This document shows positions 1 through 64,000 of a stretch of 64,000 nt of DNA, in pieces. Both the position numbers and the translations under genes were made by a program. The notes below the pieces were generated by a model, which worked only from the letters and a program-made list of their open reading frames with translations, did not search any database and was not told where the DNA came from. Each line of letters begins with the position of its first letter. The stretch's first letter is position 1. The stretch comes from Gemmatimonadota bacterium (GTDB lineage: Bacteria > Gemmatimonadota > Gemmatimonadetes > Gemmatimonadales > GWC2-71-9), in assembly GCA_003222195.1 (NCBI GenBank), contig QHVB01000025.1, forward strand, positions 62,001 to 126,000. Reading direction: 5' to 3'.

Positions 1-449
1 TTCACGAGAATCTCGCCGCCGGCGGGTTGAGCAAAGCAGGACGCTGGACGGGCGGATGGGCGGATGGACGGATGGGCCGGAGCGAGCACCGCATCGACGC
101 CAAGCGAGCGCAATGCTCGCGCGAGCCGTGTGTGGATCTCGCAGTAGGCCTTCCGAAGCGAACCGAAGACTGCAATGGGTGCGACGACCGCGTATGTGAC
201 TTCGTGTTCGTGCCACACAGCCTGTCCACCTGTAGGCCGGCGAATGATCGGCATGTCCTGGAACTGGATCGGCTGATTTCGTCCCACTGACAACGTCGGA
301 GGATCCCAGCGATAGAAGCGGAGATAGGCGCCGCCATGGCACGCTACTTCTTCCAGCAGCGTTTCATCCATCGCCATGTTGTATTCGCCAGACCGCCCCA
401 TGGCATCGACGATCAGGTTCCAACGCGGCCCATCCGCCCATCCGCCCAT
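1..449 (-). CDS. lplA: Lipoate-protein ligase A family protein, N-terminal part (C-terminus beyond window)
   Basis: LplA-type ligases activate lipoate with ATP and transfer it to a lysine of lipoyl domains such as GcvH. In the minus frame I read WNLIVDAMGRSGEYNMAMDE near the N-terminus, then RFYRWDPPTLSVGRNQ and RRPTGGQAVWHEHEVTY, which is the lipoate/adenylate-binding motif of the BPL/LplA fold, then CFAQPAGGEILV at the window edge. The catalytic lysine would lie beyond the window. The chosen ATG (449) follows the gcvP stop by 7 bases and lies inside a short tandem repeat. A second copy of that repeat (46-79) encodes a PSIRPSARPA stretch within the protein, so a normally conserved region carries an insertion. 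Its place after gcvP in the gcvH-gcvP unit supports a role in lipoylating the H-protein. LipM or another octanoyl/lipoyl transferase is possible. Confidence 0.8.
   Translation of the reverse strand, partial: MGGWADGPRWNLIVDAMGRSGEYNMAMDETLLEEVACHGGAYLRFYRWDPPTLSVGRNQPIQFQDMPIIRRPTGGQAVWHEHEVTYAVVAPIAVFGSLRKAYCEIHTRLARALRSLGVDAVLAPAHPSIRPSARPASCFAQPAGGEILV
46..79. repeat. Short tandem repeat (GGGCGGATG-type), copy inside the lipoate ligase gene
   Basis: The tract is built of GGACGGGCGGAT / GGGCGGATGG / ACGGATGGG units and is read in frame by the ligase as Pro-Ser-Ile-Arg-Pro-Ser-Ala-Arg-Pro. The same units recur at 428-456 around the start of the gene, in the same orientation. Confidence 0.75.
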
Positions 450-456
450 CCGCCCG
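428..456. repeat. Short tandem repeat (CATCCGCC units) at the gcvP/ligase junction
   Basis: Three to four copies of CCATCCGC fill the space between the gcvP stop codon (457-459) and the first codons of the ligase. The repeat contains the likely ATG start (449) of the ligase. Confidence 0.75.
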
Positions 457-3329
<2,873 letters not shown>

Positions 3330-3333
<4 letters not shown>

Positions 3334-4010
3334 GAGAGCGTGTAGGACTCCCCGGGCTTCAAAATCGTGACGGCGGCAGCGTTCCCCACGCGCCGCCGGA
3401 ACTCCTGCGGATCGGCCTTGATCAGATCCCAGGTGTTGTAATGCATTGGGATAACGCTTTTGGGTTTCACGAACTCGACAGCGCGGACGGCATCTTCGAT
3501 TCCCATCGTGAAGTTGTCGCCGATCGGCACCAGCATGAGGTCGATGCGCCCGGCCAGCAGCTGCATTTCGAGCGTCAGCCCGGTGTCACCGGTGTGATAG
3601 ACCGACTTGCCGCCGATCGTCACGACGATACCGGCAGGGTTGGTCGTGTACCGGCCGGTCTTGTCGCCTTCCACCCGGCCCCCGTGAAACGCGGGGACGA
3701 GCTTCACTCGTCCAAACGGAAACTCGTGCGCTCCACCGATGTGCATCCCGTGACTGGTGGCGCCCTGATCGGAGCAGAACTGCGCCAGCTCGTACGTGGC
3801 GACGATGGTCGCCTGGTGTTTTTGCGAGAGGGCGACCGCATCCCCGAGGTGATCACCGTGGCCGTGAGACAGGAGGATGCCATCGAGATGGGGCAGCTTA
3901 TCGGGTCCGATGTCGGCGGCGGGATTGCCGGTGAGGAAAGGATCGATAATGACGCGTTTACCGTCCCGCTCGAGCACGAAACAGGCGTGTCCGTGGAATG
4001 TCGCTTTCAC
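3330..4010 (-). CDS. UPF0173 family metal-dependent hydrolase (metallo-beta-lactamase fold)
   Basis: This is a 226-residue cytoplasmic protein of the metallo-beta-lactamase fold. The metal-binding signature SHGHGDH places His49, His51, Asp53 and His54 at the expected site, and further metal-binding histidines follow (for example in VYHTGDTG and IPMHYNTW). The N-terminus [20 protein letters not shown] and the length match the UPF0173 group, whose substrate is not established. It overlaps both gcvH (upstream) and gcvP (downstream) by 4 bases, so it is translationally coupled into the glycine cleavage unit. That suggests a link to glycine, folate or lipoate metabolism, but this is inference from position only. 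Confidence 0.9.
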
Positions 4011-4396
4011 TCTCCCACATGCTTCGCGTACGCGTCAGCGCGGAGCAGCCCCTCCAATTCCCTTGGGTCTTTGATTTTCACCTTGACCATCCAGCCCTTG
4101 CCGTACGGATCGCGGTTCACGAGGGCGGGATCCTGCTCGAGCGCTTTGTTGATCTCGAGGATCGTGCCGGCGACCGGGGAATACAGCTCGGACACGGCTT
4201 TCACCGCCTCGATCGTCCCGAAGACGTCGCGCTGTTTGAATGCGACAGACGCCTTCGGCAGCTCGACAAACACGACATCTCCCAGCTCGCCCTGAGCGTA
4301 ATCGGTGATCCCGACTTCAACGACCTGTGGACCATCACTCTCGCGGACCCACTCGTGATCCTTGGTATAACGAAGCTCCTCGGGGATGCTGGACAT
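4007..4396 (-). CDS. gcvH: Glycine cleavage system H protein
   Basis: GcvH carries the aminomethyl group on a lipoylated lysine between the P, T and L proteins. The 129-residue product has the full H-protein layout: YTKDHEWVR at the N-terminus, VGITDYAQGELGDVVFVELP in the middle, and GTIEAVKAVSEL with the lipoyl-accepting lysine at residue 66. It is followed after a 4-base overlap by the UPF0173 gene and then gcvP, and lies 11 bases after coaE. The putative lipoate ligase at the end of the same unit would be its modifying enzyme. Confidence 0.97.
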   Translation of the reverse strand: MSSIPEELRYTKDHEWVRESDGPQVVEVGITDYAQGELGDVVFVELPKASVAFKQRDVFGTIEAVKAVSELYSPVAGTILEINKALEQDPALVNRDPYGKGWMVKVKIKDPRELEGLLRADAYAKHVGE

Positions 4397-4407
4397 GGGA
4401 CCGGAGC

Positions 4408-5394
4408 CTACACCAGGTCCGCTCGGGGCGCCAGTCCTGCGCCATCTTCTTCACTCAGTGACACGCGATCATGGCCCCAAGGCCGTAGGTCGAGCCGCAC
4501 CGCGATGGGATCGGGGTCGGGCGAGAGATGATAGAGGCGACAGGGTCGGGGCGGCACGGCCCTGTCCCAAGCCGCGCGGGCGCCCTCGGCCGCCGCAGCC
4601 GTCGCGACGATCGAAAGCGGCGTGATGCTCTTCAACGTTTTTCCGAGTGTCTTCGCGGTCGTCTGCTCGATCCGCATGCCGGCGTCGGTGTAGCGGCGCG
4701 CGATCGCTTTCAGGACCGGCGCGGCGGCATCCTTGGCGTCGATGGCGCAGAGCACGAGCGTTTGGCCGGGTTCCTCATTCCGGACGCCGGCGCGAGCCGC
4801 CTGCCGGCGCAGCTCGGCGAACACGTCCTGCGCGCGCTGCTGCAGCTCGGCCAATGTTCCAGAGTTGTCGATGACGTGGTGACTCTGCGGCCGTTTGCGC
4901 TCGGCCGGCATCTGCGCGGCGATCATGCGATCGGCTTCCTCGTTGGAAAGGCCGCGCAACGTGCGCAGCCGCGTGCGCCGGAGCGGTGCGGGGGCGTCGA
5001 TCAGCACGACCGCATCGAATTGCGCGGGATCCAGAACCTCGAACAGCAGCGGAATGTCGTTGATGACGATGGCATCGCCGCGCTCCTGTGCGGCGCGCTG
5101 CAGCTCGAGCCGGCGCTGCTGCACGGCGGGATGGACGATCGCATTGAGGGCTGCCAACGCGGCGTCGTCGCCCATCACCTTGCCGCGCAGCGCCGCCCGA
5201 TCCAGACCGCCACCCCGGGCGAGCACGTCGGCACCGAAACGGCCGGCGATCGCGGCGAGCACAGCGCTTCCCGGCGCCTGCGCCTCGCGGGCCAGCACGT
5301 CGGCGTCGATCATGGTCGCGCCCCAACGCTTGAACAACTCCACGACTGTGGATTTGCCCGACGCGATGTTGCCAGTGAGGCCGACGTTAAGCAT
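4408..5394 (-). CDS. coaE: Dephospho-CoA kinase with an unusual C-terminal extension
   Basis: CoaE phosphorylates dephospho-CoA at the ribose 3'-OH, the last step of CoA synthesis. The P-loop GNIASGKST lies at residues 8-16, followed by IDADVLARE and a family-typical LRTLRGLS segment. The kinase domain ends near residue 205, the usual family length. About 120 more residues follow (210-328): QTLVLCAIDAKDAAAPV, then a segment ending PCRLYHLSPDPDP and VRLDLRPWG. This tail resembles a PIG-L/LmbE deacetylase core without its HPDDE metal motif, so it may be a decayed fusion partner. That reading is tentative. The gene is the first of the unit leading to gcvH and gcvP. Confidence 0.92.
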   Translation of the reverse strand: MLNVGLTGNIASGKSTVVELFKRWGATMIDADVLAREAQAPGSAVLAAIAGRFGADVLARGGGLDRAALRGKVMGDDAALAALNAIVHPAVQQRRLELQRAAQERGDAIVINDIPLLFEVLDPAQFDAVVLIDAPAPLRRTRLRTLRGLSNEEADRMIAAQMPAERKRPQSHHVIDNSGTLAELQQRAQDVFAELRRQAARAGVRNEEPGQTLVLCAIDAKDAAAPVLKAIARRYTDAGMRIEQTTAKTLGKTLKSITPLSIVATAAAAEGARAAWDRAVPPRPCRLYHLSPDPDPIAVRLDLRPWGHDRVSLSEEDGAGLAPRADLV

Positions 5395-5399
5395 CGAAC

Positions 5400-5474
5400 G
5401 GCGGTGTCAGGTGTCGGGTGTCTGGTGTCAGAAGATCGCGCGCCCGACACCAGGCACCTGACACCCGACACCTA
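5400..5474. repeat. Dispersed inverted repeat of GGTGTCAGG units between coaE and tdk
   Basis: The left arm has four GGTGTC-type units (GGTGTCAGGTGTCGGGTGTC...), and the right arm has the complementary GACACC units (GACACCAGGCACCTGACACC...). The arms can form a long stem. The right edge CTA supplies the tdk stop codon on the minus strand. A related element lies at 31619-31679. Confidence 0.8.
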
Positions 5475-6080
5475 TAGCAGCGCAGTCTGATCCTCATCGT
5501 GCCTCGGCACTCGATGGCAATGCCGACATCTCGCTTCATACGACTCCCTACCGCCGACCATGATGATCGGGCTGTCCCACAGCGCCGGCTTGCCGTTCAC
5601 CAGACGCTGGTTGCGGGTCGCCGGGCCGCCGCACACGACGCAGATCGCCTGGAACTTGTCTACGACCTCAGCGACGCACATCAGGATGGGCATCGGGCCA
5701 AAGGGCAGGCCGCGGAAGTCGACGTCCGTCCCGGCGAGGATCACCCGGACACCCCTATCGGCGAGGCGGTTCGCCAGATCGACGATCCCGTCGTCGAGGA
5801 ACTGGGCCTCGTCCACGGCGACGACCTCGGTGCCGTCACGGAGCCTGCGGGCGATCTCTTCGGCCGAGTCCACCGGCTCGGCTTCGACGGTCACGCCGTC
5901 ATGCGACGAGACGGAAAAGAGCCCGGCGTAGCGCGCATCTAGGTGCGACTTAAAGACTTGCACTTGCTTGCGAGCGATGACCGCGCGGCGAACGCGACGG
6001 ATCAGTTCTTCGGACTTGCCGCTGAACATCACCCCCGAGATGACTTCAATCCATCCGGGACGGGTGGGTTGCTGGAACAT
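5472..6080 (-). CDS. tdk: Thymidine kinase (type II)
   Basis: Tdk phosphorylates thymidine to dTMP in the salvage pathway. The 202-residue protein has the type II features: P-loop GVMFSGKS (16-23), general base Glu91 in VAVDEAQFL, the [13 protein letters not shown] lasso, and a structural zinc site of Cys147, Cys150, Cys185 and Cys188. The start ATG is preceded by a promoter-like TTGCTC-N18-TAACGT whose -10 box ends only 8 bases before the codon, with no Shine-Dalgarno sequence, so the transcript may be leaderless. The stop lies on the edge of the repeat at 5400-5474. deoA, another pyrimidine salvage gene, is in the window at 37247 but not linked. Confidence 0.95.
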
Positions 6081-6088
6081 GGGCCCTC

Positions 6089-6118
6089 ACGTTACACGTG
6101 GAGCGGGCTGGGGAGCAA
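6089..6118 (-). promoter_or_regulatory. Promoter of tdk
   Basis: On the minus strand TTGCTC (6113-6118) and TAACGT (6089-6094) are separated by 18 bases, and the -10 box is 8 bases from the ATG at 6080. The geometry implies transcription starting at or next to the start codon. Confidence 0.5.
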
Positions 6119-6182
6119 CGGACACCGACGGCGACGCGGGAGGGGGGAGGAGGGACGGGTGGGTCGAGAAAGTCCAGCAATC

Positions 6183-6211
6183 TTGCGGATTTTTGGGGGA
6201 TATCCCATAGT
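6183..6211 (+). promoter_or_regulatory. Possible promoter of the HU gene
   Basis: TTGCGG (6183-6188) and CATAGT (6206-6211) are 17 bases apart. They would give a leader of about 45 bases before the GTG start at 6261, which has a good Shine-Dalgarno sequence AAGGAG (6249-6254). The -10 match is only moderate. Confidence 0.35.
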
Positions 6212-6260
6212 TGTTCAGTATTCATGCGGGTTTCCGCGCCCCCCCTTCAAGGAGATCGCA

Positions 6261-6551
6261 GTGAATAAGGCTGAACTCACCTCCGCGTTGGCGATGCGTA
6301 CGAAGATGTCGAAGGCCGATGCCACGCGCACCGTTGAAGCACTCTTCGACGACAAGGGCATTATCGCCACAGAGTTGAAGAAGGGCTCCAAGGTGCAGAT
6401 CACCGGCTTCGGCAATTTCGAAGCGCGGAAGCGCGCCGCAAGGATGGGTCGCAACCCGAAGACGGGCGGCGTCATTCAGATCAAGGCGTCGATCGCTCCA
6501 GCATTCCGGGCGGGCAAACAGCTGAAGATGGCGGTGAACAACAAGAAGTAG
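6261..6551 (+). CDS. HU-family DNA-binding protein
   Basis: HU is a small dimeric nucleoid protein that bends DNA. The 96-residue product reads (M)NKAELTSALAMRTKMSKADA with the signature GFGNFEARKRAARMGRNPKTG and a basic tail MAVNNKK. I chose GTG 6261 because AAGGAG lies 6 bases upstream and the translation then begins exactly as HU proteins do; an open frame upstream has no family similarity. A strong hairpin follows 11 bases after the stop. It is a single-gene unit flanked by minus-strand genes. Confidence 0.95.
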   Translation: MNKAELTSALAMRTKMSKADATRTVEALFDDKGIIATELKKGSKVQITGFGNFEARKRAARMGRNPKTGGVIQIKASIAPAFRAGKQLKMAVNNKK

Positions 6552-6562
6552 CCGTCAGTTTG

Positions 6563-6592
6563 AAACGGGCCGTCCGCTGGGGCGGCCCGTTT
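6563..6592. terminator. Bidirectional intrinsic terminator between HU and the DbpA-like gene
   Basis: The 10-base arms AAACGGGCCG (6563-6572) and CGGCCCGTTT (6583-6592) are perfectly complementary around a 10-base loop. A T-rich GCTTTT follows on the plus side. It lies between two convergent genes and can serve both. Confidence 0.8.
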
Positions 6593-6597
6593 GCTTT

Positions 6598-7806
6598 TCA
6601 CCCGCGATCCGACCGGGCGGTCACTCGTCTGCCGCGCACCGACACTCCGGTCATGCGTCGGACCGCTTGATCCAAAGCCGCGGGCGCTACCTCGACGAGC
6701 GAAAACGTTTCGCGCACATCGATCTTCCCGATCTGGCCCTTCTGTAATCCCGCTTCCTTAATCAGCGCCCCGACCAAATCCTTCGCGCTCGCGCGATCCT
6801 TCGTGCCCACCGTCAGAAACATTTTCGCCCAGCCGGCCTGCGGAAAGTCCGTCTCCGGTTGTTTGCTGACAGCTGCTGGCTCACGGCTGATTGCCAGTAA
6901 GGCGCCTGCGACCAGCGCCGGATCGTGCTCCTCAAACAATGGCGCCAGCACGGCCAGCTCCGCGTCAACGTCGCTTTGAGTCAGCCGTGCCAAGATCTGC
7001 GCCCGCAACGCTGCATGGCGATCCTGCGCGCGATCGGCGCGCGACGGCAAGGCGAACGGCGAAAGCGACGCGATCGACTTGAGATATGGGACCTGCGACG
7101 CGAGCGCGACCACCAGCGGCTGCGCAATCGCCGCGAGCATGCGGAGCTCCTCGCGCGTGGGCAACGTGGTGGCAACCACCGCATCGGGAGGCTCAGCCGG
7201 CGCCGTGACGTCGCCACCCTTCCACACGTATGGCCGGACTGACCGCACCGCATCGAGCACATCACGTACCGCCACCGCGCGGCGACCGGCCGGCACAACC
7301 GCGTAGCGCGCCGACGCGACCGATGCAAGCGGCTTTGCGGCCGAGTCGAGCGGAATGTCGCCGACGATCTCGGCGCGGCGCGCGTGGCGCTCGATGAAAT
7401 CGGTGAGGCCGTGCGGGTCCCAGCTGAGAATCACCCGCCGCGCCTCGGGAGCTTCACCGAGCAGGGTGTCGAGCTCGGCGAAGAACGACTCGGGCCAGGC
7501 GATGACGAGCGTTTGGAGTGTGTCGAGCTTGAGCGCGGAGCGCGTGACCAGGGCGCCGAGATCGGCGGGAGATCCCGCGAGGACACCCACACGCCCTTCC
7601 TTTAGAAGGGCAGTCGTACGGGCGAGGCCGGTGACGGCGTGAGCGCGAAGCTCGGCAGGAGCGGCATCGGCCCAGAGTACGGCCTGTTCATGGTCCGCAC
7701 AGACGATGACTGCACGGGGATCCATCAACTCCCAGGCCTGTCCCGCACGTTCGACGGCGGGAGGGGTCACCAGCACGACATGCCGCACACGAGCCTCGAT
7801 TGTCAA
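6598..7806 (-). CDS. DEAD-box helicase-like protein lacking catalytic motifs, with C-terminal DbpA RNA-binding domain
   Basis: Residues 325-402 (GWAKMFLTVGTKDRASAKDL ... VEVAPAALDQAV) match the DbpA/CsdA RNA-binding domain that directs DEAD-box helicases to structured RNA. The first 300 residues keep a RecA-like rhythm, but where a helicase would have the Walker A lysine and DEAD box there is LQTLVIAWPESFFAELDTLL, and I find no GKT or DEAD. It therefore looks like an RNA-binding pseudo-helicase, perhaps a ribosome-assembly factor. It starts with TTG at 7806, close to the divergent P1 peptidase gene, and ends at the terminator shared with HU. RNA binding is fairly secure; loss of ATPase activity is inferred. 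Confidence 0.7.
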   Translation of the reverse strand: MTIEARVRHVVLVTPPAVERAGQAWELMDPRAVIVCADHEQAVLWADAAPAELRAHAVTGLARTTALLKEGRVGVLAGSPADLGALVTRSALKLDTLQTLVIAWPESFFAELDTLLGEAPEARRVILSWDPHGLTDFIERHARRAEIVGDIPLDSAAKPLASVASARYAVVPAGRRAVAVRDVLDAVRSVRPYVWKGGDVTAPAEPPDAVVATTLPTREELRMLAAIAQPLVVALASQVPYLKSIASLSPFALPSRADRAQDRHAALRAQILARLTQSDVDAELAVLAPLFEEHDPALVAGALLAISREPAAVSKQPETDFPQAGWAKMFLTVGTKDRASAKDLVGALIKEAGLQKGQIGKIDVRETFSLVEVAPAALDQAVRRMTGVSVRGRRVTARSDRG

Positions 7807-7826
7807 AGGGTGCTAATTTCTCCGCC

Positions 7827-8960
7827 GTGAAAGCTAACTGTCTGCTCCTATTCTTCCTATTCACCAGCTCACTTGCCGCACAAACCCGCCCCCGGCCCCG
7901 TGCTCGCGATATCGGCATCATCGTAGGGTCCATACCGACCGGTCCCCTCAACGCCATTACGGATGTCGCCGGCGTGCGCGTCGGGCAGACGACGATTGCG
8001 CGCGGCGACTCGATCAACACAGGCATCACCACGATTCTGCCGCACGGCGGAAATCCATTCCGTGAGAAAGTTCCTGCAGCGATCGTCGTCGGGAACGGCT
8101 TCGGCAAGCTCGTGGGCTCGACGCAGGTGAATGAGCTGGGCGAGCTGGAGTCGCCGATCGTATTGACCTGCACCCTGTGTGTGCCGCGCGCGGCCGACGC
8201 CGTGCTCACCTGGCTCCTCGCGCTGCCAGGCAACGAAGATGTCCGCTCGGCGAATCCGGTCGTCGGCGAGACCAATGACGGCTTTTTGAACGACATCCGC
8301 GCCCGGCCGATCACCGAAGCCGACGTGCTCGGCGCGATTCGCGGTGCGGCCGAGGGACCGGTCGCCGAAGGCGCCGTCGGCGCGGGGCGGGGCACCGTCG
8401 CGTTCGGGTGGAAAGGCGGGATCGGCACGTCGAGCCGCAAACTTCCCGCGCAATTCGGCGGCTGGACCGTCGGCGTCCTGGTCCAAACGAATTTCGGTGG
8501 CGACCTGCGTATCCAAGGGGTCCCGATCGAAATCAAAGTAGGGGCGCAGCATGCTGCGCCCCTACCCCAAAACGGGGACGGGTCGATCATCATGGTCGTC
8601 GCGACCGACGCTCCCCTCGATCACCTGCGCCTCCAACGCCTCGCCAACCGCGCGCTCGCCGGGCTCGCGCGCACAGGCAGCTCGATGAGCAACGGAAGCG
8701 GTGACTATGTCATCGCGTTCTCCACGGCACGCCTTCGACCAACCTCCACCAACCTCGACCGTCTTGCAGACACCGTCGCCCTCGTCCGCAACGATGTCAT
8801 GTCCGGATTATTTCAGGCGACCATCGACGCGACGGAGGAAGCGATCTACAATTCCTTATTGCGTGCGGAGACGGTGCGGGGCTATCGTGGCGTTGTGCGC
8901 GCCCTCCCCGTCGACTCGACGCTTACGATCCTCAAGCGCCACGGAGCGATTCCCCGATGA
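7827..8960 (+). CDS. P1 family peptidase (DmpA/beta-aminopeptidase-like), secreted
   Basis: P1 peptidases are self-cleaving N-terminal nucleophile enzymes that remove N-terminal residues from small peptides. From GTG 7827 the protein has 377 residues and a signal peptide (KANCLLLFFLFTSSLAAQT). It reads GPLNAITDVAGVRVGQTT, then NDGFLND, then WTVGVLVQTNFG, then NGDGSIIMVVATDAPL, where Ser253 is the expected autoproteolytic nucleophile. Residues 238-247 (VGAQHAAPLP), just before that serine, are encoded by a dispersed 26-bp palindrome. A TTG at 7800 is an alternative start, but it would overlap the divergent gene. TAATTT lies 7 bases before the GTG. The stop overlaps the aminotransferase start. 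Confidence 0.9.
   Translation: MKANCLLLFFLFTSSLAAQTRPRPRARDIGIIVGSIPTGPLNAITDVAGVRVGQTTIARGDSINTGITTILPHGGNPFREKVPAAIVVGNGFGKLVGSTQVNELGELESPIVLTCTLCVPRAADAVLTWLLALPGNEDVRSANPVVGETNDGFLNDIRARPITEADVLGAIRGAAEGPVAEGAVGAGRGTVAFGWKGGIGTSSRKLPAQFGGWTVGVLVQTNFGGDLRIQGVPIEIKVGAQHAAPLPQNGDGSIIMVVATDAPLDHLRLQRLANRALAGLARTGSSMSNGSGDYVIAFSTARLRPTSTNLDRLADTVALVRNDVMSGLFQATIDATEEAIYNSLLRAETVRGYRGVVRALPVDSTLTILKRHGAIPR
8539..8564. repeat. 26-bp perfect palindrome, copy 1 (inside P1 peptidase)
   Basis: TAGGGGCGCAGCA is followed directly by its exact reverse complement. Identical copies lie at 25340-25365 and 36440-36465. Here the reading frame passes through it without a stop codon, adding about ten residues to the peptidase. 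Confidence 0.95.
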
Positions 8961-10144
8961 TCGAAGGGCTCTCCCCCAACCTCCAGCATCTCGAGACGTC
9001 AGCGACAATCGCGATTTCGGCCGAAGCCAAGCGCCGCAGGGCTGCGGGGGAGGACGTCATCGACCTGGGCGCCGGCGAGCCCGATTTCCCGACGCCGTCG
9101 ATCCCCGCGGAGGCGGGCATTCGCGCCATCAAGGACGGCAAGACCCACTACTCGGCCAATGAAGGCATCCTCGAGCTCCGCGCCGCCGCTGCCACGCATC
9201 TCTCGCTCCTGTCCGGTGGCCGGCCGGTCAATGCCGACCACGTCGTCGTGTCGAACGGATCCAAGCAGTCGCTGTTCAATGCGTGCTTCACGCTGTTCGG
9301 CCCCGGTGACGTCGTGGCGATTCCCGCGCCGGCGTGGGTGTCGTACCCGCAGATCGTGCATCTCGCGCGCGCGCGACCCGTGATGATCGCCGGCGATCCG
9401 GAGTGGAGCCTCAAGGCGAGCGTGAAAGACCTCGAGCGCATGCTACCCGGGGCCAGCGGGCTGATTCTCTGCTCACCCTGCAATCCCACCGGCGCCGTGT
9501 ACACGCATGCCGAGATCCGCGCGATTGCGCAGTGGGCGAAGGCCAGGAAGGTGTGGGTGATTGCCGACGAGATCTACCGGCGGATTCACTACGGCACCGG
9601 GCCGGCGCCCTCGTTCCTCGATCTCCCCGACGATCTGCTCGAGCGCGTCGTGCTCGTCACCGGCGTCAGCAAGACGTATGCGATGACCGGGTGGCGGATC
9701 GGGTTCGCGCTCGCCCCCGCCCAGGTCGCGAAGGCGATGGCCGCGCTGCAGTCGCACACGACCACCGGTGCGAACCATCCCGCGCAGTTCGCGGCCGCCG
9801 CCGCGCTCGGCGATGAGCGTGTGGAGCAGGATGTCAATCGTATGGTCGGCGAATTCCGCAAGCGGCGCGATCTGGTCGTGTCGCGCTTTCGCCAGGATCT
9901 CCCCGGCGTCGAATTCGTCGACCCGCTGGGCGCGTTCTACTTCTTTTTTCGAGTGGATTCCTTCGGGAAGATCACGGGGACAGACTTCTGCACCCGCTTG
10001 ATTACGCAGACCGGGGTCGCGCTGGTGCCTGGCGCCGCCTTTGGAGACGATCGGTGGGTGAGGCTGTCCTACGCCGCGGCTACCGATTCGATCAAGCAAG
10101 CGCTCGATCGAATCGTCGCCTTCGCCCGCAAGCTCGGAGATTAA
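8957..10144 (+). CDS. Pyridoxal phosphate-dependent aminotransferase (class I, aspartate aminotransferase type)
   Basis: This is a 395-residue fold type I aminotransferase. It shows VIDLGAGEPDFPTP near the N-terminus, Asn176 in SPCNPTG, Asp204 in ADEIY, the PLP-binding Lys239 in GVSKTYAMTGWRIGF, and the substrate-binding Arg in WVRLSYA at the C-terminus. This pattern is that of subgroup I-gamma (type 1b) aspartate/prephenate aminotransferases. The exact amino donor cannot be settled from sequence. The ATG overlaps the P1 peptidase stop by 4 bases, so the two are probably co-translated. The gene ends immediately before a GGGACGGGG repeat tract. Confidence 0.93.
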   Translation: MIEGLSPNLQHLETSATIAISAEAKRRRAAGEDVIDLGAGEPDFPTPSIPAEAGIRAIKDGKTHYSANEGILELRAAAATHLSLLSGGRPVNADHVVVSNGSKQSLFNACFTLFGPGDVVAIPAPAWVSYPQIVHLARARPVMIAGDPEWSLKASVKDLERMLPGASGLILCSPCNPTGAVYTHAEIRAIAQWAKARKVWVIADEIYRRIHYGTGPAPSFLDLPDDLLERVVLVTGVSKTYAMTGWRIGFALAPAQVAKAMAALQSHTTTGANHPAQFAAAAALGDERVEQDVNRMVGEFRKRRDLVVSRFRQDLPGVEFVDPLGAFYFFFRVDSFGKITGTDFCTRLITQTGVALVPGAAFGDDRWVRLSYAAATDSIKQALDRIVAFARKLGD

Positions 10145-10176
10145 GGGACGGGGGACGGGGGACGAGGGACGGGGAC
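10145..10176. repeat. GGGACGGGGGACG tract, left flank of the IVP-family gene
   Basis: It consists of direct units of GGGACG(GG) beginning right after the aminotransferase stop. The complementary tract lies at 10618-10650, so the two form an inverted repeat around the small gene between them. Confidence 0.8.
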
Positions 10177-10247
10177 TGCGAATAATCGCACCCACGTGCG
10201 GCCAAATGGTGGTGATGCTCTTGGCCTAATCGCCGATTCTCTTGGTT

Positions 10248-10652
10248 GTGAAGAAACTGGACTCTTTGGAAGCTTGGAATTGTGGTCGGCAGCTTTCACG
10301 CGCCGCTTACAAGCTTACCATGCAGACGCCACTTTCTCGCCATTTCGGGCTTTCCGACCAGATCCGGCGTGCATCCGCGTCTGTTCCCGCCAACATCGCG
10401 GAAGGGTATGCGATGGGAACGACGCCGCAGTTCATCAAGTATCTGAGGATCGCGCTGGGATCGGCGACCGAGCTATCCACTCACATCGAGCTTGCGAAGG
10501 ATATGGAACTCGCTGCGGCCGATAAGGTCGAGACAGCCCTACAACTATGTAATAGGGAGATCGGACTCTTGATTGGATTGGTGTTTAGCTTGGGCCGGCG
10601 TCAGCCGTCGTTTCGCTCACCCGTCCCCCCTCCCTCGTCCCCCGTCCCCTAG
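10248..10652 (+). CDS. Four-helix bundle protein (23S rRNA intervening-sequence protein family)
   Basis: This small protein of about 134 residues belongs to the IVP/S23 family first known from intervening sequences in bacterial 23S rRNA. Recognisable stretches are LEAWNCGRQLSRAAYKLT, FGLSDQIRRASASVPANIAEGY and FIKYLRIALGSATELSTHIE. Members form helical bundles; their molecular role is unclear. GTG 10248 gives the usual short N-terminus; TTG 10242 is an alternative. The last residues (SPVPPPSSPVP) are encoded by the right-hand repeat tract, and the stop overlaps that of the convergent M24 peptidase gene. The gene sits outside any rRNA and is framed by inverted repeats. Confidence 0.85.
   Translation: MKKLDSLEAWNCGRQLSRAAYKLTMQTPLSRHFGLSDQIRRASASVPANIAEGYAMGTTPQFIKYLRIALGSATELSTHIELAKDMELAAADKVETALQLCNREIGLLIGLVFSLGRRQPSFRSPVPPPSSPVP
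10618..10650. repeat. CGTCCCCCGTCCC tract, right flank of the IVP-family gene
   Basis: This is the complementary counterpart of the tract at 10145-10176. It encodes the C-terminal Pro/Ser residues of the IVP-family protein and ends in CCCCTAG, which carries the stop codons of both convergent genes. Confidence 0.8.
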
Positions 10653-11863
10653 AGTTTGGTCGGCCGGTGCGACAGTACCTCAACCCCAGTCGCCGTCATC
10701 ATACAGTCGTCTTCAATCCGCACCCCAAACTTCCCGAGCTGATAGATCCCGGGCTCATCCGTAAACACGATCCCGGGCTCGAGCAGCAGCGTGTTGCCTT
10801 CTACCATATACGGCGGTTCGTGGCCGTCCATTCCCATGCCGTGCCCCAACCGGTGCGTGAAGTACTGCCCATACCCAGCGTCGGTGATGACCTTCCGGGC
10901 TGCGCGATCCACCTGCTGGCACTGCGTCACGCCCGGTTTCGCGTTCTCGATCGCTGCGGTCTGCGCGTCGTGCACGATGTTGTAGACCTTCTTGAACTCA
11001 TCCGACGGCGCGTCCCCGAACCAGATCGTGCGCGTGATGTCCGACGTATAGCCTTCGACGCGAGAGCCCGCGTCGATCAGCACAACGGTTTCGCGCGCGA
11101 GCTGCCCGGCCGAGGGACCGCCGTGGGGCAGGGCGCTGGACTGGCCGAACTGTACCAGCCCGCCGCCCGGTGAGCCGCGGCTCGCCATCTCGCGGGACAT
11201 GAGCGCCGCGACGTCCCGCTCCGACATGCCAACGGCGAGCTGGGAAAAGGTCGCGGCGATCGACGCTTCCGTCGCTGCGATCGCCTGACGAATCAGGGCA
11301 ATCTCCTCGGGGCTCTTGAGGATGCGCAGGCGCTCGGTGACAGGGCTGCCATCGCGCGGAATCCAGCCGCGGAGCTTAGTCGTCAGACGCACGTAGCTCT
11401 GATATGAGGTCGTGGGCTCGACGGCCACTTCACCGGCGCGTCCACGCGGCTTCATTTCCTGGCCGGCCTTCGCCACGAGCAGCCAGGGATCCTCCTGCTC
11501 CTCCCAGCCGCGCGCGTCGCTGATCGTGGTGTTGCGCTTGATCCGCTCGACCTCGAACGACGGGCACACGATCGCCGGCACGCCGGTCGCGGGAATCATG
11601 AGCAGGATGAGTCGCTCGCTGCGCCCCGGATTGTAGCCCGCGAAGTACTGGAAATTGGTGCTCGGCTCGACGACGAGGAGATCCAATTTCCTGCTCTTCA
11701 GCTCCTCCTGGGCCCGCTGGATTCGTTGCGCGAAGACCTGCGGGCTCAGGGCGGGTGTTTGATTGCGGATTGCGGATTGCGGATTCCGCAATCCGAAATC
11801 CCCAATCCGCAATGGCGTTACAGCCACTAATCCCGCAGTTGAAAGAAACTCGCGTCGCTCCAT
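10649..11863 (-). CDS. M24 family metallopeptidase (Xaa-Pro peptidase type), exported
   Basis: The C-terminal pita-bread domain carries the dinuclear metal ligands: two Asp in VLIDAGSRVEGYTSDITRT, His in HRLGHGMGMDGHE, Glu in TDEPGI and Glu in GVRIEDD. This fits cleavage of X-Pro bonds. The N-terminal creatinase-like domain includes STNFQYFAGYNPGRSER. The N-terminus MERREFLSTAGLV resembles a Tat signal (RR-x-F-L), so export of a folded enzyme is likely. A GCGGATT repeat tract encodes about residues 18-35 (IGDFGLRNPQSAIRNQ), stretching the region after the signal. A possible -10 box TAATAT lies 9 bases before the ATG. Confidence 0.9.
   Translation of the reverse strand: MERREFLSTAGLVAVTPLRIGDFGLRNPQSAIRNQTPALSPQVFAQRIQRAQEELKSRKLDLLVVEPSTNFQYFAGYNPGRSERLILLMIPATGVPAIVCPSFEVERIKRNTTISDARGWEEQEDPWLLVAKAGQEMKPRGRAGEVAVEPTTSYQSYVRLTTKLRGWIPRDGSPVTERLRILKSPEEIALIRQAIAATEASIAATFSQLAVGMSERDVAALMSREMASRGSPGGGLVQFGQSSALPHGGPSAGQLARETVVLIDAGSRVEGYTSDITRTIWFGDAPSDEFKKVYNIVHDAQTAAIENAKPGVTQCQQVDRAARKVITDAGYGQYFTHRLGHGMGMDGHEPPYMVEGNTLLLEPGIVFTDEPGIYQLGKFGVRIEDDCMMTATGVEVLSHRPTKL
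11762..11814. repeat. GCGGATT / AATCCGC inverted repeat inside the M24 peptidase N-terminus
   Basis: Three GCGGATT units on the left face AATCCGAAATCCCCAATCCGC on the right. The tract remains in frame in the gene and encodes a low-complexity linker after the export signal. Confidence 0.8.
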
Positions 11864-11914
11864 AGTGCGGCTATATTACGCGAGCGAGACTCGCGCAGGA
11901 AGGCGCAGAACTGC

Positions 11915-12430
11915 ATGCATTTCGAAGCACGGATCGAGCCGCTCACCGGGAAACTTCCCAAGGTGTCGTACCGCTGGGATCCTGAAACCGATATCCTGAC
12001 CGTCGCCTGCAAAGGTGTCCCGAAAGGGAACGGGATGAACGGCACGGTGGATCTCGAGGGCGGGGACGGCTCCTTTGTCGTGATCGATGTCGCCGGCGGC
12101 GCCATGCGCGGCGTCGACGTCGTGACGTGGCCGGATGACGTGCGGACGATCGCGTCACTCAAGCCGCCGGAGGCGTCCAAGGAAGGACAGGTTACGTTCC
12201 CCGGACGCCGCTCACAGCCCGGCATTGCTGCGGTCGAGGTCGATACGGCGCTCACCGTGGACAAGGATCAAGCGGAATCGGTGTTTCATATTCGCGTGGG
12301 GCGACAGCGCCCAGCGACGATCGTGCGCGTGGCCGATCACATGCTCGTGGAAATCGACAAGCAGTCGCGGATCGCGGGGCTCTGGCTGCTCCACGTCCCA
12401 CCCTTCCCGAACGTCGAAGCTACGGCGTAG
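11915..12430 (+). CDS. Hypothetical protein with two DUF2283-like beta repeats
   Basis: The 171-residue product has no signal peptide. Two segments look alike: VSYRWDPETDILTVAC ... FVVIDVAGGAMRGVDVV and AESVFHIRVGRQRPATIV ... LVEIDKQSRIAGLWLL. Both end in a short ligand-like beta hairpin reminiscent of DUF2283 proteins, but I cannot name the family with confidence. A Shine-Dalgarno-like AGGAAGG lies about 10 bases before the ATG, and a TATATT box is about 40 bases upstream. It is the first gene of the long plus-strand series leading to NurA-HerA-Mre11-Rad50, and its stop overlaps the next start by 1 base. Confidence 0.55.
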   Translation: MHFEARIEPLTGKLPKVSYRWDPETDILTVACKGVPKGNGMNGTVDLEGGDGSFVVIDVAGGAMRGVDVVTWPDDVRTIASLKPPEASKEGQVTFPGRRSQPGIAAVEVDTALTVDKDQAESVFHIRVGRQRPATIVRVADHMLVEIDKQSRIAGLWLLHVPPFPNVEATA

Positions 12431-13068
12431 TGGACGAGAGATTCGAGCGCTACGTCACCGAGCTGTTCGCCGCTGAAGACCCGATTCTCTCCCAAATCCG
12501 CGCCCGTCACACCGCCGAGAATCTGCCGGCGATCAACGTCTCGCCTGAAGAAGGCAAGCTGCTCCACCTGCTGCTCCGCACGATTGAAGCGAAACGCGTC
12601 CTGGAGATCGGCTCGCTTGGTGGGTACAGCGGCGTCTGGCTCGCGCGTGCGCTGCCGGCCGGGGGTGAGTTGACGACGATCGAAAAGGACCCCAAGCACG
12701 CGCGAATCGCGCGCGAAGCGTTCGATATGGCCCGCCTGCACGGCCGCGTGCGCCTCATCGAAGGCTCCGCGCTCGACGTCTTGCCCACCCTCCCTCCCGG
12801 TTTTGATGCCGTGTTCATCGACGCGGATAAGGAGCCGCTCCCGAAGTACTTCGACTGGGGCATGAAGCTGCTGCGACGCGGTGGGCTGTTGCTGTGCGAC
12901 AATGCGTTCTTTCACGGCGCGGCGGTCGATCCGAACGATCGCTCCGCCAATGCGTTGGGGGTGCAGGCGTTCAACGAGCTGGCCGCGCGCGACCCGCGCC
13001 TGGTCGCCACGATCATTCCGGTGCGGGACGGACTGGTGGTCGGCCTGAAGACAAAGGACAGCGCATGA
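12430..13068 (+). CDS. O-methyltransferase (class I SAM-dependent, COMT-like)
   Basis: The 212-residue protein has the SAM-binding motif LEIGSLGGYSGVWLARALP, then TTIEKDPKHARIAREAF, the metal/catechol-site DAVFIDADKEPLPKYFDW and LRRGGLLLCDNAFFHG. These define the family 3 O-methyltransferases, which often act on catechol-like substrates with Mg2+. The true substrate is unknown. GTG 12430 shares a base with the previous stop, and the gene overlaps the NurA gene by 4 bases. Why it precedes DNA-repair genes is unclear. Confidence 0.88.
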   Translation: MDERFERYVTELFAAEDPILSQIRARHTAENLPAINVSPEEGKLLHLLLRTIEAKRVLEIGSLGGYSGVWLARALPAGGELTTIEKDPKHARIAREAFDMARLHGRVRLIEGSALDVLPTLPPGFDAVFIDADKEPLPKYFDWGMKLLRRGGLLLCDNAFFHGAAVDPNDRSANALGVQAFNELAARDPRLVATIIPVRDGLVVGLKTKDSA

Positions 13069-14048
13069 CGTGGTGGCGGGCCTTGATCGACGCTGGAGCG
13101 GTGGCCGGCGGCGGCGGCAGGACGGACGAGGCCGAGAGCGGAGCCACGGTGGGCGCTGATCTCGTGGAAGGATCGGAGCTGCAGATCCATCGGGTTGCCG
13201 ATCGCACGGGCTCACCGATTCCCCCAGCAGCCTCGTTCCTCAACGGCATCGAACGCTGGAGCGTCGTCGCCTACGACGGCGTGGTTCAGGTCGTGAATGC
13301 GTATGTCGCGGCCGCGGTGCGCCGCCGCGACAAGACCGGCGTGTTACACACGACATTCGAGCGCAGTCGTGCGTTCGCCATCGCCCCCCTCGACCGCATG
13401 AGTCCCGCGCTGCGCCAGGCGCTGGAGCAGTCCGCGGCCGATATCGAAGCGGTCGCTGGTGAGCTGGTGGAGCAGCCGGCGCGATATCTCGAGATGGTCG
13501 AAGCCACGGTCCGCCGCGGGCGGGCGCGGATCGAACGCGACCTCGCCGAGCAAGCCATGAACGACATCGGGCCCGATGAGTGGCTCGTGATCGACGGGCT
13601 CTTGTCACGATCCCCGGACGTGGCGCGGCACCCGCGCGCGCTCGGCGTGATCAAGAGCCACGGAACGCAGTTCCTCGAGGGCAGGGGCCTTGAACGCGCG
13701 TTGACGCTGCCTGCCGGTCATCGTACCAGCGTATTTGCCGTGCGCGGCGGTCACACACGCACGGAGGTGTATTCGTGGTACCTCCGGCTGTGGCCCTGGG
13801 AGGGCAACGACCTGCTATACGGACTGCTGCGCATCGAGGCGCGCGCACATGCCGACTCGGTGAAGCGCGCTTCCGAGTTGAGTCGCTGGCTGTGGGCTGA
13901 GCGCGCACCGCTGGCGACCCCGGCAACACGGTGGGACCGGCTGTTGTATCCTTTACATCACGTGGAGGAATACCTGAAGACCCGTGCGCCCCGGGATCTG
14001 CAGCAAGGACCCCGTCGTGCGTCTCGGCTGCCAAGGCTCGCGTCGTGA
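13065..14048 (+). CDS. nurA: NurA-family nuclease
   Basis: NurA is a toroidal 5'-3' nuclease that works with the HerA translocase in DNA-end resection. The 327-residue product matches the NurA domain: FLNGIERWSVVAYDG near residue 60, WLVIDGLLSRS in the middle, LGVIKSHGTQFLEG, and the C-terminal EVYSWYLRLW and LLYGLLRIEA. The position normally occupied by the first catalytic Asp (FxDG) reads FLNG here, so the metal site may be altered. The ATG overlaps the O-methyltransferase stop by 4 bases, and the stop is overlapped by the HerA GTG. The adjacency to HerA strongly supports the family call. Confidence 0.8.
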   Translation: MTWWRALIDAGAVAGGGGRTDEAESGATVGADLVEGSELQIHRVADRTGSPIPPAASFLNGIERWSVVAYDGVVQVVNAYVAAAVRRRDKTGVLHTTFERSRAFAIAPLDRMSPALRQALEQSAADIEAVAGELVEQPARYLEMVEATVRRGRARIERDLAEQAMNDIGPDEWLVIDGLLSRSPDVARHPRALGVIKSHGTQFLEGRGLERALTLPAGHRTSVFAVRGGHTRTEVYSWYLRLWPWEGNDLLYGLLRIEARAHADSVKRASELSRWLWAERAPLATPATRWDRLLYPLHHVEEYLKTRAPRDLQQGPRRASRLPRLAS

Positions 14049-15991
14049 ATGCGATCGGGAGGGTCGTCGCGACGGAGCTGAAGCCCGCGACTCCACACCA
14101 ATTCCATTTCTGGACGGCGACGGATACCGCGATTGGAATTGGTGCGATCGTGAAAGTGGGGGGAAGCGGGACGGGGGACGAGGGAAGGGTGGTCTACGGC
14201 GTTGTCACCGAGGGCTTCGCGTATTCTGATCTCGCGACGCCGTTGCACGACGTTGTGGGCGCCGAGGGCGATCCCACGCGTGCCGAGGAGGCGCCCACGG
14301 CACGCCAGCAGATCCGGTACTGGACGGCGGCGGTGCTGCGGCAGACGCCGGAAGAGCCACTGCAGCCGGTGCCGCTCGGGCAAGTGTACGTCGCCGATGA
14401 TGTGGACGTCGCGCAGGCGCTGCGCATGGACACGTTCCTCTATTCGGCGACGCCCACCGCCATTCCCATCGGCCTCTACACCTCTGCCGGCCGCGAAGCG
14501 CCCGTCTACCTCGACGCCGATTTTCTGCTTGGCCCCGAGGCCGCGCACCTCAACATCTCCGGCGTCTCAGGGTTGGCGACCAAGACCAGCGCGGTCGAGT
14601 TCCTGCTCGCGTCGATCTTCGCGCATTTCCCCGCGCACAAAGGTCGCGTGGCGGCGGTGTGCTTCAACGTCAAAGGGCCGGACCTCTGTTTCCTCGATCA
14701 GCCGGGCGATCTGACCGACGAAGACCGGCACCGCTACCAGGCGCTCAAGGTGCCCGCCGAGCCGTTCCAGCGGGTCCGGCTCTACGCCCCGCTCAAGGCG
14801 GACGGCGTGAATCTCAACACGCTGCGCACCCATCCCGATCTCGTCGGCGACGTCGAGCCACTCACCTGGGGTTTGCAAGAAGTCGTCGATTTTGCCGAGG
14901 TGCTGCTCAACCGCGACGACATCGACGCCAAGGCGGACGCCTTCATCGATTTTCTCCGAGACCGAGTCCTCGGCAAGTCGTTCGACGATGGCTTCGGCAC
15001 CACGCATCGCGTACAGACATTCGCCGATCTCGCCCGGCTGTTCCGCTCGATCTTCGATGGCTTGGAGATCACGGCCGGCGGTCGCAGCGATACCTGGCGC
15101 ACACACCACATCGCCACGATGCGCAAGGTCCGGAACCGCCTGCTCAACATCTCGACGCGCTGCAAGGGTCTGGTGACTGACGACGGACCGTCCAGCGATC
15201 TCCCCTGGAAGGGGTTCGAGGACCGCACGGTCTACGTGATCGACATCGCGAACGTCGACCCGCTGGGGCAGGACCTCGTGTTTGCGCGCGTCGTGTCCAA
15301 GCTGCGCGAACAGCTCGAGCGTCGTGAGCTCGGCGTGGACGCAGTCGTCGTGTTCGTCGACGAGCTCAACAAATACGCGCCCGGAGACGGACCCGAGACG
15401 TACGTCAAGAAGATGTTGCTCGACATCTCCGAGCGCGGTCGCTATCTGGGGCTCGTGCTGTTCGGGGCGGAGCAGTTCCGCTCCCAGGTCCACCGGCGCG
15501 TCGTGGGAAACGCCGGGACCCAGGTGTTCGGGCGGATGGATATGGATGAGCTGGCGACGCCGGGCTATCAGGTGCTGACGCCGGCGACCAAGAGCAAGCT
15601 GGCGACCCTGCCGATCGGCGAGCTGATGATCAGACATCCGCATTTCACGCAGCCGATCTTCGTGCGCTTCCCCAAGCCGCCCGTGCTGCGCGGCCGGGAC
15701 GGCGTCGAACGGTTTCCGCCGGGTGCCGATGTGCCGTTCGAGGACGCGGTCGTTCGCCAGCTCGTGCGACTCGACCGCCGCGTGCGGCCGAATCAGGTGA
15801 AAGACCTGATCGCTGACCGCGAGCCGGACGACGTGCGGCGTGCGCTCGCCGCCGTGCGGCGGATCCGTCCGGACGATGTCCTGGCGTATTTCCGGAAGGT
15901 GCTGGGTGCCCGTGTGGAGCCGGAAGCAAGGATGCTGCGCGAGCACCACGCGGTGCCGCCCCTCAACCCAATTTCCGACGAGCCCTATTGA
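14045..15991 (+). CDS. herA: HerA-family ATPase/DNA translocase
   Basis: HerA is a hexameric FtsK-like pump that feeds DNA to NurA. From GTG 14045 the protein has 648 residues. The N-terminus (VVATELKPATPHQFHFW ... FAYSDLATP) matches a HAS-barrel. Residues 160-185 give YLDADFLLGPEAAHLNISG followed by the phosphate loop GVSGLATKTS (Lys180), a form of Walker A used in this bacterial HerA subgroup. Walker B is VVFVDELNKYAP (Asp439, Glu440), and RGRYLGLVLFGAEQFRSQV follows. A GGGACGGGGG repeat at 14158-14189 encodes a Gly-rich loop in the N-terminal domain. GTGA overlap with nurA implies co-translation. Confidence 0.87.
   Translation: MNAIGRVVATELKPATPHQFHFWTATDTAIGIGAIVKVGGSGTGDEGRVVYGVVTEGFAYSDLATPLHDVVGAEGDPTRAEEAPTARQQIRYWTAAVLRQTPEEPLQPVPLGQVYVADDVDVAQALRMDTFLYSATPTAIPIGLYTSAGREAPVYLDADFLLGPEAAHLNISGVSGLATKTSAVEFLLASIFAHFPAHKGRVAAVCFNVKGPDLCFLDQPGDLTDEDRHRYQALKVPAEPFQRVRLYAPLKADGVNLNTLRTHPDLVGDVEPLTWGLQEVVDFAEVLLNRDDIDAKADAFIDFLRDRVLGKSFDDGFGTTHRVQTFADLARLFRSIFDGLEITAGGRSDTWRTHHIATMRKVRNRLLNISTRCKGLVTDDGPSSDLPWKGFEDRTVYVIDIANVDPLGQDLVFARVVSKLREQLERRELGVDAVVVFVDELNKYAPGDGPETYVKKMLLDISERGRYLGLVLFGAEQFRSQVHRRVVGNAGTQVFGRMDMDELATPGYQVLTPATKSKLATLPIGELMIRHPHFTQPIFVRFPKPPVLRGRDGVERFPPGADVPFEDAVVRQLVRLDRRVRPNQVKDLIADREPDDVRRALAAVRRIRPDDVLAYFRKVLGARVEPEARMLREHHAVPPLNPISDEPY
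14158..14189. repeat. GGGACGGGGGACG tract within the herA gene
   Basis: This is the same unit as at 10145-10176, read in frame as Gly-Gly-Ser-Gly-Thr-Gly-Asp-Glu-Gly within the N-terminal barrel domain. Confidence 0.7.
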
Positions 15992-15992
15992 T

Positions 15993-16859
15993 ATGAGACA
16001 CCACGCCGCTGCGCTGCTGCTGCTGGCTGTGGTCGCTTGTGGTGGTGGTGGTGGCGGGGGGGGCCCCAAGGTCGCGCTGCGCTATCACCCCCCGGCGGGC
16101 GCGGTCTATCACTTCGGCGTCGAGCAACATACGACGGTGAGCGCCGAGTCCGGCCCGCTCGCGCGGATGGGCCGGCAACAGATCCTCATGCGCTTGTACT
16201 TCACGCAGACGGTCAAGGGACCGGTGAATGGCGGGACCGAAGTCGACGTGGTGTTCGAGACGATCACGATGGAGATCCCTGGTATGCCTTCCAACATCGC
16301 GGGAGGCGCCCTGGCAGGCCTTCAGGGGATGCATGGGACGTTAGTGATCGATGAGCGGGGGAAGGTCATTCGGAGTGACTTCGCCAGGGCTCCGAGCGTG
16401 TCCCCCGACATGGCGAAACGGCTCGCCGCGGGCGTCAACGCGATGGCTTTCGGATTCCCGGAGCAGCGAGTGGGTCGCGGCGATTCGTGGACCTTCACGT
16501 CCGAGCTGCCGCTCGACCAGGTGCCGGGCATCACCGCCTCGACCACCGAAGTAGCGCGGACGACGTTGACCGTGCGCGAGCTCCGCGTGGAGGGATCCGA
16601 TACCTCCGTGGTGTTGGACATCAAGACGGAGTTCCCGTCGCAACCCATCCACCTCGCGTCCGCCGAGCAGTCCGGCACACTCAAGCTCGAGGGGGGCACC
16701 GCGGGCCATCAGGTGTTCTCGATTTCGCGAGGCGCGATTGTCGACGGCACGGTCAAAGGCACAATGAAAATCAACTTCAGTGGGTCAGGGCTCGGCTCGG
16801 CAGGCATGACCATGCATACCGAGACCGAGAACTCGATCGTACTGCTCCCGAACCAGTGA
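15993..16859 (+). CDS. Lipoprotein, DUF6263-like
   Basis: The N-terminus MRHHAAALLLLAVVAC has a type II signal with lipobox Cys16, followed by eight or more glycines as a tether (GGGGGGGG). The remaining ~265 residues are beta-rich (LRYHPPAGAVYHFGVEQHTT, IPGMPSNIAGGALAGLQGM, FPEQRVGRGDSWTFTSELPL) and resemble the DUF6263 group of envelope proteins of unknown role. It lies 1 base after the herA stop and overlaps the Mre11 start by 4 bases. A periplasmic lipoprotein inserted in a DNA-repair operon is odd and cannot be explained from sequence. Confidence 0.75.
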   Translation: MRHHAAALLLLAVVACGGGGGGGGPKVALRYHPPAGAVYHFGVEQHTTVSAESGPLARMGRQQILMRLYFTQTVKGPVNGGTEVDVVFETITMEIPGMPSNIAGGALAGLQGMHGTLVIDERGKVIRSDFARAPSVSPDMAKRLAAGVNAMAFGFPEQRVGRGDSWTFTSELPLDQVPGITASTTEVARTTLTVRELRVEGSDTSVVLDIKTEFPSQPIHLASAEQSGTLKLEGGTAGHQVFSISRGAIVDGTVKGTMKINFSGSGLGSAGMTMHTETENSIVLLPNQ

Positions 16860-18073
16860 AGCTCGCGCACCTCGCCGACCTGCACCTCGGGTTCCGCCAG
16901 TTCGACCGGCAGACGCCGAAGGGCGCGAACCAGCGTGAGGTTGACGTCGCGGAAGTCTTCAAGCGCGCCGTCGACGATCTGCTGGAGCAGAAGCCGGAGT
17001 TGATCGTGGTCGCGGGTGACCTGTTTCACTCCGTGCGGCCAACCAATGCCGCCATTCTTTATTGCTTCCGCCAACTGCAGCGGCTGCGGACCGGCCTGCC
17101 GCACACACCGATCGTCGTCGTTGCGGGCGAGCACGACACGCCGCGCTCCACCGAAACGGGCTCGATCCTGCGCCTCTACGAAGCGCTGGGCGTCGAAATC
17201 GCGGTGGAGGAGGCGCGCCGCATCGTATTTCCCAAACTCGACTGCGCAGTACTCGCGGTGCCCCAGCAGTCGCTCGCGAAGGCGGACCGCCCCGCGCTGC
17301 GGCCGGAAGCGGGCGGGCCGACCCGCAACGTCCTCGTCACGCATGGCGTGTACGGCGGATTGGGTGAAGAGCGTGGCACCGTGGAATACGGCGGAGCCGA
17401 ACTGTCGCGCGAGCTGCTCGCGCCGGAGAAATGGGACTACATCGCACTGGGTCACTATCACACTGCGCAGTCGGTTGCGACGAATGCCTGGTATTCGGGG
17501 AGCCTCGAGTATTTGCCCCCGAATCCCTGGGGGCAGCTGCAGGATGAGGCCGCGCAGCGCACGAGTGCCAGGGGGAAGAAAGAGCGCACCGGCAAAGGGT
17601 ATCTGCTCGTGGACCTGCCAGGGGCGCGCGTCACGTTTCGTCCCATCGCGCCCGCGCGCCGGCACATCGACTTGCCACCCATTCAGGCCGCCGGGCTGAA
17701 CGCCAAAGAGCTGGATGCACAGATCGCCGAGCGCGTCGGTGGCGCGAAGATCGACGATCAGATTGTCAGGTTGCTGGTGTGGGATGTCGACCGCGCGGTC
17801 GCGCGCGACCTGGACCACGCCGCGATCCGCGGCTTCAAAGCGCGCGCATTGAACTTTCAACTCGATCTCCGCCGACCGGAAGTCCAGCGGACCCTGGGGA
17901 CCAGCGCGGGCGGCGGCGCGCGCCGCCAGACGCTCACTGAGACGGTGCAGGACTTCCTCGGTCGCCGGCCCCTCGATGCCGAGCTGAATCGCGAGACATT
18001 CGTGAAACTCGGCGTCGAATACCTCGAGACGGCGGCTCGCGCGGACAGCGAAACGGGCGGCGGAACCGGATGA
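16856..18073 (+). CDS. sbcD: Mre11/SbcD-like DNA repair metallophosphoesterase
   Basis: Mre11/SbcD is the nuclease partner of Rad50/SbcC. From GTG 16856 the protein has 405 residues, with phosphoesterase motifs Asp8-Leu-His10 (HLADLHLGF), Asp55/His58 (VVAGDLFHSVRP), GEHDTPR (Glu92-His93-Asp94), VTHGVYG and LGHYHTAQS. In nearly all relatives the third motif is GNHD; here the metal-ligand Asn is Glu. The C-terminal third is a capping and Rad50-binding region. GTGA overlap with the lipoprotein gene and ATGA overlap with the Rad50 gene indicate strict coupling. Confidence 0.92.
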   Translation: MKLAHLADLHLGFRQFDRQTPKGANQREVDVAEVFKRAVDDLLEQKPELIVVAGDLFHSVRPTNAAILYCFRQLQRLRTGLPHTPIVVVAGEHDTPRSTETGSILRLYEALGVEIAVEEARRIVFPKLDCAVLAVPQQSLAKADRPALRPEAGGPTRNVLVTHGVYGGLGEERGTVEYGGAELSRELLAPEKWDYIALGHYHTAQSVATNAWYSGSLEYLPPNPWGQLQDEAAQRTSARGKKERTGKGYLLVDLPGARVTFRPIAPARRHIDLPPIQAAGLNAKELDAQIAERVGGAKIDDQIVRLLVWDVDRAVARDLDHAAIRGFKARALNFQLDLRRPEVQRTLGTSAGGGARRQTLTETVQDFLGRRPLDAELNRETFVKLGVEYLETAARADSETGGGTG

Positions 18074-20499
18074 AGCTGCATCGGCTGCGGCTTGTGAACT
18101 TTCGCCAGCATGCCGACACCGAGATCGTCTTCGGCGACGGGATCACCGGCATCATCGGGCCGAACGGCTCCGGCAAGACGTCGCTACTCGAGGCGATCGC
18201 CTGGGCGATTTACGGCAATCTCGCCGCGCGCGGCGACAAGGACTCGATCCGCAACCTGCGAGCGAAAGCGCGCGCGCCGGTGCGTGTGGAACTCGAGTTC
18301 GGACTCGGCAGCCACGCGTACCGCGTGGAGCGCGGGCTCAATAATGCCGAGCTGTACCAGGACGGCGTCGTGGTCGCCAACTCGCTGAAGGAAGTCACGG
18401 GACGCTTGCAGCGCGTGCTCGGCATGACGCACGACGAGTTCTTCAACACCTACTTCACCGGCCAGAAAGAGCTGGCGGTGCTGGCGGACGCGACCCGCCC
18501 CGAGCGTGCGGCCTTCTTGTCGCGCGTGCTGCGGCACGAGCAGCTCACCCTGGCACAGGAACGCATCCGCGAGCGGCGCAACGCACTCGGCCACGAGGTG
18601 GACGGGCTCGAGACCGGACTGCCGCCACAGGCCGAGCTCGAGAAAGAGCGCAAGACTGCCGAGACTCGGCTGGCGGAAGCTCGGAAGGCCGCGACGGCGG
18701 CGACTACGGAACGCACCAAGACGCAACAGGCGCTCGCCGCGGAAGAGCCGCGCTGGCAGCAGTGGGTGGAGCGGCGCGAGCGGACGCTGTCGCTGCACGG
18801 CGACCTGCGCGTGGCAGAGCAGGGCGTGGTGGTCGCCCGCCAGGAATTTCAACGGCTGGACAAGGAGTTGGCCGAAGCGTTGGCCGCGCGCGAGGAGCTG
18901 CGCAAGCTCGAAGGCGAGGTCGCCCCGATCTCGAAGCTGAAAGCGGAGCTCGCCGAGCTGGAGCGTTTACACCGGGAAGACGCGGCACGGCGCGAGGAAC
19001 AGGCGAAGCTGACCGAGCTGACGCGCAACCTCAGCGTGCTGGATCGGCGTATAGCGGAGCTGGGTGAGGCTGAGGCGACATTGGAGCGCGCCAGCCAGGA
19101 GGCGCACGCGCTCGCCAAGCGACTGGAAGCCGCCGACAAGGTCGCCAGCGAGCAACAGGCGGCTTGGGTGCGCGAGAAGGAATACGCGAACACCAGACGC
19201 GCCGAGCTGCTGAAGCAGCACGAAGAAGTGAAGGATCAGCGCGACAAGATCGAGCGCCTCGGCCCCGAGGGGCAGTGTCCCACCTGCCTGCGACCGCTCG
19301 GCGCCGAGCATCGTGCGGTGCTCGATGTCCTGAACAATCAGCTCGAAGTGATCGTGACTGACGGGACGTACTTCAAGCAGCGCATCGAGCAGCTCGCGAC
19401 AACCCCGGCGGCTGTGACGCAGGCGGAAGCCGCGCGCGACGCGCTGCGCGAGGAGGCCCGGCAGGCGAGCGAGCGCGAGGTCACGCTGCGAGAGCAAACT
19501 CGGGAACGGGGGCGGCTGCAGAAAGAGCGCGCGGGTCTCGCCAAGCGGACTCAGGAAATCGAGCTCCGCGTCGCCGCGCGGGACACGGGCTACGACGCCG
19601 AGCGCCACAATGCCGTGCGAACGGAGCTGGCTCGACTCGAGCCCGTGGCCCTCCAGGCGGCGGCGTTGTCCGCGCGTGCCGATCGTGCTGAAGCGCTGGT
19701 CGGCGAAGCAGAGATTGCCGAGAAGGGGTTGTCGGCACGCGAGGAGCACGTCCGCCAGCTCGCGGACGCCGTGAAGGCAGAGGGGTTCTCGGAGCCGAAG
19801 TTTCAGGCGGCACGCGAGCGTCACGACCGCGCCGCGCACGCCCTGCGGGCCGCCGAGCTGGCGGTGGCCGAGACGCGCGGCGAGCTGGTCGCGGCCGAGA
19901 CGGCGGTCCGCGAGATCGAACGGCGCGTCAGCGAGCGGGCTGCTCGCGAGCGCACCATCGCCGAGCGGAAGATCGAGCAGCGGCTGCATAATGAGCTGGA
20001 TCGCGCGTTCTCCGATCTGCGCGCCGAGCTGAACGCGGCCATGCGGCCTGAGATCAGCGCACTGGCGTCGGGGTTCCTATCGGATCTCACCGATGCGCGC
20101 TACGATGAGGTGGATCTCGATGAGGATTACCGCGTGGTCGTCCTCGACGAAGGCGTGCCCAAGCCGGTGATCTCCGGCGGAGAAGAGGACATTGCGAATC
20201 TCGTGCTGCGGCTCGCCATTTCCCAGATGATCGCCGAGCGCGCGGGGCAGCCGCTCTCGCTGCTCGTGCTGGACGAGATCTTCGGCTCGCTCGACGAGTC
20301 GCGACGCCAGCACGTCCTCGCGTTGCTGCGCCGCCTGGGCGACCGCTTCCCGCAGGTCATTCTCATCACCCACATCGAGCAGGTCCGGGAGGGCCTGGAC
20401 CGCATCATTCGTGTCGCATACGACGCCACGACCGGCACGAGCGTCGTGCGCGATGATACCGCTACCCTGGGACCGCCCGATGCGAGCGTGGCTGCCTGA
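18070..20499 (+). CDS. sbcC: Rad50/SbcC-like SMC-family ATPase with zinc hook
   Basis: The 809-residue protein has head-hook-head layout. Walker A GPNGSGKTS (Lys36) follows an N-terminal MKLHRLRLVNFRQH; long heptad coiled coils rich in Glu, Arg and Ala surround the hook Cys403-Pro-Thr-Cys406, almost exactly mid-protein; the ABC signature Ser702-Gly-Gly-Glu and Walker B LLVLDEIFGSLDESR (Asp735, Glu736) follow, and the His-loop is ILITHIEQ. It would clamp DNA and regulate the adjacent Mre11-like nuclease. The size is closer to archaeal Rad50 than to the longer enterobacterial SbcC. The end overlaps the GNAT gene. Confidence 0.94.
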   Translation: MKLHRLRLVNFRQHADTEIVFGDGITGIIGPNGSGKTSLLEAIAWAIYGNLAARGDKDSIRNLRAKARAPVRVELEFGLGSHAYRVERGLNNAELYQDGVVVANSLKEVTGRLQRVLGMTHDEFFNTYFTGQKELAVLADATRPERAAFLSRVLRHEQLTLAQERIRERRNALGHEVDGLETGLPPQAELEKERKTAETRLAEARKAATAATTERTKTQQALAAEEPRWQQWVERRERTLSLHGDLRVAEQGVVVARQEFQRLDKELAEALAAREELRKLEGEVAPISKLKAELAELERLHREDAARREEQAKLTELTRNLSVLDRRIAELGEAEATLERASQEAHALAKRLEAADKVASEQQAAWVREKEYANTRRAELLKQHEEVKDQRDKIERLGPEGQCPTCLRPLGAEHRAVLDVLNNQLEVIVTDGTYFKQRIEQLATTPAAVTQAEAARDALREEARQASEREVTLREQTRERGRLQKERAGLAKRTQEIELRVAARDTGYDAERHNAVRTELARLEPVALQAAALSARADRAEALVGEAEIAEKGLSAREEHVRQLADAVKAEGFSEPKFQAARERHDRAAHALRAAELAVAETRGELVAAETAVREIERRVSERAARERTIAERKIEQRLHNELDRAFSDLRAELNAAMRPEISALASGFLSDLTDARYDEVDLDEDYRVVVLDEGVPKPVISGGEEDIANLVLRLAISQMIAERAGQPLSLLVLDEIFGSLDESRRQHVLALLRRLGDRFPQVILITHIEQVREGLDRIIRVAYDATTGTSVVRDDTATLGPPDASVAA

Positions 20500-21448
20500 C
20501 ACCCGGGTTACCGGCCCCGAGCGTGCCACCGAGCACGACATCGAAGGGCTGAACCGCGTTTTTGCGGAGGCGTTCACCGACCGCTATCGCCGCGACGGGT
20601 TGATCGGCGTGCGCGTGCCGCAGCTGAATCCGCTGGTGTGGCGCTACGCGCTGCTCGACGCCGGCGACGGCGCGATGGTCTGGCGTGACGAACACGGCGA
20701 CGTGGCCGCGTTCAACGTCGGGCACCAGGCGGGCGCCGAAGGGTGGATGGGACCGCTGGCCGTCCGCCCGGACCGGCAGGGGACGGGAGTCGGCAAGACG
20801 ATCGTCCGCACGGCCGCCGACTGGCTCATCGACCGCGGCGTCACGACGCTCGGCCTCGAGACGATGCCGCGCACGCCCGAAAACATCGGCTTCTACGCTC
20901 GGCTCGGCTTCACGCCGGGATTCCTGACCGTCACGCTGACCAACGAGATCGCGACGCGCGGCCATCCGGCGCCGGTCTTGTTGTCGAAGCGATCCGCCGA
21001 GGACAAGGAGACGACCATGGCGGCGGCCCGCCGCCTGGTCGACGATTTGGTTCCGGGCGTCGATTTCGCGCGTGAGATCATGCTGACGGCCGAGCTAGGG
21101 CTGGGCGATACGTCGTTGGTCGAGGGGGATACGGGGCTCGACGCGATGGCGGTGTGGCACTCGGCGCCGCTGGCGGACAGCCGCACGCGCGACGAAGTGC
21201 GGGTGCTGAAGCTCGCGGCGCGCGGCGATGCGGCGTTTGACGCTGCCATCGGCGCGGTCGAAGCGGCCGCCGCCAAGGCGGGCATCCGGCGGATCGCGAT
21301 CCGCTGCCAGAGCCGCTACGCCGAGGCGTTTCGCCGGCTCGTCGCGCGCGGGTATCGGGTCCGCTGGACCGATCTGCGGATGACGTATGAAGGGTACCCC
21401 GAGCGGCATGCCGCCCAGGGTGTGCTCTTCTCGAATTGGGAGATTTAG
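20480..21448 (+). CDS. GNAT family N-acetyltransferase
   Basis: The N-terminal ~160 residues form a GNAT domain: motif A is WMGPLAVRPDRQGTGVGKTIV, with the acetyl-CoA loop RQGTGVGK, followed by GLETMPRTPENIGFYARLGF. The C-terminal half (VWHSAPLADSRTRDEVRVL ... VARGYRVRWTDLRMTYEGY) looks like a second, degenerate GNAT fold. The substrate is unknown. ATG 20480 was chosen as the shorter overlap with the Rad50 gene; ATG 20453 is possible. It is the last gene of the operon, and its TAG overlaps the stop of the convergent cupin gene. Confidence 0.85.
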   Translation: MRAWLPDTRVTGPERATEHDIEGLNRVFAEAFTDRYRRDGLIGVRVPQLNPLVWRYALLDAGDGAMVWRDEHGDVAAFNVGHQAGAEGWMGPLAVRPDRQGTGVGKTIVRTAADWLIDRGVTTLGLETMPRTPENIGFYARLGFTPGFLTVTLTNEIATRGHPAPVLLSKRSAEDKETTMAAARRLVDDLVPGVDFAREIMLTAELGLGDTSLVEGDTGLDAMAVWHSAPLADSRTRDEVRVLKLAARGDAAFDAAIGAVEAAAAKAGIRRIAIRCQSRYAEAFRRLVARGYRVRWTDLRMTYEGYPERHAAQGVLFSNWEI

Positions 21449-21762
21449 GCTCCGCCCGGCATTCCCGACACGTAGATGACCTGCGCTAACCCGAGCACTT
21501 CGATCGTATGTGGCAGGTTCGGCGGCAGGTCGAGGCGGTCTCCAGGCCCGAGCTCGACCGCCTCCGCGCCGGCTGTGACCCGCAGAAAACCCTCGACGAC
21601 CCAGCGCGTTTCGGGAAACGCGTGCGCGTGCTCGGTCATCCGTGCGCCCGGGAGATCCGACCACCACGCGGTGACCATGCCTTCGCGCTCGAGCGCGCGA
21701 CGCAGCGTGGCCACCTGCAGCGGCCCGAGCCCCGGGTCCCAGCGGCGCGCGGCAAGTGTCAC
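21445..21762 (-). CDS. Cupin-domain protein
   Basis: From GTG 21762 this is about 105 residues and a single small beta-barrel: HAHAFPETRWVVEGFLRVTA is cupin motif 1 and GPGDRLDLPPNLPHTIEVLG is motif 2, with the metal-binding histidines of each. No catalytic partner domain is present, so it may be a metal-dependent isomerase-like or sensory protein. The GTG is overlapped by the stop of the tiny membrane protein upstream (GTGA), so both are translated from one message. The C-terminus converges on the GNAT gene. Confidence 0.8.
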   Translation of the reverse strand: MTLAARRWDPGLGPLQVATLRRALEREGMVTAWWSDLPGARMTEHAHAFPETRWVVEGFLRVTAGAEAVELGPGDRLDLPPNLPHTIEVLGLAQVIYVSGMPGGA

Positions 21763-21908
21763 GACACGAACCGCGGCGCGCCGACCAGGATGCGGCGCGC
21801 GATCAAGATGATCGCGGCCGCATACAACAGGTGAATCGTGCCGCTCGGCACCTGCGCCACGAAGAGCAGCAAGAACCACGCGATCAACATCACGACAGCG
21901 GCGAGCAA
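21759..21908 (-). CDS. Small two-helix membrane protein (DUF5670/lmo0937-like)
   Basis: The open frame reads LLAAVVMLIAWFLLLFVAQV, then PSGTIHLLYAAAIILIARRI and a short tail LVGAPRFVS. Two hydrophobic helices separated by PSG and followed by a basic end resemble small envelope proteins of the DUF5670 type. The start is uncertain: TTG 21908 is used here; CTG 21920 is better spaced (9 bases) from an AAAGG Shine-Dalgarno sequence at 21930-21934; ATG 21890 gives only 43 residues. The frame is closed by TAA just upstream, so the gene cannot be much longer. Its stop overlaps the cupin start. Confidence 0.55.
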   Translation of the reverse strand: MLAAVVMLIAWFLLLFVAQVPSGTIHLLYAAAIILIARRILVGAPRFVS

Positions 21909-21948
21909 TGAGAGATTCAGGGCGATTGACCTTTAGGGTCCGGAAAGT

Positions 21949-21977
21949 ATTCTAGTACCCAGGGGCGGGGAGATCAA
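21949..21977 (-). promoter_or_regulatory. Promoter of the small membrane protein/cupin unit
   Basis: On the minus strand TTGATC (21972-21977) and TAGAAT (21949-21954) are exactly 17 bases apart. Transcription would begin near 21942, leaving a short leader with an AAAGG ribosome site. Confidence 0.6.
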
Positions 21978-22134
21978 ACTATTGAGCCAACAAGCTCGAT
22001 TGTGGACCCGGATACTGCGGCCCATGTCATGCCCCCACCGTGGGGAAGACAGAATTCGTGGTGAGGGACCCATCATTACTTTCGGGCTTCAATAACCCTC
22101 CTCGTTCCTGTCGTAATCGGTCGGCCGGTCCATG

Positions 22135-23355
22135 TTATGTGGTCCCGGCCGATCGTTTTTGTGTGAGCGCCTGCCAGAAATACCTCGGGGCGAGCAGCGC
22201 CTGTCCCCGGATCACGAACCCGACGAGCAGGATCACGATCCACAGCGCATACGCCACGGACACTTCTTCGCGAAGGTGGGGCGCCAGGAACTGCACGATC
22301 CAGAGCACGAACAGCGCGGTCGCGTCGAACCAGTCGAACTCCATGTTCGCGAGGAGCACCACGCCCAACGCTGTTTGCAGCAGCGTCAGAATGATCTCCA
22401 GGCGCTGCGCCGCATCGAACGGAAAATCTGCCCACGTCCCCGTGTGATGGTAATGCGAATACCCGTACACCAGCGGAATCATCGCGGCGAGGACGGTCCA
22501 CTGGTTGATGTTGCTCGACACCATGTTCATCAGCGCCATGGGGGCATGGGTCACGCGCCGGGCCCAGAGAAACGCCGACACTTTTTCTGGGAACTCCGAG
22601 AGGAACGGCGCGACCCACTGGACCAGCACGAACTGGCTGACGCCGAGCAGGGCCGCCACCGCCAGCATCGATTCCAGGAACGGCCGCGCGGTGACGTAGA
22701 GCAGAAATCCGCCCGCTGCGAACAGCGCGCCGATCGCTGCCTTCTGGCGCCAACCGCGCTGCCGGTATGCCCACTGCGACACGCGGGGTGCGTCGCCCAG
22801 CTCCTCGACGTTGTGTGGCGGATTGCGCAGGAGCACGAGGAGATAAGCGACGTAGAGGAGCAGCAGCACCACGGCATCGATCCAGCTCAGCGTTTGCTTC
22901 AACACGATCACGACGAAGTACAGGAGCGGCGGGATCAGCCCGATGACTTCGACCGCGTGTTCGGGCTGCAACACGATGCACCCGAGCTTGGTGTCCCCGC
23001 GCCGGCGCCCTGACACGGCGAACACGAAGTAGATCATCGGCCAGCCGAGGCCGAGCAGCAGGCGAATCGCGCCGGTGAGATTCGCAATGGCGAGATGCGA
23101 GCGCCCGGGATTCCCGCCCGCCTCCCACGCGATGACGGCTTCGACGGCGAATTCCGGGAGCGTTTGGACCCAGGCCAGGATCGCGAGCGCGAGGCCCTGG
23201 GAAATGAGGAATTGCGCCGCTTCTGCGCCCCAGGCGACCAGAAACGCCGCCAGGAGCATGCTCGGAAACGTCCAGAGCGCCGCGAGCGCGGTGCCTCCCG
23301 CCTGTGTCGCCGAGGCGAGTAGCTTTAGGAATCGCACGGGGGTCCAAGATACCAT
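22135..23355 (-). CDS. CaCA-type sodium/calcium (cation) exchanger membrane protein
   Basis: The 406-residue protein has about eleven hydrophobic segments in two halves. The first half contains [20 protein letters not shown], and the second contains [20 protein letters not shown]; these are the inverted alpha-repeats (G/T-x-P-E) that carry the ion-binding acidic residues of the CaCA superfamily. The ion is not determinable. The ATG (complement of 23353-23355) overlaps the divergent folE ATG on the opposite strand within a CATG. A weak GC-rich hairpin (22122-22151) covers the stop region. The 226 bases between here and the small membrane gene hold that gene's promoter and nothing else I recognise. 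Confidence 0.82.
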
Positions 23356-23992
23356 GGCACGAGATCAAATGAAGTCCGCGAGCCTGCGCAGCTTCCACGA
23401 ATCGCACACGGAGCCCACCGCCGTGCGCATTCCGTTTCAGACGCTCGTGCATGAGATGCTCGAGCAGCTGGGGGAGGATCCGAAACGCGAGGGGCTGCGG
23501 CAGACGCCGGCCCGCGTCGAGGCGTCGCTGAAATGGCTCACGCGCGGCTACGGCATGAACGTCGACGAAGTGATCGGCGATGCCCTGTTCGAGGAGACGC
23601 ACGAGAGCATGATCTGCGTGCGCGACATCGAGATCTACTCGATGTGCGAGCACCACATGCTGCCGTTCTTCGGCAGGGCGCACGTGGCGTACCTCCCCAA
23701 CGGCCGGATCGTGGGGCTGTCGAAGATCCCGCGGGTCGTCGAGGTATTCGCGCGGCGGCTCCAGGTGCAGGAGCGGCTGACCGACCAGGTCGCCGAGGCG
23801 CTCTGCCGCGTGCTCAAGCCGCTCGGCGTCGGCGTAGTGATCGAGGCCTATCACCTGTGCATGATGATGCGGGGCGTCGAGAAGCAGAACTCGAAAACGG
23901 TCACCAGCTCACTGCGCGGGGCCTTCCGGGACGACGGCAAGACTCGCGATGAATTCCTGAGGCTCGTACACGGCGGCACCTTCTCCCTGTGA
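23354..23992 (+). CDS. folE: GTP cyclohydrolase I
   Basis: FolE converts GTP to dihydroneopterin triphosphate, the entry to folate (and other pterin) synthesis. The 212-residue product has the zinc site Cys98/His101 in [10 protein letters not shown] and Cys169 in [14 protein letters not shown], plus [20 protein letters not shown]. It is the classic type IA enzyme. ATG 23354 is used; ATG 23369 would remove five residues. The stop overlaps the SDR gene by 4 bases, which hints that the SDR acts on a pterin, though that is not shown by its sequence. Confidence 0.96.
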
Positions 23993-24687
23993 AGATCGCG
24001 CTCGTGACGGGCGCGTCGCGGGGGATCGGACTGGCCGTCGCTGTCGCACTGCGGGCCAGGGGAATGCACGTCGTGCGGGTGGCGCGCAGCCTGACTGACG
24101 CCGCGGCGGAGCGTCGCACCGACATCGCCTGCGACATCACGAAACCGGCCGACGTCGAGCGCGCCCTGGCCCGCGTCGAGCAACAGCTCGGCGTGCCGGA
24201 CGTGCTGGTGAACAACGCCGGCATCTTTCTCATCAAGCTGCTCGCCGAGACCACACCCGCCGACTTCGCGAGCGCGCTCACGACTAATCTCACGGCGGCA
24301 TTTCTCTTCGCGCGTGCCATCGTCCCGAAAATGGTCGCGCGGGGCAGCGGGCATCTGGTCACCATCGGGTCGATCTCCGACTACATCGGGTTCTCGGGGT
24401 CGACCGCCTACGCCGCCAGCAAGTTCGGATTGCGGGGCATGCACGAAGTGATTCGCCAGGAGACGGCGAAAAGTGGCGTGCGCACGACGCTCATTTCGCC
24501 GGGTCCGGTCGATACGGACATCTGGGATCCGGTCGATCCCGACTCGAAGCCGGGGTTCACCAAGCGCAAGGACATGATGCGTGCCGAGGATGTCGCGGCC
24601 GCGGTCGTGTACGCGGTGACGCAACCGGAGCATGTGGCCGTCACGGAGATTCGCCTATTGCCAACTGTGTATTCGCCGAGAGGCTGA
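23989..24687 (+). CDS. Short-chain dehydrogenase/reductase
   Basis: The 232-residue protein is a classical SDR: cofactor motif TGASRGIG (residues 7-14), structural NNAG, catalytic Ser in IGSISDY and the YxxxK pair in AYAASKFG. The C-terminal substrate loop ([16 protein letters not shown]) does not fix the substrate. GTG 23989 overlaps the folE stop (GTGA), so it is co-translated with GTP cyclohydrolase and could be a pterin reductase; a FabG-like role is equally possible. Confidence 0.88.
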
Positions 24688-24700
24688 GGCACGGCTCTTC

Positions 24701-25330
24701 ATGCACATTGAGTTGACGGAGATGCTGCGCTGTCCGGAGCCCCACCGCGAGGAGATGCTCGTGCTCTCCACCGGTGAGGTGAAAGACCGCATGGTGCGCT
24801 CCGGGATCATCGGTTGCCCGGTGTGTCACAAGGAGTATCCGATTTCGCGGGGGATCGTGAACTTCCGGCGCAGTCGCGAGCGTGTCTCCAAGGAATCATC
24901 CGGCCCGCGGCCCGCCTACGCGCCTCCCTCGCCGCTGCCGTCGGCGGAGGCTACGAGCCTGCAGGCGTTGCTCGAGTTGTCAGGCCCGGGCGGCTACGTC
25001 GTGCTCGTCGGGGCGGCGGTGCGGCAGGCCCAGCGCCTCGGCGCGCTGATGGCGGGGATTCACTTCGTGGGCATCAACGCGCCGTCCGAAATGGACGAAC
25101 AGCCGACTCTCTCGCTGCTCTACGCCAACGAGAAAGTACCGCTGCGCACGGCAGTCGCGCGCGGCGTTGTCGTCGGCGCCGATCTCGCCACGTCCCCCTG
25201 GCTCGTGGAGGCGCACCGCGTATTGCTTCGCGGCCGCCGCTTTGTGGTGGAAAACGAAGAGCCCGAGCTACCGATCGGGCTCCTCAAACTGGTGGCGGAA
25301 CACGGACTCTGGGTGGGGGAGAAGCGGTGA
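24701..25330 (+). CDS. Trm112/YbaR-like zinc-ribbon protein with C-terminal domain of unknown function
   Basis: The first 55 residues have a Trm112-like pattern: MLRCPEPHREEMLVLSTGEV, then GCPVCHKEYPISRGIVNF, with two cysteine-containing knuckles likely to bind zinc. A Pro-rich linker (GPRPAYAPPSPLPSAEA) joins a Rossmann-like C-terminal part (GPGGYVVLVGAAVRQAQRLG ... VENEEPELPIGLLK). This could be a decayed methyltransferase core, but no SAM motif is clear. ATG 24701 follows the SDR stop by 13 bases. A 26-bp palindrome begins 9 bases after the stop. Confidence 0.65.
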   Translation: MHIELTEMLRCPEPHREEMLVLSTGEVKDRMVRSGIIGCPVCHKEYPISRGIVNFRRSRERVSKESSGPRPAYAPPSPLPSAEATSLQALLELSGPGGYVVLVGAAVRQAQRLGALMAGIHFVGINAPSEMDEQPTLSLLYANEKVPLRTAVARGVVVGADLATSPWLVEAHRVLLRGRRFVVENEEPELPIGLLKLVAEHGLWVGEKR

Positions 25331-25339
25331 GCAGTGTTG

Positions 25340-25365
25340 TAGGGGCGCAGCATGCTGCGCCCCTA
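25340..25365. repeat. 26-bp perfect palindrome, copy 2 (convergent junction)
   Basis: It is identical in all 26 positions to the copies at 8539 and 36440. The last three bases (CTA) are the TAG stop of the acyl-CoA synthetase gene on the minus strand. Confidence 0.95.
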
Positions 25366-27198
25366 GGTTGTTGACTCGATCGACGCGGCGATCGCGTCGC
25401 CTGACGCATACGCCGCGTCGATCAGATCCTTGTAGTGCTGCTCCACCACGCGACGCTTCACCTTGAGCGTGGGCGTCAACTCTCCCGACTCGATCGTGAA
25501 ATCCTTTTCCAGCAGCAAGACTTTCTTCGGTGTCTCGAACTTGGCGAGATGGGACAGCATGCTCATCACTTCGCGCTCGACCTTCGCCTTGACGTCCGGC
25601 AACCCCATCAGCTCGGCGCGCGTGCCGTAGGAGAGGCTCCGCTCCTGTGCCCAGCGCTCGAGGTTGTCGAAGTTCGGGACGATCAGAATGATCGGGAACT
25701 TGCGGCGGTCGCCGTACATCATGGCGTTCGCGACAAACTTGTTGCGCTTGACCGCCATCTCGATCGGCTGGGGCGCGATGTATTTGCCGCCCGCCGTCTT
25801 GAGCAGCTCCTTCTTGCGATCGGTGATCTTCAGATACCCGTCCGAGTCGAGCTCGCCGATGTCGCCGGTAAGGAGCCAACCCTCGGGGTTGATCGTCTCG
25901 CGCGTGGCCTCCGGCAGCTTGTAATAGCCCTTCATGATGTTCGGGCCACGCGCCAGGATCTCGCCATCTTGAGCGATCTTGAGCTCGACGCCGGGGATCG
26001 CCTTGCCGACCGTGCCGATCTTGATTCGGTCGAGCAGGTTGAGGGTCAGCACGGGCGACGTTTCCGTCAGTCCGTACCCCTCGATCACCGGGAGTCCCGC
26101 CGAGTAGAAGAACTTGGCGATTTCGGCGGAGAGCGGCGCAGCGCCTGAGACAAAGAAGCGAATCCGGCCGCCGGTACGCGCCCGCAGCTTCGAAAACACC
26201 AAGCGGTCGGCGATCTTCTTCTTGATCGCCAAACCACCAGGAATCGGTAGCCCAGCGAGGGACAGTGTTGCCCATTGCTCGCCGGCGCGCTTCGCCCAGA
26301 AAAAAATATTGCGCTTGATGGCGCTGCCCGACAGCGCGTTCTCGAGCACCCGCGCGTACACCTTCTCGTAGAGCCGCGGCACGGACAATACGACCGTGGG
26401 CTTCACTTCTCCAAGGTTTGCGGCGACTGTGTCGAATGATTCCGCGTAGTTGATGATCACACCCGCCTGGAACAGCGTGTAATCCACCATCCGCTCGTAG
26501 CTGTGCGACAACGGCAGCATCGACAGGCACTCGTCGCCGCCGCCGATCGGGATCATCTGCAGCACCGCCTGCACGTTGGACCAGATGTTGTAGTGCGACA
26601 GCATCACGCCCTTCGGGTCACCGGTCGTGCCTGACGTGTAGATGAGCGTCGCCAGGTCATCGGGCTGCGCCTGCAGCGCTTCCTCTCTCCACTTGGGGTG
26701 CTTCGACGCGGCTGCGCGGCCCTTGGCTTCCACAGCCTCGAGGGACACGATGCCTTCGCCCCGCCGCTGGGACACCGCGGTAGCGTCGAATACGATCACC
26801 TGCCTGAGGCCGGACAGATTGCCTTTCGCCTCGAGGACCTTGTCCAGCTGCGCGGCTGTCGAGACGAACGCCGCGACGGACTCGGAGTCGCGCAGGATGT
26901 ATTCGGTCTGCTTCGCGGTGAGGGTCGGATAAATCGGAACATCCGTCGTGCGCGAGGTCAGGCAGGCGTAGTCGCTCAGCGCCCATTCCGGGCGATTCTC
27001 CGAGACGATCGCGACTCTGTCGCCCGGCTTGATCCCTAATTCGCGCAGGCCGAGGGAGATCGCCTGAACGCGCTCGAGCGCTTCGCGATGGGAGACCGAG
27101 ACCCAGGCGCCGCCCACTTTCGATCGGAATGCCGCAGGGAGGCCGGCGTGCCGATCTACCGTGGTAAAGAACAGCTGGGTGAGCGTGCCGCGGTTCAT
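25363..27198 (-). CDS. Long-chain acyl-CoA synthetase (AMP-dependent synthetase/ligase)
   Basis: This 611-residue adenylate-forming enzyme activates fatty acids to acyl-CoA. The phosphate loop YTSGTTGDPKGVMLSH, the A5 motif EGYGLTETSPV, the A7 motif TGDIGELDSDGYLKITDR and the A10 region KTAGGKYIAP are all present and in order. The LPLSHSYER and SVPRLYEKVYAR stretches are typical of the FadD15/Faa1-like branch. The ATG overlaps the Ig-like lipoprotein stop, placing it third in a TPR-lipoprotein-synthetase unit. Its stop codon lies in the palindrome at 25340-25365. Confidence 0.93.
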   Translation of the reverse strand: MNRGTLTQLFFTTVDRHAGLPAAFRSKVGGAWVSVSHREALERVQAISLGLRELGIKPGDRVAIVSENRPEWALSDYACLTSRTTDVPIYPTLTAKQTEYILRDSESVAAFVSTAAQLDKVLEAKGNLSGLRQVIVFDATAVSQRRGEGIVSLEAVEAKGRAAASKHPKWREEALQAQPDDLATLIYTSGTTGDPKGVMLSHYNIWSNVQAVLQMIPIGGGDECLSMLPLSHSYERMVDYTLFQAGVIINYAESFDTVAANLGEVKPTVVLSVPRLYEKVYARVLENALSGSAIKRNIFFWAKRAGEQWATLSLAGLPIPGGLAIKKKIADRLVFSKLRARTGGRIRFFVSGAAPLSAEIAKFFYSAGLPVIEGYGLTETSPVLTLNLLDRIKIGTVGKAIPGVELKIAQDGEILARGPNIMKGYYKLPEATRETINPEGWLLTGDIGELDSDGYLKITDRKKELLKTAGGKYIAPQPIEMAVKRNKFVANAMMYGDRRKFPIILIVPNFDNLERWAQERSLSYGTRAELMGLPDVKAKVEREVMSMLSHLAKFETPKKVLLLEKDFTIESGELTPTLKVKRRVVEQHYKDLIDAAYASGDAIAASIESTT

Positions 27199-27881
27199 GG
27201 ACGAAACTCCACGACGAAGGTCAGGGGACTGCCCGACACGGCGGTGCTGTCCAGATGCAGCATGATGACCGTGACGACCACCGAATCCGGAACGGTACCA
27301 CTCCGGAGCCGCACTTGCACGGCCGCCACTCCGCTACTCGGGTTCGTGAAGACCGTGTCGTTCGGCAATAATGTGACCGCCGGAGCGCTGGCGGGAAAGG
27401 TGGTTGGCGTGAAGACCACGCGCCGATTGGCGGGAATGGCGCCGCCCCCGCCGTAGGCCTGGACCACGAGCGAATCGGAAAGAGAATCGGCCGCTGTGGT
27501 GACGAACACGGTATCCCGGGCTGCCCCCGACACGCGTATCGAGTCGATGTAAGGCAGCACGGTCACGGATTGGGGATTGGAGATGAGGTTCCCGGTGCGC
27601 GCCTGCAGCCGCGCGGTTCCCAGGGTTTTGCTGAGTGAGACTCCGGTCGCGCTGTCGAGCACGGCAAGGATAGCCGTGTCGAGCGACGCCCACACGAACG
27701 CCGCCTGGACCGAGTCGCCGATCCCGTTCAAGGCGCGGGCAGTGGGGCGAAACGTGTCGGTCAGCTCGACGCGGCCGCTGTCCGGCAGGCGAATCTCGAT
27801 CGCCACCGGCTGATTCACATCAGTATTGATTTTGCAGGCGAGCACGACGGCCAGCGTCACCACGACCAACGTCCGAATCAG
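27195..27881 (-). CDS. Lipoprotein with bacterial Ig-like domains
   Basis: The N-terminus LIRTLVVVTLAVVLAC is a lipoprotein signal (lipobox VLAC). The rest, about 210 residues, is beta-rich with repeated Thr/Val patterns (TDTFRPTARALNGIGDSV, SVTVLPYIDSIRVSGAARDT, RVVFTPTTFPASAPAVTLLP) like Big-type Ig domains, suggesting an outer-membrane or cell-surface adhesin. No ATG is available: CTG 27881 overlaps the TPR stop (CTGA) and TTG 27869 is the alternative. The stop overlaps the acyl-CoA synthetase ATG. Confidence 0.7.
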   Translation of the reverse strand: MIRTLVVVTLAVVLACKINTDVNQPVAIEIRLPDSGRVELTDTFRPTARALNGIGDSVQAAFVWASLDTAILAVLDSATGVSLSKTLGTARLQARTGNLISNPQSVTVLPYIDSIRVSGAARDTVFVTTAADSLSDSLVVQAYGGGGAIPANRRVVFTPTTFPASAPAVTLLPNDTVFTNPSSGVAAVQVRLRSGTVPDSVVVTVIMLHLDSTAVSGSPLTFVVEFRP

Positions 27882-28342
27882 GAACTCCCCGTCCTTTCCT
27901 CGGTGGCACGTGTGGGCGCGGCGCGCAGGTCCTGGAGGGCCTGGTTCGCGTGTTCGACCCACTTCTGGGCGTCTGGTCCGCGGGGCGGGTGCGCGAGGAA
28001 GGTCTTCAAGTGTTGCGCCGCTCCGTCGGGATCGCCGCGTTGCAGCAGGAGAAACGCCAGGCCGTAGTGCGCGCCGGCGAGCGAGCTGTCGAGCTCGAGC
28101 GCGCGCCGGTAATGGCGGATCGCTTCGTCATAGCGGCGCGTTTTGGTGAACGCAATCGCCATGTTCTGGAGAATGCGCGCGTCATTGGGGAGATCGCGCA
28201 GCGCCAACCGGTACGACGTCAGCGCCGCGTCATAATCCCCCTGGCGCTCGAGGGCTAACGCCTCGTTGAGGTAATCGAGACGTTGGGGCTTGAGATCGTC
28301 GCTCGACGAACTCCCCCCGAACAAGCGGCGCCAGAAACCCAT
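27878..28342 (-). CDS. Tetratricopeptide-repeat protein
   Basis: The 154-residue product begins MGFWRRLFGGSSSSDDLKPQ and contains three TPR units, the clearest being DARILQNMAIAFTKTRRYDE and SLAGAHYGLAFLLLQRGDPD. No signal peptide is evident, so it is probably cytoplasmic and mediates protein contacts. A strong promoter (TTGCCA-N18-TATTTT) has its -10 box only 6 bases from the ATG. It heads the unit with the lipoprotein and acyl-CoA synthetase genes and diverges from the phosphoribosyltransferase gene. Confidence 0.85.
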   Translation of the reverse strand: MGFWRRLFGGSSSSDDLKPQRLDYLNEALALERQGDYDAALTSYRLALRDLPNDARILQNMAIAFTKTRRYDEAIRHYRRALELDSSLAGAHYGLAFLLLQRGDPDGAAQHLKTFLAHPPRGPDAQKWVEHANQALQDLRAAPTRATEERTGSS

Positions 28343-28348
28343 GGGGCG

Positions 28349-28378
28349 AAAATAGCTTGCGGTTGCTGACACTGGCAA
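28349..28378 (-). promoter_or_regulatory. Promoter of the TPR/Ig-lipoprotein/acyl-CoA synthetase unit
   Basis: On the minus strand TTGCCA (28373-28378) and TATTTT (28349-28354) are 18 bases apart, and the -10 box is 6 bases from the ATG, implying a leaderless message. It overlaps the divergent promoter on the plus strand. Confidence 0.6.
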
Positions 28379-28386
28379 TGTAGAAT
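28357..28386 (+). promoter_or_regulatory. Promoter of the phosphoribosyltransferase-tldD-pmbA unit
   Basis: TTGCGG (28357-28362) and TAGAAT (28381-28386) are 18 bases apart, with 8 bases between the -10 box and the ATG at 28395. The two divergent promoters interlock, so their use is probably mutually exclusive. Confidence 0.6.
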
Positions 28387-28394
28387 CCCCCACC

Positions 28395-28916
28395 ATGGCT
28401 CCCTCCGCCGGCATGCGTCCCCAGCCCCGTAGCAAGACCCCTCGGGGCGTCCTGCAGGTCGACTGGGCGTTTTTCGGTGAGCTGTGCAGGGTGCTGGCCC
28501 TGAAGGTCTTTCGCGAGTACGACCCCGAGGTCGTCATCGGGATCGCGAAAGCGGGAGTGATCCCGGGTGCCGTGGTCGCGAGCATCCTGCAACGCGACTT
28601 CGCGTCGATCGCCATCACGCGGGAAGGCTCGGTCATCGCCGGGCCGCCGCGCCTTGTCACCGGCAAGCGCGTCCTGCTGGTGGACGAAACCTGCGAGTCC
28701 GGCAACACCATGAAGCTGGCCCTCGCCGCCCTCCGCGATCTGAAGCCCGCAGCGGTGAAGACCGCCGTGTCGTTCAAGACGGGGACGTACAAGCCCGATT
28801 TCTACGCGCTCGAAAACGAAAACTTCATCATCCTGCCCTGGGACCTCGAAGTAATCGTCAATGGGGAGATCGTCGTCCGTCCCGATTACCGCGCCAAACT
28901 GAAAGAGCCCAGTTGA
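28395..28916 (+). CDS. Type I phosphoribosyltransferase family protein
   Basis: The PRPP-binding loop RVLLVDETCESGNTMKLAL, with two acidic residues followed by a Ser-Gly-Asn-Thr phosphate loop, defines a type I PRTase. The N-terminal part has VVIGIAKAGVIPGAVVAS, the usual PPi loop, and VNGEIVVRPDYR closes the chain. It resembles xanthine/hypoxanthine PRTases and the archaeal-type Gpt-like proteins, but the base cannot be told. The 173-residue protein is followed with a TTGA overlap by tldD. Confidence 0.82.
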   Translation: MAPSAGMRPQPRSKTPRGVLQVDWAFFGELCRVLALKVFREYDPEVVIGIAKAGVIPGAVVASILQRDFASIAITREGSVIAGPPRLVTGKRVLLVDETCESGNTMKLALAALRDLKPAAVKTAVSFKTGTYKPDFYALENENFIILPWDLEVIVNGEIVVRPDYRAKLKEPS

Positions 28917-30292
28917 AAGATCGTTTAGCCCAGAGCCTCAAGCAGTCCCGCGCCGATTACACCGAGATTCGCGTCGAACGCACCTGGAGCTCCGCCGTCG
29001 CCTTTCGCGGCCGGCGTCTCGAAACCGCGACGGTGAGTGAGGATCAGGGCGGGTTCGTCCGCGTCCTCAACACGGGCTGCGGCTGGGGCATCGCGTCGTT
29101 CACGTCGCTGGACGAGCTGCCCAAGATGGTCACGCGGGCCAACGAGCTGTCCCGCGCCGTGCGCCTGGACGAGCCGATCCGGCTGGCGGACGTGCCGGCA
29201 CACACCGGCGACGCAGTGCTCGATCTCGACGGCGACGTCCGCGGCGTGGCGCTGGCGGAGAAGAAGAAGCTGCTCGATCGCTACAATGGCGCGATGCTCG
29301 CCGTCTCGGACAAGATCGTCGACACGCAGTCGAGCTATCGGGATGAAGTCTCCGAAGTCTGGTACGTGAACTCCGAGGGCGCGTCGCTGTACCAGCTGCG
29401 CCCCGAGGTCGTCGTCTCGGGCACGGCGATCGGCCGGCGCGACGGCACCATCGAGAAGGGGCTCGAGTCGATCGGCCTGCGCAAAGGGTGGAACAGCGTG
29501 CAGGACTTCGAGCCCCAGTTTCGCGTCGTCGCGCAGCGTGCCGTCGACTTGCTCGATGCCCCGCGCGTGCGCGGCGGGGCGTATCCCGTCATCCTCGACA
29601 ACGAGCTGGCCGGCGTTTTCATCCACGAGGCGTTCGGCCACCTCTCCGAGGCCGATTTCGTCTACGAGAACCCGCAGGCGCGGGAGATGATGACGCTGGG
29701 CCGGCGGTTCGGCAAACCGGTGTTGAACGTGGGTGACAACGGCGCGGCGAAGGGCCTGCGCGGAACGCTGCCGTACGACGACGAAGGGACGCCCACGCAG
29801 GACACTCCCCTGATCAAGGAAGGAATCCTGGTCGGTCGCCTGCACTCGCGCGAAACGGCGGCGAAGCTGGGAGAGCGACCGACTGGCAACGCCCGCGCGA
29901 TCTCGTTCCGCCACCCGCCCATCGTGCGGATGACGAACACCTACATCGCCCCCGGCACGAAGGGCGTGGGCTTCAACGATCTCATCCGGGACATCAAGCT
30001 GGGCGTGTACGCCTGCGGCGCGTTCGGCGGCCAGACGATGCTCGAAAATTTCTCGTTCACTGCGGGCTGGGGCTACATGATCCGCGACGGCAAGGTCGCG
30101 GAGCTGGTCAAGGATGTCGTGCTGGCGGGCAATCTGTTTCAGACGCTGGACCGCATCGATCATATTGCCGGCGACTTCACGTGGAATCAGATGGGCGGCG
30201 GCTGCGGGAAAGGCGGTCAGTTCCCGCTCCCGGTGACGGAAGGGGCGCCGCATGTGCGCATCGAAGAAGCGCTGATCGGTGGTGACGTATGA
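28913..30292 (+). CDS. tldD: TldD-family metalloprotease subunit
   Basis: TldD and PmbA (TldE) form a heterodimeric protease that trims unfolded or modified peptides; TldD carries the zinc. The motif HEAFGH (His238, Glu239, His243) lies in FIHEAFGHLSEADFVYENP. Other family segments are FVRVLNTGCGWGIASFTS, YIAPGTKGVGFNDLIRDIK and FTWNQMGGGCGKGGQ. From TTG 28913 the protein has 459 residues, the usual size. TTG overlaps the PRTase stop (TTGA), and the stop overlaps the pmbA ATG. Confidence 0.93.
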   Translation: MKDRLAQSLKQSRADYTEIRVERTWSSAVAFRGRRLETATVSEDQGGFVRVLNTGCGWGIASFTSLDELPKMVTRANELSRAVRLDEPIRLADVPAHTGDAVLDLDGDVRGVALAEKKKLLDRYNGAMLAVSDKIVDTQSSYRDEVSEVWYVNSEGASLYQLRPEVVVSGTAIGRRDGTIEKGLESIGLRKGWNSVQDFEPQFRVVAQRAVDLLDAPRVRGGAYPVILDNELAGVFIHEAFGHLSEADFVYENPQAREMMTLGRRFGKPVLNVGDNGAAKGLRGTLPYDDEGTPTQDTPLIKEGILVGRLHSRETAAKLGERPTGNARAISFRHPPIVRMTNTYIAPGTKGVGFNDLIRDIKLGVYACGAFGGQTMLENFSFTAGWGYMIRDGKVAELVKDVVLAGNLFQTLDRIDHIAGDFTWNQMGGGCGKGGQFPLPVTEGAPHVRIEEALIGGDV

Positions 30293-31620
30293 TCGATCGC
30301 CTGCTCGACAGCGCGCGCGGCGCGGTCGATAACGCCGACGCCCTGTGGCGCCGCGAAGAGCAAACCGCCGTCGCGTTCGAGTCCGGACGACTCAAGGCGG
30401 CGGGCATCTCCGAAGAAGCCGGAGTCAACCTGCGCGTGCTGGCGAAAGGCCGGATGGGGGTCGCGGGCACGACCGCGCCGAAACCGGATCCCAAAGAGCT
30501 CGTCGCACGCGCGCGCGCGTCCGCGGAACTCGGAGAGGCGGTAGAGCTTGCGTTTCCAAACGCGAGCCCCCAGTCCCTACCGCCGATTCCCACATTCTTC
30601 GACCGGACCGCCAATGCGTCGCTCGCCGAGCTGATCCGCATGGGCCGGTTGCTCGTCGAGCGGCTGGCGCGGCCCGACTGTCAGATCAACGTCTCCGTGC
30701 AGCGCGAAGTGGCCGACACGGCGGTGGGGAATACCGCGGGCGCGCGCGGCGCGTACCGCACCACCGGCATCGCCGTGACCGCCGATCTCACGCGCATCGC
30801 CGGCGATGACGTCCTGATGATCTACGATCAGTATGTCGGCGCCGACCTGCCCACCGCTGCCGATCTCGAGGCGTTGGTTCGCTCGGTCGAAACACGACTC
30901 GCTGCGGCTCTCAAGGTCGTCACACCGCCGGAGGGCGCGCTGCCCGTCGTATTCACCCCCGCCGGTCTGGCGGCCGTGATCCTGCCGCTCGAGCAGGCGC
31001 TGTCAGGCAAGACCGTGCTCCAGGGCAGCTCGCCGTTGGCGGGCAAGGTCGGGGAGACACTGTTCGACGAGCGGCTGTCCATCATAGACGACCCGCTGAC
31101 GCCAGGGCGCCCCGCGTCCCGGCCGGTCGACGACGAATGTGTCCCCTCGCGGAGTACCGCCCTCGTGGAGCGCGGCACCGTGGGACGTTTCGTCTACGAC
31201 CTGGAGACCGCCGCCCGCGCCAAGACCCAGAGCACCGGAAACGGACGACGGGGCGTGTTCGGGAAGCCGCACATCGGGTACACGAACATTCTGTTTCGCA
31301 TGGCCGATGGCGTGCCCGCACCGACCACGGATCTCGGTGGCGGTCTGATCGGGAACATCGCCGATGGTTTGATCGTCGACGATTTGATCGGCGTGGGGCA
31401 GGGGAACGTGATCAGCGGCGCCTTCAGCCATCCCGTGGGACTCGCCTATCGCGTGCAACGCGGCGAGATCACGGGGCGCGTCAAAGACGCCGCGGTGGCG
31501 GGCAACGCCTATGACCTGCTCAAGCGGATCGGGGAATTCGGACGCGACGGGCGGTGGCTCGGCGCGCGGTGGTCGCCGTCACTGCTGCTCGATGGGGTGA
31601 GCGTCGCTCGTCGACGATAG
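30289..31620 (+). CDS. pmbA: PmbA/TldE-family protease partner subunit
   Basis: The 443-residue partner of TldD lacks the HExxxH metal site, as expected for PmbA/TldE. Family segments include EQTAVAFESGRLKAAGISEE, NVSVQREVADTAVGNTAGAR, FTPAGLAAVILPLEQALSG, and the C-terminal GLIVDDLIGVGQGNVISGAF. ATGA overlap with tldD gives equal translation of the two subunits. The TAG stop is the left edge of the repeat at 31619-31679. Confidence 0.92.
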   Translation: MIDRLLDSARGAVDNADALWRREEQTAVAFESGRLKAAGISEEAGVNLRVLAKGRMGVAGTTAPKPDPKELVARARASAELGEAVELAFPNASPQSLPPIPTFFDRTANASLAELIRMGRLLVERLARPDCQINVSVQREVADTAVGNTAGARGAYRTTGIAVTADLTRIAGDDVLMIYDQYVGADLPTAADLEALVRSVETRLAAALKVVTPPEGALPVVFTPAGLAAVILPLEQALSGKTVLQGSSPLAGKVGETLFDERLSIIDDPLTPGRPASRPVDDECVPSRSTALVERGTVGRFVYDLETAARAKTQSTGNGRRGVFGKPHIGYTNILFRMADGVPAPTTDLGGGLIGNIADGLIVDDLIGVGQGNVISGAFSHPVGLAYRVQRGEITGRVKDAAVAGNAYDLLKRIGEFGRDGRWLGARWSPSLLLDGVSVARRR

Positions 31621-31679
31621 GTGTCAGGGGTCTGGTGTCAGGTCTGATGATCCCTGGCACCTGACACCAGGCACCTGTT
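31619..31679. repeat. Dispersed inverted repeat of GGTGTCAGG units (convergent junction)
   Basis: GGTGTCAGGGGTCTGGTGTCAGG on the left faces CCTGGCACCTGACACCAGGCACC on the right, like the element at 5400-5474. The left edge overlaps the pmbA TAG, and the right end touches the TAA of the V4R gene, so it fills the whole convergent space and could act as a terminator stem. Confidence 0.8.
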
Positions 31680-32214
31680 ATTGCGGGCTCAGAGCCTCTT
31701 CGTACGAGCGCCCCGCGGCCATCTCGTTGTAGACCTTCTCCAATAATTCCGGCGGTGCCGACAAGAACCGACACCGCGCGTCCCCCTTGCTGCGGCATTC
31801 CACTTCCATCACGGCGACCGTGTCGGCGGAGATCCGTCCCAGAAAGTCGGCCAGCATTCCCGCCGAGAAGAAGCACATCGGGGCCTGCGCGGTGCCGGGG
31901 TCCGCTTCCGCCCAGTCGCTCGAATCGAGTGCGAGCGCTCCCGTGCCGACCGGGGTCATGGTGACGGTGCCCCAGCCGCCGCTCGCGAAGAATTCCGAGA
32001 GCATGTCGGTCAGCAGGTCCGCGTCGAGATTCGCCGGGCTGTCCACGCCCGCCCGCTCTTTCAACCAGTCCGCGAAGGCGAGATAGATCGCTTCGCCGGC
32101 GGCGTAGCCGGCTTCTTGGAGAACGGCGATCGCCTGTTCCGGCGCATGGCTGGCGAGACTGGCATGAAGTTGGCGCAGCGTGCCGCGCCCGATGGCTAGA
32201 TCGGAGGGGCTCAT
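31678..32214 (-). CDS. V4R (4-vinyl reductase) domain protein
   Basis: The 178-residue protein matches V4R domains: an N-terminal helical region (LHASLASHAPEQAIAVLQEA ... GEAIYLAFADWL), a middle beta part (GGWGTVTMTPVGTGALAL) and the typical CRSKGDARCRF near the end, where cysteines may bind metal or a small ligand. V4R domains sense or bind small molecules such as hydrocarbons or tetrapyrroles; here no partner domain is fused. It stands alone, 12 bases after ligA on the same strand. Confidence 0.78.
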   Translation of the reverse strand: MSPSDLAIGRGTLRQLHASLASHAPEQAIAVLQEAGYAAGEAIYLAFADWLKERAGVDSPANLDADLLTDMLSEFFASGGWGTVTMTPVGTGALALDSSDWAEADPGTAQAPMCFFSAGMLADFLGRISADTVAVMEVECRSKGDARCRFLSAPPELLEKVYNEMAAGRSYEEALSPQ

Positions 32215-32226
32215 ATGCGCGCCAAC

Positions 32227-35027
<2,801 letters not shown>

Positions 35028-35064
35028 AGTTTCGCTCAGAGACGCGAGTCACGTCAAGCACATG

Positions 35065-35070
35065 TAGATT
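35065..35070 (+). promoter_or_regulatory. -10 box of the secreted aminopeptidase gene
   Basis: TAGATT ends 7 bases before the ATG at 35078. No good -35 box is visible. The spacing fits the leaderless pattern seen at other starts in the window. Confidence 0.4.
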
Positions 35071-35077
35071 ACGCCTG

Positions 35078-36442
35078 ATGCGCACACTTCCATCGCTTGC
35101 CGTGTTCGTCGCGATCCCGCTCGCCTCTCTGTCAGCGCAGTCCGCGGGTGCCACATCGCCCCCTCCCATCGGCGCCTACGACGTCGTCCCGGAGTTGCCC
35201 GGCATGGGACGGCCGGTCGACATCGCGGCGACCGCCGCCCGGCGGAGAGCGTTGTTGCAGCGCATCGGACGCGGTGCGGCACTGATTCCCGCGGCGCACG
35301 AGCGCAACATCGAACAGGACTACGTGCAGGACAACGATTTTCGGCAGGACAACACGTTCTACTACCTCACCGAGCTCGAGACGCAGGACGCGTGGCTCCT
35401 GCTGACCGCACGCGGTCCCGACTCGCTCGAGACCGTGCTGTTCCTGCCGCCGCGCACCCCCTCGCAGGAGCGCTGGACCGGTTTGCGGCTCGGGCCCGAC
35501 AGCGTCGGGGTGCGGCTTTCGGGGATCACGACCGTCTTGCCGCTCGACTCGCTGGATAGCCGGCTGCTCCGCATCCGCTTCGCGGGCGCCCGCGGTGGTC
35601 CCGTCTACGTGCCCCTCGGGCCGGCGACGCGTGAGGAGCGCCGCATCTCCGACCTGGCGTTCTCGGGCGCGGATGTGCGCAACCTGCTGCCGATCGTGGA
35701 CTCGATGCGCGTCGTGAAGGACGCCGATGAAATAGCGCGCTTGCGGCGCGCCGTGAACATCAGCGTCGCGGGGCACATCGCCGCGATGCGCGTCGCCCGT
35801 CCGGGCATGTACGAGTACGAGCTCGAGGCGGCGCTGGAAGATGGATTTCGCCGCAATGGCGCCGACCGCCTGGGATATCCGTCCATCGTCGGCAGCGGGC
35901 CCAACTCCACGACGCTGCACTACGACGTGAATCGCCGGCGCACGGAGAACGGCGACCTCGTGGTGATCGATGCCGCCGCCGAGTGGGGCCAGTACACCGC
36001 CGACGTCACGCGCACCTTCCCGGTGAACGGGAGATTTACGCCGCGGCAGAAGGCGATCTACGACCTCGTGCTCGGCGCGCAACGGGCGGCCTTTGACTCC
36101 ATTCGCCCGGGGATCACGATGCGCGAGCTCGATGGCGTCGCGCGCGCGTACATGCGCGCGCACTCCGGCACGCTGTGCGGCGAGCGGACGTGCGACGATC
36201 GGGAATTCTTCAACCACGGCCTCGGGCACCCGATCGGCATGGACGTGCACGATGTCGGATTCAGTCGGCCGCTCGAGCCGGGGATGGTGGTCACGCTCGA
36301 GCCGGGGATCTATCTGCAGGCGGAAAAGCTCGGCGTGCGGATCGAGGACGACGTGCTCGTGACCGCGAAGGGCGGGGAATGGCTGTCGGATGGCGCGCCG
36401 CGCACGACCGACGCGATCGAGAAGCTGATGTCACGTCGGTAG
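35078..36442 (+). CDS. Secreted aminopeptidase P-type M24 metallopeptidase
   Basis: The signal peptide MRTLPSLAVFVAIPLASLSAQ directs export. An N-terminal AMP_N domain (GAALIPAAHERNIEQDYVQD) is followed by the M24 domain with Asp ligands in LVVIDAAAEWGQYTADVTRT, His in GLGHPIGMDVHDVG, Glu in TLEPGIY and GVRIEDD. This is the full X-Pro aminopeptidase set. CGERTCDDRE adds a cysteine pair that may be disulphide-bonded in the periplasm. The 454-residue length fits PepP. The TAG stop is the first three bases of the palindrome at 36440-36465. Confidence 0.92.
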   Translation: MRTLPSLAVFVAIPLASLSAQSAGATSPPPIGAYDVVPELPGMGRPVDIAATAARRRALLQRIGRGAALIPAAHERNIEQDYVQDNDFRQDNTFYYLTELETQDAWLLLTARGPDSLETVLFLPPRTPSQERWTGLRLGPDSVGVRLSGITTVLPLDSLDSRLLRIRFAGARGGPVYVPLGPATREERRISDLAFSGADVRNLLPIVDSMRVVKDADEIARLRRAVNISVAGHIAAMRVARPGMYEYELEAALEDGFRRNGADRLGYPSIVGSGPNSTTLHYDVNRRRTENGDLVVIDAAAEWGQYTADVTRTFPVNGRFTPRQKAIYDLVLGAQRAAFDSIRPGITMRELDGVARAYMRAHSGTLCGERTCDDREFFNHGLGHPIGMDVHDVGFSRPLEPGMVVTLEPGIYLQAEKLGVRIEDDVLVTAKGGEWLSDGAPRTTDAIEKLMSRR

Positions 36443-36465
36443 GGGCGCAGCATGCTGCGCCCCTA
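36440..36465. repeat. 26-bp perfect palindrome, copy 3 (convergent junction)
   Basis: It is identical to the copies at 8539 and 25340. It begins with the TAG stop of the aminopeptidase gene and ends with CTA, the TAG stop of the convergent TPR gene; the whole space between the genes is this element. Confidence 0.95.
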
Positions 36466-37248
36466 AGTCTCGTCCTTCTCGTTTTTGATGTCGTCCAGCA
36501 GGTCGGCCGCGTCCTTCTTGTACTGCGCGTCCATCACGTCGACTTCACGCAACGTCGCGATCACCTTACACTGTTCGCGGGCCTTCGAATACTTCCCGAG
36601 ATCGGTGTAGACCTCGGCCAATTCGAGTCGGTGATAGATGTGATCCGGGGCGATGGCGACGGCGCGCTCCAGGTGCCGCACCGCGTCGTCCCAGTTGGCT
36701 TTGTCCATGAACCCGCCGCCGAACAACGCCTTGGCGAAAAAGCGCTGAATCCCGGACAGCCGCTTCACCTCGGCGTGCCAGGCGCCGAGGACGTGGTGCG
36801 CGAGATCGTAGTTGGAATCGATCTGGACCGCGCGCGTCGCTTCGTCGAAGATGATCTTCGCGTACCGCACGCGCTCCTTGCTGCCCTTGGTGCGTGACAG
36901 CCGGCCCAACACCATCGCGAGCGCGTAGTGTCCATCGGGCCGCGTGGAGTCGGCGCGAATCGCGCGCTCGGCATAGCCTCGGCCCACGGAATACAGGCTA
37001 TCCCGGCGGTGCTTGAGGGAATCCGCATTGCCCTGTATTTGTTTGGCGACGTCGGCGATCGCCCGCGCCGCCTTCCAGTTCGCCGCATAGGACATCGAGT
37101 CGCCGGCCAGGGCCGCTTGGTAGTGCCGCAGCTGAACCTCGGGATGCATCAGGCCGGCGCTGTCGCCCGCGGCGATGTGGTGGGCTACTGTTTGGGCGGC
37201 GAGATTCGTCGCGACGAGCGACGCGAGCAGGCACAGGGAAAGGCGCAT
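36463..37248 (-). CDS. Exported tetratricopeptide-repeat protein
   Basis: The 261-residue product begins with a signal peptide (MRLSLCLLASLVATNLAAQT). TPR-like helices follow: SYAANWKAARAIADVAKQI, RPDGHYALAMVLGRLSR, NYDLAHHVLGAWHAEVKRL, and HIYHRLELAEVYTDLGKYSK. The pattern resembles periplasmic TPR proteins often taken for regulators of microtubule dynamics-like folds; the function is unknown. The ATG overlaps, on the opposite strand, the ATG of deoA. The stop codon is provided by the palindrome at 36440. Confidence 0.8.
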   Translation of the reverse strand: MRLSLCLLASLVATNLAAQTVAHHIAAGDSAGLMHPEVQLRHYQAALAGDSMSYAANWKAARAIADVAKQIQGNADSLKHRRDSLYSVGRGYAERAIRADSTRPDGHYALAMVLGRLSRTKGSKERVRYAKIIFDEATRAVQIDSNYDLAHHVLGAWHAEVKRLSGIQRFFAKALFGGGFMDKANWDDAVRHLERAVAIAPDHIYHRLELAEVYTDLGKYSKAREQCKVIATLREVDVMDAQYKKDAADLLDDIKNEKDET

Positions 37249-38589
37249 GAGACAAATGATCGTGGTGCCCTTGATCGAGCGCAAGCGCGACGGCGGAGTG
37301 CTGACTCCGGAAGAATGGTCGGCACTCGTCGCGGAGTATACCGCGGGCCGCATCCCGGATTACCAGATCGCCGCACTGTTGATGGCGGTCTTCATGCGCG
37401 GCCTCGAGCGCCAGGAGCTTGCCGCGCTCACCGATGCCATGCTCGCCTCGGGTGATCGTCTGTCGTTCGACGGCTTCAAGGTGCCGCGCATCGACAAGCA
37501 CTCGACCGGTGGTGTGGGCGACAAGGTCTCCCTCGTGCTCGGCCCGCTCGTGGCGGCCTGCGGCATCGCCGTGCCGATGATGTCGGGTCGCGGTCTGGGG
37601 CATACCGGCGGAACGCTCGACAAGCTCGAAGCGATTCCGGGATTTCGCACCAACCTGTCACTCGCCGAAGCCAAGGCGCAGGTGCAAAGACTCGGCTGCG
37701 TCCTGATCGGCCAGACGGCGGAAATCGCGCCCGCCGATCGCAAGCTCTACGCGCTGCGCGACGTCACCGCGACCGTCGAGTCGATTCCGTTGATCTCGGC
37801 GAGCATCATGTCGAAGAAGCTCGCCGAAGGGCTGGACGGGCTCGTGCTCGACGTGAAAAACGGCAGCGGCGCCTTCCTGCCGGAGGTGGAGCGCGGCCTC
37901 GAGCTCGCGAAAACCATGATCGCGCTCGGCGAAGATCGCGGCTGCCCCACGGTCGCGCTCATCACGGCGATGGACCGGCCGCTGGGCCGGGCGTGCGGCA
38001 ACGTGCTGGAGACCGAAGAGGCGATTCTCGCGCTGCGGGGCGAGGGGCCGCCCGACCTGCTCGAGGTCACCTACGCGTTGGGCGTCGAGATGTTGATCCA
38101 GGGCGGCATCGAGAAGAACACGAAGAAGGCGCGCAAGAAGCTCGAGACCGCGATCGAGTCCGGGCTGGCGGCCGAGAAGTTCGAGCAGATCATCGAGGCG
38201 CAGGGTGGCAACCCCAAGGCTGTCGAGGACCCGTCAGTGTTACCGCAGGCGCTCGCGGTCGAGGTCTACGCCGCCCCCCGCACGGGAGTCGTGCAGCGCG
38301 TCGAGCCGCGCACGATCGGCCGGGCCATTATCGCCCTCGGCGGCGGCCGCCGGACCGTCGAGGACACGATCGATCCCACCGTGGGATTCGTGATCACGGC
38401 CAAGCCCGGCGACAAGGTACTCGAAGGAGAGCCAATCGCGTCGGTCTTCGCGAAGGATGCCGACGGGATCCGCACCGGTTTCGATGCGCTGGCCCAGGCC
38501 ATCGTCATCGGCGACAAGCTCACGCACAAGCCACTCCCGCTCGTGTCACATCGCGTGACCCGAGCGGGAGTCGAGGTCCTGGGGAAGAC

Positions 38590-38593
<4 letters not shown>
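37247..38593 (+). CDS. deoA: Thymidine/pyrimidine-nucleoside phosphorylase
   Basis: The enzyme splits pyrimidine (deoxy)nucleosides with phosphate. The 448-residue product has the signature KHSTGGVGDKVSLVLGPLVA, MMSGRGLGHTGGTLDKLE, the active-site LYALRDVTATVESIPLI and KNGSGAF. AGGGAAAGG (37235-37243) precedes ATG 37247 at a normal distance and favours it over ATG 37256. DeoA and Pdp types cannot be separated with certainty. The TAG stop lies on the left edge of the TAGACGTCTA repeat shared with gyrB. Confidence 0.93.
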
Positions 38594-40892
<2,299 letters not shown>

Positions 40893-40898
40893 AGCCTC

Positions 40899-40928
40899 AA
40901 AAATAGCCGGAAGTTATTGTCCTGTCAA
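40899..40928 (-). promoter_or_regulatory. Promoter of dciA-gyrB
   Basis: On the minus strand the consensus TTGACA (40923-40928) and TATTTT (40900-40905) are 17 bases apart, and 7 bases separate the -10 region from the GTG at 40892. It is the best sigma-70-like promoter in the window and implies a leaderless dciA message. Confidence 0.75.
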
Positions 40929-40949
40929 CAGTTAAGGGTGTCGCGGAAG

Positions 40950-41234
40950 TTACGGTACGACCACGACGTAGGTGTCCTTTTGGGTCTCGAAAGCGGCGAC
41001 ATCACGCGCCCGAAACACCATGGGGATGTGGGTCCCCGCCTGCTGCCCTGAGGGGGTGATGAAGCGATACGTCGCGGTGAATCCCCGGGAGAAGCCGCCG
41101 TCGTGGACCTGCTGCTCGGATCCCACGGTCACCCATACCGAGTCGATGCCGGCGGGATCGACGACGTGGACGCTGCCGGAAACCGTATCGGTGCGGCTCG
41201 AGACGACAGTCGTGTCATCGATTGTGAAAGACAC
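40950..41234 (-). CDS. Small putative lipoprotein with Ig-like fold
   Basis: From GTG 41234 the protein has 94 residues, mostly beta strands (SFTIDDTTVVSSRTDTVSGS, SVWVTVGSEQQVHDGGF, THIPMVFRARDVAAFETQ). The same frame stays open upstream and encodes SGTLILLLGASAACVTERDR, an apparent lipoprotein signal, but only an ATT (41312) or CTG could start it. The true gene therefore probably extends to about 41312, overlapping the enoyl-CoA hydratase end by 16 bases. Function unknown; export to the envelope is likely if the extension is used. Confidence 0.5.
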   Translation of the reverse strand: MSFTIDDTTVVSSRTDTVSGSVHVVDPAGIDSVWVTVGSEQQVHDGGFSRGFTATYRFITPSGQQAGTHIPMVFRARDVAAFETQKDTYVVVVP

Positions 41235-41296
41235 TTGCGGCGGCCCGGGCCGGTCCCGTTCAGTGACGCACGCGGCGCTGGCCCCGAGCAGCAGGA

Positions 41297-42079
41297 TTAG
41301 CGTCCCAGAAATTTGGCCGAGCGTTTTTCCAAGAATGCGGTTGTCCCTTCCTTCATGTCCTGGGTCGCGGCGAGCAATCCAAAGTGATTCGCCTCGAGCA
41401 GCAGCCCTTCATCGAGGCTCATCTCGAGCCCCTGATCCACGGCTTCCATCGCGAGGCGGACAGCGAGCGGTCCCATCGCGAGGATACCCCGCATCATTTT
41501 CTCGGATTCGGCGAGCAAATCGGCGGCGGGCACCACCTTGTTGACGAGCCCGATGCGGTACGCCTCCGGGGCGTCGATCGTCTCACCCGTCAAGATCAGC
41601 TGCATGGCGACACCCTTGCCGACGAGGCGCGGCAGCCGCTGGGTGCCGCCGTACCCGGGCGCGATGCCGAGCTTTACCTCGGGCTGTCCGAACTTCGCGT
41701 TTTCGCTGGCAATGCGGATGTGGCACGCCATGGCCAGCTCGCAGCCGCCGCCGAGGGCGAATCCGTTGATCGCGGCGATGACTGGCTTGCCGCAGGTCTC
41801 GAGTCGCCGCAGGACCCCCTGCCCCCGCTGGGCGCGCGCCTTGCCGTCGAACGGTCCCTGGCGCGAGAGATCCCCGATATCGGCGCCGGCGACGAACGAT
41901 TTCGGGCCGGCGCCGGTCAGGATTGCGCCTTTGATCTCGGTCTCGGTCGCGATGCGTTCGGCGGCATCGGCCAGCTCGAGCATCACCTGATCGTTCAGGG
42001 CGTTCAGCTTGTCGGGACGGTTCACTGTCACGAATGCGACACCGTCCCTGATTTCGAAAATCAGGGTCTGGTAGGTCAT
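41297..42079 (-). CDS. Enoyl-CoA hydratase/isomerase family protein
   Basis: This 260-residue crotonase-fold enzyme keeps the oxyanion-hole loops SFVAGADIGDL and INGFALGGGCELAMAC and both catalytic-position glutamates (in GGGCEL and in FGQPEVKLGIAPGYGGTQRL). Hydration of 2-enoyl-CoA in fatty acid breakdown is the expected reaction. It has its own upstream region: TAGGAT lies 8 bases before the ATG, within the mirror-symmetric sequence shared with mtnA. It may cooperate with the acyl-CoA synthetase at 25363, though it is unlinked. Confidence 0.92.
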   Translation of the reverse strand: MTYQTLIFEIRDGVAFVTVNRPDKLNALNDQVMLELADAAERIATETEIKGAILTGAGPKSFVAGADIGDLSRQGPFDGKARAQRGQGVLRRLETCGKPVIAAINGFALGGGCELAMACHIRIASENAKFGQPEVKLGIAPGYGGTQRLPRLVGKGVAMQLILTGETIDAPEAYRIGLVNKVVPAADLLAESEKMMRGILAMGPLAVRLAMEAVDQGLEMSLDEGLLLEANHFGLLAATQDMKEGTTAFLEKRSAKFLGR

Positions 42080-42255
42080 GGCGACATATCCTAAACAAGG
42101 GACATGCAAAAGCTAGTCTACAGACGCACCGCGGACGCACAGCCCACCGTCATCGGGACAACCCCCGCGAGGGTGGTCCGGTTAACCAATGACTGTGCGC
42201 CCGCTGCTGCGTCTGCCGCCTAGTCTTTGCATGTCCTTGCAGTAGGTTCTGCGCA
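42080..42255. promoter_or_regulatory. Mirror-symmetric divergent promoter region (enoyl-CoA hydratase / mtnA)
   Basis: The two halves are imperfect inverted copies. Each gene is preceded by CTAG-N2-TTTGCATGTCC(C)TTG, then a -10 box (TAGGAT for the hydratase, TAGGTT at 42243-42248 for mtnA), then 7-8 bases and ATG. Inner arms CAGACGCA (42121-42128)/TGCGTCTG (42208-42215) and GCGGACGCACAG (42131-42142)/CTGTGCGCCCGC (42193-42204, one mismatch) extend the symmetry, and a small GGAC-A-ACCC hairpin sits at the centre. A transcript across 42096-42239 would fold into a long rod. Confidence 0.7.
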
Positions 42256-43281
42256 ATGCCTATCCAAGCCATCTCATGGTCCCCTTCCGGTGCGGTGCGC
42301 ATCATCGATCAGCGCGCCCTCCCGGAAGCCGAGATCACGCGCGACCTCGAGAGTGCGGAGTCGGTTGCAGACGCGATCCGGCAACTGCAGGTGCGCGGCG
42401 CGCCGCTGATCGGCATCGCCGCCGCGATGGGCCTGGTGGCCGGCATGCGGGAGCAGCGGACCGCCGCGCGCGCGGAGTTTTTGGCGCGCCTGAAGAGTCT
42501 CGCGTCGCTGCTCGGTGCCGCGCGGCCGACGGCGGTCAACCTGCGCTGGGCACTCGACCGCATGCTGCGTGTCGCCGAGGCGACATCGGGCGACGGCGCC
42601 GAGCTGTGGGAGCGGCTGCGGGTTGAGGCGACCACGATCTGGGAGGAGGATCGTGCGATGTGCCGCAAGATCGGCGAGCACGGCCTGACGATTCTCCCCG
42701 ATGGCGCCAACGTCCTGACCCACTGCAACACCGGCGCGCTGGCGACTGGGGGGATCGGAACCGCGCTCGCCCCGATCTATCTCGCGCACGAAAAGGGCCG
42801 CAAAGTCCATGTCTATGTGGACGAGACCCGGCCGCTGCTGCAGGGTTCACGTCTCACCGCGTGGGAGCTGATGCATGCCGGCATTCCGTCCACGCTGATC
42901 ACCGACGCCACCGCGGCGACGTTGATGCGGCAGGCGAAGGTGGATGTCATTCTCGTCGGGGCGGATCGGATCTGCGCCAATGGCGATTTTGCCAACAAAA
43001 TCGGCACCTATGGCCTCGCGGTGCTGGCGCGTCATCACGGCGTGCCGTTCTACTGCGCCGCACCCTGGTCCAGCGTGGACGCCGAACTCGCGGAGGGTGA
43101 TTTGATCCCGATCGAACAGCGGGCGCCAGCCGAAGTCACCGTCATGGCCGGCCGGCCAACGGCCCCCGAAGGAATGCCCGCGCTCAATCCCGCCTTCGAC
43201 GTCACGCCGGCGCGCTACGTGACGGGATTCATCACCGATCGCGGCATCGTTCAACCACCGTTCTCGGAGTCTGTCACATGA
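42256..43281 (+). CDS. mtnA: S-methyl-5-thioribose-1-phosphate isomerase
   Basis: MtnA isomerises MTR-1-phosphate to methylthioribulose-1-phosphate in methionine salvage. The 341-residue protein has QVRGAPLIGIAAAMG at the N-terminus, the catalytic Cys region LTHCNTGALATGGIGTAL and the catalytic Asp in VGADRICANGDFANKIGTY. No other methionine-salvage gene is nearby. The start is preceded by TAGGTT-N7 with no Shine-Dalgarno sequence. It overlaps glpK by 4 bases. Confidence 0.95.
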   Translation: MPIQAISWSPSGAVRIIDQRALPEAEITRDLESAESVADAIRQLQVRGAPLIGIAAAMGLVAGMREQRTAARAEFLARLKSLASLLGAARPTAVNLRWALDRMLRVAEATSGDGAELWERLRVEATTIWEEDRAMCRKIGEHGLTILPDGANVLTHCNTGALATGGIGTALAPIYLAHEKGRKVHVYVDETRPLLQGSRLTAWELMHAGIPSTLITDATAATLMRQAKVDVILVGADRICANGDFANKIGTYGLAVLARHHGVPFYCAAPWSSVDAELAEGDLIPIEQRAPAEVTVMAGRPTAPEGMPALNPAFDVTPARYVTGFITDRGIVQPPFSESVT

Positions 43282-44753
43282 CCGCAGTTCTCGCACTCGA
43301 TCAGGGCACCACTGGCTCGACTGCGCTTGTCGTCAGCGCCGATGGGCGCCTGCTCGGGCGCGGCTACCGCGAGTTTACCCAGCACTTCCCCTCGCCAGGC
43401 GAAGTGGAGCACGATGCCGAGGAAATCCTGCGCGTGACGATCGACGCCGCGCGCGAGGCGATCGCACAGGCGAAAGTGACGCCGCAGGCCATCGGGATCA
43501 CGAACCAGCGTGAGACGATTTGTGTGTGGGAGCGCACGACCGGCCACGCCCTGCACCGCGCGATCGTGTGGCAGGACCGGCGCACCGCGGCGCGCTGCGA
43601 GCAGCTCAAGAAGCAGAAGAAGGAGTCCCTCGTCCGCTCGCGCACCGGCCTCGTGCTCGATCCTTACTTCTCTGCGACCAAGATCGAGTGGCTACTCGAT
43701 CACGTGAAAGGCTTGCGCAAGCGCGCCAAAGACGGGGACGTGGTCTTCGGCACAATCGATAGCTGGCTCATCTACCGGCTCACGAACGGGAAGACCTTCG
43801 CGACCGATCACACGAATGCCTCGCGCACGATGCTGTACGACATCGGCAAGCGCGTGTGGGATCGCGATCTACTCGCGCTCTTCGGCGTGCCGCGCGACGC
43901 GCTCCCGAATGTTCGCACGTCGAGCGGCGACTTCGGGACCGCCGCCGCCGAGCATTTCGGGACCGAGCTGCCGATCAGCGGGGTGGCCGGCGACCAGCAG
44001 GCAGCGTTGTTCGGCCAGGGTTGCTGGCAGCCGGGGCAGGCGAAGAACACGTACGGCACCGGCGCATTCCTCTTGCTCAACACGGGAAAGAAGCGTGCCA
44101 TTTCCAAACGTGGCCTCCTCACCACGCTGGCTTGCGGCCCGCGCGGCGAGCCGGTATTCGCGCTCGAAGGCAGCGTCTTCATCGCCGGCGCGGCGATGCA
44201 ATGGCTGCGGGACGGCCTGGGAATCATCGCCCGGGCCGCCGACTCGGAGCCATTGGCCCGGAGCGTCGAGGACACGGGGGGCGTGTATTTCGTCCCGGCG
44301 TTCGTCGGCCTCGGCGCCCCGCACTGGGAGCCCAACGCTCGCGGCACGATTGTCGGCCTGACGCGCGGCAGCAATCGCGCGCATCTCGTGCGCGCCGCGC
44401 TCGAGGCGATGGCGTTCAGCACCAAGGATGTGCTCGACGCGATGCTGGCCGACGCCAAGCTCCGTCTGTCGAGTCTCCTCGTGGATGGCGGGGCTGCCGC
44501 GAACGACTGGCTGATGCAGTTCCAGGCCGACGTGCTGGGCGTCACGGTGGCGCGGCCCGATCTCGTCGAGACGACCGCGCTCGGCGCCGCCGGACTGGCC
44601 GGGCTGGGTGCCGGGCTCTGGAAGACGGCAGACGACTTCCTCGCGCGTCGCCGCTTCACGAAGTTCGCGCCGAGTCCGGCCCGTCGTGCCGTGCAGGCGC
44701 GCGCCGCTGACTGGCACCGCGCTGTGCAGACCGCGTTGCACTGGGCAGGATGA
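43278..44753 (+). CDS. glpK: Glycerol kinase
   Basis: GlpK phosphorylates glycerol to sn-glycerol-3-phosphate. The FGGY-family protein (491 residues) has LALDQGTTGSTALV at the N-terminus, ITNQRETICVWERTTG, IVWQDRRTAARCEQL, the GTIDSWLIYRLTNGK region, YGTGAFLLLNTG and GLGAPHWEPNARGTIVGLT. ATGA overlaps with both neighbours place it in a mtnA-glpK-TIGR00725 unit, which has no obvious shared pathway. Confidence 0.95.
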   Translation: MTAVLALDQGTTGSTALVVSADGRLLGRGYREFTQHFPSPGEVEHDAEEILRVTIDAAREAIAQAKVTPQAIGITNQRETICVWERTTGHALHRAIVWQDRRTAARCEQLKKQKKESLVRSRTGLVLDPYFSATKIEWLLDHVKGLRKRAKDGDVVFGTIDSWLIYRLTNGKTFATDHTNASRTMLYDIGKRVWDRDLLALFGVPRDALPNVRTSSGDFGTAAAEHFGTELPISGVAGDQQAALFGQGCWQPGQAKNTYGTGAFLLLNTGKKRAISKRGLLTTLACGPRGEPVFALEGSVFIAGAAMQWLRDGLGIIARAADSEPLARSVEDTGGVYFVPAFVGLGAPHWEPNARGTIVGLTRGSNRAHLVRAALEAMAFSTKDVLDAMLADAKLRLSSLLVDGGAAANDWLMQFQADVLGVTVARPDLVETTALGAAGLAGLGAGLWKTADDFLARRRFTKFAPSPARRAVQARAADWHRAVQTALHWAG

Positions 44754-45217
44754 AGCCGATCATCGCGGTGATTGGTGGTAGCACCTGCACAACGGAGCAG
44801 ACGGCCATCGCGGAGGAGACCGGACGGCTGCTGGCCCAGCGCGGCGCGATCGTGGTGTGCGGCGGCCTGGGCGGCGTGATGGAGGCCGTGGCGAGAGGCG
44901 CGAAGGCAAACGGCGGGACGACGGTCGGCATCTTACCTGGAGCGGATCCCGCGGCGGCGAACGCCTATATCGACATCCCGCTCGCGACGGGCCTCGGTGA
45001 GATGCGGAACTTTCTCATCGTTCGCACGGCGCACGCGCTCATTGCAATTGGCGGAGGTGTAGGAACTTTGTCGGAGATCGCGCTCGCCCAGCGCATCGGG
45101 AAGCCGGTGGTTGGTCTTCACGACTCCTTCAGGAACACACTCGATATTCCGCGGGTGGAGACGGTACCCGAAGCGGTGTGGTGGGCATTACAACGTGCCG
45201 AGCATGGGGTGGTATAA
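44750..45217 (+). CDS. TIGR00725 family protein (LOG/DprA-like Rossmann fold)
   Basis: The 155-residue protein has IAVIGGSTCTTEQTAIAEET, VVCGGLGGVMEAVARGAK, and the loop IAIGGGVGTLSEIALAQRIG, which matches the GG-x-GT-x-x-E nucleotide-monophosphate site of LOG-like proteins. Relatives hydrolyse cytokinin-like nucleotides or bind nucleic acids; the activity here is unknown. The end of the gene carries the promoter elements of ccmE. Confidence 0.85.
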   Translation: MKPIIAVIGGSTCTTEQTAIAEETGRLLAQRGAIVVCGGLGGVMEAVARGAKANGGTTVGILPGADPAAANAYIDIPLATGLGEMRNFLIVRTAHALIAIGGGVGTLSEIALAQRIGKPVVGLHDSFRNTLDIPRVETVPEAVWWALQRAEHGVV

Positions 45218-45218
45218 T
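45213..45218 (+). promoter_or_regulatory. -10 box of ccmE
   Basis: A perfect TATAAT ends 6 bases before the ccmE ATG. A weak TTACAA lies about 19 bases further upstream. The spacing implies transcription starting at the ATG itself. Confidence 0.5.
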
Positions 45219-45224
45219 TCAGAC

Positions 45225-45629
45225 ATGAAGGCAGGCACGAAGTTCGCCCTTGGCGCTCTGCTGATCGTCGGTTCCGTCAGCTATTTGATGGCGTCGGGGA
45301 TCAAGCAGACGGGACAATACTTCCTGACGCCCAGTGAGCTGGCGCAGCGCGTCTCGGCCGACCCGTCATTCTACGATCTCGGCCTGAAAGTCGGCGCGCG
45401 CGTCGTCCCCGGCACCGTGTCCAAAGAGATCGCAACGCAGACGCTGCGCTTTCACATCACCGATGGGACCGTCAACTATCCGGTCGTGTTCAAGGGACTT
45501 CCGCCCGACACCTTCACCGACTCCGTCGAGGTGGTCGTCGAGGGGCGACTGCAACGCGATGGGGTGATTCACGCGACCAACGTGCTGGCGAAGTGCGGGT
45601 CGCGGTACGAAGCCGTCCCCAAGGCATAA
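45225..45629 (+). CDS. ccmE: Cytochrome c-type biogenesis heme chaperone CcmE, CxxxY variant
   Basis: CcmE holds heme covalently in the periplasm and delivers it to CcmF. The 134-residue protein has one N-terminal membrane anchor (FALGALLIVGSVSYLMASGI) and the OB-fold core TLRFHITDGTVNYPVVFKG. The heme-binding residue, usually His in HxxxY, is Cys124 here (LAKCGSRYE; Cys124 with Tyr128). This is the CxxxY type known from some archaea and sulphate reducers. It is followed directly by ccmF. Confidence 0.92.
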   Translation: MKAGTKFALGALLIVGSVSYLMASGIKQTGQYFLTPSELAQRVSADPSFYDLGLKVGARVVPGTVSKEIATQTLRFHITDGTVNYPVVFKGLPPDTFTDSVEVVVEGRLQRDGVIHATNVLAKCGSRYEAVPKA

Positions 45630-47672
45630 ATGCCGCTGCTCGGTCACCTCTCCCTCTGGCTCGCCTTCCTGGTCGGCCTGTGGGGAGCGATCACGGGATT
45701 TGCCGGCGGGGCCCCGCCCCAGGGTCGCCCGGATCTGCAGCAGAGCGCGCGCTACGCGACATTCGCGATGTTCGGCGCGTTGGTGGTCGCCGTCATCTCG
45801 CTCGAGATCGCGATCTTCCGCCACGATTTCAGTCTCGAGTACGTCGCGGCCTACACCAGCCGCAATCTCCCGACGTTCTATCTCTGGTCCGCACTCTACG
45901 CGGGGCAAAAGGGTAGCCTCCTCTTCTGGGCGACGGTGTTGAGCTTGTTCGCGGCGCTCGTGCAGGCGATGACGAGCGGGCGCCATCGCGTCTATCTGCC
46001 CTACGTCGCCGCAGTCACCTGTGCCGTGGCGACGTTTTTCATCTCGGTGATGTTGTTCGCCGCGAACCCATTCGAGCGGCTCGCGTTCGTGCCGCTCGAC
46101 GGGCGGGGCATGAACCCGCAGCTGCAGAATCCGGGGATGGTCTTCCATCCTCCCATGCTGTACCTCGGCTACATCTCGATCACGATTCCGTTCGCCTTCG
46201 CGATCGCCGCGCTGTTGTCGAAACGGCTCGACAGCGATTGGCTGGTCGCGATCCGCAAATGGACGCTCGTCTCCTGGCTGTTTCTGAGCATCGGTCTGCT
46301 GATCGGCATGTGGTGGGCGTACGTCGAGCTCGGGTGGGGCGGCTACTGGGCCTGGGATCCCGTGGAAAACGCCGCGCTGCTGCCGTGGCTCGTGATGACG
46401 GCATTCCTGCACTCGGTCATGGTCCAGGAAAAGCGCGGGATGCTGAAGAAGTGGAATCTCGCCCTGATCATCGGCGCCTGGCTCTTGTCGATCTTCGGCA
46501 CGTTCATCACGCGCTCCGGCGTGATCGCGAGCGTGCACTCGTTCACGCAGTCGAGTGTCGGCTACTTCTTCCTCGTCTTCCTGGTCCTCGCGGCCGCACT
46601 CAGCTTCTCGCTGTACGCCTCGCGGCTGCCGCTGCTCGAGGCGGACGCGACGCTCGAATCGATGGTGAGCCGCGAGGCGAGTTTCCTGTTCAATAACCTG
46701 CTGCTGATCGGTATCGCCTTCTCGGTTCTGTGGGGCACGCTGTTCCCGATTCTCTCCGAGGCGATCAAGGGCACGAAGATCACGGTCGGCCCGCCGTTCT
46801 TCAATCAGGTGAACGTCCCGCTCGGTCTCGCGTTGCTCGCCATGACGGGCATCGGACCGCTGATTGCCTGGCGGCGCGCGTCGATCCCCAATCTCCGGCG
46901 GCAATTCGCGGTGCCGCTGACGACCGGCGTGTTCGTGTTGTTGATTCTGCTGGTCGCCGGCGTGCGCGACATCGGGGCGCTCATGGCCGTCACTATCGGC
47001 GGGTTCGTGCTCGGCACGGTCGTGCAGGAATTCGCGCGCGGCGCGCGTGCCCGGCACCGCCAGTATGGCGAGCCGACCCCCTATGCGATCATCCAACTGC
47101 TGACCCGCAATCGCCGCCGCTACGGCGGCTACATCGTCCACGTCGCGATCGTCCTCCTATTTGTGGCATTTGCGGGGATGTCGTTCAAGACTGAGACCGA
47201 AGCCACGCTCCGTCCCGGCGAATCGGCCGAGCTGAAGGGCCGCGATGGGCACGTGTACACGTTCACACATCTCGGCATCTCGCAATACAACGCGCTCAAC
47301 CGGCAGGTCACCGCGGCGCTGATCGACGTGCGGCGCGACGGGAAAGCGATCGGGCGCCTGCGCACCGAGAAACGCCAGCACGTCAACGCCCTCGGCGACC
47401 GCACGTTCGAGCCGTCCACGGAAGTCGGCATCATGAGTGGACTGCGGGTCGACCTGTACGTGGTCCTCGCGGGGCTGGTGAACGGGTCGGAGCAGGCGGT
47501 GTTTCGCTTCACGATCAACCCGCTCGTCTGGTGGGTATGGTTTGGCGGTTTTGTGCTCGTCATCGGCGGGCTGATCGTGCTGTGGCCGGGCGGTGCGGCG
47601 GTCGCCGTGAAAGGATCGCGGGCGCCATCCACGCAGGCGGGATACACCGTCAAACTGGAGGCCGAACGGTGA
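45630..47672 (+). CDS. ccmF: Heme lyase CcmF (cytochrome c maturation)
   Basis: CcmF takes heme from CcmE and attaches it to apocytochrome c. The 680-residue polytopic protein has the WWD motif GGYWAWDPVENAALLPWL, facing the periplasm, conserved histidines such as that in WLVMTAFLHSVMVQEK, and FNQVNVPLGLALLAMTG. The ATG directly follows the ccmE stop with no gap, and the stop overlaps the ccmH GTG. The other System I genes (ccmA-D) are not in the window. Confidence 0.95.
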   Translation: MPLLGHLSLWLAFLVGLWGAITGFAGGAPPQGRPDLQQSARYATFAMFGALVVAVISLEIAIFRHDFSLEYVAAYTSRNLPTFYLWSALYAGQKGSLLFWATVLSLFAALVQAMTSGRHRVYLPYVAAVTCAVATFFISVMLFAANPFERLAFVPLDGRGMNPQLQNPGMVFHPPMLYLGYISITIPFAFAIAALLSKRLDSDWLVAIRKWTLVSWLFLSIGLLIGMWWAYVELGWGGYWAWDPVENAALLPWLVMTAFLHSVMVQEKRGMLKKWNLALIIGAWLLSIFGTFITRSGVIASVHSFTQSSVGYFFLVFLVLAAALSFSLYASRLPLLEADATLESMVSREASFLFNNLLLIGIAFSVLWGTLFPILSEAIKGTKITVGPPFFNQVNVPLGLALLAMTGIGPLIAWRRASIPNLRRQFAVPLTTGVFVLLILLVAGVRDIGALMAVTIGGFVLGTVVQEFARGARARHRQYGEPTPYAIIQLLTRNRRRYGGYIVHVAIVLLFVAFAGMSFKTETEATLRPGESAELKGRDGHVYTFTHLGISQYNALNRQVTAALIDVRRDGKAIGRLRTEKRQHVNALGDRTFEPSTEVGIMSGLRVDLYVVLAGLVNGSEQAVFRFTINPLVWWVWFGGFVLVIGGLIVLWPGGAAVAVKGSRAPSTQAGYTVKLEAER

Positions 47673-47789
47673 CGGACGGTCGGACTGTCGGACGGTTGGA
47701 CGGCAATCGCCGTGATTTTCTCGGCACGATGTTCGGACTGGTTTTGTCTCTCGGTCAGACAGTCCAACAGTCCGACCGTCAGACGGGAG
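47669..47789. repeat. Inverted repeat flanking the ccmH signal segment
   Basis: The left arm GACGGTCGGACTGTCGGACG (47675-47694) faces CAGTCCAACAGTCCGACCGT (47761-47780). They bracket the codons of the N-terminal membrane helix and are read in frame. Confidence 0.7.
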
Positions 47790-48262
47790 GCCGCGTCTAC
47801 GACCCCAATCGCGCGGGTCGCGCGCAGGCGCCGGTCACCGCCGCCGATAACGACGCGCACATTCAGGCGATCGAGAAGAAGCTGCGGTGCAGCTGCGGGT
47901 GCGGCCTCGACATTTACACGTGCCGCACGACCGACTTCCAGTGCACCTACAGCCCCGCCTTGCACAAAGAGGTGCTGCGGCTGACCGGACAGGGCAAGAC
48001 GGCCCAGCAGGTCATCGACGCGTTTGTCGCGCAGTACGGGCAGGAGGCGTTGATGGCGCCCCCCAAACGCGGCTTCAACCTCGCCGGCTATTTCGTCCCA
48101 TCCATTGCAATCGTCATCGCCGCCGTGGTCCTCGTGCGGGTGTTGCGCCGCTGGACGCGCGACGCCGCAGCTGCTGCTCCGGCGACGACCGCCTCGGTCC
48201 CGAACGCCACGCCACAAGAGCTCGAGCGCCTGCGTCGAGAACTCGACCGGCTCGATGCTTGA
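47669..48262 (+). CDS. ccmH: CcmH-like thioreductase subunit
   Basis: CcmH reduces the CxxCH cysteines of apocytochromes. The core EKKLRCSCGCGLDIYTCRTT replaces the usual LRCxxC and is cysteine-richer, followed by YSPALHKEVLRLTGQGKTAQ, QQVIDAFVAQYGQEALMAPP and a C-terminal membrane helix (YFVPSIAIVIAAVVLVRVL). An N-terminal helix (FLGTMFGLVLSLG) acts as signal or anchor and is flanked on both sides by repeat-encoded residues (TDGRTVGRLDG and QTVQQSDRQTGG). GTGA overlap with ccmF. Confidence 0.85.
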   Translation: MTDGRTVGRLDGNRRDFLGTMFGLVLSLGQTVQQSDRQTGGRVYDPNRAGRAQAPVTAADNDAHIQAIEKKLRCSCGCGLDIYTCRTTDFQCTYSPALHKEVLRLTGQGKTAQQVIDAFVAQYGQEALMAPPKRGFNLAGYFVPSIAIVIAAVVLVRVLRRWTRDAAAAAPATTASVPNATPQELERLRRELDRLDA

Positions 48263-48758
48263 GCTGATTCTCGGAATCCTGCTCGCGGCCGGGGCGACGT
48301 ACTTGGTCCTGCTTCCGATACTCCGGCCGCCGGAAGCGGCGAGTAACCCGACGGGTCTCGATGAGGGCGAGGATCCCGCCGACGACATGAGCCCCCAGAC
48401 GGTTGCGCTGCGGGCACTCAAGGAGATCGAGTTCGATCGCGCCACTGGCAAACTTTCCGACCCGGACTACGAGCAGCTGAAAGCGAAGTACACTGCCGAG
48501 GCTCTCGCCGCGATGCGAGGGGACGGGGGACGGGTGACGGGGGACGAGTCAACACGACGCGTACCCACCCGTCCCGCGTCTCCCGTTCCCCGTCCCGCGT
48601 GTCCCGAACATGGCACCCGATCCGAGGTCGACGCCGTGTTTTGCTCGGAATGCGGAAAGCGGTTGGGATCGGCCCCCGGCTATTGCGCCCGCTGCGGCAC
48701 GGCGCTCGCGGATGACGCACGCTACTGCAACCACTGCGGAGCCCGCGTCGCCGCCTGA
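48255..48758 (+). CDS. CcmI-like membrane protein with C-terminal double zinc ribbon
   Basis: The 167-residue protein has an N-terminal helix (MLELILGILLAAGATYLVLL), a CcmI-like helical stretch (VALRALKEIEFDRATGKLSD, YEQLKAKYTAEALAAM), a linker made by a GGGACGGG inverted repeat, and two zinc ribbons (FCSECGKRLG and YCARCGTALADDARYCNHCG). Position after ccmH, with an 8-base overlap, suggests a role in apocytochrome handling, though zinc ribbons in this setting are unusual. It ends the ccm unit. Confidence 0.75.
   Translation: MLELILGILLAAGATYLVLLPILRPPEAASNPTGLDEGEDPADDMSPQTVALRALKEIEFDRATGKLSDPDYEQLKAKYTAEALAAMRGDGGRVTGDESTRRVPTRPASPVPRPACPEHGTRSEVDAVFCSECGKRLGSAPGYCARCGTALADDARYCNHCGARVAA
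48518..48605. repeat. GGGACGGGGGACG inverted repeat inside the CcmI-like gene
   Basis: GGGGACGGGGGACGGGTGAC on the left (48518-48547) faces CCCGTCCCGCGTCTCCCGTT and CCCCGTCCCGCGTGTCCC on the right. It encodes the charged, Pro-rich linker between the CcmI-like helices and the zinc ribbons. Confidence 0.75.
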
Positions 48759-48761
48759 CTA

Positions 48762-48790
48762 TTGCGTTTTCCAGGCCCGTTTCCTATCAG
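48762..48790 (+). promoter_or_regulatory. Promoter of the small outer-membrane barrel gene
   Basis: TTGCGT (48762-48767) and TATCAG (48785-48790) are 17 bases apart. Unlike most starts here it leaves a leader of about 20 bases, which holds GGAG (48809-48812) before the GTG at 48819. Confidence 0.5.
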
Positions 48791-48818
48791 TCTGCATCCC
48801 TGAACCCCGGAGTGGGTC

Positions 48819-49313
48819 GTGAACCGATGGGTCCCGCGATTGTTGGTCGTGTTACTGCTGCTGGCGTTGACGACGTCCACGGCGGATGCGCAGCGGCGGG
48901 CCCGCCGGCGCGCGATCGTGACCCAATCGGGTCCGCGCTACGGCGCGCATCTGGGATACAACTTCGACAACGGTGGGAACGCGCTGCTCGGCGCGCAGCT
49001 GTCGTGGCCGATCGTACCGGCGCTCGATCTCTATCCGAGCTTCGACTATTACTTCGTGAGCGGCGGGTCGCTGTGGTCGCTGAACTTCGACGTGAAATAT
49101 CGGCCGCCCACCGTGTCTCGCGCCTGGTATCTCGGTGGCGGCCTCAACTGGTCGCACGCGAGCGCGGGCAGCACCAGCAACAGCGACACCGGCCTCAACT
49201 TGCTGACAGGACTCGAGGGCCGGCGCGGTCGCACGCGTCCCTACATCGAAGGCAAGTTCATCCTCGCCAACAACAGCTCGTTCCAGATTGTCGTCGGGCT
49301 CAGCTGGCGCTAG
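48819..49313 (+). CDS. Small outer-membrane beta-barrel protein
   Basis: The 164-residue product has a signal peptide (VPRLLVVLLLLALTTSTADA) followed by alternating polar/aromatic strands: YGAHLGYNFDNGGNALLGAQ, LDLYPSFDYYFVSGGSLWSL, WYLGGGLNWSHASAG and a final FQIVVGLSWR, whose C-terminal strand fits barrel insertion although it ends in Arg rather than Phe. About eight strands fit an OmpA/OmpX-like barrel. GTG 48819 with GGAG upstream is preferred. It lies tail to tail with the ABC permease gene, with no base between the stops. Confidence 0.75.
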   Translation: MNRWVPRLLVVLLLLALTTSTADAQRRARRRAIVTQSGPRYGAHLGYNFDNGGNALLGAQLSWPIVPALDLYPSFDYYFVSGGSLWSLNFDVKYRPPTVSRAWYLGGGLNWSHASAGSTSNSDTGLNLLTGLEGRRGRTRPYIEGKFILANNSSFQIVVGLSWR

Positions 49314-51005
49314 CTAGAACTCGAACGTCTCCATCTTCTTCAGCGCCAGCCTGAGCGGGACGATCGTGGCCGCCGTGCACAGCGCGGCGGCCACACCAAA
49401 CCAGAGAAACATCCACGCGTCGATCACGACGGGTCGCCCTTCGTACACCGCTCGGACGTAGGCATACACCGCCTGCCAGAGCGAGACGATCACGCCGGCG
49501 AGCAGCGCGATCGTGGCCATCATGAAGACGAGCCCTCCGAACGAGGTCGGGATCTGCGCCGCGTTCTCGGTCTCGAACTGCGGATAGAGCGTCCCGAACG
49601 CGAGCGCCATCGCGGCGATCGCCAGCGTCAACGCCGCCATCGTCGCGAGGCTCATCAGCATCATGAACGTCGAGACCTCCAGCAGGGCGTTGGTCATGCC
49701 GGTCAGCAGCAGGCCCAGCGCCAGCAGCGGCACGGTGCCCACCCAATACTTGGACCACAGCAGCGCGCGCAGGTCGAGCGGCGACGACCGTAACAGCCAC
49801 ATCTGCCGGCCCTCGAGGGAGACGGCCGGGAAAATGAACCGGGCGGCGATCGACGCGAGGACGAAGCCGGCGAGGCCCAGATTCAGAAACGACACCAGGT
49901 TGACGTAGAAGAAGCCGACTGGCTCGCCGCGATGGAGCGGGAGCGCCTGAATATTGAAGAGATACACCACGACCAGCACCGCGAGCAGGATCAGTTGGCT
50001 CCATTGCGTCGTGTCACGGAAGAACAGCTTGATGTCTTTCAACACGAACTCTCGCTTCGCGACTGGCAGCCAACCGAGCAGCGAGCCCACCGTCCAGCGC
50101 CACAAGGTGCCCCGAATGAAGCGCTCGGCACCTTCCTGCGCCTTCGTGAACCCCTGGGCGTACAGCGCCCGGTGCAGCACGGCGCCGAGCGTGACGAATG
50201 CGGCCGCGGTCGTCCAGAGGAGCATCAAGGGCAAGGGATCGATGCGGTGCTGCAGATATCCCATGACCGCCTGCGACGCCCACTCACTCGGCAAGAACGG
50301 CGACGTTGGGCCGCGCAGCAGAATGAGAAAGTCGAGCAGGTTACGGAACCCTTCGGGGCGCGCGAGCTGTTCGGGCCGAATCATCCGGAACAGGAGGATC
50401 ACGCCGCCCGCGGCGCCCAGCGCGATGATCGACAGCAGATCGCGCGTGCGGCGTGCGGGGAAGATGTTCACCAGCACCAGCGTGACCGCGCAGCCCAGCA
50501 CCGCGGGCAGAATCAGCATCGGCACGATCGCGAGCATCGCGTACACCGCGAACAGCACACCGCTCTTGTAGACGACGCCGTACGCCGCGAGGATCGGCAC
50601 CACCATCAGCGCCACCATCCACGAGGAGTGCAACAGCGTCTCACCCAGTTTGGCGAGGTACAACCGGAGCCAATCCACGGGCGCGGAGACGAGCAGATCG
50701 AGATCCTTCGCGAGGAAGAAGCTCGAGAGCGCCGTGATGACGTTCGAGAGGACGAGGATGGATATGAAGGAAAGCAGGATCAGGCCGAGAATCTTGCCGG
50801 GAATGAGCGGTCCCAGCTCCTCGACGTTCCGCAGATTTCGCAATATCAGGTACAGCACGCCGAAGACGCCGGCCCAGAACGCCCCGCCGACGATGATCAG
50901 GATGACGAGCTTGCCGCTGCCACCCTTCTCCCGTTCCTCGCGCAGCCGCTGCAGGGCGGTGCGCCACTTCGGCTGCAGCACGTGGGCGAGCGACGGCTGC
51001 TTCAT
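49314..51005 (-). CDS. ABC-2-type transporter permease (putative ABC exporter)
   Basis: The 563-residue protein has about twelve hydrophobic segments, for example LVILIIVGGAFWAGVFGVLY, ILGLILLSFISILVLSNVIT and TLAIAAMALAFGTLYPQF. The soluble loop AKDLDLLVSAPVDWLRLYLA resembles putative ABC exporter domains. It pairs with the ATPase gene just upstream (4-base overlap) to form an exporter of unknown cargo. Linkage to transglutaminase and TPR genes suggests an envelope function. Confidence 0.85.
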   Translation of the reverse strand: MKQPSLAHVLQPKWRTALQRLREEREKGGSGKLVILIIVGGAFWAGVFGVLYLILRNLRNVEELGPLIPGKILGLILLSFISILVLSNVITALSSFFLAKDLDLLVSAPVDWLRLYLAKLGETLLHSSWMVALMVVPILAAYGVVYKSGVLFAVYAMLAIVPMLILPAVLGCAVTLVLVNIFPARRTRDLLSIIALGAAGGVILLFRMIRPEQLARPEGFRNLLDFLILLRGPTSPFLPSEWASQAVMGYLQHRIDPLPLMLLWTTAAAFVTLGAVLHRALYAQGFTKAQEGAERFIRGTLWRWTVGSLLGWLPVAKREFVLKDIKLFFRDTTQWSQLILLAVLVVVYLFNIQALPLHRGEPVGFFYVNLVSFLNLGLAGFVLASIAARFIFPAVSLEGRQMWLLRSSPLDLRALLWSKYWVGTVPLLALGLLLTGMTNALLEVSTFMMLMSLATMAALTLAIAAMALAFGTLYPQFETENAAQIPTSFGGLVFMMATIALLAGVIVSLWQAVYAYVRAVYEGRPVVIDAWMFLWFGVAAALCTAATIVPLRLALKKMETFEF

Positions 51006-51760
51006 GCGCCGAGGACCTCGACCAAGTCCCGGACCTGAGGCCCGCCGGTGAGCTTGAGAAACAGTTCCTCGAGACTGGCGTCACCGGCCTTGTGCTGGCG
51101 TCGCACATCGCTCACCGTCCCGGCGGCGACGATCTTGCCGTGCTGGATGATCGCGATTTGATCGCACATCGCCTCCGCGACTTCGAGCGTGTGCGTGCTC
51201 ATGAGCACGGTGCCGCCGCGCTCCACGAACTGCCGGAAGATGTCCTTGAGGAGTCGCGCCGCTTTGGGATCGAGCCCTACCATCGGTTCATCGACGACGA
51301 TGCATTCGGGGCGGTGAATCAACGCGCTCGAGATGATGAGCTTCTGGCGCATGCCGTGGCTGTACGCCTCGACCAGCTCGTCCTTCCAGCTCGTCAGCTC
51401 GAACACTTCGAGCAATTCCGCGATCCGGCGCTCGACGACGTCGCCTTGCTGGCCGTACAGTCCCGCCACGAACCGCAGGAACTCCGCACCGGTGAGCTTG
51501 TCGTAGACGAACGGCCGGTCGGGGATGAAGCCCAGGCGCATCTTGGCGGCGAGCGGGGTCGCGTGGACATCATCGCCGCCGAGCAGAACGCGGCCCTGCG
51601 TGGGTCGCAGGATGCCGGCGATCATTCGCAGTGTGGTCGTTTTGCCGGCGCCGTTCGGGCCGAGGCAGCCGTAGAGGACGCCGCGGGGGACGTGGAGGCT
51701 GATGTCGTCGACCGCAACGAAGCTGCCGTAGAGTTTGGTGAGATTCTCCAGGCGGATCAT
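51002..51760 (-). CDS. ABC transporter ATP-binding protein
   Basis: ATG 51760 gives 252 residues beginning MIRLENLTKLYGSFVAVDDI. Walker A is GPNGAGKTTTLRM, the Q-loop lies in LGFIPDRPFVYD, the signature is YSHGMRQKLIISSALIH (degenerate from LSGGQ but usual for this exporter class), Walker B is PECIVVDEPMVGLDP and the His-loop is LMSTHTLEVAE. ATGA overlaps bind it to the transglutaminase gene upstream and the permease gene downstream. Confidence 0.93.
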   Translation of the reverse strand: MIRLENLTKLYGSFVAVDDISLHVPRGVLYGCLGPNGAGKTTTLRMIAGILRPTQGRVLLGGDDVHATPLAAKMRLGFIPDRPFVYDKLTGAEFLRFVAGLYGQQGDVVERRIAELLEVFELTSWKDELVEAYSHGMRQKLIISSALIHRPECIVVDEPMVGLDPKAARLLKDIFRQFVERGGTVLMSTHTLEVAEAMCDQIAIIQHGKIVAAGTVSDVRRQHKAGDASLEELFLKLTGGPQVRDLVEVLGA

Positions 51761-53259
51761 AGCACCTCGAGCTTCAGCCGGCCGATCAGCGGGACGAGCT
51801 CCACCTGGCGGGCGAGCCCGCCGACTGCGATCGGCAACCGTGACGCATCGGCCGGAAATTGATCGAACGTCGGGTCCACCGCGATCCACTCGTGCAGGTA
51901 CACTTCTGCCCAGGCGTGATAGTAGAAGCGCCCGTTCAGGTAGATCAGGCCGCCCACGGTGCGGGACGGCAATCCGGCGGAGCGCGCGAGCGCCACGAAC
52001 AGCGTCGTCGCCTCATTGCAATCGCCGCTCCGCGTCTGCAGCACCTTCACCGCGCTCGGCACGCTCCCCTCCGCCGGCGTCGCGCGTCGCAAGGCACGAT
52101 GCACCCAATGCGTAAGCAGCTCCGCGGCTCGCGCTGGACTGCGCTCGCGCTCGATGATTTGCCGGGCCTGTGCGGCGATCAGTGGGTGATGACTCTGAAT
52201 CAACGGCTCGGGCGCGAGCCAGCGTGCCAGCGCCGTGTCCTGCGCCGGGAGTCGATAGGGAGCGGCGTTGGCCTGAATCGCGCTCGCCTGGAGGATCTCG
52301 AGACTGTCGCGCCCGTTCAAGCGCAGCACCATGCGGGCACGCGGCGGCGGGATGTCCTTCAACCCGGCGGCGAGGGCGGTCAGCGGCACGATGTCCCCCC
52401 GGTCGGGAGCGGCACTGCCGCGCGCGACCCGCGCGGTGTCGCGATGCTTGAAGTTTTCGTACACGATCTCAAAGGCAGCCCGCTCCATAGCGAATCCCGG
52501 CTGGCTCGAGGTGAGCACGATGCGTCCTTGGGCATCGATCCAGCTGTGCGTCGGAACGCCCCCTCCGTTCGCCACCTGGTCGATGCGGAAGGCGCGCACC
52601 GTGTCGAAGTGCTCCGGCACCCAGGTCATCGTCGTCGAATCGATGTCGGCGCTGTCAGACACGACCAGCGTCGATTCAGCGGACACGCGGGCCGTGACAT
52701 CTCGTCCGCTCACCAGGAGCGGATCGAACAGGCGGGCGGTGTAGGACCGTCCCGACTGCAGCTCTCCACCAAACGCCAACCGCAATGGCAGCAGCGCCGG
52801 CAGCGTCACCGGTCCTCGCAAGGGAATCCGCGTCATCTGCGAGTCGTTGCCGGAAACGATCGCGACTAACAGGACGCTATCGCCAACGACGCGCCCGTGC
52901 GTTTGAAATCGCCCGAGGTCGCCGTCGAACGTGGCGTCGACGCTTTCCAGGCGCAGCGCGCGCGACAGCAGCGCGATGCTGCGGGCGGTGGTGCGGTGCA
53001 GTTTGCCGAGCGCGGGGACGTCCAGCACGAACACGGTCTCGACACGGAGCGCGCTGGGGAGCGTGTCGATGGTGGTGGACGAGTACCCCATTTGCTGGCC
53101 ACCCACGTCCAGGCGGTAAAACAGCGCGCCCGGAGGGACCGCCAGCGCCGCTGCGGCCAGCCGGGCTCCCGTGGGGCGAAAGACTTCCCGCTTCACGAGC
53201 CAGCCCAGCGACAGCACCCAGGCGCTCAGGATCGCAACCAGCCAGCCGCGGCGGCTCAC
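51757..53259 (-). CDS. Transglutaminase-like membrane-anchored protein
   Basis: The N-terminal anchor [20 protein letters not shown] is followed by about 330 residues of beta-rich extracellular domain and a C-terminal transglutaminase-like fold. The triad is visible: Cys in RSGDCNEATTLFVALARSAG, His in FYYHAWAEVYL and Asp in WIAVDPTFDQFPAD. Such bacterial proteins act as periplasmic peptidases or amidases, and cross-linking is possible. From GTG 53259 it has 500 residues. GTGA overlap with the macro-domain gene upstream. Confidence 0.88.
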   Translation of the reverse strand: MSRRGWLVAILSAWVLSLGWLVKREVFRPTGARLAAAALAVPPGALFYRLDVGGQQMGYSSTTIDTLPSALRVETVFVLDVPALGKLHRTTARSIALLSRALRLESVDATFDGDLGRFQTHGRVVGDSVLLVAIVSGNDSQMTRIPLRGPVTLPALLPLRLAFGGELQSGRSYTARLFDPLLVSGRDVTARVSAESTLVVSDSADIDSTTMTWVPEHFDTVRAFRIDQVANGGGVPTHSWIDAQGRIVLTSSQPGFAMERAAFEIVYENFKHRDTARVARGSAAPDRGDIVPLTALAAGLKDIPPPRARMVLRLNGRDSLEILQASAIQANAAPYRLPAQDTALARWLAPEPLIQSHHPLIAAQARQIIERERSPARAAELLTHWVHRALRRATPAEGSVPSAVKVLQTRSGDCNEATTLFVALARSAGLPSRTVGGLIYLNGRFYYHAWAEVYLHEWIAVDPTFDQFPADASRLPIAVGGLARQVELVPLIGRLKLEVL

Positions 53260-53762
53260 GACACCGCCCGTTTCACCGTGGCCTCGAAGACCTGCTGATC
53301 CTCCGGCCGCTCGACGATGAACGACACATCGGCGGGGAACTGCGCGCTCCCTTTGTGCGCATGCAACACCGTCGCCATGATCTCGGCGGAGTCCTCGAGC
53401 GACAGATTGCCGGCTCCCGTGCCGAGCGGGGGCGCGCTGATGTGGGCGAACTCCCACTCTTGCGCCTGATGCAGCGTCGACAGCCACGCGCGCGCGACGT
53501 TGCCGCGCGTCACCGGCTCGGTCTCGCTGCGAATCACGGCGTGAATCACGAATTCGGCGGGGAGGTCACCCCCGGCTGCGGTGACGACCGCCGCGCCGAC
53601 GGCGAGCTCGCGGCTCAGCCGGATGCGATTTTGAAACTCCTGTCCGCCGAGAATCTCCAGGCGGCGCAGCGCGGCTGCCGTGGGGTCGAGACGAGTCGTG
53701 GCGGGACGGACGATGGCATCAGCGGCGAACGACGCGAGATCGTCCACGACTACGCGAATCAC
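53256..53762 (-). CDS. Macro-domain protein (ADP-ribose binding)
   Basis: The 168-residue protein reads [20 protein letters not shown] at the N-terminus, then [22 protein letters not shown], and [20 protein letters not shown], which matches the macro-domain ligand loops (GDL-x-x-x-x-V-I-H and PPLGTG). Macro domains bind ADP-ribose and often remove it from proteins or O-acetyl-ADP-ribose; the usual Asn of the catalytic loop is not evident, so binding rather than hydrolysis is the safer call. It overlaps both neighbours by 4 bases. Confidence 0.82.
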
Positions 53763-54724
53763 CTACCGGTCATTTCCCGGGAGCGGCGGTACATCGCCGT
53801 CGCTTCGTCAGGCCGGTTCAACCGGTCCAGCACCTTGCCGATGCCGTACAGCGCTTTGGGGTTCGCGGGCTGCAGCTCGACCGCCCGCTCGTACGCGGCC
53901 AGCGCGGCGCTGAGATCGTCCATGTGATTGAGCGCTTCGCCCAGGTAGTACCAGGCGGCGGCGCGTCCCGGCTCGATTTCGACCGCGCGTTTGAGCTGAA
54001 CGATGCCCTCCGGCCACATGCCGCGCCGAGCGAGCACGATGCCGAGATTGAACAGCGCCTCCCCGTTGTTGGGGTCGGCGCGCAGCACGCGCTGCAGGTC
54101 GCGCTGCGCGGCGGCATAGCGGACCGTCGCGCCGAGGACGGCCGCGCGGTTCAGGAGCAGCGCGGGGTTGTCCGGATCGGTCTCGAGCGCGCGATCGAGC
54201 TCGGTCAGCGCGCCTTCGCGATCTCCCCGGGCATCGAGAATGAGCGCCAGGTTGTTGCGCGCCTTCACATGCTTGGGGTCGCGCGCCAGCAGCTCGCGAT
54301 ACGCCGCCGCCGCACGCTCGATCTCGCCACGCTCGCTCGCCTCGCGCGCCGCCACATACAAGGGATCGTCGGCGACCGGAGTGGGGGCCGGCGCGGGTGG
54401 GGGCGCGGCGGGGGCGGCCGGCTCCGATGCAGCCGTCGAGGACGGTGGCGGTGGTGGAGGCGGTGGAGCGTGTGGGGGCTCGGGCGGCTCTCCCTCATCC
54501 AGCCGCGCTGTGATATCCATCGGCCCGGGCGTGGCTGGCGGCTGTGCGATGCGGAGCGGCGGCGGCTGCTGGTCGCGCGCCACGTCGTTCGGGGACGCGA
54601 TCGCCCCCGTCTGCGTGAGCGACTCAGCCTCCTCGATCAGCTCGGCCGCGACCCGCGCCCGCTCCTGCGAGGTCTGCCAGCGACGCTCCCGCTTTGGGCC
54701 ACGGTCCTTCGGGTTATTCATCAT
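53759..54724 (-). CDS. Tetratricopeptide-repeat protein with Pro-rich linker
   Basis: The 321-residue cytoplasmic protein starts with a charged helix ([20 protein letters not shown]), then a long Pro/Ala linker (residues ~75-115), then about five TPR units ([80 protein letters not shown]). It heads the minus-strand series TPR, macro, transglutaminase, ABC ATPase, ABC permease. Two ATGs (54724, 54721) are adjacent; a promoter with TTGCCT-N17-TACGTT lies just upstream. Confidence 0.87.
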
Positions 54725-54733
54725 GGGGGTGCT

Positions 54734-54762
54734 AACGTAGGAAAGCGGGCTGGGTTAGGCAA
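54734..54762 (-). promoter_or_regulatory. Promoter of the TPR-macro-transglutaminase-ABC unit
   Basis: On the minus strand TTGCCT (54757-54762) and TACGTT (54734-54739) are 17 bases apart; 9 bases separate the -10 box from the first ATG. Confidence 0.55.
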
Positions 54763-54779
54763 GAGAAAACACCAGAGAG

Positions 54780-54809
54780 TTGACCAAAATACCCCGGCCA
54801 AAGTAGCCT
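54780..54809 (+). promoter_or_regulatory. Promoter of uvrA
   Basis: TTGACC (54780-54785) and TAGCCT (54804-54809) are 18 bases apart, with 8 bases to the ATG at 54818 and no Shine-Dalgarno sequence. No LexA-like operator was recognised. Confidence 0.55.
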
Positions 54810-54817
54810 CCGAGTCT

Positions 54818-57667
54818 ATGCCAGGCGACGCCCTCATCGTTCGTGGAGCACGCGAGCACAATCTCAAGAACATCGATGTCGAGCTGCCCCGGAACGCCCT
54901 GGTGGTGATCACGGGGTTGTCCGGGTCGGGCAAGTCGTCGCTCGCCTTCGACACGATCTACGCCGAGGGTCAGCGCCGCTACGTCGAATCGCTGTCCGCC
55001 TACGCCCGCCAGTTCCTCGGGCTCATGGACAAGCCCGACGTCGACGCGATCGAAGGGCTGTCGCCCGCGATCTCGATCGAGCAGAAGACCGCCGGTGCCA
55101 ATCCGCGCTCGACCGTCGGCACGATTACCGAGATTTACGACTATCTCCGGCTGCTGTGGGCCCGCACCGGTACACCGCATTGCCCCAACGATGGGACCGC
55201 GGTCGAGCGGCAGTCCGCGTCGCAGATCACCGACCTCGTGCTCGCGTGGCCGGAAGGCACCAAGATCGAAGTGCTCGCGCCGCTGGTGCGCGGCCGCAAA
55301 GGCGAGTTCCGCGACGAGTTCGAGGCGATGCGCAAACAGGGTTTCGTGCGGGTGCGCGTCGACGGCGAGACCTATGATCTCTCAGACGTTCCGAAGCTCA
55401 ACCGCCGTCAGAACCACGACATCGCCGTGGTCGTCGACCGGCTCGTGGTGCGTCCGGCCGATCGCGGACGTCTCGCCGATTCGATCGAGACAGCGCTCAA
55501 GGCGGCCGCAGGCGTCGTGGAGATCGTGCGGCAGAGCGGGAGCCCGCGCTCGCGGCTCTTCTCGGAGCGCTACGCCTGCCCCAAATGCGGATTGTCGCTC
55601 CCCGAGCTCGAGCCGCGGCAGTTCTCGTTCAACTCCCCGTATGGCGCGTGCGCCGTGTGCTCCGGGCTCGGTACCCGCCGCGAGGTCAACGCGGATCTCG
55701 TCCTGGGCGATCAAAGCCTGTCCATTCTCGAGGGTGTTGTCCTGCCGTGGGGCGAACCGAGTGGCTATCTACGAAAGGTCGTGCTGCCCGCTCTCGCGCG
55801 CACGTACAAGTTTGACCTCGATGCTCCCTGGCGTGATTTGTCGCCGTCGGTGCAGAAGATCTTGCTCAAAGGCGCTCCAGGCAAAACCATCACCTACCAG
55901 TATGACAGCGAGCGCTGGCACGGCTCCTACGAGTCCGGCTGGAAGGGTGTGCTCGACCACGTCGAAAAGCGGTATCAGGAAACCGCGTCCGACGCCGTCC
56001 GCGAGCAGCTCGAGCAGTATATGGTGGAGCAACCGTGCCCGGCGTGCGGTGGCCGGCGTCTCAAGCCCGAGAGCCTGTCGGTGCTCGTGGCGGACAAGAG
56101 CATCGGCGACGTCGTCGCGCTGCCGGTGCGCGAAGCGCTCGATTTCTTCGCGAACATCCCGTTGCGGGGGAACGGGCGCGCTGGCCTCGATCCGGAGATT
56201 GCCCGCCCCATCCTCAAGGAAGTGCATGACCGGCTGCGCTTTCTCGTCGACGTCGGCCTCGATTACCTCACGCTGGATCGGTCCGCCGCGACGTTGTCAG
56301 GCGGCGAGGCGCAGCGCATCCGGCTCGCGACCCAGATCGGCAGCCGGCTGGTGGGCGTGCTCTACATTCTCGACGAGCCGTCGATCGGTTTGCATCAACG
56401 CGACAACGCCCGCCTGCTCGCGACCCTGAAGGAGCTCCGAGACCTTGGCAACACCGTGCTGGTCGTGGAGCACGACGAGGAAACGATCCGCGCCGCCGAC
56501 TACGTGGTCGATCTAGGTCCGCGCGCGGGCCGGCACGGTGGCGAGGTCGTGGCGGCCGGCCTATTGCCCGACGTGCTGCGCCATCGCGATTCGCTCACTG
56601 CCCGCTATCTGCGCGGTGAGCTCCGCATTCCCATTCCGCCACGCCGCCGGATTGCCGCTGCCGACCGCGCGCTCCGCGTGGTGGGTGCGACGCATCACAA
56701 TCTCAAGGGTCTCACCGTCGAATTCCCGCTCGGCCTTTTCATCGCCGTGACGGGAGTGTCGGGATCGGGAAAATCGACGCTCGTCTCGGACATCCTGTAC
56801 CAGTCACTGGCGCGGCATTTCTACCGGGCGAAAGTCGTTCCCGGCGCTCACGATCGGCTGGAGGGGCTCGATCACGTCGACAAAGTCATCGACATCGATC
56901 AGAGCCCGATCGGTCGTACGCCGCGCTCGAATCCGGCCACGTATACCGGCCTGTTCACCCCGATCCGCGAGCTGTTCACCTATCTCCCGGAGTCCAAGCT
57001 GCGCGGGTATGGGCCCGGGCGGTTCTCCTTCAACGTCAAAGGTGGGCGCTGCGAAGCATGTCAGGGCGACGGGCTCGTCAAAGTCGAGATGCATTTCCTC
57101 CCCGACGTCTACGTTCCGTGCGAAGTCTGTAAGGGCCGGCGTTACAATCGGGAAACCCTGGAGGTCAGGTATAAAGGAAAGTCGATCGCCGATGTGCTCG
57201 ATCTGACGGTGGCAGACGCGCTCGATTTCTTCGAGCATCAGCCTCGTATCAGGACGAAACTCGAGTTGCTCAACGACGTAGGTCTCGGATACATCCACCT
57301 TGGACAGTCGGCGACGACCCTCTCGGGCGGCGAGGCCCAGCGCGTGAAGCTCGCGACTGAGCTCGCCAAGCGGGACACGGGTCGCACGCTGTACATCCTG
57401 GATGAGCCGACGACCGGATTGCACTTCGAGGATGTCCGGTTGCTGCTGGAGGTGCTCCATCGCCTCGTGGATAAGGGAAACACGGTCGTCGTCATCGAAC
57501 ACAACCTGGATGTCGTGAAGACCGCCGACTGGGTCATCGACCTGGGGCCCGAGGGCGGGGAGCTGGGCGGGCGTGTGGTAGCTGAGGGACCGCCGGAGAA
57601 GATCGTGCAGTCCAAGGCGTCACATACGGGCGAATTCCTGCGCAAGGTGTTGCAGGCGGGAGACTAG
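54818..57667 (+). CDS. uvrA: Excinuclease ABC subunit A
   Basis: UvrA finds DNA damage for nucleotide excision repair. From ATG 54818 the protein has 949 residues with two ABC modules: Walker [10 protein letters not shown] (residues 33-41) and GVSGSGKST, signatures [12 protein letters not shown] and [12 protein letters not shown], and Walker B segments [12 protein letters not shown] and [12 protein letters not shown]. Zinc sites are [10 protein letters not shown] with CAVCSG, and CEACQGDG with CEVCKG. The frame is open for another 298 codons upstream, but that is antisense to the TPR gene and not UvrA-like. The small membrane-protein array begins 33 bases after the stop. Confidence 0.98.
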
Positions 57668-57687
57668 ACGGTAGGTTGAATCAGAAG

Positions 57688-57694
57688 AAGGGAG
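57688..57694 (+). promoter_or_regulatory. Ribosome binding site deciding the first PspB-like gene start
   Basis: AAGGGAG lies 5 bases before GTG 57700. It selects this codon over the upstream TTG 57676, which has no such site. Strong sites of this kind are rare in the window. Confidence 0.7.
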
Positions 57695-57699
57695 CGCGA

Positions 57700-57996
57700 G
57701 TGGACTCGGACGGCATCGTCGGTTTGGCAGCGGTCATCCTGCTGTTTGGTGGAGGTACGCTGTTTCTCCTCTCCGTCTCACCGGTGGGTAAAGCGTTCGC
57801 CGCTCGCATCCTCGGGAAAAAGCAGGGCGCGGATGCCAATGATCAGACTGCCGAAGAGGTCAGGGATCTCCGACAAGATGTCGACGAGCTGCGGCATTTC
57901 GGGGAGCAGATGAACGAGCTCAGCGAGCGTGTGGATTTCCTCGAGCGGTTCATTGCCAAGCAGCGGGAAGCCGAGCGGCTTCCACCGGTGAGGTAG
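57700..57996 (+). CDS. PspB-like small membrane protein 1 of 6
   Basis: The 98-residue product has one N-terminal membrane segment (GIVGLAAVILLFGGGTLFLL), a juxtamembrane SPVGKAFAARIL and a C-terminal coiled coil ending NELSERVDFLERFIAKQREA. This order (membrane helix, basic patch, coiled coil) is that of PspB, although the sequence match is limited to the heptad pattern. It shares SPVGKA with member 5. The last ~20 residues are identical to those of member 2 at protein level and nearly so in DNA. Function is inferred from the PspA gene at the end of the array. Confidence 0.75.
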   Translation: MDSDGIVGLAAVILLFGGGTLFLLSVSPVGKAFAARILGKKQGADANDQTAEEVRDLRQDVDELRHFGEQMNELSERVDFLERFIAKQREAERLPPVR

Positions 57997-57999
57997 GGT

Positions 58000-58272
58000 A
58001 TGCCTCCTGAGGGAGTGGCTTTTCTCTTCACGTTGACCATCATCGGGGCGACCATACTGCTGTTCCCACTGGTGCGTGCCTTCGCCGAGCGCATCCGCGG
58101 CAAGAACGTCGATGCTGGCGTGCGGGAGGAGCTGCAGGTGCTGCGTGAAGATCTCTTGGCTGAGATCCAGCACGCGCGCCGCGAGATCGGCGATTTCGGC
58201 GAGCGCGTCGACTTTCTGGAGCGGTTCATTGCCAAGCAGCGGGAAGCCGAGCGGCTTCCGCCGGTGCGCTAG
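58000..58272 (+). CDS. PspB-like small membrane protein 2 of 6
   Basis: Ninety residues: membrane segment GVAFLFTLTIIGATILLFPL, then VRAFAERIRGK, a charged linker (DAGVREELQVLREDLLAEIQ) and coiled coil ERVDFLERFIAKQREAERLP. It starts 3 bases after member 1. It shares FP-x-VRA-x-AERIR with member 3 and its C-terminal tail with member 1, so it looks like a hybrid of the two, consistent with recombination inside the array. Confidence 0.75.
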   Translation: MPPEGVAFLFTLTIIGATILLFPLVRAFAERIRGKNVDAGVREELQVLREDLLAEIQHARREIGDFGERVDFLERFIAKQREAERLPPVR

Positions 58273-58274
58273 CA

Positions 58275-58523
58275 ATGGACAGGGAATCGGTCCTCGCCCT
58301 CATGGCCGTTGTCGCCGGCGCCGTCATCATTCTCTTTCCTTTTGTGCGGGCCTTGGCTGAGCGGATTCGCCCGCGAGCCCTGGACTCCACGGTCCGCGAC
58401 GAGTTGCAAGCGCTGCGTGAGGACCTGCTTGCAGAGCTGCAGCACACGCGGCAGGAGGTTTCGGAACTCAGCGAGCGCGTCGACTTCACCGAGCGGCTGC
58501 TGGCCAAGAAGTCCCACGGATGA
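58275..58523 (+). CDS. PspB-like small membrane protein 3 of 6
   Basis: Eighty-two residues: ESVLALMAVVAGAVIILFPF is the membrane helix, followed by VRALAERIRPR and the coiled coil STVRDELQALREDLLAELQH ending ERVDFTERLLAKKSHG. The sequence from VRDELQ to LLAELQH is nearly that of member 2. It starts 2 bases after the member 2 stop, and its own stop overlaps the member 4 ATG. Confidence 0.75.
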   Translation: MDRESVLALMAVVAGAVIILFPFVRALAERIRPRALDSTVRDELQALREDLLAELQHTRQEVSELSERVDFTERLLAKKSHG

Positions 58524-58759
58524 ACGGGCCTGAAACCATCGCCGCCTTCATGTTTTTCGGCGGCACTTTCTGGGTGCTGCGCCCTGTCGCTGCCGCCGTC
58601 GCAAAGCGGATCGCGGGCGAGCATCGCCGGCCGGGGATGGAGCCGGCCGACCGGGACGAGATCTTGAGCGAGCTCCAAGCGGTGCGGCAAGAGGTCGCGG
58701 AGCTCGCGGAGCGAATGGACTTCGCGGAACGGCTGCTCGCCAAACCACGGGATGGGTGA
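58520..58759 (+). CDS. PspB-like small membrane protein 4 of 6
   Basis: Seventy-nine residues and the shortest member: membrane helix TIAAFMFFGGTFWVLRPVAA, basic AKRIAGEHRR, then ILSELQAVRQEVAELAERMD and FAERLLAKPRDG. The ATGA overlap with member 3 and GTGA/TGATG junction with member 5 make this the most tightly coupled part of the array. Confidence 0.75.
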   Translation: MNGPETIAAFMFFGGTFWVLRPVAAAVAKRIAGEHRRPGMEPADRDEILSELQAVRQEVAELAERMDFAERLLAKPRDG

Positions 58760-59040
58760 TGGAAGACATCATTGCCGTCTTTATCCCAATCGTTGCCGTC
58801 GGGGGCTTCTTTGCCTGGATGATCTCGCTCTCGCCGGTCGGGAAGGCGCTCGCGGACCGAATGCGGCACGGCCCCCTGCCCCGAGAGGGCGCCGGAACTG
58901 CCGAAGACCATGCGGAGTTGGTCGAAACTGTAGAGCAGTTGCGCCGAGAGGTGGCGGAACTGGCGGAGCGAGTAGATTTTACCGAGCGGCTCCTCGGTCA
59001 GCAGAAGGCCGCGGAGCAGCTGCAGCGGCCGCGGGCGTGA
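58759..59040 (+). CDS. PspB-like small membrane protein 5 of 6
   Basis: From ATG 58759 (GTG 58756 also possible) 93 residues: membrane helix DIIAVFIPIVAVGGFFAWMI, then SLSPVGKALADRMRH as in member 1, an acidic linker (GAGTAEDHAELVETVEQLRR) and the coiled coil EVAELAERVDFTERLLGQQK. Its resemblance to member 1 in the membrane-proximal part suggests the array arose from at least two duplicated types. Confidence 0.75.
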   Translation: MEDIIAVFIPIVAVGGFFAWMISLSPVGKALADRMRHGPLPREGAGTAEDHAELVETVEQLRREVAELAERVDFTERLLGQQKAAEQLQRPRA

Positions 59041-59086
59041 CGTTGCCTGCTGAAACGGGCATTGCCGACTCGGCGTAGGAGAGCAA

Positions 59087-59461
59087 GTGCTTTTACAGGC
59101 GACACCGCCACCGCTGCCACCGACGATTCCGTTCGATCCGAATCAGCTCCTCCCGCTGGTTGGGATGCTCGGCGGCATGCTGATCGCTGGTGTGTTCTTG
59201 TGGCGGTTTTTTACGTCGGAGATGGCGGCCGCGATTGCCGAGCGTATTCGCGCGGGAATTCACCGCAAGAGGCGGTGGAAGGGATTTGGCGGCGAGTGGA
59301 CGGATATGCCGACCGATGCGGCGTTAGATGCGGAGCATGTCGCCGAGCTGGAGCATAAAGTCATAGAAATGCAGGGCCAAATCGCCGAGATGGCCGAGCG
59401 GCTGGATTTTGCGGAGCGGCTGCTCGCGCAGAAGCGTGAGCGCTCATTGCCAGGAGCATAG
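59087..59461 (+). CDS. PspB-like small membrane protein 6 of 6 (long form)
   Basis: At 124 residues this is the longest member. A Pro-rich N-terminus (LLQATPPPLPPTIPFDPNQL) precedes the membrane helix LVGMLGGMLIAGVFLWRFF, then AAAIAERIRAGIHRKRRWKG, and the coiled coil ELEHKVIEMQGQIAEMAERL with DFAERLLAQKRERS. AGGAGAG (59077-59083) supports GTG 59087. It ends 6 bases before the pspA ATG, so it is the member most likely to be co-translated with PspA. Confidence 0.72.
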   Translation: MLLQATPPPLPPTIPFDPNQLLPLVGMLGGMLIAGVFLWRFFTSEMAAAIAERIRAGIHRKRRWKGFGGEWTDMPTDAALDAEHVAELEHKVIEMQGQIAEMAERLDFAERLLAQKRERSLPGA

Positions 59462-59467
59462 GGAGCC

Positions 59468-60232
59468 ATGGGGATCATTGATCGTCTGTCTACGCTGATC
59501 CGGTCGAACATCAACGATCTGATCTCGCGCGCCGAGAATCCGCAGAAGGTTCTCGAGCAGCTCATCGTCGACATGCGCAATCAGCTGGCGAAGGCCAAGC
59601 AACAGGTGGCCGCCGCCATTGCCGATGAGAAGCGGCTCTCCGCGCAGGCCGAGCAGGAAAAGAAGCTTTCCGAGGACTGGGAGAAGCGTGCGGTTCTCGC
59701 CGTGCAGGAAGGGCGCGACGATCTCGCCAAGCAGGCGCTGCTGCGCTACAACGAGCACGTCCAGGGCGCCGTGCAGCTCCAGGAGACGTGGGTCAAGCAC
59801 CGCGAGGAAACCGAGAAGCTCAAGGCGTCGCTGCGCCAGCTCAACGACAAGATCGAAGAGGCGAAGCGGAAGAAGAACATCCTGATCGCGCGGCAGAAGC
59901 GGGCCGAGGCCCACAAGCGCATTCAGGAGACGATGGGCGCGATCTCCGACAAGAGCGCCTTCGAAACGTTCGAGCGGATGGCGGAACAGATCGAGCACGA
60001 GGAGCGCAAGCTGATCGCCGCGGCCGAGGTGAACGAAGATCTCTCCGGCGATTCGCTCATCAAGCAGTTCCAGGGCATCGAGGTGAAGGCGACCGCGGAC
60101 GAGCAGTTGCTGGCGCTCAAGCGCAAGATGGGCCTGCTCCCGGGCGGCACGCAGGAACAGACACGGGCACTGGGCAAGGGTGCCAAAGACGCAGAATTGC
60201 TCGAGGATGACGACGCGGAGCAGAAGAGCTGA
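59468..60232 (+). CDS. pspA: PspA/IM30 family protein
   Basis: PspA/IM30 proteins assemble into ESCRT-III-like scaffolds on stressed membranes. The 254-residue product begins with the amphipathic helix MGIIDRLSTLIRSNINDLIS, then the long helical hairpin (PQKVLEQLIVDMRNQLAKAK ... EEAKRKKNILIARQKRAEAH) and further helices with SAFETFERMAEQIEHEERKL. A short C-terminal acidic tail (ELLEDDDAEQKS) extends the core. AGGGAG lies just before the ATG. It closes the array of six PspB-like genes and is followed by the permease gene. Confidence 0.93.
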   Translation: MGIIDRLSTLIRSNINDLISRAENPQKVLEQLIVDMRNQLAKAKQQVAAAIADEKRLSAQAEQEKKLSEDWEKRAVLAVQEGRDDLAKQALLRYNEHVQGAVQLQETWVKHREETEKLKASLRQLNDKIEEAKRKKNILIARQKRAEAHKRIQETMGAISDKSAFETFERMAEQIEHEERKLIAAAEVNEDLSGDSLIKQFQGIEVKATADEQLLALKRKMGLLPGGTQEQTRALGKGAKDAELLEDDDAEQKS

Positions 60233-60261
60233 ACGGTTCCGAAGCTCCTTCCTCCAATAGG

Positions 60262-61371
60262 TTGTCGAGCGCCACGTTTGTGGCGCTCTTTGTTGCGGCC
60301 CTCGTCGTCCTGTTCATCCTCAGGGTCATCGATGTCCTGCTGCTGGTGTTTCTTTCCATCCTGGTGGCAGTGTACCTCTCGGCCATCACCGATTGGCTCG
60401 AGTACCGATTCGGCATGCGTCGGTGGCTGGGGCTGACGCTCACCGTCATCGCCACGCTGGCGGTGATCGCGAGTGTTGCCGCGCTGCTCGCCCCGCCGGT
60501 TGTCGAGCAGACGCGGGCGCTGATTAGCGGGTTACCGCAGACACTCACGAACATTCAGAACGTGCTCGCGCGGTGGGCCAGCCAGTACCCGGTCCTCGAC
60601 CAGACCGAGCTGGCGAATCCGTCGTCGGGCTTCGTCTCGGGGCTCGTCAGCGATGCAGTGGGTTTCCTGAGCGGCTCGGTGTTCGGGTACGTCCGAGGCG
60701 GCGGCCTGGTGTTTATCGAGGGCGCGAGCGTCGTGGTGATGGCGCTGTATCTCGCGCGGCAGCCGGCATTGTACCGCGACGGCCTGATTTCGTTGTTCGC
60801 CCCGCAGCATCGGCCCATCGCGGTCCAGGTGTTCGACGACGCCGCGGCGACGCTGCGCGCCTGGGTGGTGGGCCAACTCATCGCGATGGCCGTGCTGGCC
60901 GCGTTGACCGCCATTGGGCTGTGGATCCTCGGTGTGCCCTACTGGCTGGCTTTTGGGATCTTCACCGGCCTCGTGGCGATCGTGCCGTTCTTCGGTACGC
61001 TGGTCTCCACGATCCTGCCCGCGCTCTTCATGGTCGCCTCGGGCGATTGGCTCAAAGTGCTGCTTGTGCTCCTCCTCGGCGTACTCGTGCACGTCTTCGA
61101 GGCGAACGTCGTCGTGCCGCGGATCATGCAGCGCAAGGTCGAGCTGCCGCCCGTCCTCACGATTGCCAGCGTGCTCGTGATGGGCAGCCTGCTCGGCGCG
61201 ATCGGGTTGATTGTGGCGGTTCCGGTGCTGTGTGTGACGATGGTGTTGATCCGCCATATCCTGCACGGCGAGATCTACGGCGAACACGGTCGCTTCAAGC
61301 CGGCGGTGCTGCGGCCGACAGAACCGTGGAGCGGCGTGGAACGCCGCCAGGCGGTGGTCTCCAAGAAATGA
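60262..61371 (+). CDS. AI-2E family transporter (PerM/TqsA-like permease)
   Basis: The 369-residue protein has about eight membrane helices, for example FVALFVAALVVLFILRVIDV, SILVAVYLSAITDWLEYRFG, LIAMAVLAALTAIGLWILGV and LPPVLTIASVLVMGSLLGAI, with family motifs VPYWLAFGIFTGLVAIVPFF and HVFEANVVVPRIMQRKVEL. Members export signalling molecules or ions; the substrate here is unknown. TTG 60262 is the best available start, 29 bases after pspA. Its stop overlaps the DUF1611 ATG. Confidence 0.88.
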   Translation: MSSATFVALFVAALVVLFILRVIDVLLLVFLSILVAVYLSAITDWLEYRFGMRRWLGLTLTVIATLAVIASVAALLAPPVVEQTRALISGLPQTLTNIQNVLARWASQYPVLDQTELANPSSGFVSGLVSDAVGFLSGSVFGYVRGGGLVFIEGASVVVMALYLARQPALYRDGLISLFAPQHRPIAVQVFDDAAATLRAWVVGQLIAMAVLAALTAIGLWILGVPYWLAFGIFTGLVAIVPFFGTLVSTILPALFMVASGDWLKVLLVLLLGVLVHVFEANVVVPRIMQRKVELPPVLTIASVLVMGSLLGAIGLIVAVPVLCVTMVLIRHILHGEIYGEHGRFKPAVLRPTEPWSGVERRQAVVSKK

Positions 61372-62438
61372 CGGTTCCCAAGCATCGCTTCCTGATCATC
61401 GCCGACGGCGACTTCGGGCCGCTGACATCCAAGACCGCCAATTCCTGCATTCGCTATTTCCCCGAGCGCATCGTGGCGGTGCTGGACCGCACGCAAGCGG
61501 GAAAGACGGCGCAAGACGTTCTCGGCTTCGGCGGCAACATTCCCGTGGTCGGCGATTTCGAGCGTGGCATCGCACAGGGGAAGGGAGCCACGGCGGTGAT
61601 GGTCGGGATCGCGCCCGCCGGCGGACGGCTTCCCGACGAATGGAAGACCTGGCTCCGCAGTGCGCTCGACAAGAAGCTCGAGATCTGGAGTGGCCTGCAC
61701 ACCTTCATCGGCGATGATCCGGAGCTCGCCTCGCTCGCCAAAGCACGCGGCGTGCGGATCTTCGACGCGCGCCGGCCACCACCGAATTTGCCGATCGCCG
61801 ACGGTCGTGCGGCCGAGGTGGACGCGCTGGTCGTGCTCGCGGTCGGAAGCGACTGCAACGTCGGCAAGATGACGGCGCAACTACAGCTGCGCGATGCGCT
61901 CGTGAAACGTGGCCATCGCACAAGCTTCGTCGCGACGGGGCAGACCGGTATTTTCATCGAAGGGTGGGGCATCGCGGTGGACGCGGTGGTCGCCGACTTC
62001 ATCGCCGGTGCCGCTGAACAGCTCGTGCTCGAGGGCGCGAAGGACAACGACATCGTACTGGTCGAGGGCCAGGGCAGCCTGATCCACCCGGGCTACTCTG
62101 GTGTCACGCTGGGCTTGCTCCATGGCTCATGCCCCGACGCGCTGATTCTGTGTCACCAGGTGACGCGCGATTACATCGGCGATTATCACGGCCGCGAGCC
62201 CTGGGTGAAGATCCCGTCCTACCCGGAATTGATCGATATCCACGAGCGCGCGGCGCAGCCAGTGCACCCGACCAAGGTGATCGGGATCTGTCTCAACACG
62301 TACGACATGGATGAAAGCGCGGCACGCGACGCGGTCGCCAGGGCCGCGGAAGAGACGGGCTTACCCGCGACCGATCCGGTGCGGTTCGATTCCGACGTCC
62401 TCGTCGACGCGATCGTCGGAGCGCGCGCGACGATTTGA
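61368..62438 (+). CDS. DUF1611 domain protein (DgcN-like)
   Basis: The 356-residue protein has an N-terminal Rossmann-like half (HRFLIIADGDFGPLTSKTAN, SCIRYFPERIVAVLDRTQAG) and a C-terminal P-loop half with VLAVGSDCNVGKMTAQLQLR, FVATGQTGIFIEGWGIAVDA and LVEGQGSLIHPGYSGVTLGL. This is the DUF1611 architecture, one member of which (DgcN) is known to act in D-glutamate catabolism by N-acetylation. Whether this one does so is unknown. It is co-translated with the permease gene (ATGA). Confidence 0.85.
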   Translation: MTVPKHRFLIIADGDFGPLTSKTANSCIRYFPERIVAVLDRTQAGKTAQDVLGFGGNIPVVGDFERGIAQGKGATAVMVGIAPAGGRLPDEWKTWLRSALDKKLEIWSGLHTFIGDDPELASLAKARGVRIFDARRPPPNLPIADGRAAEVDALVVLAVGSDCNVGKMTAQLQLRDALVKRGHRTSFVATGQTGIFIEGWGIAVDAVVADFIAGAAEQLVLEGAKDNDIVLVEGQGSLIHPGYSGVTLGLLHGSCPDALILCHQVTRDYIGDYHGREPWVKIPSYPELIDIHERAAQPVHPTKVIGICLNTYDMDESAARDAVARAAEETGLPATDPVRFDSDVLVDAIVGARATI

Positions 62439-62483
62439 TTCAGGCGGCGGTGAATCGGTACCGGACACCGCCGCCTCCTCACC

Positions 62484-62489
62484 TAACGT
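62484..62489 (+). promoter_or_regulatory. -10 box of the membrane protein/ABC ATPase unit
   Basis: TAACGT ends 6 bases before the ATG at 62496. No clear -35 box or ribosome site is seen in the 57-base gap after the DUF1611 gene. Confidence 0.35.
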
Positions 62490-62495
62490 GCCGCC

Positions 62496-63161
62496 ATGCG
62501 ATTCCTGCACTGCGCGCACGCCGAATTCCTGCTCGTCTTCCCGCGGCTGACGCGGACCAGGCTCGGCATTTCCTTGACGGCTCTCGGTACCACGCTCGTC
62601 TGGCTCTCAGTCCATGCCCTCGATCCGGTCACGGCAACGCTGCAGGCCGGCGCCCTGGGAGCGATCCTCGGCACCGCGGAAATCGTGGGACGTGGCAGCG
62701 ACCGCGCTGCTCTGACAACCGCGCTGACCCATCCCACGACAGCCCTCGCCGTCGCGACGGGACGCTGGCTTGCCATCGCGCTGCCGCCCGCGGCGCTCAC
62801 GGTTGCCTGCGCGGCGGCGATGGGCTGGCACGGCGGTGCAGTGGCGGCCGGCTTCGCCGCCGCTGCCGCGGTCGGCGGCTGCGCGCTGGCTGGCGTGCTG
62901 CTGCTCGGGAACGGCGCCGCGCTCGCCCTCTTCCTCTTTATGGCGATCGCCGGCACGGTCGCGCCGGAGCGCCTGGTTGATCTCGCACATCCGGGCATCC
63001 TGCGGCTGACCACGGCGAGTGCGATCGAGCTGGGGCCCGCCCTTTGGCACTACCGCGACATCGCGACTGGCGACGTGGGTGCCGTGCTCCACGCATTCGC
63101 GTGGACTGGTTTGGGAATTCTGCTCGCAAGCGCGTTCATCGCGCGGCGTCGGCCTCACTGA
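62496..63161 (+). CDS. Integral membrane protein, probable ABC-transporter permease component
   Basis: The 221-residue protein has about five hydrophobic helices, the clearest being WLAIALPPAALTVACAAAMG and VGGCALAGVLLLGNGAALAL with FLFMAIAGTVAPERLVDL following. The N-terminus MRFLHCAHAEFLLVFPRLTR is amphipathic. No signature motif is visible, but an ABC ATPase gene begins 13 bases after the stop, which makes an exporter subunit the best guess. A heme-exporter-B-like fold is possible but not shown. Confidence 0.6.
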   Translation: MRFLHCAHAEFLLVFPRLTRTRLGISLTALGTTLVWLSVHALDPVTATLQAGALGAILGTAEIVGRGSDRAALTTALTHPTTALAVATGRWLAIALPPAALTVACAAAMGWHGGAVAAGFAAAAAVGGCALAGVLLLGNGAALALFLFMAIAGTVAPERLVDLAHPGILRLTTASAIELGPALWHYRDIATGDVGAVLHAFAWTGLGILLASAFIARRRPH

Positions 63162-63174
63162 TGGCCGATCGCAG

Positions 63175-64000
63175 ATGACCGATTTCGCGCTGACGTTGAG
63201 CGATATCAGGGCACGCGGGCTGGGCCCCGTCTCGATCGCCCTGGTGCCTGGCGAGATCGCGGGGCTGGTAGGCCCGGCCGGAGCTGGGAAAACGCGGCTG
63301 TTGCGCGTCGCCGCGGGCGTGCGGCGGCCTAATACGGGCGATCTGCGCGTGTGGGGGATGTCGATTGCGGAACCGGCGGCGCGGTTGCTCGTCGGATACG
63401 CGAGCGAGGGCGCGGCCTTTCCGCATGCTCTCACCGTCCAGGAACTGCTGCTGTATTACGCACGGCTGCATTGCGCGCGCAGTAACGGTGGGGGCCGCAG
63501 CCCGCGAAGCCTGGCGCGTGAAGCGCTCGAGATCGCCGGATTGGCTGCAGCCCGAGAGCTGCGCGTGGAAGCTCTGGGACGCGCGGATCTGCACCGGCTC
63601 AACTTGGCGCAGGCGGCACTTGGCGGACGCCGCGTGCTCCTGCTCGACGAGCTGTTGTCGGGTCTCGACGCCTTTGCGCGCCGGGATCTTCGCGGCCGGA
63701 TCGCTCGGCTCGCGGCCGAGGGTGTCGCGGTGCTGATCACCTCGCGCGATCCGGCCGCCCTGGAACGCCTGGCCGCCCGCGTTCTGGTCATGCGCGACGG
63801 ACGCATCGTGCGTGCCGGTCCCCTCGCGTCATTGCTTGAAGAACGGGTCCTCGAGGTGATTTTGGACGCGCCGCCGCCCGAGCCGCCCCCTGGCTTCCGC
63901 GTTACGGCGGCCGGTATCGAGGCACCGCTGGCGGGAAGAACCGTGGAGGCGGCATTGGCGCTGTGTCGGGCGCACCGGTTGCCAGTTCGGGCGACACGGG
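63175..64000 (+). CDS. ABC transporter ATP-binding protein (cut by right edge)
   Basis: The frame is open from ATG 63175 to the window end (275 codons). Walker A is GPAGAGKTRLLRVAAGVRRP, the Q-loop region VGYASEGAAFPHALTVQELL follows, and Walker B is RVLLLDELLSGLDAFAR. Between them the signature motif LSGGQ is replaced by LGRADLHRLNLAQAAL, and the His-loop reads LITSRDPAAL without His, so ATPase activity may be reduced. A linker and possible second domain (PPPEPPPGFRVTAAGIEA) follow. It pairs with the membrane protein upstream. Confidence 0.78.
   Translation, partial: MTDFALTLSDIRARGLGPVSIALVPGEIAGLVGPAGAGKTRLLRVAAGVRRPNTGDLRVWGMSIAEPAARLLVGYASEGAAFPHALTVQELLLYYARLHCARSNGGGRSPRSLAREALEIAGLAAARELRVEALGRADLHRLNLAQAALGGRRVLLLDELLSGLDAFARRDLRGRIARLAAEGVAVLITSRDPAALERLAARVLVMRDGRIVRAGPLASLLEERVLEVILDAPPPEPPPGFRVTAAGIEAPLAGRTVEAALALCRAHRLPVRATR

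Follow-up and report, generated by a model that had tools for sequence, protein, structure and literature searches.

How PspA is recruited to the damaged membrane in bacteria without PspB and PspC is largely an open question. It is raised by a locus in a 64,000-nucleotide stretch of Gemmatimonadota DNA (here called the window), where six small genes for membrane proteins lie on the + strand between uvrA upstream and pspA, at positions 57700-59461. What could six such proteins do at this place, and is their position beside pspA meaningful? We give about an even chance to the reading that they are distant relatives of PspB which span the inner membrane once, are probably transcribed together with pspA and most likely serve as partners of PspA on the membrane side.

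Six small membrane protein genes in front of pspA

The genes of the array are separated by 3, 2, −4, −4 and 46 bases, and 6 bases lie between gene 6 and pspA (59461 to 59468), exactly as a preliminary description of this DNA had it. These short spacings are compatible with a single transcript covering the array genes and pspA. No promoter-like site was found at the array-pspA locus, and terminator-like sites occurred at chance level only. The pspA gene of the window is the single PspA/IM30 gene found in its genome; in a relative (G004) another contig carries a second, diverged PspA-family match (C386:2627-3280, 42.7 bits).

Table 1. Genes of the array and the two genes that follow it
Feature	Position	Strand	Length (aa)	Remarks
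Array gene 1	57700..57996	+	98	GTG start; ORF open from TTG 57676
Array gene 2	58000..58272	+	90	ATG start
Array gene 3	58275..58523	+	82	ATG start; weak nearly full-length PspB match (TIGR02976 E=0.0069)
Array gene 4	58520..58759	+	79	ATG start; ATGA overlap with gene 3
Array gene 5	58756..59040	+	94	GTG start; ATG 58759 as alternative
Array gene 6	59087..59461	+	124	GTG start; proline-rich N-terminal extension; last before pspA
pspA	59468..60232	+	254	PF04012, 147.1 bits, above the curated cut-off of 33.9
AI-2E family transporter	60262..61371	+		Usual gene downstream of pspA

Each of the six proteins consists of one N-out transmembrane (TM) helix followed by a cytoplasmic helix that ends in E-R-x-D-F-x-E-R-[LF]-[LI]. 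In the alignment of the six, the invariant columns comprise a glycine in the TM helix and the two motifs that had been pointed out in the preliminary description, the juxtamembrane A-x-A-x-R and the C-terminal E-R-x-D-F-x-E-R. Mean pairwise identity reaches 57% in the C-terminal 20 columns compared with 33% in the TM and juxtamembrane part. Among 93 paralogues, F75 and R78 are invariant, while E71, R72, D74, E77 and L80 are kept in at least 90%. An AlphaFold2 model of the gene 5 product, computed with the 93 aligned sequences, has a mean pLDDT of 90 and shows a TM helix (residues 2-25), a break at a conserved proline, a second helix (27-38), a linker and a final helix of 42 residues (49-90). 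Hydropathy gives exactly one TM segment in 83 of the 93 members, and in 83 of 93 the C-terminal side of this segment is the more positive one, which by the positive-inside rule is predicted to be cytoplasmic. The ORFs, the alignment and the gene 5 model thus confirm the original observation of six consecutive small membrane and coiled-coil genes. Searches of Pfam, NCBIfam and PHROGs with the six proteins returned no convincing family, sequence matches in the PDB were at chance level only, and Foldseek against the PDB gave nothing useful, as expected for helices.

Relation to PspB

An analogy with PspB had been proposed as a structural inference, and it now becomes stronger and sequence-based. 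All six proteins of the window stay below the PspB cut-offs (best scores of 17.2 versus 51.7 bits for TIGR02976 and 11.5 versus 25.6 bits for PF06667). Nevertheless, TIGR02976 was the most frequently matched NCBIfam model, being hit at E<1 by 40 of the 93 members (best 4.6e-5) compared with 15 of 93 for the runner-up family, and by none of 60 hydropathy-preserving shuffled controls. The likeness to PspB therefore goes beyond TM and coiled-coil composition, the 40 matches coming from related members and not being independent of each other. A bridge is provided by a solitary protein of a relative (G026, L133:1474-1752), which contains both ERIDFTERLL and FWLHLHYRRR. It reaches 40 bits against the array profile, passes the Pfam PspB model PF06667 (27.4 versus 25.6 bits) and matches TIGR02976 with an E-value of 2.6e-7; within the phylum PspB exceeds the Pfam cut-off in a single one of 395 genomes, and this protein is the match in question. 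By contrast, hhalign of the array profile against the single E. coli PspB sequence gave a probability of 21%, a weak alignment that was out of register.

As to the features that define PspB, a single TM helix followed by a C-terminal cytoplasmic helix is present by hydropathy and in the AlphaFold2 model. Of the genes with which PspB is encoded, pspA is there but PspC is not: none was found in the window's genome, and just 7 of 61 genomes have it. Judging from the sequences, we take the array family as a remote homologue of PspB that has expanded at pspA, keeping in mind that the matches of related members are not independent. It would be improbable, in our opinion, that the six are a PspB set working without PspC and PspF, as regulators of PspA or of some transcription factor and thus in signalling instead of anchoring. 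The sequence similarity, including that of the bridge protein, and a predicted topology identical to that of PspB would suit such a role, but the scarcity of PspC, the lack of a regulator gene adjoining the array and its location upstream of pspA, where E. coli has pspB downstream, speak against it.

Linkage to pspA and relatives elsewhere

Of 61 near genomes, 46 contain relatives detected by a profile built from the six proteins. We located pspA separately and then read the loci, the counts referring to those in which uvrA and pspA are both visible. In the window's own family (f1), 24 of the 25 loci have 2-8 TM genes separating uvrA from pspA, the exception (G031) having uvrA and pspA without an array, and in the sister family f3 all 4 loci contain 1-5 such genes. 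None of 12 loci of family f2 has array genes in this interval; rechecking via hydrophobic ORFs likewise revealed none, the interval being occupied by other genes. No such TM gene was present in the pspA loci read in f4 and f5. In f6, f7 and f9 one diverged relative (23-43 bits) is followed by a small gene and then pspA; where tested, in f7 and f9 loci, the small gene encodes CesT_Tir_1 (PF22550). Since two f9 loci (L252 and L254) show the relative near pspA with uvrA outside the stretch read, the linkage is to pspA and not to uvrA. The AI-2E transporter gene directly after pspA is a feature of most of the Gemmatimonadota pspA loci that were read.

The carriers of the array are two families of uncultured soil Gemmatimonadota with up to eight diverged genes directly before pspA. 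Scanning a collection of named genomes with a narrow seed pattern yielded 50 loci, of which one was titled only "Bacterium HR33" and the others all had Gemmatimonadetes, Gemmatimonadota or Gemmatimonadales in their titles. Of the 395 genomes of the phylum, 346 had at least one match to a profile of the 93 members, many of these matches being weak. When PspA proteins of families with and without arrays were aligned, inspection by eye found no insertion or tail distinguishing the former.

Tens of other genomes have such arrays too, and within-genus orthologues are under purifying selection, with mean pN/pS values of 0.17-0.33 (0.28 for gene 1 and 0.17 for gene 4), which together argue that the array is not a product of chance. 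When 63 members from 14 genomes were placed in a tree, in which the short alignment leaves many forks open, they clustered by their position in the array and across genera. The gene 6 clade unites 12 rows across genera with a support of 99, the gene 1 clade consists of five orthologues from the genus, all in first position (99), genes 2 and 3 form a joint clade (99), and the clades of gene 4 and gene 5 are supported at 95 and 97. These position-specific clades bear out the suggestion that the paralogues are diverged and, together with purifying selection, point to an old and specialised array. The 3′ ends of gene 1 (57937-57996) and gene 2 (58213-58272) are ~92% identical over 60 bases while the remainder differs, a pattern that suggests recent gene conversion. 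If the genes had simply been amplified in tandem between two housekeeping genes, neutrally and with no function shared with PspA, this sign of ongoing duplication or conversion and a copy number ranging from 2 to 8 could in principle be accounted for. We strongly disfavour this explanation in view of the purifying selection, the position-specific orthologues across genera and the recurrence beside pspA in families that have no uvrA as neighbour.

Many relatives are nevertheless located away from pspA. Ten f1 genomes compared had 5 to 21 matches each, with about half of the relatives off the pspA locus: the window's genome has 12, six in the array and six elsewhere, G029 has about 15 of its 21 outside the pspA locus, and G031 has 13 with none at pspA. 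In most of the ten genomes the top-scoring relatives are those at pspA. Solitary dispersed copies retain the C-terminal motif, and a neighbour scan for a common pathway found no enriched gene family around them. The preliminary description had proposed a profile search for linkage to pspA and expected its idea to fail if relatives occurred mostly elsewhere; linkage proved to be genuine and deep, but in the window's genome half of the relatives are dispersed and in G031 all of them. Further groupings were seen off pspA: in f9 a second cluster of three tandem relatives (L264:3175-4221, L265:3468-4521, L267:3144-4158) lies far from pspA and upstream of a large ORF of 856-1081 aa, and f2 has relatives in twos and threes (L271:1756-4876, L287:2935-4427, L289) with a variant motif, S-E-[GA]-Q-R-[FY]-[ST]-x-[RK]-L-L.

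The dispersed copies give some weight to another explanation, namely that the C-terminal motif joins the paralogues to each other and not to PspA, so that they would be general hetero-oligomeric scaffolds and pspA one operon among those needing them. Retention of the motif in solitary copies, the large share of relatives away from pspA, the unenriched neighbourhoods and the self-association of E. coli PspB (PMC3068692) are all in line with it. Yet the members at pspA score highest in most of the ten genomes, are multi-copy and conserved in position, and single diverged relatives adjoin pspA in other families, so that we regard such scaffolds as unlikely, if a serious possibility.

A possible docking role and comparison with known systems

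For the preferred reading, in which the six proteins are partners of PspA, the likeliest mechanism would be docking of PspA via the invariant C-terminal motif. The common E-R-x-D-F-x-E-R-L-L motif would bind one shared cytoplasmic partner, for which PspA, as the conserved, single-copy neighbour, is the best candidate. The varied TM and juxtamembrane segments could provide a separate membrane site or stress input for each paralogue, and the long helices may pair paralogues into mixed bundles. We call this mechanism only likely because about half of the relatives are off pspA and have no common neighbours, PspC is absent, and in E. coli two-hybrid experiments PspB interacts with itself and with PspC, but not with PspA alone (PMC3068692), which means that the nearest relative does not anchor PspA directly. 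A wider proposal, that a large Gemmatimonadota family of PspB-like membrane adaptors with one docking motif and differing membrane parts calls one PspA to many membrane sites or stresses, the pspA array being its core set, is rather doubtful and offered tentatively. If the array proteins do dock PspA, as many as eight natural paralogues sharing one partner would be available for testing what the membrane part senses.

The pspA-linked array is not described in the main text of two broad Psp surveys (PMC9239133, PMC11237479), where "Gemmatimon" does not occur, and among the papers searched we found none on PspA or phage shock in Gemmatimonadetes. The neighbourhoods in one survey were built from known protein domains (PMC9239133), and array genes, having no family model, would not show up in a domain-based analysis of this kind. 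The other mentions PspB duplicates within an operon but no arrays of this size, and considers PspB rare outside Proteobacteria (PMC11237479).

With E. coli PspB the array proteins have in common an N-terminal TM helix with a positive cytoplasmic side, a charged C-terminal helix containing E-R-[IV]-x-x-x-E-x-[IL]-L, and membership in a psp operon. They differ by the presence of up to eight diverged copies, by the D-F-x-E-R signature and by the absence of PspC, in addition to the opposite position relative to pspA. The CesT/Tir-PspA dyads described in PMC11237479 find a counterpart in f3, f7/f9 and several f1 genera, where the TM genes are followed by CesT_Tir_1 (PF22550) and then by pspA. In contrast, CesT_Tir_1 was not found in the ten genomes of the window's genus, and in the window no further gene separates the sixth TM gene from pspA. 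A final parallel, drawn from the published descriptions, is LiaI of B. subtilis, a small membrane protein encoded beside a PspA homologue, which recruits LiaH to the membrane (PMC9239133). LiaI is of the multi-TM LiaI-LiaF-TM type (PMC11237479), whereas the array proteins combine one TM helix with a long cytoplasmic helix.
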